A stretch of 45,961 bases of DNA from positions 1 to 45,961 of the forward strand of contig VXLY01000015.1 of NCBI GenBank assembly GCA_009841335.1. The letters run 5' to 3'. A model generated the notes under the pieces. The model saw only the letters and a program-made list of their open reading frames with translations, was not told where the DNA came from and ran no database searches. Source of the DNA: Rhodothermaceae bacterium. Its GTDB lineage: Bacteria > Bacteroidota > Rhodothermia > Rhodothermales > Bin80. The position numbers and the translations under genes are program-made. Every line of letters begins with the position of its first letter. The stretch's first letter is position 1. This document shows positions 1-45,961 of the stretch, piece after piece.

Positions 1-178
1 GCTCACGCTCCTCAGGTGCGTTGTCGATCGAATCAAATGACCGGATCTCCGTACCGCCATATCGATCATTCAACACGCGCGTGATCGCTGCTGTCAAGGT
101 CGTCTTGCCATGGTCCACATGACCGATCGTGCCCACATTCACATGCGGCTTCGTGCGCTGAAATACTTCCTTTGCCAT
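1..178 (-). CDS. tuf: Elongation factor Tu, N-terminal part (cut by window edge)
   Basis: EF-Tu is the GTPase that delivers aminoacyl-tRNA to the ribosome. The reverse strand from the ATG at 178 reads [20 protein letters not shown] and continues into VDHGKTT. This is the typical EF-Tu N-terminus with its P-loop (GHVDHGKT, about residues 19-26). About 59 codons are present and the rest lies beyond position 1. It follows fusA by 36 nt, the usual last place in a str operon (rpsL-rpsG-fusA-tuf), so it is probably co-transcribed with it. Identity is secure. Whether a second tuf copy exists elsewhere cannot be told from this window. Confidence 0.97.
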
Positions 179-214
179 TGATTTGCCTAACTAAAAACTG
201 GTTGGTTAATTTTG

Positions 215-2335
215 CTAGCCTGTTTTGCCGTAACTGGAAAGAATAACTTTCTCTGCTACGGATTTGGGAGCGGGCTCATATGATTCGAACTGCATCGTGT
301 AGATTGCCCGCCCCTGTGTTAATGATCGCATATCTGTCGAGTAGCCAAACATTTCTGAGAGTGGAACCAGTGCTTTGACGACCCGGGCATCCTGTCGCTG
401 GTCCATTGACATGATCCGGCCCCGACGGCCATTCAAATCACCGATCACATCTCCCATGTACTCTTCTGGCGTAATCACCTCTACTTTCATGAGTGGCTCC
501 ATGAGTACGGGATTTGCGCGTCTTGCTGCACTTCTGAATGCCATTTGCCCTGCAATTTCGAAGGCATTTTGGTCAGAGTCTACATCATGGTGCTTCCCGT
601 CAAAAAGACGCACCCTAACACCTTCTACCGGGTATCCTGCGAGTGGCCCGTGGCTCACTGCATTCTTGAGACCCTTATGAACGCTCGGAATAAACTCCTT
701 GGGTATGGCACCACCAACCACCTCGTTGACAAACTCAAACCCGACACCGCTTTCGTTGGGACCGATCTCCATCTCAACAACAGCATACTGCCCGCGCCCA
801 CCGGTTTGTTTCTTGTGTGTGTACCGCTCGAGGACCGGTGTCCTGAAGGCTTCCCTGTATGCCACCTGAGGTTTGCCCACATTGGCTTCAACCTTGAATT
901 CTCTACGCAGGCGATCCACGATGATCTCAAGGTACAGCTCCCCCATGCCCGCAATGAGTGTTTGGCCGGTCTCCGGGTCAATGGAAACTTGAAAGGTTGG
1001 ATCCTCTTCTGCAAGCTTCTGGAGACCGGCAGACAGCTTGTCGCTGTCCGCTTTTGTTTTAGGCTCTATAGCAATACGGATCACGGGATCCGGAAAATCC
1101 ATCTGCTCCAGGATCACCGGATGGTTGGGATCAGAGAGGGTATCTCCGGTCTTGATGTTTTTCAGTCCCACGGCCGCCGCGATATCACCGGCTTCAACAC
1201 GAGTCACATCTTCACGATCTTTGGCGTGCATAAAGAGGAGCCTTTCGATCCGCTCCTTGCGACCTGTCGTAGAGTTGTATACCTGCGTGCCCTTATCCAG
1301 CGCTCCACTGTAAACCCTGAAAAACGTGAGCTTTCCGACATAAGGATCGGTAGCGATCTTGAAGGCAATCGCAGAAAACGGTACGTCCGACTGTGGAGCA
1401 CGTACGACCTCCTTGCCGGAACCCGGCACGGTACCTACTACCGACTGGACATCCGATGGGCTTGGTAAATAGTCAACTACACCGTCCAAAAGACGCTGAA
1501 TCCCCTTGTTTTTGAATGCCGAACCACAGAATACAGGGGTAATATCCAGGTTCAGTGTGGCTGAGCGTACCGTAGCCCGGATCTCTTCGGCGGTAATCTC
1601 TTCGCCTTCGAGATATTTCATGAGCAGATTGTCATTATGCTCTGCCACGGATTCCAGGAGGAGAATCCGCCAGTGTCTGGCTTCCTTGACCAGGTCCTTG
1701 GGAATATCAATCAGGTCCCATGTTGAGCCCTGTGTTTTATCGTGCCAGATGATGGCTTTATTCATGATCAGGTCAATGACCCCGCTGAACAATGCACCGG
1801 CTCCGATCGGAATCTGAACGGGCACAGGGTTGGCCTTGAGGCGATCCTTCATCGAATTAAGTGCAGTAGTAAAGTCTGCACCAGTCCGATCCATCTTGTT
1901 TACGAATGCAATTCGGGGCACCCGATACTTGTTAGCCTGCCTCCACACTGTCTCTGACTGTGGCTCAACGCCACCGACAGCACAGAACAGTGCCACGGCT
2001 CCGTCCAGAACACGCAGTGACCGTTCGACCTCGACCGTGAAATCAACATGACCGGGCGTATCGATGATGTTAATCCTGTACTCGGTGTTTGCTTTTTTCC
2101 AGAAACAGGTCGTAGCAGCGCTGGTGATCGTGATCCCACGTTCCTTTTCCTGCTCCATCCAGTCCATGGTTGCACCACCCTCATGGACCTCTCCCATCCG
2201 ATGCAACCGCCCCGTATAGAAGAGTATTCGCTCGGTAGTAGTGGTTTTGCCTGCGTCAATATGGGCCATAATGCCGATATTGCGCATCCGGCGAAGTTTT
2301 GAATCCTTGAGCGTATTCATTGGAATCACAGTCAT
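215..2335 (-). CDS. fusA: Elongation factor G
   Basis: This GTPase drives ribosomal translocation and, with ribosome recycling factor, ribosome recycling. The 706 residues are full length for bacterial EF-G. The G1 motif [15 protein letters not shown] lies near residues 24-38, the G3 region DTPGHVDF follows, and G4 is NKMD. Domains II to V follow, with family signatures such as GRGQY in domain IV and [10 protein letters not shown] near the C-terminus. The first ATG abuts the rpsG stop codon (TAGATG), suggesting translational coupling. An ATG five codons later (MNTLKDSK) is an equally plausible start. It sits third in the str operon, ahead of tuf. EF-G paralogues exist in this group, but the operon position argues for the housekeeping copy. 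Confidence 0.97.
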
Positions 2336-2803
2336 CTACAGTCTGAAGTGTGCAAATGCTTTATTTGACTCTGCCATTCTGTGTGTGTCATCTTTTTTCT
2401 TGACCGCAGCACCTTCTCCCTTCGAAGCAGAATAAAGTTCTCCCGCCAGTCGCTGCGCCATTGAACGATCGGATCTTTTTGATGCCTGTTGAATGATCCA
2501 TCTGAAAGCGAGGGCGGTCCGACGTTCTGCACGAACTTCAATGGGGACCTGATAGGTCGCTCCACCCACACGCCGACTGCGCACTTCAACCAGGGGGGCA
2601 ACATTCTCAATCGCCTTACGAAAAATGTCCAAGCCCGGCTCTCCTGAACGCTGCTCAATTTGCGTGAACGCATCATATACGATTTTCCGGGCAACGCTTT
2701 TCTTGCCGTGGAGCATAACGTAGTTGACGAACTGCGCCACGAGTGCATCCTGATATTTTGGATCCGGCGTGACCGAACGCCGCTCAGCTGATTTTCTACG
2801 CAT
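2336..2803 (-). CDS. rpsG: 30S ribosomal protein S7
   Basis: S7 is a primary 16S rRNA binding protein that nucleates assembly of the 30S head. The 155-residue length and the family signatures (MRRKSAERR at the start, DPKYQD, then [11 protein letters not shown] in the centre) are typical. The protein starts 56 nt after rpsL and its stop touches the fusA start, so it is embedded in the str operon. In other bacteria S7 represses this operon by binding its mRNA. The rpsL-rpsG spacer here is short, and I did not identify such an operator. Confidence 0.97.
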
Positions 2804-2859
2804 CTGTTAGTGTGGCGACATCAAATGTTTGATATCCTGTCGCCCGAAAATTGATTTAA

Positions 2860-3234
2860 TCATCTCTTTGGCCGCTTTGCACCGTACTTTGAACGTGACT
2901 GGGTTCTGTCTTCCACGCCGGAAGTATCCAGTGCGCCGCGTACGATGTGATACTTTACACCCGGCAGGTCCTTGACACGCCCCCCTCTAACGAGCACAAT
3001 TGAGTGCTCCTGGAGGTTATGTCCTTCTCCTGGGATATAGGCGATGACTTCGATCTGATTCGTGAGGCGCACCTTCGCCACTTTCCGCAGAGCAGAGTTC
3101 GGCTTTTTCGGTGTTGTGGTGTATACACGTGTGCATACACCGCGGCGCTGCGGATTACCCTGCAACGCGGCCGCCTTTGTCTTTTTCACCTTCGGGTGGC
3201 GACCCTTTCGTACAAGTTGCTGTATTGTTGGCAC
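2860..3234 (-). CDS. rpsL: 30S ribosomal protein S12
   Basis: S12 sits at the decoding centre and controls accuracy; its KKPNSALRK and [10 protein letters not shown] loops, both intact here, are where streptomycin-resistance changes occur in other bacteria. The 124 residues are the standard length. The start codon is GTG (positions 3234-3232 read on the reverse strand), since the protein begins [12 protein letters not shown] as in other S12 proteins and no ATG is available there. No obvious Shine-Dalgarno sequence precedes it (the upstream bases are A/T-rich). It is the first gene of the str operon, so the operon promoter should lie between 3235 and about 3390. Confidence 0.97.
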
Positions 3235-3391
3235 TTAATTTCTCGGTTTATAATTCTTCGGGTATTGCTGCGAATCTTTATCGCAGGTGCCCGGACGGTT
3301 TTCTTTACAGCCTTTCAATATACGACTTTTTTTATTAAAGTTGCACATCTCTCAAAAAAACTTTTTTGATTTTTTTCGGAAGTTCTGCTGA
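3235..3391 (-). promoter_or_regulatory. A/T-rich spacer: probable str-operon promoter and weak ftsH terminator
   Basis: This 157-bp gap separates the ftsH stop from the rpsL GTG and must carry the str-operon promoter unless ftsH reads through. On the reverse strand a TATATT element (3322-3317) follows a very A/T-rich stretch, but no convincing -35 box is at the right distance. Close to ftsH there is an A/T palindrome (TCAAAAAAG then TTTTTTTGA, about 3352-3370) that could act as a weak terminator. Both assignments are tentative. Confidence 0.3.
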
Positions 3392-5422
3392 TCAGGCCGT
3401 GGCCACAGGTTCCTGTTCCTGAGCGGACTCGGGAACAGCGTCTTCGTCCTTTTTCCGTTCCGGGACGCCATTCAACGAAACATACTCACCAAAAGGTCGC
3501 TCGCCCAAAACCTTTACGAGATCCCGGGGACCTAGAACTTCCTGATCCAGGAGCAACTGTGCGAGTTCTTCCAACCGGCCTCTTTTCTCATTAAGGAGAT
3601 CCCAGGCCCGCTGACGTGCACCATCAATGATTGCACGTACCTCTTCGTCAATCGTTTTCGCCATGGACTCGGAATATGGCTTCTCGAACATGGGAGTTCT
3701 GTTACGATTACCGGACAGGTTAAAACTCACATGCCCAACCTTTTCACTCATCCCGAAATCCACCACCATAGCATAGGCCGTCTTCGTGACGCGCTCCAGG
3801 TCATTCTGGGCTCCTGTAGACAGCTGACCGAACTTGATTTCTTCGGCTACCCGCCCTCCCATCATCATTGTCATTTGATCCAGGAAGGCCTCACGTGTGG
3901 TGATGTACCGTTCATCTGGTAAAGATTGTGCGTAACCCAGCGCGGCCAATCCTCTGGGAACAATGGACACCTTAATGACCGGATCCGTATTGGGCAAATA
4001 CCAACCGGCAATTGCATGGCCTGCTTCGTGGTAGGCGACAATCTTTTTCTCCTCCGGTTTGATCAGCTTGTTCTTCTTCTCAAGTCCTCCGATCACACGG
4101 TCAATTGCCTGCTCAAAATCCTCCATGTGTATAGCCTCCTTGTCCAGACGTGCCGCCAGAAGCGCAGCTTCGTTGCAAACATTTGCAATTTCTGCACCTG
4201 CAAAACCGGGAGTCTGGGAGGCCAATACATCATGTTCCACATCGTCCGCCAGGACTAGGTCGCGGGTGTGGACTTTAAAGATCATGGCACGCTCCATGCG
4301 ATCCGGACGATCAATCAGGATCTGGCGGTCGAAACGTCCGGGCCTTAGTAAGGCTGCGTCCAGTACATCAGGGCGGTTGGTGGCGGCCATAATAATGACG
4401 CCTTTATTCGTATTGAACCCATCCATTTCCACCAGCAACTGATTGAGTGTATTCTCACGCTCATCATTGCCGCCCATCATCATGCTGCGTCCCCGGCTGC
4501 GACCAATTGCATCAATCTCGTCAATGAAGATTATGCAGGGGGCTTTCTCTTTGGCTTTCTTAAACAGATCGCGCACACGTGCGGCCCCTACCCCAACAAA
4601 CATCTCTACAAAATCACTGCCGCTGATTGAGAAAAAAGGCGCTCCTGCCTCTCCTGCAACTGCCTTGCCCATTAACGTCTTGCCGGTTCCCGGCGGACCA
4701 ACAAGAAGCACGCCCTTGGGCAATACACCTCCCAGTTTTGTAAACTTTTTGGGATTCTTGAGGAATTCCACGACCTCTGCTACTTCTTCTTTGGCCTCCA
4801 TCAGCCCTGCCACATCCTCAAACGTGACGGTGGGTTTTCCGAGTGATTCAAAGAGTACGGCCCGGTTTTTACCAATATTCAATACCTGAGAACCGGGGCC
4901 TGCGCGTCGAAGAATAATAACCCAAAGAAGCAGGATAAGCGCCAGAGGCAGCAACCACACAAATGCTCCGCCCAACCAGTTATTCTGGTGGGCGACATCA
5001 AACAAAACAGAAGCATCCTGCTGACTCTCGTTCTGCTCTTCAAGGAAAGTAACCAGGTCGTGTGTTGCCGTCTTAGTAGTGGCAAATAATGCTGGATCCC
5101 GTTCACTTCCAAGCAGCCCTTGACTGCTCTCGGTGCTGACTCCGAGTGCCTCAATTCCGGCATCCGTTAGTTTTCCCGTTACTTGGCGATCATTACGGAT
5201 CGTTACACTTTCGACGTAACCCTGGGTAACATATTCCAGGAAAGTACTGTACGGAATCGTGTTTGGATCACGACGCCCAAGGGAGAATACGAGATTGAAT
5301 AGAAGAAAGCCGAGCAGAACTACATAAATCCACATGTAGCGTATTCGGCGCCTGGGTGAACGTGGCGATCCAGGCCCGGACCCTCCCGTGTTCTGGTTTG
5401 AGTTTGAGTTTTCTGGCCCCAT
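3392..5422 (-). CDS. ftsH: ATP-dependent zinc metalloprotease FtsH
   Basis: FtsH is a membrane-anchored AAA+ protease that degrades misassembled membrane proteins and selected regulators. The 676 residues show a cytoplasmic start, a first membrane segment (about 31-47), a periplasmic domain, and a second membrane segment (about 152-171). The AAA domain follows, with Walker A GPPGTGKT (243-250), Walker B IIFIDEID, and the SRH arginine region near RPGRFDR. The peptidase domain carries the zinc site HEAGH (465-469). The ATG at 5422 is preceded by a purine-rich GAGGGGG stretch that may serve as a ribosome binding site. The C-terminus is acidic and low in complexity. It lies between the TPR lipoprotein and the str operon, all on the same strand. 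Confidence 0.97.
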
Positions 5423-5526
5423 CCGGCCCCCTCAAGCGTTACGTTTTCGAATACGTAGTTGACAGCAAGGGTTAACTCGTAAGGATATAAAACTGTTTCT
5501 AAGTCCCTATTCAGCAGGACTATCAA

Positions 5527-8500
5527 CTACTGATTCCCCTGAATGCGAGATACGCGTGACTCACTGGGTATTCGGCCAGCGAGCTGTTGCATGACTGCCT
5601 CCGCTTCCCGGACCGTATCAAAAAGCCCAAGCCCTACCCTGAACTCGACACCCTCCTGCGCCACCGCACCGTAAATGTCAAGCGGATGCCCGACATCCTG
5701 CAGCGAACGGCCATAGTTTGCGACAAATGCCTTGGCCATCTCATGGTCGGGATAGGAAATAAGATGTAGGGTATAGCCCCCCCTGGACCAATCTATATTT
5801 CCCAGACTCGGATCAATCATTTCGTCTTCGTCTGGTACTTGTTCGTCTGGCGGAACCGCAGGCAAAGCGCGCTCAGGATCCTCTGACTCGAGCGTATCCT
5901 GTGACTCTGCAGCTTCTTCGCCTTCCAGGTTCTGATCCAATGTATCGGTCGCGGTTGCCAATCCGCCCTGAAGGGACTCGGCAATTAATGCTGAGTCCGC
6001 TGCCGCAGAGTCCGAGGCTACCACTAACGAATTCATCTGCATGAGTTGTAAAAGCGAATCTACAGTTACTCCCAACGAATCCGCTAGCAACACTTGAGCA
6101 AGTGAGTCGGGAGCGGCCTGTAATTGTGCGATTGAGTCGGCCATTACCAATACTTGTTGGGTGGCAAGCGAATCCGCCATTCGAATTGAATCAGCAACCG
6201 CCAATGCCTGTAGGGTGGCAAGTGAATCTGCCATTCGTATCGAATCGGCAATCGCCTTGCGCAATACCCTCTCCTCCTCAAGTGCATTTAAAAGACGCCC
6301 TATACGATCTTCACGGAAATAATTGGGGAAATTGTTTTGAACATGTCCAAGTACCAAAGGAAGCGTAAGCAGGCTGTCTCCCGCAGTAGCAGTGGAATCC
6401 AGTCTGGAGTAAAACCCCGCCGCTTCCATGCGGGTGGCATCAGCCTGCACAGGTAGTTCCGCTAGTACATCTAGACTATCTCTGGCTGCCCATTGCAGGT
6501 AGGCTGTTCCTGCAAGATGAAGTGCCTGAGGCGCAGTAGGTGTATTGGGCCACTTAAGGGCAAGATCCAGCATTGTGGTCACCACTTCCTCCGGTTTATC
6601 CTCCTCCAATTCAGTTTGATACTTTACGAAGTCCTCTTCCGCCAGCGTCAATGAATCAGTGGATGCACGCTCGGGAATAGGGCGTCCAAGCCGGGTATAG
6701 GCCTGCGTTACAAAGTCCGAATCTGGATAGTCGGAGACGATGAGCTCATACAAACGATTGGCCGCCAGTGTGTCTCCCAGGACCTGTTGCACTTCTGCCA
6801 GCGCATAGTAGGCCCGCTGCGCTACACTTTCGGCAAAGTCCTCTTCAATCACCATTCGATACCACACTGCCGCGGAATCGGGAAGATTCATGGATAAAAA
6901 CAGCACATTAGCAAGTTCGTACCTCGCATTCGCCCGATCACTTAGCATCTCATCGAACGCCTCCGGGTTTCGGGGCACCGCAGAAACATCCACAATCGGC
7001 ATACTTATGTTCAACGTGGGCTGCAACGCTCCTCCTTCCTCTCCCTCTGTCACCTCGGCCTGTGCAGCTTCAATGGCTGCGATCCGACGCCAATTGGGGG
7101 CCAGCGGGCGCTCACCCCAGATCAATATGAAATCCTGACGTGCCTGCTCCATCCGCAACTGATCCCTGTGGTAGAGAAAACCCGCTTCACCCTCGGATCC
7201 TGCTACAAGCGTTTGTCCGCCTCCATTCTCGTAATCTGTTGCACCTCCACTTCCCACGAAAGCAGCTTCAGACTCACGCTGACGCAATTGACGCTGCATC
7301 TCAGCTATTTCATCCGCCCTGCGCTGCCGCAGCTCAAGAACAACCTCCGCAAAGCTGCTGTCATCCAGTGTCCCGAGATACAGCAACGAGTCCATTAGTA
7401 TGATCTCATCGAGTACGTCGGAAAAACTTCCAAAGGTTTCGGCCTGCTCGTCCATGTCAGTAATAGCACTGGGAGACGGCTTGGGAGGGATCGATGCCGC
7501 ACTCCGAGATCCTCCTGCAAATGCGGGGATCACGATGGCCTGGGAGGCCGTATCAAAATGTGCAGCCGCGTACGGGTAGTCAAGCTCTATATCCCGATAA
7601 TACTCACCCAGTGCGTAATGCACCCGCCCGCGCATCTGCGCTCCGCCTAGAGTAGGATCGTAGAGTAGTTCATAATACTGCACCAGTGCCTCCTCATAAC
7701 GACCCTGCGCCACCAGCACACGCCCTCGCAAATAAGCTAGTTCTGCCCGATAATCGTAATTCTTATCATCCCGCTCCATTCGCCGCAATTTCTCCATTGC
7801 CAAATTCGCATCAACATGATCAGCAGCAGCCCGAACGACACTGAAGTGGGCGGCATAGGAAAGTTCATAGAACGGCTTGTAGCGCTGCACAAGTTCGTAT
7901 GCGGCAATTGCATCCTCGTACCTACCGAGCTTCTCCATCAATTGTCCCTGCAAGAAACGAGCTTTGGCGACTAGGGCGTTGTCATTCAGGCCAGCAGCCA
8001 AGCCGGTTTCCAGTTCAGTTGCCGCCTCCTCCCAGTTTTCGTTCTGTATGTGCAATTCAGCTAATGCCAGTCGGTAGCGTGGTTCCCAGCGACGGGAGAT
8101 CTCTTCCGCACTGAGAATGGCCTGCAAGTGCGTGAATGCTTCTTCATAAGACTGGCTGGCTATCAATGTGCGTGCTAACCAAAAATTGGCCTCATCTCTG
8201 AGTGGGGAATCCAACTCCAGGATATCGTTAAACTTTTCTTCGGCGCCAACAAAATTGAGTGTAAAGAACCATGCCTTTCCAATGAGCATGATTGCGTCAT
8301 CTACCCATTTAGAATTGGGATGATTTTGGAGAATATCTATACTCTTCGTGATGGCATCTTCGAACGGCTTGCGCTGAGTTGTCGCCTGGTCACTACGCGC
8401 AAACAGGGAGAGAAACACATCACGGTTTACCGGGCTCTGTTCCACACCCTCCTCGAAATTACGGATACCCTCGGAGAGCGCACGTTCAGCATTGTAGTAC

Positions 8501-8610
8501 GTGTTGTAGTACGCAGAAAAGTTGTCGTACCGCGAACCGAGGAACGAGTTACTGGAGCAGCCCGAAAGGCAAACCAGCATGCAAAGAATCCAGATTGGCG
8601 TGTTCTTCAT
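5527..8610 (-). CDS. SprE/PorW-like TPR lipoprotein with C-terminal SPOR domain
   Basis: This 1027-residue protein starts with a lipoprotein signal (lipobox LSGC, Cys18). A segment SAYYNTYYNAERAL follows, resembling the start of the gliding/type IX secretion lipoproteins SprE and PorW. Tetratricopeptide-like helical repeats fill roughly residues 60-350 and 560-700. After residue about 770 comes a low-complexity region with an 18-residue repeat built on ADSIRMADSLA, then an acidic linker. The last 84 residues (GGYTLHLISYP to the end) look like a SPOR domain, which in other proteins binds denuded peptidoglycan. It starts 3 nt after pyk, so the two are probably co-transcribed. The SprE/PorW link is inferred from the N-terminus and architecture. 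The fusion to SPOR is unusual. Confidence 0.75.
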   Translation of the reverse strand: MKNTPIWILCMLVCLSGCSSNSFLGSRYDNFSAYYNTYYNAERALSEGIRNFEEGVEQSPVNRDVFLSLFARSDQATTQRKPFEDAITKSIDILQNHPNSKWVDDAIMLIGKAWFFTLNFVGAEEKFNDILELDSPLRDEANFWLARTLIASQSYEEAFTHLQAILSAEEISRRWEPRYRLALAELHIQNENWEEAATELETGLAAGLNDNALVAKARFLQGQLMEKLGRYEDAIAAYELVQRYKPFYELSYAAHFSVVRAAADHVDANLAMEKLRRMERDDKNYDYRAELAYLRGRVLVAQGRYEEALVQYYELLYDPTLGGAQMRGRVHYALGEYYRDIELDYPYAAAHFDTASQAIVIPAFAGGSRSAASIPPKPSPSAITDMDEQAETFGSFSDVLDEIILMDSLLYLGTLDDSSFAEVVLELRQRRADEIAEMQRQLRQRESEAAFVGSGGATDYENGGGQTLVAGSEGEAGFLYHRDQLRMEQARQDFILIWGERPLAPNWRRIAAIEAAQAEVTEGEEGGALQPTLNISMPIVDVSAVPRNPEAFDEMLSDRANARYELANVLFLSMNLPDSAAVWYRMVIEEDFAESVAQRAYYALAEVQQVLGDTLAANRLYELIVSDYPDSDFVTQAYTRLGRPIPERASTDSLTLAEEDFVKYQTELEEDKPEEVVTTMLDLALKWPNTPTAPQALHLAGTAYLQWAARDSLDVLAELPVQADATRMEAAGFYSRLDSTATAGDSLLTLPLVLGHVQNNFPNYFREDRIGRLLNALEEERVLRKAIADSIRMADSLATLQALAVADSIRMADSLATQQVLVMADSIAQLQAAPDSLAQVLLADSLGVTVDSLLQLMQMNSLVVASDSAAADSALIAESLQGGLATATDTLDQNLEGEEAAESQDTLESEDPERALPAVPPDEQVPDEDEMIDPSLGNIDWSRGGYTLHLISYPDHEMAKAFVANYGRSLQDVGHPLDIYGAVAQEGVEFRVGLGLFDTVREAEAVMQQLAGRIPSESRVSRIQGNQ
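6110..6270 (-). repeat. 54-bp coding repeat in the TPR/SPOR lipoprotein
   Basis: Near-identical units with a 54-bp period (for example at 6161 and 6215 on the plus strand) encode the 18-residue repeat ADSIRMADSLATxQxLxV in the linker ahead of the SPOR domain. At least two clear copies and one or two decayed ones are visible. Third-position differences between copies show they have been maintained for some time. The predicted protein segment is helical and rich in Ala, Asp and Ser. Confidence 0.75.
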
Positions 8611-8613
8611 GGA

Positions 8614-10068
8614 TCAGTCAACGTAGCTTACATGAACCAAGTTGGTGCGCCCTTTTCGAGGTAGAGGCATCCCTGCACATATAACGATGGAATCCCCACT
8701 CCTTATATACCCCTTACTGACCAGGGTTTGCTGAACCAGCCTGACCCCGGCATCGGTATCGCTCTGAAAGGGGATCTGGAATGCTTTTGTTCCCCAGAGT
8801 ACTCCTACCTGTCCAATGACATTTGGTGCATCCGTGAATGCATATACCGGCATACGCGGACGATGTTTGGCAAGGGATCGGGCTGTTGCACCTGATGCAG
8901 TAAGACAGACCAAGGCCCGCGCCCCGATGTTCGCAGCCAATTCACATGCAGTCAGGCTCACCGCATCTGTGATATCCTCAAAGGCCTCAACTGAATTCAA
9001 TCCATCTGGAAGTCCACGACTGTTTTTTGGGAGCGCATACCAGTGTTCTTCTGCCGATCTGATGATCCTGGACATAGCCTTGACCACGTGTGCAGGATGG
9101 CATCCGACAGCAGTCTCTCCGCTCAGCATAACAGCATCTGTCCCATCGAGAACCGCATTCGCTACGTCACTGGCTTCCGCCCGTGTGGGAACGTGGTTTT
9201 CAATCATGCTCTCCAGCATTTGGGTCGCTGTGATCACCGGTTTACCAGCAAGGAGACACTTGTGAATGATCGTCTTCTGTGCGTGGGGGATCAATGCCAT
9301 AGGCATTTCAATCCCCAGATCACCACGCGCGACCATAATGCCATCACTGACCGCCAGAATATTGTCTATGGCATCGAATGCTTCAGGTTTTTCAATCTTT
9401 GCTATAATGCCCGCCCGGTGGCCTGCGGCCCTGAGATGCTTGCGCAGGTGTACAACATCTGACTCGTTACGCACAAAAGACAGTGCGATCCAGTCTACAT
9501 TCAGATCGATCCCCACTTCCAGGTCGGCAAGATCTTTTTCTGTGAGCGCAGGCCCACTCGTACGTACACGTGGAAAATTGACCCCCTTGCGCGACTTTAA
9601 CTCCCCGCCAACGTCCACATTTGCGCACACTTCTCCCCCCGAAATTGATTTGACCGTGAGCTCCAGGCGGCCATCATCAATCAAAATGCGTCCTCCTGGA
9701 GCCAAATCCGTGGCCAAGGCTTTATAGCTAACATATATGTGTTCTGCGGATGACTCGGCGTCTGCAGAGGGTGATATTTTCACCTCAGTTCCTTCATGCA
9801 ACTCAACGGCCCCCCCTTGGACAGGACCCACGCGAATGCGCGGCCCTTGAAGATCCTGCAGGATTGCTACCTGCCGTCCCTGTTTTGCAGCCTCCTCACG
9901 AACGCTCGTAACCGAAGCACGATGATCCTCGTGTGTGCCATGTGAAAAATTCAATCGAATGACATTCGTCCCTGCCTCAATCAATTCACTGATCGTATCA
10001 CGATCGCTTGAAGCAGGCCCAAGCGTCGAGATAATCTTAGTGTGCCTGGGCATTGATTGTGAAAACAT
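8614..10068 (-). CDS. pyk: Pyruvate kinase
   Basis: The enzyme transfers phosphate from phosphoenolpyruvate to ADP in the last step of glycolysis. The 484 residues have the expected order: N-terminal TKIISTLGPAS and RLNFSHG, the small B domain, and the catalytic signature IAKIEKPEAFD with the following MVARGDLG. The MLSGETAVG segment comes next, then the C-terminal regulatory domain ending in NLVHVSYVD. Two in-frame ATGs are possible (10068, and 10053 giving MPRHTKII). The second fits the usual N-terminus better, but neither can be excluded. It is transcribed away from the PHP gene, with a 91-bp divergent spacer, and leads into the TPR/SPOR lipoprotein 3 nt downstream. Confidence 0.96.
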   Translation of the reverse strand: MFSQSMPRHTKIISTLGPASSDRDTISELIEAGTNVIRLNFSHGTHEDHRASVTSVREEAAKQGRQVAILQDLQGPRIRVGPVQGGAVELHEGTEVKISPSADAESSAEHIYVSYKALATDLAPGGRILIDDGRLELTVKSISGGEVCANVDVGGELKSRKGVNFPRVRTSGPALTEKDLADLEVGIDLNVDWIALSFVRNESDVVHLRKHLRAAGHRAGIIAKIEKPEAFDAIDNILAVSDGIMVARGDLGIEMPMALIPHAQKTIIHKCLLAGKPVITATQMLESMIENHVPTRAEASDVANAVLDGTDAVMLSGETAVGCHPAHVVKAMSRIIRSAEEHWYALPKNSRGLPDGLNSVEAFEDITDAVSLTACELAANIGARALVCLTASGATARSLAKHRPRMPVYAFTDAPNVIGQVGVLWGTKAFQIPFQSDTDAGVRLVQQTLVSKGYIRSGDSIVICAGMPLPRKGRTNLVHVSYVD

Positions 10069-10159
10069 TGCTCTCGTGTGTTTAAATTTCGCTTGTTAAA
10101 CGTTACACATACACTTTTGAAGTATAACGCACCTATCCATTCCTCATACCCCTGCTCCC

Positions 10160-11284
10160 ATGAATCGCATCCTGATTACTCTTATCACCCTGGCTGTTTC
10201 CGGTAGTGCTCTGGCACAAGAAAATCGTACCATTGATTTTCCTGATGTGCCTGGATACTATACATTGACTTGCGACCTGCATATGCATACGGTTTTCTCC
10301 GATGGAAGCGTTTGGCCAAATATCCGAGTCCAAGAGGCGCATCGCGATGGACTCGATGCAATAGCTATAACCGACCATCTGGAATATCAGCCACATCGAC
10401 ACGATATCCCGAATCCTGACCGAAACCGCGCCTTTGACGTAGCTGCAAACGCAAATGGAGACAATCCGCTGATCGTTATTTCAGGCTCCGAAATTACACG
10501 TTCCATGCCACCTGGACATGCGAACGCCATCTTCATTACTGATGCCAACGCGTTGGTAGCCCCTTTCGATGAAGAAGCAATAGACGCTATCGAAGTATTT
10601 GAAGAGGTTGCACGGCAAGGTGGTTTTGCATTCTGGAATCATCCCGCATGGACCTCGCAGCGCTCAGATGGCATAGCGGCACTCGAGGATATGCACAGAG
10701 AGCTTATTGCCGCGAATTTGTTACAGGGAATAGAGGTGGTAAACCAGTTCAACTACTCCGACGAAGCGCTCGAGATTGCGCTGGCCCACAACTTGGCCAT
10801 CCTTGGTACTAGTGATGTTCATGGACTCGTTGACTGGGACTTTGAAGTGGCCCAGGGAGGGCATCGCCCCGTCACATTGGTGTTTGCAGAAGAGCGAACG
10901 GCAGAGGGGATCCATGAAGGTCTGCGCGCCCGCCGTACCATCGCCTGGCACAGAAATACGCTCATTGGCAGGGAGTCCGAAATCCTCCCGCTCCTTAACG
11001 CCTCAATTACTGTTGCAGGCGCAGAATTCAGGGGAGGAACCTCAGTCCTGGAAGTCCGGCTAGAAAATCACTCAGATGCCCGCTTTATTCTGCGGAACAC
11101 TTCGGAGTGGAGATTCCACGACGATATTGATATTATTGAGGTTAGCCCCCACACCACGACAACATTTGAACTAAAAACTCTTGAGCAGGAAGACCCCTAC
11201 TTAATATCCTTTGAGGTATTGAACGCGGTTACCGCACCAAACACGCACCCGGAAATCACCCTCACCGTCTCAACCGACGACTAA
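10160..11284 (+). CDS. Secreted PHP-superfamily phosphodiesterase (Sb-PDE-like)
   Basis: The 374-residue protein has a signal peptide (about residues 1-19, ending SALA) followed by a PHP metal-dependent phosphoesterase domain. Visible metal-site motifs are DLHMHTVFSDG (His41, His43), ITDH, a central FWNHPAW and GTSDVHG, matching the conserved PHP histidines and aspartates. The last 110 residues are beta-rich and lack these motifs. Similar exported PHP proteins are annotated as Sb-PDE-type phosphodiesterases, hydrolysing phosphodiester bonds outside the cytoplasm. The actual substrate is unknown. It stands alone, divergent from pyk, and is followed by a small lipoprotein gene with its own promoter-like sequence. 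Confidence 0.8.
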   Translation: MNRILITLITLAVSGSALAQENRTIDFPDVPGYYTLTCDLHMHTVFSDGSVWPNIRVQEAHRDGLDAIAITDHLEYQPHRHDIPNPDRNRAFDVAANANGDNPLIVISGSEITRSMPPGHANAIFITDANALVAPFDEEAIDAIEVFEEVARQGGFAFWNHPAWTSQRSDGIAALEDMHRELIAANLLQGIEVVNQFNYSDEALEIALAHNLAILGTSDVHGLVDWDFEVAQGGHRPVTLVFAEERTAEGIHEGLRARRTIAWHRNTLIGRESEILPLLNASITVAGAEFRGGTSVLEVRLENHSDARFILRNTSEWRFHDDIDIIEVSPHTTTTFELKTLEQEDPYLISFEVLNAVTAPNTHPEITLTVSTDD

Positions 11285-11292
11285 CACTCACG

Positions 11293-11321
11293 TTACTTTC
11301 GCCGCTTTTAAGGCGTATAAT
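11293..11321 (+). promoter_or_regulatory. Sigma-70-type promoter for the 143-residue lipoprotein
   Basis: TTACTT (11293-11298) and a perfect TATAAT (11316-11321) are separated by exactly 17 bp, 40 nt ahead of the ATG at 11361. The site lies just after the stop of the PHP gene. A small CGCC/GGCG inverted repeat sits between the two boxes, so it could also fold as a weak stem. This is the best classical promoter I saw in the window. Whether this organism's main sigma factor uses it is inference. Confidence 0.5.
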
Positions 11322-11360
11322 GGTAAACAGAACAATTGTAACTACCCAAAACCATAGACC

Positions 11361-11792
11361 ATGAAACGTTTCCTGTTGCTCGCTCTACTGGTCGCAGGCT
11401 GCGCAACCACACAGAGCCTACCCTCAGAAGATCGTTCGCGTACCTATTCTCTGGATTATGATCCCGTTTTTGACGCCACTGTGCAGGCTCTTGCCGAGGA
11501 AGGATTTGCAATCATTGACGCGGAGAAAGACGAGGGCATCATTAACACGGATTACCGTGCCGAAGGCGCTTTATTCGCATTCCTTTCCGGCGGGCCTACG
11601 CGCATGAAAGTTTCAGCACTGATAACACAGGCTGACAATGGAGTCCACGTCTTGCTAAATTTCGATCTACAGGACGCCAACCCATCGGTAGAATCAGGTA
11701 ATCTGTATAACGCGCGCACTATGTCCCCGCGGAGGGCCCGGAGATACTATCGGGAGATATTCGGAGAGATTGAAGAACTACTTTTTAATTGA
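11361..11792 (+). CDS. Small lipoprotein of unknown function
   Basis: The 143-residue product has a clear lipoprotein signal (MKRFLLLALLVAGC, lipid-modified Cys14) and should be anchored in an outer or inner membrane. The mature part is a compact alpha/beta domain with the segment DYDPVFDATVQALAEEGF, reminiscent of small periplasmic lipoproteins in which a helix follows a phrase like this one. I cannot assign a family with confidence. It has its own promoter-like sequence and converges with the PhoX-like gene, whose stop is 22 nt away. No partner gene is evident. Confidence 0.7.
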   Translation: MKRFLLLALLVAGCATTQSLPSEDRSRTYSLDYDPVFDATVQALAEEGFAIIDAEKDEGIINTDYRAEGALFAFLSGGPTRMKVSALITQADNGVHVLLNFDLQDANPSVESGNLYNARTMSPRRARRYYREIFGEIEELLFN

Positions 11793-11814
11793 CCACAGTC
11801 ACACGAAAAGTCCA

Positions 11815-13176
11815 TTAGGCCCATTGGCCCGTGATGGCCAGTGTCAGCCCATCGTGCTGGATGTTCACAAACAGTGTTGTTCCGTCTGGAGAGAATGTTG
11901 CACCGGCCAACTCGGAGTTGCTGACTGCGTTGCGGGCAAACTTGTAGAGCTCTCCTTCGGGAGTGACTCCGACAAGAAACTGCTCATCTGAGCCGTCTTC
12001 GCATACGATCAGATCACCCCATGGCGTTACGGTCAGGTTATCTGCATTTTCTATTAAGCCTGGATCATTTGGCTCGATGAACAACTCTAGCGTTCTGTCG
12101 GGGACTAGTCGCCAAATTTGCCCACATTCGGCTTGCCCCCCATTTGTGCAGGCAAAGTACACCGCATCATTGCCATACCACATCCCCTCCCCGCGTGCAA
12201 ATCTGGCCGCACCCTGATCAAACCCCCGAAGACGTAGATCATCCAATGGTGCCTCAACGTCTTCGATGTCCAGCCAATCTATCTCCAATTCGGTCCCGAC
12301 AGAGACTGTTTGTGCATCCCAGTTGCGTGTATCCAGGCTGGCCTGGTCTCTGACACGAAGCACCTGAAGTCGACCACCTGCTGCGATATCTGACGGATCG
12401 TCTGGAATAAACCGATAGATGAGACCGTCATGCGTATCTTCTGTTTGATAAATAATGCTTGTAGCTGGATCTACAGCCACTGCTTCCCGATTGAATCGCC
12501 CCATTGCGCGGAGTGGTTCAGGGATGGCAATCGTCGGCGTCGCGCTTGTGGGTACCTCAAAAGCGTAGCCGTGATCCTTGGCTGCTCCGTCCTCCCCCGC
12601 CCTTGTAGTGATTTCCTCGCACGTAATCCAGGTGCTCCACGGTGTAGGCCCGCCTGCACAATTGCGAAGAGTGCCCGCGAGGCTCAGATACTGTGAAACC
12701 AGGTCTTGGCTTGCGGTATCGTACACGAATGTTGTGGTACCTCCCAGTGCTGGATTTCCATCCGCCCCTGCATCATAAAGGAGATTGGGATCCAACTTGC
12801 TCAACAATGCATTATCTGGACCAAAGGCTCCCATAGCAGGATCTGCGCCAGGGTTTACCTCGTGATTTCGTACGACAATCGTCTGTCCAGAGGGCCCTCC
12901 GAAAGCAGCCATGCCATCTGCTGCGCCAGGTACATAAAAGCCATCAATCATTTGGTCACCCACCCGGGAAACAATCTTATAACTGAATCCCGCGGGTAAA
13001 TCCATGATCCCTGCGGGATCCGGTACTAACGGCCCGAACCTCTCATTCATTGGTGTGAGTGAAGGATTACAGCCCACAAATGCGTGTAGTCCAGAAAAAC
13101 CTAATGCAAACGCACCGGATGTGCGAAGGAATTGACGCCGAGAAGCAACTGTGCCAAACTTGCTAAGAGAATGCAT
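11815..13176 (-). CDS. PhoX-like (DUF839) Tat-exported protein
   Basis: This 453-residue protein begins with a twin-arginine signal (SRRQFLRTSGAFALG, Arg13-Arg14), so it should be exported folded. The rest matches the DUF839/PhoX beta-propeller family: PAGFSYKIVSRVGD near the start, then HEVNPG, WSTWITCEE, and repeated blades such as LTVTPWGDLIVCEDG. PhoX enzymes are Ca/Fe-dependent alkaline phosphatases, but many DUF839 proteins are uncharacterised, so phosphatase activity is inferred. The neighbouring secreted PHP phosphodiesterase would make a phosphodiester-to-phosphate pair plausible, though the two are on opposite strands. A 354-bp non-coding stretch lies upstream. Confidence 0.78.
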   Translation of the reverse strand: MHSLSKFGTVASRRQFLRTSGAFALGFSGLHAFVGCNPSLTPMNERFGPLVPDPAGIMDLPAGFSYKIVSRVGDQMIDGFYVPGAADGMAAFGGPSGQTIVVRNHEVNPGADPAMGAFGPDNALLSKLDPNLLYDAGADGNPALGGTTTFVYDTASQDLVSQYLSLAGTLRNCAGGPTPWSTWITCEEITTRAGEDGAAKDHGYAFEVPTSATPTIAIPEPLRAMGRFNREAVAVDPATSIIYQTEDTHDGLIYRFIPDDPSDIAAGGRLQVLRVRDQASLDTRNWDAQTVSVGTELEIDWLDIEDVEAPLDDLRLRGFDQGAARFARGEGMWYGNDAVYFACTNGGQAECGQIWRLVPDRTLELFIEPNDPGLIENADNLTVTPWGDLIVCEDGSDEQFLVGVTPEGELYKFARNAVSNSELAGATFSPDGTTLFVNIQHDGLTLAITGQWA

Positions 13177-13530
13177 GGATCAAGAAAGTATTGTGGTTTG
13201 TGAATGATCACTGACACAGGGTTGTAAGGGCACCTGGGACGGAACTAATATATCGAAATTTCGACGCCCGAGAAGAGAATTAGTATCATCCTCAGAATCC
13301 TTGTTCGTCAAACGCGGTGACATGGGCACTGCCGAACTGTGTAGCCAAGAATCTTTTCTGTCCTGTGATACAAAGACTGACGCCAGACGCAAGAAAAACC
13401 ACAATCCCGTCTAGATCAATTGGATATGCCCGCGAGCCATTGGGGCCATTCGTTCAGCATCGAAAGCTATGTCCCTTCCTCATAGAGCATCCTGCTTCGC
13501 CCTGTCTTGGACCAGGCAGGCTGCAAAGGC
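13177..13530. other. Non-coding stretch upstream of the PhoX-like gene
   Basis: These 354 bp separate the PhoX-like gene from the substrate-binding lipoprotein gene. Short open frames here have no family features. The notable element is the 12-bp palindrome at 13253. The promoter of the PhoX-like gene should lie within the first 150 bp. No RNA gene was recognised. Confidence 0.5.
13253..13264. promoter_or_regulatory. Perfect 12-bp palindrome TCGAAATTTCGA
   Basis: A perfect palindrome, preceded by A/T-rich TATA, lies 77 bp upstream of the ATG of the PhoX-like gene. Size, symmetry and position fit an operator for a dimeric regulator. No regulator gene is nearby and no second copy was seen upstream of other genes here, so this is only a candidate. 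Confidence 0.25.
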
Positions 13531-14709
13531 TTAAAACCGCTGCTTGCCGTTTACGGGCCAAGATACAAAATCGTTGTCCCTGACAATTGCAACTGCGGGA
13601 TCATATACCGCATCCCCATCGCCATTAAACGAGAACCCTCCAAAAATCGTTGGAAAGTTGTTAATCCCAGACAGCGCATCTCTGACCGAGTTAGGATCGT
13701 ACTCGGATGCACGCTGGAGTGCTTCCAGTAGGATAATCGTAGAAACATACCCCCTTGCAGCCCAGTCATCTGGGATAACACCGTAAGTCCGCATGTAGTC
13801 ACGTACGAAAGCCTGGCTCAAATCATTAGGTGAACTGGCGAGCCAGACAGTAAAGGTTACTGCCCCCTCGGCGGCTCCAGGCTCTATCCGGTTAATGGTT
13901 TTAACCTCAGCTATCGAAAGAAAGGGGGCTACAAACGACGCACGGTTCCCTCTCCGGTATGCAGTGGGCAATATGGTTGTTTGATCCTCGGGTAATGCGG
14001 AAAGAAAGATGGCTTCAACTGCCGGTGTAGCTGACAATATGTTATTCAGTGGCCCAGCAATATCTGCTTCGCTGATCATAGTGCCAGGTGGCCGAGAATA
14101 GGATTCTTCTATAACGATGTTTACATCGCTGTATTTTCTCAACTCATCTGTTACGAGCTCGTTACTGGATTTCGAAAAAGCATCTCCTGCATTGTGCAAG
14201 GTGGCAACATTCCCAAACCTCAAATTCTCCTTAGCAGTCCGAACCCCAGGTGGTACAATACGATCCCCCGTTAGTGAAGACCGAAAAAGATACTCGCTTT
14301 GCGCCGATAGGCCCGCCTTAGTTGAGGTCGGGCCAACCGAAACAATATCGTTTTCGTTTACTACGGGGATTACAGCTTCTGTCGCAGTAGAACTCAATGG
14401 TCCAATGATAACTGGCAGGTTCTCGAGGCTGGTCAACTCACGGTAAGCCTGCATTGCACCCTCGGCCGTACTATTCGTATTCTTGAATGCAAGCGCGGTT
14501 GTTAGTCCGCTTATGGCCGCGTGCTCATTCACCGCATGATGGATACCGCGAACAATAGCCTGACCCGCACTGCCCAGCGTACCTGTCTCAGGAAGCGCAA
14601 CACCGATGAGTATGGCTTCCTCCTCGGGTTGATTTGAAATAGGGTCGCACGCAGATAGTGTTACACTCAGAAAAAGAAGAGCAACTCCAGAGATATAATA
14701 TTGACCATA
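13531..14709 (-). CDS. Orphan type-I substrate-binding lipoprotein (LivK/Peripla_BP_6-like)
   Basis: The protein resembles the periplasmic ligand-binding component of branched-chain amino acid type ABC transporters: two Rossmann-like lobes, GVALPETGTLG at the start of lobe one, GIHHAVNEH, and VIIGPLSSTATEAV. I start it at the ATG at 14709, which gives MYGQYYISGVALLF and a lipobox LSAC (Cys22). An upstream TTG start would add 11 residues ahead of the signal peptide and is less likely. No permease or ATPase genes are nearby. It lies 68 nt behind coxD at the end of the ACIII-caa3 block, same strand, so it may be read through with it. Its ligand is unknown, and a sensory or scaffold role is possible. 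Confidence 0.8.
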   Translation of the reverse strand, partial: YGQYYISGVALLFLSVTLSACDPISNQPEEEAILIGVALPETGTLGSAGQAIVRGIHHAVNEHAAISGLTTALAFKNTNSTAEGAMQAYRELTSLENLPVIIGPLSSTATEAVIPVVNENDIVSVGPTSTKAGLSAQSEYLFRSSLTGDRIVPPGVRTAKENLRFGNVATLHNAGDAFSKSSNELVTDELRKYSDVNIVIEESYSRPPGTMISEADIAGPLNNILSATPAVEAIFLSALPEDQTTILPTAYRRGNRASFVAPFLSIAEVKTINRIEPGAAEGAVTFTVWLASSPNDLSQAFVRDYMRTYGVIPDDWAARGYVSTIILLEALQRASEYDPNSVRDALSGINNFPTIFGGFSFNGDGDAVYDPAVAIVRDNDFVSWPVNGKQRF

Positions 14710-14777
14710 CATGCTGTCGTTGAAGGTTGAACTGAGAGACAAACCTCAGTTGCCTACAATAGATGCAATACGGATCG

Positions 14778-15125
14778 TTACTCCGATTCCGCGGGCTCAA
14801 CAGTCAATTCAGTGGTGCCAGGCTCGGTTATACCGATAGTTCCTCTGAGCTCCGTATCCGCCAACGTAAGTGCCAGAAATACGACGGCAAAAACAACCCC
14901 CAGCACCAATACCAGTAAGTTGACTTTATTGTCATACTTGAGGGCCATGAAAACCAAAGCAACCAATATCGCCTTGGATCCTGCAATAGCCAGGGCCAAT
15001 GGAACATTCACAAGTCCCAGATCAATTTGCGCAGTGATCACGGTAGCCAATGTTAGAAACAGCAGCAAGCCGAAAACAATCGCGAGCGTACGAATTGGGA
15101 TAATATGATGTTGCCCCTGCGCCAT
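14778..15125 (-). CDS. ctaF: caa3 oxidase subunit IV
   Basis: This 115-residue membrane protein has three predicted helices (about 10-30, 38-60, 67-88), matching prokaryotic cytochrome c oxidase subunit IV (CyoD/COX4_pro type), which stabilises the subunit I-III core. The helix-two phrase LAIAGSKAILVALVFMALKY is typical of the family. The C-terminus is an acidic Thr/Glu-rich tail of about 20 residues. It lies 10 nt after coxC, completing the order coxB-A-C-D behind ACIII. The gene symbol follows common usage (coxD/ctaF). Confidence 0.85.
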   Translation of the reverse strand: MAQGQHHIIPIRTLAIVFGLLLFLTLATVITAQIDLGLVNVPLALAIAGSKAILVALVFMALKYDNKVNLLVLVLGVVFAVVFLALTLADTELRGTIGITEPGTTELTVEPAESE

Positions 15126-15135
15126 GAGGAGGTCT

Positions 15136-15798
15136 TTATATCAGATACAGTAAAGGAAACAGGAAAATCCAGATTATGTCTACCAGGTGCCAATACAGTC
15201 CGGTCAGTTCAACCGGAGTATACCATTGAGGTGAAAAGTGTCCTCGTGCAACGCGGGTTACAAGCCACACAAACACGCCCATACCCACCAACACATGGAC
15301 CCCGTGTATACCCGTCATCACGAAATAAATACTGAAAAACTGCGGAGCGAACGGGATGTCGTATGTCGAGTAATCTTTGCCATCAATGATCCCATGCGGC
15401 TCAAATCCAGCCCCAGGAAAAACTCCATGTGAAAATTTTCCGGAGTACTCAAAGTATTTCACCACCATAAAGATCGCTGCACACAGCAGCGTCATGAGCA
15501 ATAGCACGACTACCTTGTCGTTCTCGCCCTTTTGGATAAAGTGAATTGAAAGGGCTACGGTAAAGCTCGAAGCTAGAAGCACGACGGTGTTCAGCGCACC
15601 CAGGCGCCAATCTAGCAGCTCACTAGCCTGTACGAACACCTCCGGATGCCAGGAGCGGTATACCGCGTAGGCCACGAACATGCCTGAAAAAAGCAGAATC
15701 TCCGTGACAAGAAACAACCACATGCCCAGCTTTGCCGCGTCGAACTGCTGGTCATGGTTGACGAAGTAATGTTTCAGCGTTGTACCCGTGCTGCTCAT
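15136..15798 (-). CDS. ctaE: caa3 oxidase subunit III
   Basis: The 220-residue protein carries the subunit III family phrases: AKLGMWLFLVTEILLFSGMF at the start, TGIHGVHVLVGMGVF in the middle, and ELTGLYWHLVDIIWIFLFPLLYL at the end. About five membrane helices are predicted, the short form found in bacteria. Subunit III supports proton uptake and stability of the oxidase. It begins 3 nt after the coxA stop. The gene is paralogous to 36701-37339 in the second oxidase operon. Confidence 0.95.
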   Translation of the reverse strand: MSSTGTTLKHYFVNHDQQFDAAKLGMWLFLVTEILLFSGMFVAYAVYRSWHPEVFVQASELLDWRLGALNTVVLLASSFTVALSIHFIQKGENDKVVVLLLMTLLCAAIFMVVKYFEYSGKFSHGVFPGAGFEPHGIIDGKDYSTYDIPFAPQFFSIYFVMTGIHGVHVLVGMGVFVWLVTRVARGHFSPQWYTPVELTGLYWHLVDIIWIFLFPLLYLI

Positions 15799-15801
15799 CT
15801 C

Positions 15802-17442
15802 CTAATCCTCCTCCTTTGGACCAAAAACATCATCTGCAAGGCGGAAGTCGTAAGGTCCACGCGTAACTAAAGGGGTCTCGTGAAAATTGTGCTCATCAGG
15901 GAGTCGACCGGTGTGCGTCCATTCCAGAGTACAGGCCCCCCAGGGATTGGCGGGTGCTTTCGGTCCCTTGAACAGTGAATACAATGCATACACGAGAATC
16001 ATGAGTAACCCGACAGCAAGGATATAAGAACCAATCGTGGATACCAAGTTCAGTGGAGCGAACTCTGGGAAGTTTGGCAGTAATTCTGTGTAGTCGTGAT
16101 AGCGACGTGGCATCCCCCGACTTCCGAGAAAGAATTGCGGAAAGAAGGTCACATTAAAACCGATAAATACCAGTATCGCTGCGATTACTCCTGCCGTCTC
16201 ATTATACATTCGCCCAGTTATCTTCGGCCACCAGTAATGGAGCCCTCCAATCAGTCCAATGAGTGCGCCTCCCATCATCACATAATGGAAATGGGCGACA
16301 ACAAAGTAGGTATCGTGTAAATGGACATCCACGGCCAGGACGCCTACCATTATTCCTGTCAACCCACCAATTGAAAACAGGAACAGAAACATCAGTGCAT
16401 AGATCATGGGCGTTCGCAGCCACACGGACCCCTTGTACATCGTGGCAACCCAGTTGAACACCTTGATGCCAGTTGGTATGCCAATCAGGAAGGTGAGCAT
16501 TGAGAAAATGATTGAAGACAACGCACTTTGTCCGGCCACGAACATGTGATGTCCCCAAACAAGGAATCCCAGAAATGCAATCGCAACTGAAGAAAGAGCG
16601 ATGAAAGTGTAACCGGATACTTGCTGCCTGGAAAATGTCCCCATAAGATCGCTAATGATCCCCATGGCGGGCAGAATCATTATGTAGACCGCCGGATGGC
16701 TGTAGAACCAGAAGAAGTGCTGGAAGAGAACAGGATCTCCCCCCAGTGCCGGATCAAAGATGCCAATCTGCATCAACTTCTCCAGGAACAAGAGCACCAT
16801 CGTAATGCCAATCACGGGTGTAGCCAAAACCTGAACAATACCCGTTGCATAGATCGCCCAGACAAACAGGGGCAGCCGGTTCCAGGTCATTCCTGGTGCA
16901 CGCATCTTATGCACAGTAACAATGAAGTTCAGCCCAGTAAATATAGAGGCAAAGCCGGCTACAAATACCGCTGATGTGAGCCAGAGAACTGCGTTTGATG
17001 CACCACTTGAATACGGAGTATAAAAAGTCCAACCCGTATCAACATTCCCCACGAACAACCAGCCAAACACCGCCATCAGTGCGCCGGCCATAAAGAGATA
17101 CCAACTAGCCAGATTAAGGCGAGGAAAGGCTACATCTTTGGCTCCGATCTGTATGGGTAGGACAAAATTTCCAAGAATCCCGGGAATGGCCGGAATAATG
17201 ACCAGGAAGACCATTACCACACCGTGAAGTGTGAAGATCTGATTGTATCCATCCTGATCCAGGATCGTCTCGCCAGGGGTACCGAGCTCTGTTCGAACGA
17301 ACGTAGCCAGAATGCCCCCCAACAGGAAGAAAGTCCCGCAAGCCATCGCATACAGGATCCCGATACGCTTGTGATCCGTCGTAGCAAGCCATGACCAGAG
17401 CCCTTTTCTTGCACTTAAGTAATTATGTGATCCTTCACTCAT
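15802..17442 (-). CDS. ctaD: caa3 oxidase subunit I, A2-type
   Basis: This catalytic subunit (546 residues, 12 or more helices) carries haem a, haem a3 and CuB and pumps protons. Ligands are visible: His73 (TLHGVV), His249 and Tyr253 in YSHPAVY (247-253), HHMF (His298-299), and HFHYV (His384, His386). The glutamate of the usual GHPEVY motif is replaced by alanine and preceded by Tyr-Ser, the known signature of A2-type oxidases such as the R. marinus caa3 enzyme. The ATG at 17442 lies 3 nt after the coxB stop. Together with the cytochrome c domain in subunit II, this marks a caa3 oxidase. Confidence 0.96.
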
Positions 17443-17445
17443 TAC

Positions 17446-18384
17446 CTACTGCTGCTCTTTAATGAATTCCACAAGCGCATCAATCTCCTCGGTGGACAAG
17501 TCCAAGGCGTACTGTTGGGGCATGACGGGCAAAAACCCCTCGACAACCTGCTGTGCAGGATTGACGATGGACATACGGAGATAGTTGTCGTCGGCCACCG
17601 CACTCGTTCCATCCGTGAAATTCCGCGTACTGCCCGCGAGGCCGAGAAAGGTCGGTCCCGCCAGTGTAGTTCCATCTAATGAGTGACAGGGCCAGCAACC
17701 TTCTAGCTCGTAGCTACGCTCACCCCGCTGCGCCGGGGTCAATGATCCATCATCCATATTCTCTACAAGCCAACCCTCAAAGTCGTCCTGAGATTGCACA
17801 ACAACATTTGCGTACATGTCTGAATGGGCAGTACCACAGTACTCTGCACAGACAATGTTAAACGTATCCACCCTTGTCGCCTCAAACCAGACGTAGGAAT
17901 AGCGTCCCTGCAGCACATCTGCCTTGACACGAAAAGCAGGCACAAAAAAGCTGTGAACCACGTCATCGCTGATCATGCGAAGCTTCACCGGTCGATTCAC
18001 AGGAACATGCAGGTCGGTGGATACCGCCCCGTTTGGGTAAGTGAATGTCCAGCTCCACTTACGTGCGGTAACATTGATCTCATAGGAGTTTGGAGGAGCA
18101 ATACCAAGCTCGAGAAACACCCGAAATCCCCATACAAAGACTACAGCCACGAGTATTGATGGGATTGCGATCCAGGAAGCTTCAACAAGTTTACTCTCCC
18201 GGACCGGTTCGGGACGATCGTTTTCACTACGCCGGCGATAACGCCAGGCAAACGTAACCATCGCCCCCATGACCCCCACAAATATAATAGCACTCGTAAC
18301 CAGTATGAAATAGAACAACGCATCCACATCTCCTGCAACTGTAGATGCGGATTCTGGAAGCCATATTGAGCCCTGTTCATTCAT
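17446..18384 (-). CDS. ctaC: caa3 oxidase subunit II with fused cytochrome c domain
   Basis: Subunit II accepts electrons at the CuA centre. The N-terminus has two membrane helices (about 22-46 and 70-92). The periplasmic cupredoxin domain has the CuA ligands His144, Cys179 and Cys183 (CAEYCGTAH), His187 and Met190. A C-terminal class I cytochrome c domain follows, with haem site CWPCH (230-234) and likely axial Met288 (PVMPQ). I chose the ATG at 18384 because it overlaps the SCO stop as ATGA. A longer reading from 18417 would overlap SCO by 37 nt. The fused haem domain means the enzyme may be reduced directly by ACIII or by a carrier. Confidence 0.96.
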   Translation of the reverse strand: MNEQGSIWLPESASTVAGDVDALFYFILVTSAIIFVGVMGAMVTFAWRYRRRSENDRPEPVRESKLVEASWIAIPSILVAVVFVWGFRVFLELGIAPPNSYEINVTARKWSWTFTYPNGAVSTDLHVPVNRPVKLRMISDDVVHSFFVPAFRVKADVLQGRYSYVWFEATRVDTFNIVCAEYCGTAHSDMYANVVVQSQDDFEGWLVENMDDGSLTPAQRGERSYELEGCWPCHSLDGTTLAGPTFLGLAGSTRNFTDGTSAVADDNYLRMSIVNPAQQVVEGFLPVMPQQYALDLSTEEIDALVEFIKEQQ

Positions 18385-19184
18385 GCGTGCGCAGACTTCT
18401 TGGTATCCCGTAACCACAAAAGGCTGAGCGCTGCAATCAGCACAAGCGCTGTGATCCCACCTCCGACCTGCATTGCTCGCCGGGCCGCTAGTACGTATGA
18501 ATTGGAAGTGGGATCAAACTGGAAACAATAAAGAAAAGCCCGGTCCAGCAGATTGCCAACCGTGCCGTTTGAAGCTTCAACAATGGCTGCACGCAGATCA
18601 CGCCCTCTAGGGACAAGGTCAGGCAGATAGCGGGTAATAATCCCCGTCTCGCTAAGCACGATAACAGCGGCGGGATGCGCGTATTCGTTCTGATCTTCTA
18701 CCCATTTGAACATGAAGCCTGTCGCATCGGTCAGCGCAGTAATAGACGATTCACTGCCGGTCAGAAACCTCCATTCGGCGTCTTCATGATCAATACGCCG
18801 TAGATACCGGGCACGCTGTTCGGCTGCGCGCTCCGGGGTATCCTCGGGACTGAAAGAGACGGTAATCATCTCATATGCATCCCCCGGCGCCCATGGTACA
18901 TCCTCCAGGCTTCGGGTAACGCCATCAAGGAGTACGCTGCACAGCATGGGGCAGGTGTGATAGACGAATGTCAGCACTACAGGACGCCCCCGGTTAAAAT
19001 AGTCACGCAGTTGGACCTGCTCACCTGTGGAATTTACGAACGCGAGATCAAGCGGAATCTGATCTCCCAGCCGAGGAGCAAGCCCAACCCCTTCGTAAGC
19101 GATACTGGCCTGCTCCGTCAATTGTGCATATACCGGTACCGTGCAGGCGCAAAATGCAAGTATGGCAATGTGTCCTTTGAGCAT
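18381..19184 (-). CDS. SCO1/SenC copper chaperone for CuA assembly
   Basis: SCO proteins load copper into the CuA site of oxidase subunit II. The 267-residue product has an N-terminal signal peptide (about 1-20) and a thioredoxin-like domain with the copper motif CPMLC (Cys78, Cys82) and a distal conserved His170 (EYAHPAAV). A C-terminal membrane helix (about 238-258) is followed by a positive tail. It starts 28 nt after the 121-residue protein and overlaps coxB as ATGA, so coupling to its target subunit is direct. The C-terminal anchor differs from the more usual N-terminal anchor. Confidence 0.92.
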   Translation of the reverse strand: MLKGHIAILAFCACTVPVYAQLTEQASIAYEGVGLAPRLGDQIPLDLAFVNSTGEQVQLRDYFNRGRPVVLTFVYHTCPMLCSVLLDGVTRSLEDVPWAPGDAYEMITVSFSPEDTPERAAEQRARYLRRIDHEDAEWRFLTGSESSITALTDATGFMFKWVEDQNEYAHPAAVIVLSETGIITRYLPDLVPRGRDLRAAIVEASNGTVGNLLDRAFLYCFQFDPTSNSYVLAARRAMQVGGGITALVLIAALSLLWLRDTKKSAHA

Positions 19185-19212
19185 TCAAGTCTGCCCCATG
19201 AGGCATGACTAA

Positions 19213-19578
19213 TTAATCTCCTATATGGTTGTTGTGCATTTCCACGGAAATACGTGCGTCCGCCGGAAACTCTTCCGACAGTTTAAGTATAGCTTGTTCC
19301 ACTGGAATCCGCACAGCTCCGCTAGCCAGCACCTCATAACGATTAAGTTGCTGCTGACCTGCGATCCTCAATCGTTCCAAGTCGGGGTACGATGCTTCAG
19401 CGGCCGCCCTTCTACCGGTCAGATCTGCTTCATTCTTAAACCAATAAGATGCCCCCCAAACCAGTCCACCCAGGAGAATTAGTAGGATCAGAACAAACGT
19501 CAGAATCGGGGACGCATCTACCGATTCAAGCTCAACCGAAGGTAGATCCGGAGCACCAGTCTCAGATCCAATAGTCAT
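19213..19578 (-). CDS. Small single-helix membrane protein between actF and sco
   Basis: The 121-residue product has one membrane helix (about 24-46) and a soluble tail. The tail contains the phrase LNRYEVLASGAVRIPVEQAI (78-97), similar to a motif (RYxxV...GxVRIPIxxAM) that I recall in hypothetical proteins encoded beside oxidase and SCO genes in other phyla. It lies 10 nt after actF and 28 nt before sco. It could be an ACIII accessory subunit (an ActG/ActH-like role) or an oxidase assembly factor. The function is unproven. Confidence 0.7.
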   Translation of the reverse strand: MTIGSETGAPDLPSVELESVDASPILTFVLILLILLGGLVWGASYWFKNEADLTGRRAAAEASYPDLERLRIAGQQQLNRYEVLASGAVRIPVEQAILKLSEEFPADARISVEMHNNHIGD

Positions 19579-19588
19579 AGCTTTTCAA

Positions 19589-20860
19589 TTATGCGTTTTC
19601 GAAGCGCAGTGACTTTTCGAGTTGAGGATCGCCCTCACAGACGATGGCATGTCGGCTAAGCCTCCACAAGAAGCCTGCTACGAATACGCAGGTGAGACCG
19701 ATCCAGCAACTAATGTCCAGCCAGTGAAGCTGTGCATGGTCAACGTGCAATACCGGCATGGCCTGCCAATGAATATCAAACCATTGCATGGCAAGAAGCC
19801 ATACCGCCATAACGGCTAGGGGAATGGAGTACCGCTTGATCGCCCGAGGCAAGAGGATCAGGAATGGGAGGATAAAGTGTCCGAACAGCAGTATGCCGCT
19901 ATGCGTCTCCCAACCATGCTCCAGACGATGCTTAAACCAGGCCGTCTCCTCTGGAATTCCACCATACCAATAGAGCATGTACTGACTGAAGGCTATATAG
20001 GCCCAAAAGACCACGAACCCAAACATGAGTTTGCCCAGGTCATGGTAATGCTCGGCCGTAACCACTCCGCGCAGCATACCTGCCCGCTGCAGCCCGACAA
20101 CACAAAGTGCCGTGAAGCAAAATGCCGCCATAAAAGCACCCGCAAAAAAGTAGACGCCAAATATGGTCGAGAACCAATGTGGATCCAACGTCATGAGTAT
20201 ATCAAATCCCGCAAACGCAGTCGTTAGTCCCAATACTGGCAACCCCCAGGCACTCAAATGGCGTAGTCTGGCTGAAATACTGGGATCGCCGGTTACATCC
20301 TGGAGAATGGATAATCTCCACAGGCGTGAAGAAATGAAGGTCCATGCCAGAAAGTAGAACCCAATCCGAATCAGAAAAAACGGGATGTTGAGATAAGCAA
20401 CCTTACCCGCTAGAATCTCGTCATAGTAATTGCTGGTCGGGTCATCCAAACCTTCGGCCGTCCAGTGATGGTACGGTCCATGGGCGTCAAAAACACTTAC
20501 CAGAATAGGAATGAACAGTATGATCAAGAGGGGGAAGGAAACAACCACCGCCTCTGGGATGCGCCTTAGAGCGACAATCCATTCAGCGCGGACTAGATGC
20601 TTGATCAAAACGATGAACATGCACCCCAATGCGAGTGAAAGACAGAAGGTCCACCCTATCAGGTAGGAGAAGTAAAACTGCTCAAGGAACATCTCACTTG
20701 TCCCAACAACAATACTCACAGCAACCGCTGCCACACCGACCAATCCCGGAATGATATAACTGCGGCTTCCACCAGTAAATGGATATCTGTCACTCTTGGT
20801 AGGGGCCAAGGGATCAACCAGCTTCATCAAGAGCGAGCTGCCTCGCAGTGAATCACGCAT
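19589..20860 (-). CDS. actF: Alternative complex III subunit ActF (NrfD-like)
   Basis: ActF is one of two polytopic NrfD-like subunits of alternative complex III, thought to form one of its proton pathways. The 423 residues hold about ten hydrophobic segments. Family hallmarks include a charged region ADPLAPTKSD-like start, SYLIGWTFCLSLALGC in an early helix, and late FGHFILPFLILLPRAIKR. The end of the protein is hydrophilic. The ATG at 20860 is 12 nt from actE; another in-frame ATG 11 codons later (MKLVDPLAP) could be the true start. It follows actE and precedes the 121-residue membrane protein. Confidence 0.9.
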   Translation of the reverse strand: MRDSLRGSSLLMKLVDPLAPTKSDRYPFTGGSRSYIIPGLVGVAAVAVSIVVGTSEMFLEQFYFSYLIGWTFCLSLALGCMFIVLIKHLVRAEWIVALRRIPEAVVVSFPLLIILFIPILVSVFDAHGPYHHWTAEGLDDPTSNYYDEILAGKVAYLNIPFFLIRIGFYFLAWTFISSRLWRLSILQDVTGDPSISARLRHLSAWGLPVLGLTTAFAGFDILMTLDPHWFSTIFGVYFFAGAFMAAFCFTALCVVGLQRAGMLRGVVTAEHYHDLGKLMFGFVVFWAYIAFSQYMLYWYGGIPEETAWFKHRLEHGWETHSGILLFGHFILPFLILLPRAIKRYSIPLAVMAVWLLAMQWFDIHWQAMPVLHVDHAQLHWLDISCWIGLTCVFVAGFLWRLSRHAIVCEGDPQLEKSLRFENA

Positions 20861-20872
20861 AGATCCAGTATC

Positions 20873-21481
20873 TCAGGGCAAATTCTGAAGATTAGTTTGT
20901 TCGTCAGCCGGAACATCCTCGACAGTCGCATTCTGGCTGCGCTGCAATGCACGTACGTAGGCTACAATAGCCCAGCGATCAGCAACAGGTATTTGCTGAG
21001 CGTAGCCGGGCATCGTTCGAATACCGTTGGCAATAACTTCGTAAAGGTAACCATCCTCAATTGTGCGCAAGCGGTCATCATGGTAACCTATAGGCGCGAA
21101 TCCATACCCACCTGACATCACGATGCCTTGCCCATCCCCGGCGATACCGTGACAGACAGCACAATAGATGTCGTATCGTTCACGGCCACGATTGGCGAAC
21201 TCTACTGTGTATTCAACCGGCATTACCTGTACATAGCTGCCATCCGCATTACGACCCGTGTGAAACTGTGCATCCTCACGAAGCATCCCGCGGGCCACCG
21301 TGCCCGGCACAGGCGGACGCATCGCACGGCCATCCGCGAAAAACGGATTGGCCTCCTGTGCTTCGAACCGCTCCATTTCATCCATATTCGGATTGATATG
21401 AATAGGCGGATCCTCCTTCAGCGTGCCGCGACAACCGCTGAGCACCGCCGTAACACCAAGTAAGAAAAATATTTTCTTCAT
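20873..21481 (-). CDS. actE: Alternative complex III subunit ActE, monohaem cytochrome c lipoprotein
   Basis: ActE is the peripheral monohaem cytochrome c subunit that probably passes electrons out of alternative complex III. From the ATG at 21481 the product has 202 residues, beginning MKKIFFLLGVTAVLSGC with lipobox Cys17. One haem site CAVCH (107-111) and a likely axial Met157 (RTMPGY) are present. The upstream in-frame ATG 12 codons earlier would overlap actD and place a hydrophilic segment before the signal peptide, so I did not use it. Spacing to actD is 1 nt and to actF 12 nt. Confidence 0.9.
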   Translation of the reverse strand: MKKIFFLLGVTAVLSGCRGTLKEDPPIHINPNMDEMERFEAQEANPFFADGRAMRPPVPGTVARGMLREDAQFHTGRNADGSYVQVMPVEYTVEFANRGRERYDIYCAVCHGIAGDGQGIVMSGGYGFAPIGYHDDRLRTIEDGYLYEVIANGIRTMPGYAQQIPVADRWAIVAYVRALQRSQNATVEDVPADEQTNLQNLP

Positions 21482-21482
21482 A

Positions 21483-22097
21483 CTAGGCCTTGTGCAGCTC
21501 TGAGTATCCATGATCATGAATTACTTCAACCGCCGTGGCACCTGCCTCCCGTAACATTGATTCCGTTTCCTCTAGGTCAAAGTTTTTATCGCTCGCTGCG
21601 ATATGCAAGAAGAACGCATCATCCGATGCCCGGGTGAACGCACGGGAGTAGAAGAGCGGGTTATACGGTCGGGGCAGACCATTCAACAGAAACATTCCAC
21701 CCACGGCAAAAAGTGCTGACAACAGTACCGTAAGCTCAAACATAATTGGGATGGAGGGCTCAATCGCAAAGAAAGGCTTACCGCTGATATTGAGGGGGTA
21801 ATCCACTGCTGATGTCCACCATTGAAGCCATGTTGCAAGCCCTAACCCACAAAGACCTCCAATCAATGTGATGTATCCTACCTTGGACTGTCCAAGACCC
21901 ATTGCACGATCCATCCCGTGGATGGGAAAAGGCGTGTGCGTGTCAAAGTGCCGAAAGCCTGCAGCATGCACCTTCCGTGCCGCATCAATGAGCGTCCCCG
22001 GATTAGAGTACTCCGCCAGTAAACCATAAACGCCATCCGCCCTACTCTCGTAGACTCCCATGGTCGCCTTAATTTGCTGGATAATCTTCTTTAACAT
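21483..22097 (-). CDS. actD: Alternative complex III subunit ActD (DUF3341)
   Basis: ActD is a membrane subunit of alternative complex III with two helices inserted in a soluble alpha/beta domain. The 204-residue protein shows VYGLLAEYSNPGTLIDAAR near the start, the conserved phrase FRHFDTHTPFPIHGMDRAMG, and two membrane helices (about 78-100 and 114-138). The tail ends in a ferredoxin-like segment with EETESMLREAGATAVEVI. This is the DUF3341 pattern. It lies 12 nt after actC and 1 nt before actE. Confidence 0.93.
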   Translation of the reverse strand: MLKKIIQQIKATMGVYESRADGVYGLLAEYSNPGTLIDAARKVHAAGFRHFDTHTPFPIHGMDRAMGLGQSKVGYITLIGGLCGLGLATWLQWWTSAVDYPLNISGKPFFAIEPSIPIMFELTVLLSALFAVGGMFLLNGLPRPYNPLFYSRAFTRASDDAFFLHIAASDKNFDLEETESMLREAGATAVEVIHDHGYSELHKA

Positions 22098-22109
22098 CGT
22101 GATCTCAGC

Positions 22110-23516
22110 TTAATGCTCTTCGGATTCATCCTTGTGATAAAAATGCGGATCACTTTCCGGGAGTACCATTTTTACTTCTGCTATTGCTACCATCGGCAAA
22201 TAGCGAAGGAAAATGAGGAATAATGTCAAGAACAAGCCAAACGATCCGGCAAGAGTCAGCACATCTACGATAGTTGGATTGAAATAATCCCAGCTACTCG
22301 GCAGGAAATCCCGATGCAGACTGATGACGGTTATAACGAACCGCTCAAACCACATACCAATGTTAACAACGATTGAGGTTATGAAAAGGAACGGAATGCT
22401 CCGCCGGAGTCGCTTTATCCAGAAGAACTGGGGGAAAAGCAGGTTGCAGGACATCATCGTCCAGTAGGCCCAGGCGTACGGGCCTGTCGCTCGATTCAGG
22501 AATGCATACTGCTCATACTCAACTTGAGAATACCACGCAATAAAGAACTCGGTGATGTATGCAAAGCCCACCATCGTTCCTGTCAGCAATATGATGATGG
22601 CCATCTTTTCCAGATGATCCATCGTGATGATGTTCTGGATTCCATAGATCTTTCTGGCTAGAATCAGCAGCGTCATCACCATAGCAAACCCCGAGAAAAT
22701 TGCACCAGCAACGAAGTACGGCGGAAATATGGTCGTATGCCAGCCGGGTATGATGCTGATAGCAAAGTCAAAGGACACTACAGAGTGCACACTCAGGACC
22801 AAGGGAGTCGCAAGCGCAGCCAGGAGTAGATAGGTCTTTTCATAGTTGCGCCAATGTCGGTTCGCACCTGTCCAACCCAAGGCAAAGAAACCTGTAACTC
22901 GACGGCGCAGCGCATTGCGCGCTCTGTCGCGCAGCGTTGCCAGGTCAGGGACCAGACCGACATACCAGAAAATGAGCGATACGATGAAGTAAACACTCAC
23001 CGCAAACACATCCCAGAGCAGTGGACTCTTGAACTGCGGCCACATTTCCATTTGATTCGGGATCGGCAGAGTCCAATAAATGACCCAAATCCGACCTACG
23101 TGAATCGTAGGAAAGAGTAATGCACAGATGACGGCAAAAAGCGTCATTGCCTCAGCACTTCGGTTAATCGCCGTACGCCACTTCTGCCGGAAGAGGAACA
23201 GGATCGCAGAAATCAGCGTCCCCGCATGCCCGATACCAACCCAGAACACGAAATTTACGATTGGCCAGCCCCAGCCCACCGGATTGTTGTTGCCCCAGAC
23301 CCCTATTCCATTCCATACCAAATAGGCGATCATGATGAGCAGAATACAAAGTAACGTCGAGGACACGGCTATGGCCATATACCACGCGGAAGGCGGACGT
23401 TTCTCCGTATGGTAGGACACCAACTGGGTTATATCATGGAACCCCAGGTTCCCCGTCACCAGCGGGGGATCTGCCCCTGCGGGCAGTGTCACAGTCTTGT
23501 CAGTAGATGAAGCCAC
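22110..23516 (-). CDS. actC: Alternative complex III subunit ActC (NrfD-like quinol-binding)
   Basis: ActC is the NrfD/PsrC-family integral membrane subunit that carries the quinol site of alternative complex III. The 468 residues include about ten helices, with [20 protein letters not shown] (helix 3 region), [20 protein letters not shown] and NMWFERF-like GMWFERFVI typical of the family. The start is GTG at 23516, reading [14 protein letters not shown]. The C-terminus is hydrophilic and histidine-containing. It follows actB by 25 nt. Electron transfer from its quinol site goes to the Fe-S clusters of ActB and on to ActA. Confidence 0.94.
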
Positions 23517-23541
23517 TTCACAATCGGATAATTACTCTCCC

Positions 23542-26500
23542 TTAGGTCTGTCCTGCAGACTCCAAGGCATTGTTCGGGTTACGTACTCGTGCCAAGTAGG
23601 ACACCCTCGGCTTAATATTCAGCTCAGCCAGCAACTTATAGCTGCGTGCGTTTCGTGTTGCCTGACTGACCTGGCTTTGCTCATCATTGAGATCGCCAAA
23701 CGTAATGGCCTCAGCCGGACAAGCCTGCTGGCAAGCCGTGGCGACCTCATCTCGTTGCAGTGCGCGTTTTTCCAGACCAGCCCGTTTCTGTGCGCCACGA
23801 ATCCGCTGAATACAGAATGAGCATTTTTCCATCACGCCCCTGAACCTAATAGACACATTGGGATTCTGCGCCATCTGAACTGTTTCAGGGATCGTCTTTG
23901 ACCAGTTGTAAAAATTATACCGGCGAACCTTGTAGGGGCAGTTATTGGCGCAGTAGCGCGTGCCAATACACCGGTTGTAGATCATCTGATTCGTACCATC
24001 AGGCGAGTGCACAGTAGCTGCAACCGGGCACACGGACTCACAGGGTGCATTTTCGCAATGCTGGCAGGGCATTGGCTGTACGGCGATCTTCGGATCCGCA
24101 TCCAGCTGTTCTCCACCCTCGGTCACAAAGTATCGATCCACACGTAGCCAGTGCAATTCACGTCCATGGCCGATTTCGTTTTTGCCAACCACCTGGATAT
24201 TGTTTTCTGCCTGACAGGCTACGATGCAGGCATTGCAGCCGGTACAGGCATTCAGATCAATGACCATACCCCACTGGTTCTGCCAGTAATCACTGTCCCG
24301 GAAAGACGCAGCTTTGGACGGATGTCGGTCCTTCCAAAGCTCAGGATAGTCCTGAAAATCAGTTTTCACATCTGAGCCCGGAGTGGACGCTTCGCCTTGG
24401 AGAGCAAATGCGGGATCCTCTCTGTATTCGTCCAGCGTGGCCATACGTATGATCGGACGGGCCTCCGTGTCCAGAATACCGTGATCCTGTGTCGTAACGA
24501 CCGTCCATTTACGGCCGGTCTTGGTCAGCTCTACACCGGGAATCACCGGGTTTGCAAGGAGGTCCCTGAGCAAAGAAACATTGGTTCCAACATCGGTTGC
24601 CAGTGTGCCTCGCGCGTATATGTCTGTTTCGTCGTCCTTGTCCCAGAACGGTGTGTCCCGTTCGGGGCGAGTCGTGGAAATGTCACGTCCATAGCCCAGC
24701 GTTACACTTACTGTATTGTCGGCATGTCCAGGCAGAATCCAGACGGGTAATTCAATCACCTGATCGTTGGCTGCAAGTGTCACTACATCCGAGTAATAAC
24801 GTCCTTTGGAGTACTCACAGCTAAGCTCTAGATCCTCCGCAGTCTTTGGGCTTATGACTGCCACATTATCCCAGACAATCTTTGTGACCGGATCAGGAAG
24901 TTCCTGGCACCAGGCATTATTGGCAAAACTGCCATCCAGAACCGTTGGATCCAGTCTGAGCACGAGCTCCAGACCTGTACCTGGCCCCTGAAGCTCCCCA
25001 CTGAAGGAAAGTACCACGGGGTTTGCAGAGGGATAACCAGTGCCCTCTAGATAGCCGTCATGCAATACACGGCGCCAGGCGGTTTCAAAATCTTCGCCGG
25101 ACAGAACCGGCCCCCACGTCTCGCGGACCAAGTCGTATCCTCGCTGGAACTGCCCACTGCCAACCACCGCCAGAATCTCTAGTTCGCTCCTTGCATCCTC
25201 GTACAGAGGTGCAATTAGTGGTTGAACCGAGGTCAGAGTTCCGTCCTGAGTGCGGCCATCGCCCCAGGATTCCAGATAGTGCGCTGCCGGGATATGCCAA
25301 GTGCTCGCTCTGGCAGTCTCATCAACGTGCAGCCCAACATGTATGGTGTCGCTTACCCGCTCTAGCGCTCCACGAAAATCAAGTGCCTGTGGTGCATCGT
25401 AAACGGGATTTACACCAAGCATGAGTAGAACATCAACGCGGCCTGCACGCATTTCTTCCACAAGTGCAGGGAGAGCCTGTGATTGAGCCGCCTGCGCGGT
25501 CATTCCCGTATCCAACAATGTAACAGTAGTCCCGACAGCACCTAATGCATGGTTTATAAGCGCACAGAGTGCATGCACTTCGGCGGGCTGCGATTCGCCT
25601 GCAACCACAATGCTGTTGCCAGCTGCCCCTTGAAGGTCGCTGGCAATGGCTGATGCAAACGCATCCGGGGTTGCCCCATCATATACCCCCAATGCTGTGG
25701 CAAGCTGGCTGGCCACCTGAGACACGGCATCCGCACGCATACGTCTGCGGTGATCCGCCATAATACCTGTGACGCTGTATGTGCTTTCTGCGACGTACAG
25801 CCGACTCATTCGGTCCTGTGTGCCGTTAAGCTTACGTCCCCGAGCGAAGGAGTGGGTATCCAGATTGCTATTTTTCGCATGGGGCCCTAGGAAATCCGCA
25901 TCCAGACTGAAAATCACATCCGCGCTCTCGAAATCATATGCTACCTGCAATGGCTGACCATAAGCCAATTGAAGCCCCATGAGTTCCGAATCATCACCTT
26001 CAGAGCGATAATCGACCCACAGCGTGTCAGGAAACTTGTTCTCTAATTGTGCACGCAGCCGTGCACGTGTCGGCGAATTATCTGGCGCTGCAAGAACAGC
26101 CACTCGACGGACCCCCGTCTGCAGCCTTTGACACAGCGACAGGAAGTCCTCCCAGTTTGCCGGGGTACCTGTACGCAGCGTGCGCTTCGAGCGGTCAGGA
26201 TCATAGAGCTGAAGCAGGGAAGCCTGCTCGAACACCCCTGAGGCCCCCGACGCATTTGGATGCTGGCTATTCCCTTCAATCTTCACCGGGCGACCGTCAT
26301 AGCTTTTTACTATCAGCGGACGTGCTGTCCCTCGAAAGTTCATTGCCGTGGCGTACTGCAGTGGGATGCCCGGTATGGTTTCTTCCGGTCGATCTGCAAA
26401 CGGCATGATGTGTTCTACCGGGCGGCGGCAGGCCGCCAGACCAGCCATTGCCATGGAAGCTCCCAGTAGTTGCATGAATTGGCGGCGGCTGCTGCCAGAG

Positions 26501-26643
26501 GGGGCATCACTCGCGCCAGGGAAGAATTCCTCAGAGACGGTTTCCACCAATTGTGGATCTTGCTCAAGATGTGGCTGACTACGCCACGCCTTCACGCCGC
26601 CCGAATCCAAGGGGTTTCCATCAACAATTGGAAGGGATATCAT
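23542..26643 (-). CDS. actB: Alternative complex III subunit ActB (Mo-oxidoreductase-like, Fe-S)
   Basis: ActB is the large peripheral subunit of alternative complex III. The 1033 residues combine an N-terminal part related to molybdopterin oxidoreductases, which is known to lack the cofactor in this complex, with a C-terminal ferredoxin-like part. A Tat motif SRRQFMQLLG (Arg53-Arg54) sits unusually far from the start, followed by CRRPVEHIMP. I count 15 cysteines in the C-terminal part (800, 803, 806, 810; 860, 863, 868, 872; 892, 898, 902; 941, 944, 971, 975). This suits three [4Fe-4S] and one [3Fe-4S] cluster. It is 12 nt after actA. Confidence 0.95.
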   Translation of the reverse strand: MISLPIVDGNPLDSGGVKAWRSQPHLEQDPQLVETVSEEFFPGASDAPSGSSRRQFMQLLGASMAMAGLAACRRPVEHIMPFADRPEETIPGIPLQYATAMNFRGTARPLIVKSYDGRPVKIEGNSQHPNASGASGVFEQASLLQLYDPDRSKRTLRTGTPANWEDFLSLCQRLQTGVRRVAVLAAPDNSPTRARLRAQLENKFPDTLWVDYRSEGDDSELMGLQLAYGQPLQVAYDFESADVIFSLDADFLGPHAKNSNLDTHSFARGRKLNGTQDRMSRLYVAESTYSVTGIMADHRRRMRADAVSQVASQLATALGVYDGATPDAFASAIASDLQGAAGNSIVVAGESQPAEVHALCALINHALGAVGTTVTLLDTGMTAQAAQSQALPALVEEMRAGRVDVLLMLGVNPVYDAPQALDFRGALERVSDTIHVGLHVDETARASTWHIPAAHYLESWGDGRTQDGTLTSVQPLIAPLYEDARSELEILAVVGSGQFQRGYDLVRETWGPVLSGEDFETAWRRVLHDGYLEGTGYPSANPVVLSFSGELQGPGTGLELVLRLDPTVLDGSFANNAWCQELPDPVTKIVWDNVAVISPKTAEDLELSCEYSKGRYYSDVVTLAANDQVIELPVWILPGHADNTVSVTLGYGRDISTTRPERDTPFWDKDDETDIYARGTLATDVGTNVSLLRDLLANPVIPGVELTKTGRKWTVVTTQDHGILDTEARPIIRMATLDEYREDPAFALQGEASTPGSDVKTDFQDYPELWKDRHPSKAASFRDSDYWQNQWGMVIDLNACTGCNACIVACQAENNIQVVGKNEIGHGRELHWLRVDRYFVTEGGEQLDADPKIAVQPMPCQHCENAPCESVCPVAATVHSPDGTNQMIYNRCIGTRYCANNCPYKVRRYNFYNWSKTIPETVQMAQNPNVSIRFRGVMEKCSFCIQRIRGAQKRAGLEKRALQRDEVATACQQACPAEAITFGDLNDEQSQVSQATRNARSYKLLAELNIKPRVSYLARVRNPNNALESAGQT

Positions 26644-26655
26644 TGGCTTTTCGGA

Positions 26656-27303
26656 CTAATAATGGCAAGCGCTGCAGTTCGTCGGCGGGCGAATACCTTC
26701 CTGCCTGATCCGGATTAGGTTTTCCTCCAAAAAGCCCTCACTGTGCATGTAGCCCATGGTCGTTATCTCTTCATTGGGCCGTAGGTATTTTTCCGGCTCC
26801 CTATGACATTCAAGACACCATCCCATGGATAAGGGTTCAGTCAGCCGCACTACATCCATTTGGTCCACTCTGCCGTGACAGGTTTCGCAACCGACGCCAT
26901 TATTGATGTGTACTGCGTGACTGAAGTGAGCATAATCTGGCAGTTGATGCACTTTAACCCACGGAATAGATGATCCGTCTGACCAACTCGCACGAACCGG
27001 CATCAGGGCCAGGCTTTGAGGTCTCACGATCTCATGACAATTCATGCAGGTTTCGGTTGCCGGAATATTAGATACATCCGCAACTTCTACAAAGCTGTGG
27101 CAATATCGACAATCCATTCCCAGTTGGTCTACATGAACGCGATGACTGTAGGCCACTGGCTGCTCGGGTGCATACCCGACATCAGTGTATTCCGGCGAGA
27201 AATAATACCAAACCAAAAAGATCAATACAACGCTCCCTGCGAGCAACGCTACCACGGATAGGTGAGGAAGTGCGTTTGACTCTCTGGGAAAAATTTGAGG
27301 CAT
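26656..27303 (-). CDS. actA: Alternative complex III subunit ActA, pentahaem cytochrome c
   Basis: ActA carries five c-type haems and is the first gene of the operon. The 215-residue product has one N-terminal membrane helix (about 15-34) and five haem sites: CRYCH (65), CMNCH (86), CETCH (139), CLECH (163) and CSACH (210). The last is only two residues from the C-terminus. Extra histidines such as YSHRVH, HFSHAVH and MHSEGF can supply axial ligands. The arrangement matches the pentahaem ActA of the R. marinus complex. Its ATG at 27303 follows a 116-bp spacer that should hold the operon promoter. Confidence 0.95.
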   Translation of the reverse strand: MPQIFPRESNALPHLSVVALLAGSVVLIFLVWYYFSPEYTDVGYAPEQPVAYSHRVHVDQLGMDCRYCHSFVEVADVSNIPATETCMNCHEIVRPQSLALMPVRASWSDGSSIPWVKVHQLPDYAHFSHAVHINNGVGCETCHGRVDQMDVVRLTEPLSMGWCLECHREPEKYLRPNEEITTMGYMHSEGFLEENLIRIRQEGIRPPTNCSACHY

Positions 27304-27354
27304 GGTTGAAGTGCAGTACCTTTTTGTGTACGCGCCCTAAGTTACGGCATAAGT

Positions 27355-27406
27355 TCTATATCAGGGCAATTTTTTTACGAATAATTCCCGATCAGGCGCA
27401 AATTTA
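27355..27406 (-). promoter_or_regulatory. Candidate promoter elements of the act operon
   Basis: On the reverse strand, upstream of actA, TTATTC (27384-27379) and TATAGA (27360-27355) are separated by 18 bp, about 50 nt before the ATG. Further upstream TAAATTTG (27406-27399) matches the Bacteroidota -7 consensus TAnnTTTG, but no -33 TTTG is at the right distance. Only one of these, if any, is likely to be used. Confidence 0.3.
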
Positions 27407-27419
27407 AGGATATTCAAAA

Positions 27420-28787
27420 TTATGCGAGCTGTTGTACGCGCATCATATGAAAAAGGCGATATGTCATCATAACTGCAGCAGCCAAAAGACCAACTACCAA
27501 TCCCCACCAAAAGCCCTCTGGACCCCATTCAAGACCAAACCCAAATCCTACACCGGAAGGAATACCAACCAACCAGTACGCTATAAAGCACAGCAGCATC
27601 GGCACGCGTGTATCCTTTAGCCCGCGCAAGGCTCCAAGTGCAGTGGCTTGCAGCCCGTCAAACAGCTGGAAAAGTGCAGCAATACCCAGAAAACCAACCA
27701 CCTGCAATGCCGTTTCGGCATTTGCCGGATCACCCATATCCAGGTAAATGCTGGCCACGGTATTTGGAGCCAGCAAAAACAGCAGCGCAGTCCCGGACAT
27801 CACGATCAAGGACAGTCCAATACCCATATATCCAGCGCGCGCAGCAGCCGCTGGATCCCCTCGACCGATACTTTGGCCCACTCGAACCGAGGTTGCAAGA
27901 CCAATACCCAAAGGCATCATGTAAGCAATCGCCGCACACTGGATCGCAATCTGATGGGCCGCTATTGGCACCGCTCCAAATGTACCAACCAAAAAAGCTG
28001 TTGCGCTGAATAATGTAACTTCGAGGCCTATTGAGCCTCCAATTGGCAGCCCAACACGCAACAGTTCCCGAAAATAACTGAGATCTGGATGTCTGAGCCG
28101 ATTAAAAATTCCGTAAGACTTGTACGGTTGCTGGGTGAGAACATACACGGTAATGCAGATAAACATGAACCAATGCACGATACAGGTTGCCCAGCCTGTT
28201 CCGACAAGCCCGAGGCGTGGAAGTCCGAAATTGCCATACATCAGGCCATAATTGGCCAGGATATTGAGCAGTATGCCCATTACGATAATGATTGTAATCG
28301 GCAGTGGTCGAGCGATGGCTTCAACGAAATTCCGTAAAGCATTGAACCACATAAAGGGAATGAATCCCCACATCGCTGCCTGCAGGTAGCCTTCTGCCAA
28401 CACCATGGTGGCTGCATCCTGCTTCATCAGGTCCCACGGTAAACTTGCATTCCACAAGATCAGCAGCACTGGTATGGATATGGTTAGCGCCAACCAGAGC
28501 GCCTGGCGTACAGTGCGGCCGATTGGATCATGTTCCCCTGCACCGTAAGCCTGGGAAACCATTGGACCGACTGCCAGGAGTATGCCAATACCGATCAAGG
28601 CGAATAGAAAGTAGGTCGCGTTGCCCAGAGCAACGCCGGCGAGTGCAGCAGGACCCAGCCGGCCGACCATTACCACATCAACAAACCCATTACATATCTG
28701 GCCAAGCTGCGTAGCCACGATTGGGATCGAAAGAAGTGTGAGTTGACGAGCTTCCTTCCAGACTCTATGTTGCTGTTCGTTTTTCAC
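27420..28787 (-). CDS. MATE-family multidrug efflux transporter
   Basis: This 12-helix transporter of the NorM/DinF type would export cationic drugs using a Na+ or H+ gradient. Family signatures are seen: LTLLSIPIVATQLGQICNGF in helix 1, DVVMVGRLGPAALAGVALG, and in the second half IQCAAIAYMMPLGIGLATSV followed by RVGQSIGRGD. Length (about 455 residues) is standard. No ATG is available at the start: a GTG at 28787 (MKNEQQHRV) or TTG at 28796 must be used. I prefer GTG. It ends 117 nt before actA on the same strand but is functionally unrelated. Confidence 0.92.
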   Translation of the reverse strand: MKNEQQHRVWKEARQLTLLSIPIVATQLGQICNGFVDVVMVGRLGPAALAGVALGNATYFLFALIGIGILLAVGPMVSQAYGAGEHDPIGRTVRQALWLALTISIPVLLILWNASLPWDLMKQDAATMVLAEGYLQAAMWGFIPFMWFNALRNFVEAIARPLPITIIIVMGILLNILANYGLMYGNFGLPRLGLVGTGWATCIVHWFMFICITVYVLTQQPYKSYGIFNRLRHPDLSYFRELLRVGLPIGGSIGLEVTLFSATAFLVGTFGAVPIAAHQIAIQCAAIAYMMPLGIGLATSVRVGQSIGRGDPAAAARAGYMGIGLSLIVMSGTALLFLLAPNTVASIYLDMGDPANAETALQVVGFLGIAALFQLFDGLQATALGALRGLKDTRVPMLLCFIAYWLVGIPSGVGFGFGLEWGPEGFWWGLVVGLLAAAVMMTYRLFHMMRVQQLA

Positions 28788-29290
28788 GGCTCCCAAAGAT
28801 ACGCGTTACGGAGCGTGATTCATGTACATGCTCCAATAAGTTTCCCACCGTCCTATAGAGCTTCGACGGCCCGTGATGTCGGCCATCCCTGCACGCATGG
28901 ATTATGCCAATGGGGTGAGTCCATGCTCTCCAGATTGGGGGCTCATTCCTCGAATTGATGGCTATTTTCAAAAATTGGCAAATATGGCATTAATCAAGTC
29001 TTGATCGCCGCCGGATACTATTGGAATGTTGCTGATGATCTGCTTGTGTAAACAGAACTCAGATTGCCTTGCAAACTAAGCCCTCTTGAGTCTGTACTTG
29101 ATCCGCCGTCTCACCTTACTGATCAAGTGCAAGGCTGACTGGAGCTTCGGTAGATCTGGGGATTGAATCCACGGTTAGCTACTGTGATCAGGTATACACC
29201 TGGAGTTGTTTGCCGCCTCTGTGCCACATCCCACCTTGGAATTTTATCGGGTCTACAACACCATTGAACGATGTGTGGCTGCCGACTTAG
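28788..29290. other. Non-coding gap between MATE and carboxylesterase genes
   Basis: In about 500 bp I see no gene with family features. It contains the MATE promoter region, an imperfect direct repeat TTAGCTACTGnGATC (29175 and 29287, 112 bp apart; the second copy spans the esterase stop codon), and a small hairpin CAGGT-ATAC-ACCTG (29188-29201) that could help terminate the esterase transcript. The length is unusual for this compact window and could hold decayed sequence or a small RNA. Confidence 0.45.
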
Positions 29291-30862
29291 CTACTGGGAT
29301 CTTGACAAGTACTCGTTGAAAAACTTGGACTTGCTGTTCTCAGTAAGCGTGATAGGTTCAACCTTGGAGCCAAACTTCAAAAACTGGACCTCGCCCTCAC
29401 GAAAACTGGGCCACAACGGAATGTCAGCGCCATTGGGGGACCCCGATGTTGCAAAGTTCACCCAGTAGTCCGACATCGTATCACTAATCAATTTGTCCAC
29501 TTCAGTCAACGGACGGTCAAGATGATCCAGTGTGCCAAAAAAATAGGGCACCTCAGCAGTGTGAAATGCACCAAATTCGGGGCGTTCCGGCCAGGGAATC
29601 GCTCGCTCAAAGTAGTAGAGGTACACGTCTTCGCCCGATGAGCGGGCATGGACCGCGGCCAACCGCTCCAACGCGACTGCCGCCAAGTCACGCAGACTGC
29701 TCTTTTGCGCAATTCCAGCAGCCATATCAGAGTCCGCAGGATACAAGGACAAGAACAGATCTCCTTCATCCTCATAGCGCTCATGAGCAGACTTCTGATA
29801 CTCCTCAAGAGTCGTTCGACCATACCCCGGAAATGCACTCCCCTCATCCGCATTGAATCCTGTCATCATCGGTACCTGATGCTGGAGTCCTCGATCATAG
29901 ATCGCGGATACATCGCCTGTCACGAGGACTCCGTCAATGACGGGAAAAAAGCGTACAGACGGAAGAGACGACAATTCATTGGTTGTCATCATCCGCATTT
30001 CCTGAACAGACAGCAAATTGTGATTCGCGACATATTCCCGACCCGCCTCCTCGGCATCCGACAATGGAATTGCAACAGATCGGAGATCTGAGAGGCCAAA
30101 GGAAGCCAGACCTCCCGGACCGCTTTGAGCTATCACCCGCTGAAAGAGCCCTTTCGCAAGGGGTGATGCAGCTAGCAGAAACACCGACATCGCACCCGCG
30201 GATTGGCCAGCAACAGTCACGTTCTCCGGGTCACCTCCGAACGCGGCAATATTTTTCTTCACCCACTGTAGTGCAGCAACCTGATCTAGTAGTCCGTAAT
30301 TCCCGGATGCCTGGTGAGGCGAGTCAGCAGAGAGATCAGGATGGGCAAAAAATCCCAAAATCCCGAGACGATAATTGATTGTGACCACGACAAGACCTTT
30401 CTGCGCCAATCTACTCCCATCGTAGACTGCTACCGAACCGGAACCCTCTTGAAAAGCTCCTCCGTGGATATAGACGAGCACGGGTTTCGGCTGTTCCGAG
30501 TATTCAGCCTGTGTCCAAACATTGAGATATAGACAATCTTCACTGACCCCTCCCTGATGCATGAACTCTTCTGTCCAGGGAGGACGAGAGCCAACAACAT
30601 CCTGGACACATCCTGCGGAAAACGTATCCGCATTCAACGTATCTTCCCAAGCAGGCAATGGCTGAGGTGGTTGCCAACGGAGATGGCCAATTGGAGGAGC
30701 CGCATAGGGAATTCCCTGATAAACGTGAACTCTAGATTCAGAGAGCCCGCGCACAAAACCCTGATCTAATTCAACAACCTGGGCAACTGTGGGGGCAGGA
30801 AAACAGACCAACCAACCAATCCCAAGATGCCATAACCATCGTTTTATCGAGTCCATGTCCAT
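29291..30862 (-). CDS. Secreted type-B carboxylesterase
   Basis: This alpha/beta hydrolase of the carboxylesterase type B (PnbA/cholinesterase-like) family hydrolyses ester bonds outside the cytoplasm. The 523 residues begin with a short signal peptide (about 1-28). GIPYAAPPIGHLRWQPPQP and the EDCLYLNVW signature follow. The oxyanion-hole region is VYIHGGAF (about 130-137) and the nucleophile elbow is AGQSAGAMS (Ser221). Acidic NADEGSAFPG and the His in GAFHTAEVPY complete the likely triad. Cys85 and Cys110 can form the family's usual disulfide. It stands alone, divergent from the Ig-like/LVIVD protein. The substrate is unknown. Confidence 0.92.
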   Translation of the reverse strand: MDMDSIKRWLWHLGIGWLVCFPAPTVAQVVELDQGFVRGLSESRVHVYQGIPYAAPPIGHLRWQPPQPLPAWEDTLNADTFSAGCVQDVVGSRPPWTEEFMHQGGVSEDCLYLNVWTQAEYSEQPKPVLVYIHGGAFQEGSGSVAVYDGSRLAQKGLVVVTINYRLGILGFFAHPDLSADSPHQASGNYGLLDQVAALQWVKKNIAAFGGDPENVTVAGQSAGAMSVFLLAASPLAKGLFQRVIAQSGPGGLASFGLSDLRSVAIPLSDAEEAGREYVANHNLLSVQEMRMMTTNELSSLPSVRFFPVIDGVLVTGDVSAIYDRGLQHQVPMMTGFNADEGSAFPGYGRTTLEEYQKSAHERYEDEGDLFLSLYPADSDMAAGIAQKSSLRDLAAVALERLAAVHARSSGEDVYLYYFERAIPWPERPEFGAFHTAEVPYFFGTLDHLDRPLTEVDKLISDTMSDYWVNFATSGSPNGADIPLWPSFREGEVQFLKFGSKVEPITLTENSKSKFFNEYLSRSQ

Positions 30863-31328
30863 CTGCGTACCGAATTATCAATCGAGCCGTAATACTTCGT
30901 TCTTAGAGCAGGGAAGCGAGGCCCAAGTAAAAATTAATGTATTTACTGAATCACCATATCGAATATATGCGAATTAAGGTATTTGTCAAATCTCAGTCCA
31001 GACAGTTCAAAAAAGCATCTGTAATTGGGGAAGAAACCTGCACAAATCCGGGTAGATAATCGGCCCTCAGGATTCGTCAGAATAGTAGTAGCGGCCCATT
31101 AAACAAGGCCCCGAGAAAAATATTGAGCTTATTGATAATAGATTACAAGGCTGCGGCCTTGTTTTGAACAAGTAATTCGCAGTCCAAATCTTCTGGCACG
31201 AGGATTGGATGAAACTGCATTTTGGGCTGGCTAGGACTGTGTGTACTGAATTCAAGATGTGGTCAACTTTCTGTCCCATTTCTTTATTTTCAGGTATTCA
31301 TTAATCTCGAAAAAGGTGCAACTGATTG
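30863..31328. other. Divergent non-coding region with a possible attenuator
   Basis: About 465 bp between two divergent genes contain the promoters of both. The visible structure is a hairpin with a T-rich tail at 31145 and an alternative pairing partner at 31102 (annotated separately). No RNA gene family was recognised, and the short open frames have no features of real proteins. Confidence 0.5.
31102..31165 (+). terminator. Hairpin with competing arm, terminator/attenuator-like
   Basis: ACAAGGC (31145-31151), loop TGCG, and GCCTTGT (31156-31162) form a perfect 7-bp stem followed by TTTT. Upstream, AACAAGGCC (31102-31110) is an exact complement of GGCCTTGTT (31155-31163). It could therefore capture the right arm and prevent hairpin formation. 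The element lies about 165 nt ahead of the gene starting at 31329, on the same strand. The tail of four Ts is short, so termination strength is uncertain. Confidence 0.35.
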
Positions 31329-33203
31329 ATGTTTCTATTACTCATTGGCCTCCTGTTGCAGGTAAGCCCTCCCGATCGTGTTGAAATTTCACCCGAATCC
31401 GCTTCATTGGCAGTCGGAGAGACGCTGGACTTTTCGGCCCAGGCATACAGCTCGGACGATGTCATCATCAATGGACTTGTGCCGAAATGGCATATCGCAG
31501 AATCGTCCATGGCCACGGTAGATGAGTCTGGTACTGTGCTGGCGGTCTCGCCCGGCAGTGTCGTTCTAGTTGCTGTGATGGGTGGAAAACCCGGATACGC
31601 ACAAATCACGATTACCGAGAGCAGGAGTGTATCATTGACAGCTTCCCTGCCCGTTTCCACCGTGCTTTCAGGTACAAGTGTTCCGATTGAGGTGAACGTC
31701 AATGGTCTGCCTCCAAAGGGCCGCATACGGTTTTCCAGCAGTAACAATTCAGTTGCAACTGTGAACAGGGACGGAACCCTCCATGCAAAGAACCCAGGTT
31801 CAGCTACTATTACCGTCAGAAGTAGCGGCATAAGTACCTCAGTAGAGGCAGTTGTGATTGACAACCCGACTGTGTCTTACCACATTACCCAAAATCGATT
31901 CATCGTTCGACAGGGAGATGTGGTTCGCTTTCGCATCAGGGCAGTTGATGAAAATGGAAACGCAGTAGAGGGGGTGTACCCGTCATGGGAGGCATCTGGG
32001 GATGGTGCACTCATGGTAAATGAAGGCGCAGAAGGCGTATTTGTGGGAGAAAAGCCGGTTCCTTATTCAATCACGGCATTTATAGGCGAAGACGTTGAGA
32101 GAACAATCACACTCGTAGTTGACCCACGTGTCCATAAACAAACGCTATCCCTCGTGGGGCGCGGCGCTATTGCACATAACCATTCGGGGGATATGTGGGC
32201 TTTTGAGGGCGTTGACGGCCGTGATTATGCGTATGTCGGTACCTTCATGTACGACTGGATGAAGGCTTTTGACCTCTCGGATCCGACGAATCCCGTCCTC
32301 ACAGACTCGGTTCAGGTGGACGCTCGTCGAATCAATGACGTGAAAATTCACGGAAGTAATCAACTTGCGGTGATCACCCGTGAAGGGGCCTCAGATCGGC
32401 GCAACGGAATTGTGATCCTAGATCTTTCCGAACCAGCTCATCCCGAAATTTTATCTGAGTACACCGATACTGTAACGGGAGGCGTACATAACGTATGGAT
32501 TGAGGGAGACCTTGTCTATGCCTGCCACAATGGCACGAATGCTCTCCACATCATTGACATTGCTGATCCGGCCAATCCGAGGGAGGTTGGGCGCTGGGAA
32601 CTTGATAGAAGCGAAAAGACATTGCATGATGTGATCATCCAGGAGGGATATGCTTACCTATCGTACTGGGATGACGGGATCGTGATACTTGATGCCGGTG
32701 CTGGTTCACACGGTGGAACGGAGATCGAACCTGTAATGGTTAGCAGGCTTTCGTATCCAGAAGGAAACACTCATGTTGCTTGGAGGCACGGTCGTTACCT
32801 GTTTGTTGGAGATGAATTTTGGCCGGAAAATTATGATGTGGATAAGCCATTGGACGCCAGCGGCTATGTACATATTCTGGATATGTCGGACATTGAAGCT
32901 CCGGTTGAAGTTGCCAGATATGAAGTGCCTGACGCAGGTGCACACAATATGTGGATTGAGGATGATATAATGTACATCGGTTATTATCAGGGAGGCTTGC
33001 GGGTTGTAGATATCAGTGGCGAGCTACTGGGCAACCTCTATGACCAAGGCCGCGAAATTGGACACTTACTGACCACGGATGACGAATCCATGGTACCCGG
33101 CTGGCCCATGACCTGGAGTGCTCAAGTTTTCAAGGGACACATCTATTCCTCCGACCTGAACAGCGGCCTTTGGATTACCAGACTAGAAACAATCCGACCT
33201 TGA
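31329..33203 (+). CDS. Secreted protein with Ig-like (BIG2) domains and an LVIVD beta-propeller
   Basis: The 624-residue product starts with a very short signal peptide (MFLLLIGLLLQV). Two bacterial Ig-like (BIG2) domains cover about 15-95 and 100-185, each with the pattern ISPESASLAVGETL then TVDESGTVLAVSPGSV. A third Ig-like segment (about 190-265) follows. The remaining 350 residues are a beta-propeller of LVIVD repeats, for example DLSDPTNPVLTDS, IVILDLSEPAHPEILS and HIIDIADPANPREVG. Such proteins act at the cell surface or outside, but no specific role is known. I start at the ATG at 31329; a TTG one codon earlier is also possible. It is monocistronic. Confidence 0.85.
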   Translation: MFLLLIGLLLQVSPPDRVEISPESASLAVGETLDFSAQAYSSDDVIINGLVPKWHIAESSMATVDESGTVLAVSPGSVVLVAVMGGKPGYAQITITESRSVSLTASLPVSTVLSGTSVPIEVNVNGLPPKGRIRFSSSNNSVATVNRDGTLHAKNPGSATITVRSSGISTSVEAVVIDNPTVSYHITQNRFIVRQGDVVRFRIRAVDENGNAVEGVYPSWEASGDGALMVNEGAEGVFVGEKPVPYSITAFIGEDVERTITLVVDPRVHKQTLSLVGRGAIAHNHSGDMWAFEGVDGRDYAYVGTFMYDWMKAFDLSDPTNPVLTDSVQVDARRINDVKIHGSNQLAVITREGASDRRNGIVILDLSEPAHPEILSEYTDTVTGGVHNVWIEGDLVYACHNGTNALHIIDIADPANPREVGRWELDRSEKTLHDVIIQEGYAYLSYWDDGIVILDAGAGSHGGTEIEPVMVSRLSYPEGNTHVAWRHGRYLFVGDEFWPENYDVDKPLDASGYVHILDMSDIEAPVEVARYEVPDAGAHNMWIEDDIMYIGYYQGGLRVVDISGELLGNLYDQGREIGHLLTTDDESMVPGWPMTWSAQVFKGHIYSSDLNSGLWITRLETIRP

Positions 33204-33522
33204 ACAACGCTCAAAACAGACGATCGCCGTGTGTGGGCACCCCCGTCTGTGCATGATTACCTTCACTTCCTCACTATCGGGAGTCGTGCTGAACTTCCCC
33301 GTGCATCCATTCGAATAATTCTGAGTGTGTACGCACTGAAAATTGCATCCTTGCAAGTCCCTATTGAACGCACGGGAACGTGTAGTTCCGCCGGGTTCCT
33401 AGATCGTGAACGCCGATATTCCGGTTCCGAAGCCCTGGATCCACGATATACCAATTCCTCAGTGCAGAAGTCGTCCCAATACCAAAGACCATCTTCGCGA
33501 GAGCGCTGAGACTCCTCCAAAA
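33204..33522. other. Non-coding stretch between convergent genes
   Basis: About 320 bp lie between two convergent stops (LVIVD protein and HtpX). Overlapping open frames on both strands lack family features and appear to be chance. A terminator-like inverted repeat at 33216 is the only structure noticed. Confidence 0.5.
33216..33250 (+). terminator. Terminator-like inverted repeat after the LVIVD protein gene
   Basis: ACAGACG (33216-33222) and CGTCTGT (33244-33250) form a perfect 7-bp stem starting 13 nt after the stop codon, with a GTG/CAC pairing possible inside the loop. No T-run follows, so it may terminate only weakly or protect the 3' end of the mRNA. Confidence 0.35.
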
Positions 33523-34344
33523 CTACGCAAGAAGCCTTCGAATACGCTCTTCGGTCGGCGGGTGTGTGCTGAAAAGGGACATTAATCCTCGTTTGGAAAA
33601 CGGCATCATGATGAACATGTGTGCTGTCGCGGGATTCGCATCCATCGGCAAACCCCTTTGAACATTCTCGATTCTTTGAAGCGCACTCGCCAGTCCCCTA
33701 GGCGTACCCGCTATCTCAGCCCCGATCCTGTCTGCCTCAAACTCGCGTGAGCGAGAAATTGCAGTCTGTATGAGCATAGCGGCAATAGGGGCAAGAATTA
33801 ACGTCGCCAAGAAACTCACGATGTTTTCCCGCCTGTTCTCACCGCCAGAAAAAATCATTGCAAACTGTGCCATTCGTGCGACTACCATGATGGTTGCAGC
33901 GAGTGTAGCTGCAATAGAACTGATCAGAATATCACGATTCCTGACATGTGCTAATTCATGGGCCATCACACCCGCCAACTCTTCCTTGCTCAGATTCCGA
34001 ATCAACCCCTCAGTAGCAGCCACCGCTGCATTTTCGGGATTGCGGCCCGTAGCAAAAGCATTTGGGGAATTACCGGGGATGATGTACACACGAGGCATTG
34101 GTAGTCCCGCATTTTGTGCCAAGCGCTCCGTGAGACGATATAGTTGATGTGACTCCCCGACCTCCTGAGCACGATACATCCTCAAAACAATTTTGTCCGA
34201 GAACCAATAAGAGCCAAAGTTCATTGCGATCGCAATTACAAACGCAAGCAATAAACCTGCCTCTCCACCAAGAGAGCCACCAAGCGCGAGCACCAACCCA
34301 CTGAGCGTTCCCAAAAGCAATACAGTCTTTACACCGGCATTCAT
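33523..34344 (-). CDS. htpX: HtpX-type membrane zinc metalloprotease (M48)
   Basis: HtpX proteases help clear damaged inner-membrane proteins, overlapping in role with FtsH, which is also encoded here. The 273-residue protein has two N-terminal membrane helices (about 7-24 and 28-46), the zinc motif HELAH (129-133), and two further helices (about 139-162 and 172-195). The third ligand region is SREFEADR (199-206, with Glu201 the likely ligand). The end phrase STHPPTEERIRRL is the family hallmark. It is transcribed from just downstream of the broken DGPF gene and converges with the LVIVD protein gene. Confidence 0.94.
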   Translation of the reverse strand: MNAGVKTVLLLGTLSGLVLALGGSLGGEAGLLLAFVIAIAMNFGSYWFSDKIVLRMYRAQEVGESHQLYRLTERLAQNAGLPMPRVYIIPGNSPNAFATGRNPENAAVAATEGLIRNLSKEELAGVMAHELAHVRNRDILISSIAATLAATIMVVARMAQFAMIFSGGENRRENIVSFLATLILAPIAAMLIQTAISRSREFEADRIGAEIAGTPRGLASALQRIENVQRGLPMDANPATAHMFIMMPFSKRGLMSLFSTHPPTEERIRRLLA

Positions 34345-34459
34345 TGAATGAATCAGAATAATTGAAGTACCTTACCGTGAACCATGGGCATCAAAAGAAA
34401 AGACCTCGAATAGGTTTCCTTTGCAATCCCTAATGTCAGAATAGACCATCCTACTGCGG

Positions 34460-34833
34460 TCAGAGCCGGTCGCTGTCAATAAAATCTTCAGGCTCAAACA
34501 GCGGCCGGATTTCAACCTCACAAGTATCGGGGTGAGGATTGGGACACCGTTTAAGCCAACTGATTGCCTCATCCATATCCTTGACTTCCCAAATCCAGTA
34601 TCCTGCCACCAAGTCCGAGGTAAGCTCAAAAGGTCCCTTCAAGACGGTGCGTGAAACCCTATCAAAACGCACCCGTGCACCAAAGCGTGTCGGCCGTAGG
34701 CCACCTCCATCCCGTATAATTCCAGCTTCCGCCAATGCCTCATTATAGACCCCATGGACGCAAGTAGCTCAGCAGACGACATTACTCCCGCTTCTGAGTC
34801 TATTGTTGAACGGACAAGAACCATTACCCTCAT
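34460..34833 (-). pseudogene. DGPF/YCII-domain protein, broken by a -1 frameshift
   Basis: The reading starts at 34833 as MRVMVLVRSTIDSEAGVMSS and matches the usual start of DGPF/YCII-related proteins. In the GGGG run (reverse strand; plus CCCC at 34750-34753) the frame is lost. The next frame continues the family pattern: YNEALAEAGIIRDGGGL, then RTVLKGPFELTSDLVAGYWI and AISWLKRCPNPHPDTCEVEI, ending near 34460. One extra G would restore a protein of about 124 residues. The family has no firm function, and members often occur near sigma factors. This could be a real pseudogene or a homopolymer sequencing error. Confidence 0.75.
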
Positions 34834-34930
34834 TGCAGTCAGTTTGCATACTGATCTACGGGCGCTAATACGGACGACGCGACACCTACCTCTATTAAGA
34901 CCCTCCCCTGATTACCTGCTGCAAGCACGG

Positions 34931-35869
34931 CTAGAAGGTATTCTCCTCAAGGACTGCGTCAAAAGCTTCCTGGGTATCGTGGACTATGATAGTGCCGCGC
35001 ATGCTGTAGTGCGCACCACCACAAAGTTGCGCACAACTAATCTCCATTTCCGGGGCAGCATAGACTTCAGTTATGCCAGCTTCGTACAACTGAGTGAGCA
35101 CCCTGGTCGACAACCGCTGTCCTTCCTCTGCAATCATGTCCGACCCATCAGCCGTCGGGTAGTCCTGCATGGCAATCCAGCGATAAGGCGGATACTGCGC
35201 CCGACGGCGCTGATCTCCAGAGATCGGCATAGTCTTTGCCATTTCACGTCGAAACTCACTCGTGGACATTTTCGGGACAAACCAGACCGGGATTTCTAAT
35301 CCTGGAATCACATCCTGCTTTACGCGCATATTGGGCAAGGCGAAACTGTGAATCACGTCCCTAGAAGTTAGGTTTACGATAACCGGCTTGTCCTTGACTA
35401 GGTGAAGTGTATTTGTTATGATTACATCGTCGTCGCCACGGGGGTCACTCGTGTCTATCTCAATAGGTTTCGTGAGCGTGGTTTGGCCGAATTGTCCATC
35501 GTCACCCGCGTAAATCACATTCCATGCGAATTGCTCGGCAATCACATTGACGATCATGGACTCTTCCTCCGCAGGGAAATCATTCTTGATTGTAGCCCAG
35601 ATCGGAAATGCAAAACCCACTAGCAGGACCGCCTCAGCTACGACGACCCCACCCTCCAAGTACGACGAAAGCTTACTCTTAACTCCCGTATAACTCGCTT
35701 TCGGGTTGCGTTTCGCATTGAATCGCCAGAGGCAGTAAATGAAAAACGGTGCCCAGATCACAAAAAGCAGCAACATGAGCCAATGCACCCAACTCATCAT
35801 GATGTCAATTTCCGCTCCATGCCCCGAGGCGTCAAGCGGCATGCCCATCCATTTACTTAGATCATTCAT
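34931..35869 (-). CDS. coxB: Second cytochrome c oxidase subunit II, CuA domain with large insertion
   Basis: The 312-residue protein has two membrane helices (about 24-47 and 73-93) and a CuA domain. CuA ligands are His174, Cys279, Cys283 (CAQLCGGAH), His287 and Met290. The glutamate between the cysteines is glutamine here, tolerable because that ligand is a backbone carbonyl. Between VWFVP (195-199) and the first cysteine there are 79 residues, compared with about 20 normally, with helical and charged character. There is no fused haem domain and no lipobox, unlike the caa3 subunit II at 17446. The gene is last in its operon, 3 nt after the 92-residue protein, whereas coxB usually comes first. 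Confidence 0.93.
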   Translation of the reverse strand: MNDLSKWMGMPLDASGHGAEIDIMMSWVHWLMLLLFVIWAPFFIYCLWRFNAKRNPKASYTGVKSKLSSYLEGGVVVAEAVLLVGFAFPIWATIKNDFPAEEESMIVNVIAEQFAWNVIYAGDDGQFGQTTLTKPIEIDTSDPRGDDDVIITNTLHLVKDKPVIVNLTSRDVIHSFALPNMRVKQDVIPGLEIPVWFVPKMSTSEFRREMAKTMPISGDQRRRAQYPPYRWIAMQDYPTADGSDMIAEEGQRLSTRVLTQLYEAGITEVYAAPEMEISCAQLCGGAHYSMRGTIIVHDTQEAFDAVLEENTF

Positions 35870-35872
35870 GTC

Positions 35873-36151
35873 CTAGACTACGTCTGATTCACTCGATCCA
35901 TTAACAGGATCACGATATACACTGCCTGATGTTTTGACTGACTTTAATGCATTCGCGCGGCGATGAGTCTTATAAAAGAACATGCCAACACCTACGCCCA
36001 CAAACCCGATCACCGAAAGGAGCGACGCCATGGAAAATACCAGTGCTTTAATCGTTTGCTCATTTGCACCTCCTGTACCCAGACAGTACTCACAGGCCAG
36101 CGCTGGCGTTGTTATGGCCAATAGTGCTATTAAGATGATGCCACGTCTCAT
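35873..36151 (-). CDS. Small exported membrane protein with CxxC after the signal peptide
   Basis: The real start is the ATG at 36151, which overlaps the previous gene's stop as ATGA. It gives a 92-residue protein beginning MRRGIILIALLAITTPALA. Cleavage there exposes CEYC (Cys20, Cys23 of the preprotein), followed by LGTGG and a second membrane helix (about 35-58), then a polar tail. The two close cysteines on the outer face suggest copper or thiol chemistry, perhaps in CuA or CuB assembly. I do not recognise a named family. It sits between a 66-residue membrane protein and coxB of the second oxidase. Confidence 0.7.
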   Translation of the reverse strand: MRRGIILIALLAITTPALACEYCLGTGGANEQTIKALVFSMASLLSVIGFVGVGVGMFFYKTHRRANALKSVKTSGSVYRDPVNGSSESDVV

Positions 36152-36348
36152 ACCAAGTGCTTGATTTTTCGCCAAAATGTCACTCCGTACAAAACAAGGA
36201 CAATTCCCGAAATCAGTGCGATCAATCCTATCCCCGCCATAACACCGCTGGCATCTGCAATTCCACGGTTCAATGCCCATAAACCGAGCAGGAAGCTCAG
36301 CACTGTTGCAAAAACAATAAACACAATATGAACCGTCCTAAGCGACAT
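36148..36348 (-). CDS. Tiny two-helix membrane protein in the second oxidase operon
   Basis: The 66-residue product consists almost entirely of two hydrophobic helices (about 6-26 and 35-57) with a basic C-terminal tail (WRKIKHLV). Its start overlaps the coxD stop by 11 nt and its own stop overlaps the next start as ATGA, so it is translationally coupled on both sides. Short hydrophobic subunits are common additions to oxidases, and an accessory or assembly role is the natural guess. No family was recognised. Confidence 0.65.
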   Translation of the reverse strand: MSLRTVHIVFIVFATVLSFLLGLWALNRGIADASGVMAGIGLIALISGIVLVLYGVTFWRKIKHLV

Positions 36349-36682
36349 GACTGGACAGAATCAACTTAGCAAGGGTTGCGATATCCTCCTGATCGGCGTG
36401 TGCACCTATGAAGAGCGCGAACATGCCAACCAAGAAAACCGCTGCCGACAAGAGCACCCATAGGATCACCTGTTTTTCACTGATCAGATGCATGAAATAC
36501 AGTGCAACTAGAGCCGCCTTAACGGTGGCAATTGCCAAAGCTACCAGTAACGCCGGTGTGAAGGGCATGTGCAGATAAGAAACTCCAACAGTCACAACAG
36601 TCAGTACCGCAAGTGCAATGAAGACCGTGATGTACACTCTTACGTGTCTCTTCACGTCTTCCAGGGTCATTTCTTCGGCCAT
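36338..36682 (-). CDS. coxD: Second oxidase subunit IV
   Basis: The 114-residue protein has three membrane helices (about 16-37, 41-64, 72-92). It carries the family phrases HVRVYITVFIALAVLTVVTV and VKAALVALYFMHLISEKQVI seen in prokaryotic oxidase subunit IV (COX4_pro). It follows coxC by 18 nt and overlaps the 66-residue gene. It is the counterpart of the gene at 14778, but the two sequences are clearly different, so the operons are not recent duplicates. Confidence 0.88.
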   Translation of the reverse strand: MAEEMTLEDVKRHVRVYITVFIALAVLTVVTVGVSYLHMPFTPALLVALAIATVKAALVALYFMHLISEKQVILWVLLSAAVFLVGMFALFIGAHADQEDIATLAKLILSSHVA

Positions 36683-36700
36683 TTCAAACCGTTTGTCTAA

Positions 36701-37339
36701 TCAAATCAAATAGATCGTCGGGAATAGAAATATCCACACCAAGTCCACGAAATGCCAATATAAACCGGCAACTTCTATGCGATTGGTGAAGTGTGCTTTG
36801 TCACGTGCTGTTCCTCGTTTCCAAAGCTTTGTTCCTGGCCCCCAGAAATAGGCATTTACTAATATCCCACCCGTGACGTGAATTGCATGCAGTCCAGTAA
36901 GTACGAAGTAGACGCCTAGGAAATTATTTGTCGACGCATACCAGTGATGATCGAATTTTTCGCCATACTCAAAACTTTTTACGACGAGAAAGCCCAAGGC
37001 AAGCAGGATAGTAAGTCCCATGTAGAGTTTATAGCGATCGAAACGATCCATTTTGAGCGAAGCCCAAGCCATGACCATCGTAACACTGGAAGCAATAAGG
37101 ATCATCGTGTTCAGTGTTGCGAGCGGTACGTTCAGGATCTCGTCTGCGCGCTCAGCCATGACCTCCGTTCCATACATCATCATGCCCGGCCATGCATCCG
37201 CGCCGATGCGCAGGAATACATAAGCCGCGAACAGGCCGCCAAAAAGCATGACCTCTGAAGCTAGAAAGAGCCAAATGCCCAGCTTCGCATTGTTTACGCC
37301 AGTATCTGGGCGTGCCTGTACCTCGTAGGGTATCTGCAT
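36701..37339 (-). CDS. coxC: Second oxidase subunit III
   Basis: The 212-residue subunit III shows [40 protein letters not shown] and [20 protein letters not shown] in order, the same landmarks as in the caa3 subunit III but with different intervening sequence. About five membrane helices are predicted. The ATG at 37339 is 10 nt after coxA. Its position between coxA and coxD is canonical. Confidence 0.95.
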
Positions 37340-37349
37340 TTTGGTTTAC

Positions 37350-39110
37350 TTAGGATTCAACAGATTTGGCAGTATCAGACCCGGATAGAGCAACAGGCAC
37401 ATCCTGTGGACAAAAATCCGACTCATGGCCGGGTACGCTGTACTCGTATGGGCCATGATACACCGTAGGAACAGTAGCAAAGTTGCCATGCCCAATTGGG
37501 GGTGTCGGGGCAGCTGACCATTCAAGCGTCGTAGACTCCCAATGATTACTCTTCTCCACCTTCCTGCCACGCTTGATGCTCATAAAGAAATTAATGATGA
37601 AGGGCAATTGGAAAAGTAACAGAATGAAGGCGGACACGGACATGACAACGTTGTAGTGGATCACTCCCTCAGCAAAGCTATAGGTAAGCCCACCATCAAA
37701 CAGACGACGTGATACACCGGGGAGCCCTTGAATGAGCATCGGAAAAAAGATACCGTTCATCGCAACTAGAGAACCCCAGAAGTGAATCCGACCCAGCGTT
37801 TCGTTCATGGTTCGCCCGGTAACCTTTGGGAACCAATAATAAATTCCAGCAAAGAGTGCAAAGATCGTCCCCGGTGCTACCACGTAGTGAAAATGCCCAA
37901 TCACATAATAGGTATCGTGCAGCGGAATATCGGTCGGGGCTAAACCAAGCGGAAGTCCCGTGAGACCACCGATACCGAACATAGGGAGGAACCCCAGAGC
38001 AAACCACATTGCGGTATTAAATCGGATTGATCCTCCGAAGAGCGTTATCATGAGTGCCGACAGGATGACGACCGACGGTATTGAGATGATCATCGTCGTG
38101 ACCTGGAAGAATGCACTGATCGTGGTCCCCATGCCCGTGATAAACATGTGGTGCGCCCAGACAATAAAAGAAAAGAAGCCTAGGAATATTAGTGACGCCA
38201 CCATGAGTCGGTAGCCCCACAGCGGCTTACGGGTATTATTGGCCAGGATCTCTGATACAATCCCCATTGCTGGGAGAATCAGAACATAAACTTCTGGGTG
38301 TGCTAGAAACCAGAATAAGTGCTGCCAAAGCAACGGGCTCCCGCCACCCGCAACTTCCAGCGGTCCATCGGCGGTAACAAGCCCACTTGGCAAAAAGAAG
38401 CTGGTATCCAGGAGTCGGTCTGCTAATTGCAGAAAACCCGCCGCTTCCAGTGGAGGAAAAGCCAACAACAGCAGGAAAGCAGTAATAAACTGAGCCCAGA
38501 CAAAGAAAGGCAGTCTGAAAAAAGTCATGCCCTCCGCACGAAGCTGGATGATCGTTACGATGAAGTTAACCGCCCCCAGCAATGAAGATGTGATCAGTAA
38601 GACCATTCCCCAGAGCCACATGGTTTGTCCCATGGTCTCAATGTCAGCCAACGGGGGATATGAGGTCCAGCCAGCTTTGGCAGCTCCTTCAGGTACAAAA
38701 AAGCTCGACAGCATAACTACACCACCCCAGAAGTAGAAGTGGTAGCTGGCCATGTTCAGTCTCGGGAAGGCCATGTCCGGCGCACCGATCTGCAGTGGAA
38801 CCACATAGTTACCAAACGCTCCGACCGCCAGGGGAACGATGCCCAGAAAAACCATGATCGTGCCATGCATAGCACCGAACTGGTTGTACATCTCCGGTGT
38901 TAAGGCTCCGAGAAGCGGGATTTCCACTCCGGGCGAAGCCAATTGCCACCGCATGAGCAACATTAACCCGAACCCGAACAACAAGAACAGCAGAGCAGTG
39001 AACCCATACTGGAGGCCGATCACCTTATGATCGGTAGAAAACCAATATCTGCGCCAAAAACCCTCTTTGTGGGCCGAATGCGCGTCCGAATGGGAGTGAC
39101 CTTCTTCCAT
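37350..39110 (-). CDS. coxA: Second oxidase subunit I, A1-type
   Basis: This is the catalytic haem-copper subunit of the second oxidase (586 residues from the ATG at 39110; a GTG one codon earlier is also in frame). Haem and CuB ligands are seen in AMHGTIM, AHPEVYVLILP (His272, Glu274, Tyr276 counting from the GTG), AHHMF (His321-322) and GHFHYV. The intact glutamate of HPEVY marks an A1-type D-channel, in contrast to the A2-type subunit I at 15802. The N-terminus is rich in histidine (GHSHSDAHSAH), a possible metal-binding tail. It follows the cupredoxin-like lipoprotein gene by 42 nt. Confidence 0.96.
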   Translation of the reverse strand: MEEGHSHSDAHSAHKEGFWRRYWFSTDHKVIGLQYGFTALLFLLFGFGLMLLMRWQLASPGVEIPLLGALTPEMYNQFGAMHGTIMVFLGIVPLAVGAFGNYVVPLQIGAPDMAFPRLNMASYHFYFWGGVVMLSSFFVPEGAAKAGWTSYPPLADIETMGQTMWLWGMVLLITSSLLGAVNFIVTIIQLRAEGMTFFRLPFFVWAQFITAFLLLLAFPPLEAAGFLQLADRLLDTSFFLPSGLVTADGPLEVAGGGSPLLWQHLFWFLAHPEVYVLILPAMGIVSEILANNTRKPLWGYRLMVASLIFLGFFSFIVWAHHMFITGMGTTISAFFQVTTMIISIPSVVILSALMITLFGGSIRFNTAMWFALGFLPMFGIGGLTGLPLGLAPTDIPLHDTYYVIGHFHYVVAPGTIFALFAGIYYWFPKVTGRTMNETLGRIHFWGSLVAMNGIFFPMLIQGLPGVSRRLFDGGLTYSFAEGVIHYNVVMSVSAFILLLFQLPFIINFFMSIKRGRKVEKSNHWESTTLEWSAAPTPPIGHGNFATVPTVYHGPYEYSVPGHESDFCPQDVPVALSGSDTAKSVES

Positions 39111-39152
39111 CACGCGAATACCTTGATTGTAGGACTGTAAGGGATAGTGCGG

Positions 39153-39914
39153 CTATTGATAGGTAATGCTGGCTTCCACCATACCACCATCAGCAACCAT
39201 CACATCCATCGTCTGCTCTCCAAGTTGCTCATGCCATGCGGTGACCGTGTAATTGCCATCTGGAAGACCCGAGATGCTGAATGCACCGCTTGCGTCGGTT
39301 GTCGCAAAATAGGGATGATCCAGTACCCCAATGTAAGCCTGCATCCAGCTGTGCACATCACACTTGACCGAAATCATAACCTCAGGTACTAGAAAGCTTT
39401 TCTCCAGATAATCTCCGATTCCGGGGGTGGACTCGTTGAATCCCCGGTTATCCTCGGGAACCGGGTGAACATTATGCTGGAAAGGATCACTGTTCTCAAT
39501 ACGAATAGTTTGTCCTGTCTGCATCCCCATCACACGGGGAGTATACATGCATCCTTCCTGATCCATGACTACCGGCGCCGTTGGAGTCGTATATGCATAC
39601 CCTTCGGGCAATCCTGCACTTACGTACACGAATACGTTCTGGAGCGCACCATCGTTGACGATCATGTCTTCGCTGAGCGCCGCCTCAGCACGCTCATCGG
39701 TGCAGTCATCATTCATCCGCACTGGCGTGCGTTCAGAAGGTTCACCTGTGAATGTTACCATCCCGGAGACACTACCTGTCCCCATCGCGGTCATTTCCTC
39801 GGCCGGCATAGCGTCCCCGCTGTCGGATTCGCCGTCTGTAGCGGTATCACCGCCGCCACCACCGCAGGCAGCAAGCAAGAGAACCAATAGCATGGAGATT
39901 GCTGTGAGTCGCAT
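39153..39914 (-). CDS. Cupredoxin-like lipoprotein leading the second oxidase operon
   Basis: I start this at the ATG at 39914, giving 253 residues with a lipobox LAAC (Cys17) followed by a Gly/Asp/Met-rich linker. The central domain has a plastocyanin-like look: IRIENSDPFQHNVHP (His147, His150), then ISVKCDVHSWMQAYIGV (Cys185, His188, Met191), which could bind copper. A carboxypeptidase-regulatory-like beta domain follows (ATTDASGAFSISGLPDGNYT). Similar proteins are found beside oxidase genes. As first gene of the operon it may donate electrons or deliver copper to subunit II. A reading from 39962 would put 16 hydrophilic residues before the signal peptide. Confidence 0.8.
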   Translation of the reverse strand: MRLTAISMLLVLLLAACGGGGGDTATDGESDSGDAMPAEEMTAMGTGSVSGMVTFTGEPSERTPVRMNDDCTDERAEAALSEDMIVNDGALQNVFVYVSAGLPEGYAYTTPTAPVVMDQEGCMYTPRVMGMQTGQTIRIENSDPFQHNVHPVPEDNRGFNESTPGIGDYLEKSFLVPEVMISVKCDVHSWMQAYIGVLDHPYFATTDASGAFSISGLPDGNYTVTAWHEQLGEQTMDVMVADGGMVEASITYQ

Positions 39915-40050
39915 CGAAATTCTGGTCTGATTAGAGGTTTCTTCTTCGTTTAGACAGCCCATTTACATAAGCCGACGCGCGAATATACGCTTTCTTGGGC
40001 AATCTATCGTGTACTCCTTGATTCGCGCGAAAATCTGTACCTTTTGAGTT

Positions 40051-40410
40051 ATGGATTGGGTATGGACACTTTATAAAAAATACATCACGAAGGGACTAGT
40101 AGCCAAGGGAAATTCTGATCCCACTGAAGCCGAACTTGAAGCTGCCTTCATGAAAGCACTAGCTGGATCCTATGTTACGGTTCTTGTCCAGGAACCATGG
40201 ATGAACTCCGTACGCTTCAAGGGCCTAGCCAGGGGAAACCTGTCTGAAATGACCGACCTAATAAGGGATCCCATGACTTGGCTTCAAGAGCGTTACGGTG
40301 GTGGTAAATTTAAGCTTAATTTTCATGAGGGGTGGAATTTTGTCGCTACGAAAAACTTCAAACCGGAGGGACCACCTCTCTGGAAAGACGCCCCGGAAAT
40401 CTCTTTCTAA
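40051..40410 (+). CDS. Unknown 119-residue protein
   Basis: The gene is divergent from the second oxidase operon with an 88 to 136-bp spacer, depending on the start used there. The product has no signal peptide or membrane helix. It begins MDWVWTLYKKYITKGLVAKG and has a C-terminal beta-rich segment YGGGKFKLNFHEGWNFV ending in KPEGPPLWKD. I do not recognise the family. The next gene starts at the base after its stop codon, so the two are translationally coupled and probably function together. Confidence 0.6.
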   Translation: MDWVWTLYKKYITKGLVAKGNSDPTEAELEAAFMKALAGSYVTVLVQEPWMNSVRFKGLARGNLSEMTDLIRDPMTWLQERYGGGKFKLNFHEGWNFVATKNFKPEGPPLWKDAPEISF

Positions 40411-40923
40411 GTGGAAGCAATCAGCCCCCTACACCCCAGTGACCGCGAACGCGTGGTAGTATTTCTGGGTTTTCTCACTAGTGAGGAATGCCGCAAGGCT
40501 TGTTGTGAGCACGCGCAACCGGAAGTGCTGGCTGCAACACTAACCAAACTCTGGTTTGAAGAGATTTACATCCCCGGCGAAACCGCAGTTGAAGGTATCA
40601 AGCCCGTACCGGCCCCTGAGGACTGCTCCCGCTTTAATGCCTGTTTCAGTGCCGAAGAGCTTACCATGCTGGAACGGTTCCATGGTTTCTTTGAACTTCG
40701 ATTAAACTTTCTGACCAACCAGGTTCACGGGCGGGCATTTTTTCCAGACAATGACAGCTGGCGAGGTGTCCTCCAGCATGCGCGATACGTCCTCGCGGAA
40801 CTTGACCCAAACCCCGAATGGCTGCGCACGATGCTGGAAGCACTGATCCAAAAACTTCGGGCGGGGCAGCTGATGGAAGGACTGCGAACCCCCCGCCAGC
40901 TTTTGTCACCCTGTGACACATGA
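40411..40923 (+). CDS. Unknown 170-residue protein with GTG start, coupled to the gene before
   Basis: The frame begins with GTG immediately after the TAA of the 119-residue gene (TAAGTG). No ATG is available until about residue 84, so the GTG is the likely start. The product is soluble and mostly helical, with a Cys cluster EECRKACCEHA (about 26-36), then FHGFFELRLNFLTN, and a Leu-rich C-terminal helix. No known domain was recognised. Codon use looks like the neighbours, which supports it as a real gene. It is followed by a 390-bp non-coding stretch. Confidence 0.55.
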   Translation: MEAISPLHPSDRERVVVFLGFLTSEECRKACCEHAQPEVLAATLTKLWFEEIYIPGETAVEGIKPVPAPEDCSRFNACFSAEELTMLERFHGFFELRLNFLTNQVHGRAFFPDNDSWRGVLQHARYVLAELDPNPEWLRTMLEALIQKLRAGQLMEGLRTPRQLLSPCDT

Positions 40924-41314
40924 AGCCTGAAACACTAGTGACCGATGATTTCAGAACTTCGCAGGCAACGGAAAGGACAAAAAATCAGAAGGGTTCTGGC
41001 AAACTCCTCTTCGCGTAGGCTGCTTGCGTTCGATGTACCAAGCTCGGACACTGACCTCAAGGTTTGATCTCCTCAGAACGCCCACAAACCGTGTTCGGTG
41101 ATTTCCTGGGCACCAATCTACATTTGATGCGTAAACCCGTTCGCTGCACTCCTACTGTGGTTCGACTCGTGCTTCGGAGGTATTTCGATAAGACTTTGAT
41201 GGTTACGATATCGTATATCAGTTGGATTTTGTATTATTGCGGGGGCGCTCGTCCTTCGGTCGTGCGCCGCGCAGGTCACAGTCCCATTCATGTTAACTCA
41301 TATAGCGTAACGTA
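40924..41314. other. Non-coding stretch upstream of the blue copper gene
   Basis: These 390 bp should include the promoter of the blue copper lipoprotein gene. I found no convincing -10/-35 pair. A GC-rich imperfect hairpin at 41244-41268 (GGCGC/GCGCC, with inner CG and CC/GG pairs around a TTC loop) sits about 47 nt ahead of the ATG and may fold in the 5' leader. No tRNA or known RNA family was recognised. Confidence 0.45.
41244..41268 (+). other. GC-rich hairpin in the leader of the blue copper gene
   Basis: GGCGC (41244-41248) pairs with GCGCC (41264-41268), with inner C-G, G-C and CC/GG pairs, two T-T mismatches and a TTC loop. No T-run follows, so it is not a typical terminator. Its location in the likely 5' untranslated region suggests a possible role in mRNA stability or regulation. 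Confidence 0.3.
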
Positions 41315-41821
41315 ATGAAATTTTTTCCATACTCAGCACTGATTTTAGCCTTCGCCTTTGCATTTGCGGCATGTGGCGGAAGTGAGCAAGCTCCCGAATC
41401 CGAAATGGAAATGGAAGTCGGAGCCGAAGAAACTGAGATTACTGGCGTTTCGATAACCATCCAGCCCGACGGCGACAATATGATGTATGCCGAGGAGACG
41501 ATCACTGTTACGGCAGGAACAGAGGTTACTCTGGTTTTGGAAAACACGGCCACTGCTCCTGTAATGATTCATAACATTGTCGTGCTCAATTCGGATTCTG
41601 ATGAAGAGGCTACTCGGGTTGGTATGGCTGCGCTAGCAGCAGGGGAAGCTATGGACTATGTGCCGGAAGACGATGCCATACTTGCCTACACTCCAATGGC
41701 AAATCCAGGCGAGACCGTTGAGGTGACCTTCACAGCTCCCTCTGAGCCTGGAAATTACCGATTTATTTGCACGTATCCCGGACATTTTGCCACAATGCAA
41801 GGAGTCCTGGTTGTTCAGTGA
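41315..41821 (+). CDS. Auracyanin/azurin-like blue copper lipoprotein
   Basis: The 168-residue product has a lipobox FAAC (Cys20), an acidic Met/Glu linker, and a type-1 copper cupredoxin domain. Likely copper ligands are His86 (MIHNIVV), Cys152, His157 and Met161 in CTYPGHFATM, the C-x4-H-x3-M spacing of azurin and auracyanin. Membrane-anchored auracyanins carry electrons from alternative complex III in Chloroflexus. By analogy this protein may link ACIII at 19589-27303 with one of the two oxidases here. It is monocistronic, with a non-coding leader upstream and a GC-rich inverted repeat downstream. Confidence 0.88.
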   Translation: MKFFPYSALILAFAFAFAACGGSEQAPESEMEMEVGAEETEITGVSITIQPDGDNMMYAEETITVTAGTEVTLVLENTATAPVMIHNIVVLNSDSDEEATRVGMAALAAGEAMDYVPEDDAILAYTPMANPGETVEVTFTAPSEPGNYRFICTYPGHFATMQGVLVVQ

Positions 41822-41856
41822 TTGCGGGGAAGTCTGATCTGGTTCTGAGCCCGCGT

Positions 41857-41898
41857 AAGGGCCCTTGTCAATGAGCGTCCGGGGAGCCCCGGGCCCTT
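41857..41898. repeat. Nested GC-rich inverted repeats after the blue copper gene
   Basis: AAGGGCCC (41857-41864) pairs with GGGCCCTT (41891-41898). Between them, CCGGGG and CCCCGG (41879-41892) form a second, competing stem. The first arm is itself part of the palindrome AAGGGCCCTT. The cluster starts 36 nt after the stop codon and has no T-run, so it could be a factor-dependent terminator or a 3'-end stabiliser of the transcript. Confidence 0.4.
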
Positions 41899-42047
41899 GA
41901 AGAAGGACCTGCTCCGGCTGCGGGAGATATACAGCGGAACTTATTAAATGTCATTGGGGTGCCGGGACAAAGAGTCGCCGGACCCAAATGGGTGAACCTC
42001 AGGCTCTGCTCTGACCCTGAAAATTTGCTGTCTTGCTGCGCCAGTCC

Positions 42048-42389
42048 ATGCGCAAGAAGAACAAAATTGAGATTGACCGAATCCTGAATGGTGAGGCCAT
42101 TCTCTATAGGGATCGGGTGCGGTGTGATATTGATCTGGGTTCCAAGCCGCGTAAGAACACCCTGCTTCATACGAATTCACGCCTGTTACTCTATTCCCGC
42201 ACTCCAATGGGGCTACAGCTCACTATTGTGCACTACGACGACGTTGAATGCATAACTTCGGGAAAGACCAAAGGGCGGCCCTATTTGCAACTACTGGGAG
42301 ACAATGCACGTGTATTACTCCTTTTCAAATCTAAGTCCGCCCGCGAAGACTATAGAAAATTTTTTGAAGGGCGCATTCCAGACGAATAA
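42048..42389 (+). CDS. Small PH-like protein of unknown function
   Basis: From the ATG at 42048 the product has 113 residues (a TTG five codons earlier is less likely). It shows a run of beta strands, ILNGEAILYRDRVRCDIDL then RLLLYSRTPMGLQLTIVHYD and PYLQLLGDNARVLLLF, closed by a helix SAREDYRKFFEG. This resembles a bacterial pleckstrin-homology-like fold. No catalytic residues or export signal are visible. It lies upstream of the LpxH-like gene by 94 bp, same strand. Confidence 0.6.
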   Translation: MRKKNKIEIDRILNGEAILYRDRVRCDIDLGSKPRKNTLLHTNSRLLLYSRTPMGLQLTIVHYDDVECITSGKTKGRPYLQLLGDNARVLLLFKSKSAREDYRKFFEGRIPDE

Positions 42390-42483
42390 TACTTTTCCTG
42401 GAAATTGTTCAGATTCGTTTTGAATCCCTTGATCCGGCCTGCAAGCTATATGTTGTACTCTAACAGCTACTTACTACCCCTGC

Positions 42484-43311
42484 ATGGATGGTAACGTAAA
42501 ACATTATCGCACAATTTGGCTGTCCGACTTTCATCTTGGTACAAAAGACTGCAAAGCCTCTTACCTGCTTGACTTTCTCCGCCACAACGAAAGTGAAACA
42601 CTCTACCTGGTAGGTGATATTTTCGACGGTTGGGCCCTGTCCCGCTCTTGGAACTGGGATCAATTTCACAATGATGTGATCCAAAAACTCCTGCGCAAAG
42701 CACGTAAAGGGACACGCGTGATCTACCTGCCGGGAAATCATGACGAATTTGCGAGAGACTACCTCGGGCTCCGGTTTGGTCGTGTGCAGATTGAAGAAGA
42801 AGTGATTCATGAAACAGCAGACGGACGCAAACTGCTGGTGCTGCACGGAGATGTTTTTGATGGCATGATTCGACACGCGCGTTGGATCTCGGTAATCGGC
42901 GCCAGGGCATATCATGCGCTGTTATTCTTGAACCGTTGGGTTAACCGATGTCGGCGTCTCTTTGGAATGCCCTACTGGTCGCTTTCGGCATATCTCAAAC
43001 ACCGAACCAAGCGTGCAGTGCAATTCATCGCCAACTTTGAGACCGCTATGGTTGGTGTCGCTAAGGCGAAGAACGCTGACGGCGTCGTCTGCGGACACGT
43101 CCATTTTGCCGAAATCCGGGAAATCGGATCCATTCTCTACGCGAATTCAGGCGACTGGATGGAGAGTTGTACCGGACTGGTTGAGCATTTTGATGGCAGA
43201 CTGGAGCTTTTGCACTGGGTCGCTATGGATCATCAGCCACAACTTCTGCGGAATGGGGGCGATGGACAGTCCACAGAGATTCCCAAAATTGTTTTCAAAG
43301 GAAATTCCTAG
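42484..43311 (+). CDS. LpxH-like metallophosphoesterase (UDP-2,3-diacylglucosamine pyrophosphatase-like)
   Basis: The 275-residue protein has all calcineurin-like metal motifs: SDFHLG (Asp15, His17), GDIFD (Asp45, Asp48), PGNHDEF (Asn85-His86), LHGDVFD, and GHVHFAE. Length and the inserted helical cap (about 135-180) match the LpxH-like family in Bacteroidota, which removes UMP from UDP-2,3-diacylglucosamine in lipid A synthesis. A different nucleotide or lipid substrate remains possible. The glycosyltransferase gene follows after 2 nt, suggesting a shared role in envelope lipid or glycan synthesis. Confidence 0.82.
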   Translation: MDGNVKHYRTIWLSDFHLGTKDCKASYLLDFLRHNESETLYLVGDIFDGWALSRSWNWDQFHNDVIQKLLRKARKGTRVIYLPGNHDEFARDYLGLRFGRVQIEEEVIHETADGRKLLVLHGDVFDGMIRHARWISVIGARAYHALLFLNRWVNRCRRLFGMPYWSLSAYLKHRTKRAVQFIANFETAMVGVAKAKNADGVVCGHVHFAEIREIGSILYANSGDWMESCTGLVEHFDGRLELLHWVAMDHQPQLLRNGGDGQSTEIPKIVFKGNS

Positions 43312-43313
43312 CA

Positions 43314-44510
43314 ATGGCTAAGTTGCGCGCTCTGTTTATTGTACAGGGAGAGGGACGTGGCCACATGACACAGGCACTTGCCCTCGCATCAATGTTGCGC
43401 AGAGCAGGCCATTCTGTTTGTAAGACAGTGGTCAGTAAGGGCGGAGACAGCGAAGTTCCAAGCTACTTTGAAGAGGGATTACAGTCTCCGGTAACGCAGG
43501 TACCCAGCGGTCGCTTCTTTGTTAACAAAGAAACCCGGAGCGTCGACTGGGGACGCACGATACTCAGCAACAGCTTCAAATGGGCGCAATTCAACCGGAG
43601 TTTTGCAATACTGAGTGAATTGCTCCGAAGCGAACGCCCCGATGTGATCGTAAACTTTTACGAGCCGCTTGCCGGGCTCTTCATGCTGCGGGAGCGCCCG
43701 GTAACCCCAATGGTTGCGGTGGCACACCAATTCATGTTCCTGCATCCAGAGTACCGCTTCCCTTCCGGTTACGATGTACAGAAATTGTCAACGGTTTCCT
43801 TCACACGCCTAACCGGACTGGGAGCCGAGCGTCGACTGGCCCTCTCACTGTACGATGCCAAACCCCTGCCGGATAAGAAGATCGTGGTCATGCCTCCCCT
43901 CTTGCGAGATGAGTTTTTTGATCTGCCCAAAGACCTGAGTGAACCCTTCTTTCTCGTCTATCTATTCCATCACAGCCTAAGCAAAGATGTGATTGCCTGG
44001 CATGAGCGTAACCCCAATGTTAGACTGCACTGTTTCTGGAATAACGACGACGCAGAAGAGGTGACACATTACAGTGATACTCTGACCTTCCACCGCCTGC
44101 ATGGCCAGCGATTCCTGGATATGATGGCGCGCTGCCAGGGTATTGTTACAACCTCTGGCTTCGAGAGTATGGCAGAAGCCATGTACTTGGGCAAGCCTCT
44201 AATGCTTAATCCATTACATCAGCATTTTGAGCAGCACTGCAATGGCCTGGACGGCACCAATATGGGAGCGGCTGTGCAAACCAACGATTTTAACCTGGAT
44301 CACCTAGTTAAATTTGTGCCTGATTACAATTTTGACACAGCCAAACTCCGGGCCTGGGTTGGCAAAGCGGAAACGATGTTTGTCCGGGAGCTGGAGCAGG
44401 TAGCTAATAATAAACAGTCACCCAAGCGGCAGAGACGCAGCATAATTGAGGCTGCGCTGTCTCTAACTTCAGACAAATCTCCCAATCTCCCGGGCTGGCT
44501 TACCAAGTGA
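43314..44510 (+). CDS. Glycosyltransferase (GT28/MurG-like fold)
   Basis: The 398-residue protein starts MAKLRALFIVQGEGRGHMTQ, the GxGRGH loop typical of GT-B enzymes of the MurG/GT28 kind. The second lobe carries CQGIVTTSGFESMAEAMYLGKPL, the nucleotide-sugar binding region, followed by LNPLHQHFEQ. The donor and acceptor are unknown. It is coupled to the LpxH-like gene (2 nt gap), so it probably modifies a lipid or surface glycan. No membrane helix is obvious, but peripheral membrane association is likely. Confidence 0.85.
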   Translation: MAKLRALFIVQGEGRGHMTQALALASMLRRAGHSVCKTVVSKGGDSEVPSYFEEGLQSPVTQVPSGRFFVNKETRSVDWGRTILSNSFKWAQFNRSFAILSELLRSERPDVIVNFYEPLAGLFMLRERPVTPMVAVAHQFMFLHPEYRFPSGYDVQKLSTVSFTRLTGLGAERRLALSLYDAKPLPDKKIVVMPPLLRDEFFDLPKDLSEPFFLVYLFHHSLSKDVIAWHERNPNVRLHCFWNNDDAEEVTHYSDTLTFHRLHGQRFLDMMARCQGIVTTSGFESMAEAMYLGKPLMLNPLHQHFEQHCNGLDGTNMGAAVQTNDFNLDHLVKFVPDYNFDTAKLRAWVGKAETMFVRELEQVANNKQSPKRQRRSIIEAALSLTSDKSPNLPGWLTK

Positions 44511-44664
44511 CCTCCTCCTAGGGATCCCACCGCAAGAGCGTCCGACATAGAACACCGTGCTCCCGGCCAAGACGGGTCAGTTTTACTCCGATTTCACGTT
44601 AGCCACAAAGAACAGGCAACCCCTATATGGATAAGGGGCATGCGCTGATGCTCGCCGGAATAGG

Positions 44665-44796
44665 TTATGCTCCTGCGGAATGCTGCGTCGCGCTTGTCCG
44701 TTGCTTCCGATCCTTGCCTACCCAAAAAGCTATGCCAATGGCTGTGGTCATGAGACCCGCAACCCCCAGTAGACGCCAATAACTACGCTTTTTCAT
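44665..44796 (-). CDS. Possible 43-residue membrane protein
   Basis: A short frame from the ATG at 44796 encodes MKKRSYWRLLGVAGLMTTAI followed by GIAFWVGKDR and a polar tail. This is one membrane helix with a positively charged start, a typical small membrane protein layout. Three other in-frame residue patterns upstream look like chance, so I use this ATG. It is convergent with the glycosyltransferase gene and divergent from the DUF6504-like gene. Existence and role are uncertain. Confidence 0.4.
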   Translation of the reverse strand: MKKRSYWRLLGVAGLMTTAIGIAFWVGKDRKQRTSATQHSAGA

Positions 44797-44986
44797 GGTA
44801 CTAGTGCATGTGGTTTGGTTAATCAACAGGCTCGAAAACCCGCGCTCACTCTTACTACACATGACGCGCCAAACATACATAAAGCCACAGGTATGATATC
44901 TACCAGATCTTCTTTTAAGCAATAATGATTGGAGACACTTTACATCATTAATCCGTAACATTATAGCCACGATCTGTGTGAATCCC

Positions 44987-45232
44987 ATGAGAAATATTCG
45001 GGAGGGAGTTGAAGTGCACTGCTCTGGGAAGCGTCCTGTAGCCTTTCGGCGTGCACGGCATAAAATCTACATGATCGAGCGCATTCTGCGCGTTTGGAGG
45101 GTGCAGACTGCATGGTGGGCCGATGAGGTGCAGCACACGTATTACGAGGTGGTAGCCAAAGGTGGCATCTACCTGCTCTGCTGCCAGAACCGGGCCGACA
45201 ATGTATGGCAACTACTGGGCGTGCGCGACTAA
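44987..45232 (+). CDS. DUF6504-like small protein, companion of ImuB-type polymerases
   Basis: From the ATG at 44987 (a GTG at 44978 is also in frame) the product has 81 residues. It has the pattern RPVAFRRARHKIYMIERI, then LRVWRVQTAWWADE, a YYEVVAKGG strand, and WQLLGVRD at the end. I recall this layout from the DUF6504 domain, found beside or fused to Y-family polymerase ImuB proteins. The ImuB-like gene begins 167 nt downstream on the same strand, which supports the link. It has two adjacent Cys (LCCQN) that the family does not require. The domain's function is unknown. Confidence 0.55.
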   Translation: MRNIREGVEVHCSGKRPVAFRRARHKIYMIERILRVWRVQTAWWADEVQHTYYEVVAKGGIYLLCCQNRADNVWQLLGVRD

Positions 45233-45398
45233 AACTGCTCCCGTCCAGGCCGAAGCACCACTGCCTTCATCCAGGTAGTCTCGCGGTGCGGAACGCCTTT
45301 GGCCAGCACCGGCAACAATCTTGTTCAAACCTTGTCAATTCACCCACTAGGGGCCGTACGCATGTAGGTTAATTTGGGGCTACGGTTACCGGCGAGCT

Positions 45399-45961
45399 AT
45401 GCCCAATCAATTGTCCTACGCTATGGTTGACTGGCCTCGAATGGCGGCACATATCGTGCGGCAGGAGGCACAAGTCAGTGGTCCGGTCATCGCTCATGAA
45501 AACGGACGCGCTGTAGAGGCCACCACGGAACTTCCCGATTGGCAGCCTGACATGCCGCTGAAGCGGGCTCGCAGGTTGTATGAAGGCATTACTTTTTTGC
45601 CGCGTGACCGAGTACGTGAACAGTCCGCACATACCTGGCTCGCCCGCCAGCTTGTCTGCTTCAGCCCGTACCTGAAGCCTCTACGAACAGGGTGCTTTCT
45701 GATTCAGAAGCCGGATATTGATCCTCTTGCGCGGTTTATCGGCAGCAGGCCGTATCTGCGGGGCGGAGCTGCGGAAGCCGGCGAATGGGCTCATCTATCC
45801 CTGTGCAATGCGGCAGGAGGAACGCTTCACCGCGTCTGTAACGGTGGGGGATTTCTGAGCCAAACACCGGTTGATGTATTGGCCGATCCGGCAGGTCCGC
45901 TAGGGCGGGCCGGTTTGGAGTTGGCTGAACGGCTACATCTTTTCGGGCTGCATGATCTGGG
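45399..45961 (+). CDS. ImuB-like Y-family DNA polymerase, N-terminal part (cut by window edge)
   Basis: An open frame from the ATG at 45399 (or 45423, reading MVDWPRMAAHIVRQ) runs off the window after about 187 codons. Its layout matches ImuB: AMVDWPRMAAHIV in place of the catalytic DxDxxF strand, GPVIAHENGRAVEAT, then MPLKRARRLYEGITFLP, and later GRAGLELAERLHLFGLHDLG, the helix-hairpin-like segment. The metal-binding acidic residues of active Y-family polymerases appear to be absent. ImuB works with ImuA and DnaE2 in mutagenic repair. No ImuA gene precedes it here, and the rest of the cassette may lie beyond 45961. Confidence 0.6.
   Translation, partial: MPNQLSYAMVDWPRMAAHIVRQEAQVSGPVIAHENGRAVEATTELPDWQPDMPLKRARRLYEGITFLPRDRVREQSAHTWLARQLVCFSPYLKPLRTGCFLIQKPDIDPLARFIGSRPYLRGGAAEAGEWAHLSLCNAAGGTLHRVCNGGGFLSQTPVDVLADPAGPLGRAGLELAERLHLFGLHDL

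Follow-up and report, generated by a model that had tools for sequence, protein, structure and literature searches.

A widespread pair of small membrane proteins tied to one branch of cytochrome c oxidases, with apparent selenocysteine homologues in Planctomycetota

The supply of copper to the CuA site of cytochrome oxidases has been solved for only a few model bacteria, and many phyla are without the known copper donors. Thiol proteins are an already known kind of factor in CuA assembly; in other bacteria, TlpA reduces ScoI and Cox2 while pCuAC inserts the copper (PMC6696091). The window analyzed here, a whole stretch of 45,961 nucleotides from a Rhodothermaceae bacterium, contains a first (caa3) and a second oxidase operon, and the second encodes two small proteins, here called M and C, that invite comparison with these systems. 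Like SCO1/SenC (PF02630), which serves CuA and neighbours C in many loci, C is predicted to present a periplasmic Cys pair on a membrane anchor. SCO, however, combines CxxxC and a distal His in a thioredoxin fold, whereas C has CxxC, no domain and no conserved His. The TlpA-type reductants (Bradyrhizobium; PMC6696091), whose proposed targets are ScoI and Cox2, also carry a membrane-anchored periplasmic CxxC, as predicted for C, but do so on a thioredoxin fold, whereas C is a short one-helix peptide with no thioredoxin-family match. A possible role as Cu(I) donor for CuA is shared with pCuAC (PF04314) and Cox17, yet the cupredoxin fold and Met/His ligands of the former and the soluble twin-Cys helices of the latter are both unlike C. 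CtaM/DUF420 (PF04238), a small membrane assembly factor of aa3-type oxidases whose gene often adjoins the C-like genes of Planctomycetota, differs from C in its four TM helices, its unrelated sequence and its lack of CxxC. M, a two-helix hairpin encoded right after coxD, resembles the small subunits of bacterial aa3 oxidases (CoxD/COX4_pro), but it has no sequence match to PF03626 or to any solved oxidase chain.

The second oxidase operon lies on the minus strand of the window in the order cupredoxin-like lipoprotein, coxA, coxC, coxD, M, C, coxB (Table 1). The preliminary description had reported two small open reading frames with overlapping ends, and both are present as claimed: M overlaps the end of coxD by 11 nt, and the start codon of C lies inside an ATGA shared with the stop codon of M. 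C and coxB do not overlap and are separated by a gap of 3 nt. The same frame and motif in relatives, together with recurrence across phyla, confirmed that both are real genes. The lipoprotein at the operon head, which could be an electron donor or a copper protein, has counterparts heading the same operon in five further loci (L065, L085, L076, L098 and L110). Near the operon there is also an unnamed protein pair (40051-40410, MDWVW..., and 40411-40923), with counterparts in a Calditrichia record (L076, at 94-459 and 665-1180), and an azurin-like lipoprotein (...YRFICTYPGHFATMQG) is encoded on the plus strand at 41315-41821, near the operon start.

Table 1 Features of the second oxidase operon and the SCO gene of the first operon in the window
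Feature	Position	Strand	Basis
M, 66 aa, ATG start, MSLRTVHIVFI...	36148..36348	-	ORF; alignment of homologues; AlphaFold hairpin
C, 92 aa	35873..36151	-	ORF; homologues with invariant CxxC; AlphaFold
CEYC codons, residues 20-23 of C	36083..36094	-	Translation; Sec homologues
coxD / cytochrome oxidase subunit IV	36338..36682	-	PF03626 COX4_pro, TIGR02229
coxB / subunit II, CuA loop CAQLCGGAHYSM, ~85-aa insert	34931..35869	-	PF00116; co-occurrence with M and C
coxC / subunit III	36701..37339	-	PF00510
coxA / subunit I	37350..39113	-	PF00115
Cupredoxin-like lipoprotein (H...KCDVHSWM), C-terminal CarboxypepD_reg domain, operon head	39153..39962	-	PF13620
SCO1/SenC of first (caa3) oxidase operon	18381..19184	-	PF02630; genome search

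Analysis of C placed its CEYC motif where it had been described, immediately behind a hydrophobic signal sequence with an A-x-A end. A single transmembrane segment follows at residues ~34-60, and then KTHRR (basic tail). The AlphaFold model consists of two helices only, with no globular domain. The cysteines, whose loss in homologues the preliminary description had named as evidence against its own reading, proved to be invariant in 79/79 C homologues (the loci of the Cox2-profile scan described below) at a mean column identity of 27%. All 79 have a small residue ahead of the first Cys, Ala in 71 of them, and the -3 position is mostly Ala or Val (Ala in 50/79). This small residue and the -3/-1 pattern suggest cleavage by signal peptidase I, and such a cut would put the first Cys at the new N-terminus of C. 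A lipoprotein signal was considered and rejected, as the Ala frequencies at -3 and -1 fit signal peptidase I better than a lipobox. Only one Cys pair is found in 69 of the 79 homologues, and a His after the motif is absent in 41/79, so that there is no conserved His. For M, AlphaFold predicts a hairpin of two helices (pLDDT 94.9); His7 and Tyr54 of M are invariant in an alignment of 63 homologues.

Searches of Pfam, NCBIfam and the PDB with single proteins and with profiles gave no match for C or M other than chance matches of membrane segments, and no solved structure, oxidases included, was related to either. A Foldseek comparison of the M hairpin with the PDB yielded nothing informative, which is to be expected of a two-helix protein. 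C did not match PF02630 at E<=1, nor did this family appear among the leading matches of 69 C homologues, and the thioredoxin-family profiles of Pfam and NCBIfam were likewise unmatched by C. Weak matches of five of the 69 homologues to NCBIfam NF052406 (NOVBLXIJ family nitrogen cycling protein) had a best E of 0.0065; they fell well short of the cut-off and are probably due to chance. No description of M or C was found in the literature searched. Judged from sequence, C and M are a widespread unnamed pair tied to one branch of cytochrome oxidases.

This linkage was first of all apparent within the order, where C is present, in the same frame and with the same motif, in 21 of 59 genomes (own genome counted). 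A Cox2 profile of the M/C-linked subfamily found its match in the same 21 genomes and in 0 of the 38 others (Fisher p = 2e-16, which is only nominal because the genomes are related), and three members of the genus lack both C and the M/C-linked Cox2. The earlier proposal that M and C belong to the oxidase is borne out by this co-occurrence. For a wider sample, named genomes were scanned with the Cox2 profile, a query that avoids picking loci by the presence of C, and the best 80 of 464 relatives were examined. These 80 loci span Rhodothermia, Ignavibacteria, Calditrichia, Neomarinimicrobiota, Acidobacteria, Planctomycetota and others. C adjoins cox genes in 79 of them and M was detected in 76; at the sole locus without C (L071), just ~280 nt upstream were available. 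The commonest order among these best 80 loci is coxD-M-C-coxB. The preliminary description had asked whether the pair always sits between coxD and coxB, and this holds as the usual arrangement only: at five loci (L074, L097, L110, L118 and L120), belonging to Planctomycetota and one Alphaproteobacteria-labelled record, coxB comes first and the M-C pair last, after coxD. Weak matches at L041 and L042, close to ccm-type genes, and at L043 were discarded as false positives. Together, M and C make up a conserved module that belongs to a single branch of the A-type cytochrome c oxidases, those with a CuA site.

Such a module might simply consist of permanent small oxidase subunits, with the CxxC acting as a structural disulfide or as an electron-donor dock near CuA and having no assembly role. 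Both genes sit between subunit genes, a place that fits a structural subunit and counts against reading C as an assembly factor; 42 of 73 M-C pairs overlap or abut; co-occurrence with Cox2 is strict; neither protein has a catalytic domain; and the invariant His7 and Tyr54 of M would suit a subunit. We nevertheless regard this explanation as a possibility of clearly lesser likelihood, as no relative of M or C occurs in solved structures, oxidases included, and as the Planctomycetota homologues described below speak against it on two counts.

When Planctomycetota were searched with the C profile, matches with one internal UGA came up. In dozens of species this UGA falls exactly on the first or the second Cys of CxxC, with a signal sequence before it and a TM helix after it. 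A profile of this Planctomycetota branch matched 107 of 392 Planctomycetota genomes, and the distinct loci that were read comprise 34 UxxC, 12 CxxU and 33 CxxC forms. Comparison of the branch with the C profile by hhalign gave 98.7% (E 2.4e-16) and the same architecture, a score to which shared signal/TM composition contributes too and which is not an independent test of homology because it was the C profile that had led to the branch. Sequences after the UGA were examined with a published SECIS model (early G in a loop of 3-9 nt, 16-37 nt past the UGA, <= -7.5 kcal/mol; PMC13188914). Since the SECIS hairpin was not in every full 48-nt MFE fold, a local stem-loop model was used with the Cys homologues as control. 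A hairpin of SECIS type follows the UGA in 28/34 UxxC and 10/12 CxxU genes; at the corresponding sites of the Cys homologues, such hairpins occur in 3/33 and 4/33. In 26 UxxC genes with a GGUC loop, selected by loop and not by stem, five of the six stem pairs change on both sides; stem covariation is 0.405 versus 0.139 +/- 0.024 in shuffled data, and slid registers reach at most 0.146. SelB scored over the cut-off in 39 of 46 Sec genomes versus 20 of 52 Cys-only genomes (p = 3.5e-6). The remaining 7 of the 46 have no full SelB match over the cut-off, and one of these seven, genome G667, has a SelB fragment ending at a contig end; the Planctomycetota genomes are partly fragmented, so that SelB or neighbour genes can be hidden.

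Were the UGA a real stop, whether through pseudogene formation, other recoding or assembly error, the selenocysteine argument would fail. The seven genomes without a full SelB, and the mostly unfinished state of the genomes, lean that way, but we consider a real stop very unlikely in view of the precise placement of the UGA at one or other of the two Cys codons across dozens of species, between a signal sequence and a TM helix, of hairpins that covary in register and are rare in Cys homologues, and of the SelB association. The Planctomycetota homologues of C instead look like an unlisted UxxC/CxxU selenoprotein family. They share with the catalogued selenoproteins the UxxC/CxxU forms, a SECIS directly after the UGA and the existence of Cys homologues elsewhere (PMC13188914). 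Among the 119 prokaryotic selenoprotein families in Table 1 of that 2026 catalogue, which lists UGC-type Sec forms of TlpA, none is recognisable as an oxidase-linked C peptide, and NCBIfam release 20 has no entry naming a C-type selenoprotein family. A planctomycete genome paper (PMC4807772) places its selenoprotein candidates in a supplementary table, and an earlier unnamed sighting of C-type selenoproteins among those candidates is possible.

Most Sec cases sit in the diverged Planctomycetota branch, and L159, where ctaB adjoins, is the only one within an M-C pair. Planctomycetota C-like genes are near SCO and/or DUF420 in 39 of 70 loci (a regex-level count); they also follow cox3-cox4 in L219, L228 and L229 and cox1-ctaB in L223, while CxxU loci such as L238, L242 and L249-L251 show no recognisable oxidase neighbour within the short stretch fetched. 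Apparent SCO-DUF420 fusions lie directly upstream of C-like genes at three Planctomycetota loci (L160, L169 and L179). Genome G722 carries two copies: a Cys-type C accompanied by M and cox genes (L154) and, elsewhere, a Sec-type one (L229).

Because Sec replaces either Cys in these homologues, both cysteines of C are likely to be working thiols. New selenoproteins arise mostly at redox-active Cys (PMC1794560). Some metal-binding proteins (MerT, cation-ATPases and the CopZ family; PMC13188914) contain Sec as well, and for this reason its presence cannot tell Cu(I) binding apart from disulfide exchange. A purely structural disulfide in which Sec takes the place of one or other Cys would be unusual, and the movement of the Planctomycetota gene from structural genes to SCO/DUF420 is a second point against M and C being permanent subunits.

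The preliminary description had noted that the second operon has no SCO gene and had suggested that C might take over the SCO job. Its observation is correct for the operon itself; its suggestion did not stand up to the genome data. A genome search found a single SCO in the own genome, that of the first oxidase operon in the same window (Table 1), and SCO is present in 16/16 C-bearing genomes tested. It lies within the same operon as C in L085 (11087-11704) and L076 (7906-8547), and beside C in many Planctomycetota. A takeover of CuA maturation in the second oxidase by C, in place of SCO, has in its favour this operon without SCO and a CxxC on the predicted periplasmic side. It is unsupported, and in our estimate most improbable, because SCO co-occurs with C and because C has no thioredoxin fold, no PF02630 match and no globular domain. 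The SCO of the first operon is the probable partner of C. A different pattern was seen for pCuAC, which was found in 0/21 C-bearing relatives versus 12/37 relatives without C (p = 0.002; confounded by phylogeny) and in 3/14 C-bearing genomes from further away. Given that SCO co-occurs with C and that the 21 C-bearing relatives have no pCuAC, pCuAC or TlpA is more likely than SCO to be the factor that C stands in for.

With SCO as probable partner, we lean, by little more than an even chance, towards C as a membrane-tethered thiol/selenol factor that would help SCO build the CuA site of Cox2, with M as an accessory subunit. CuA maturation is the likeliest target because of the operon place of C next to Cox2 and with SCO. 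Signal-peptide cleavage would expose the CxxC at or near the N-terminus of C, ~15 residues above the single membrane helix and facing the periplasm. Tethered at the oxidase with Cox2 and SCO as its targets, C might hold and pass Cu(I), might keep the cysteines of CuA or SCO reduced, or might do both; elsewhere this job is done by pCuAC, TlpA or Cox17. Copper handover by the CxxC to the CuA site of the neighbouring Cox2, as previously suggested, is plausible. For M, the likeliest role is that of a small accessory subunit with two helices, or of a docking partner, and it may hold C in place.

The CxxC might alternatively bind another metal or cofactor as a dimer (Zn, Fe-S, or a heme-handling intermediate, for example with CtaA/CtaB) and not copper. 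The motif CPxC[FY]G does resemble a zinc knuckle half-site, and CtaA and CtaB genes are operon neighbours. There is, however, a single Cys pair in 69/79 homologues and the motif is not a CxxCH heme site; to our knowledge, Sec is not typical of zinc sites either. We judge binding of another metal or cofactor improbable.

What is new in the C family is a one-helix peptide without a fold, its strict link to one oxidase branch and its Sec members. More broadly, and with somewhat less than an even chance of being right, C may found an unnamed, phylum-spanning family of membrane-tethered thiol/selenol peptides that act in CuA maturation with SCO, donating copper or serving as reductant where there is no pCuAC; its Planctomycetota members would then be the first selenoproteins with the assembly of a respiratory oxidase as their dedicated task. 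As a conserved thiol protein inside an oxidase operon, with Sec in some lineages, C is a concrete candidate for the missing CuA step. If this is true, the list of selenoproteins would also gain a family whose members come out truncated, or are overlooked, in standard annotation, since it takes UGA for a stop.

The Cox2 proteins of the M/C-linked branch have features of their own. The CuA loop reads CxQLCG in all 63 readable Cox2 sequences from the 80 loci examined, compared with CAEYCG in the caa3 Cox2 of the window, and the branch (L044-L123 and the window) has Gln in this loop where the canonical residue is Glu. The ~85-residue insert of the window Cox2 lies between the CuA His strand and the CAQLCG loop. 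Its motif, GxxLxxxVxxxLxxAGIxxV, is repeat-like and resembles RNA polymerase beta' segments. The insert also occurs in Ignavibacteria relatives (L036-L038) and is larger in L039.
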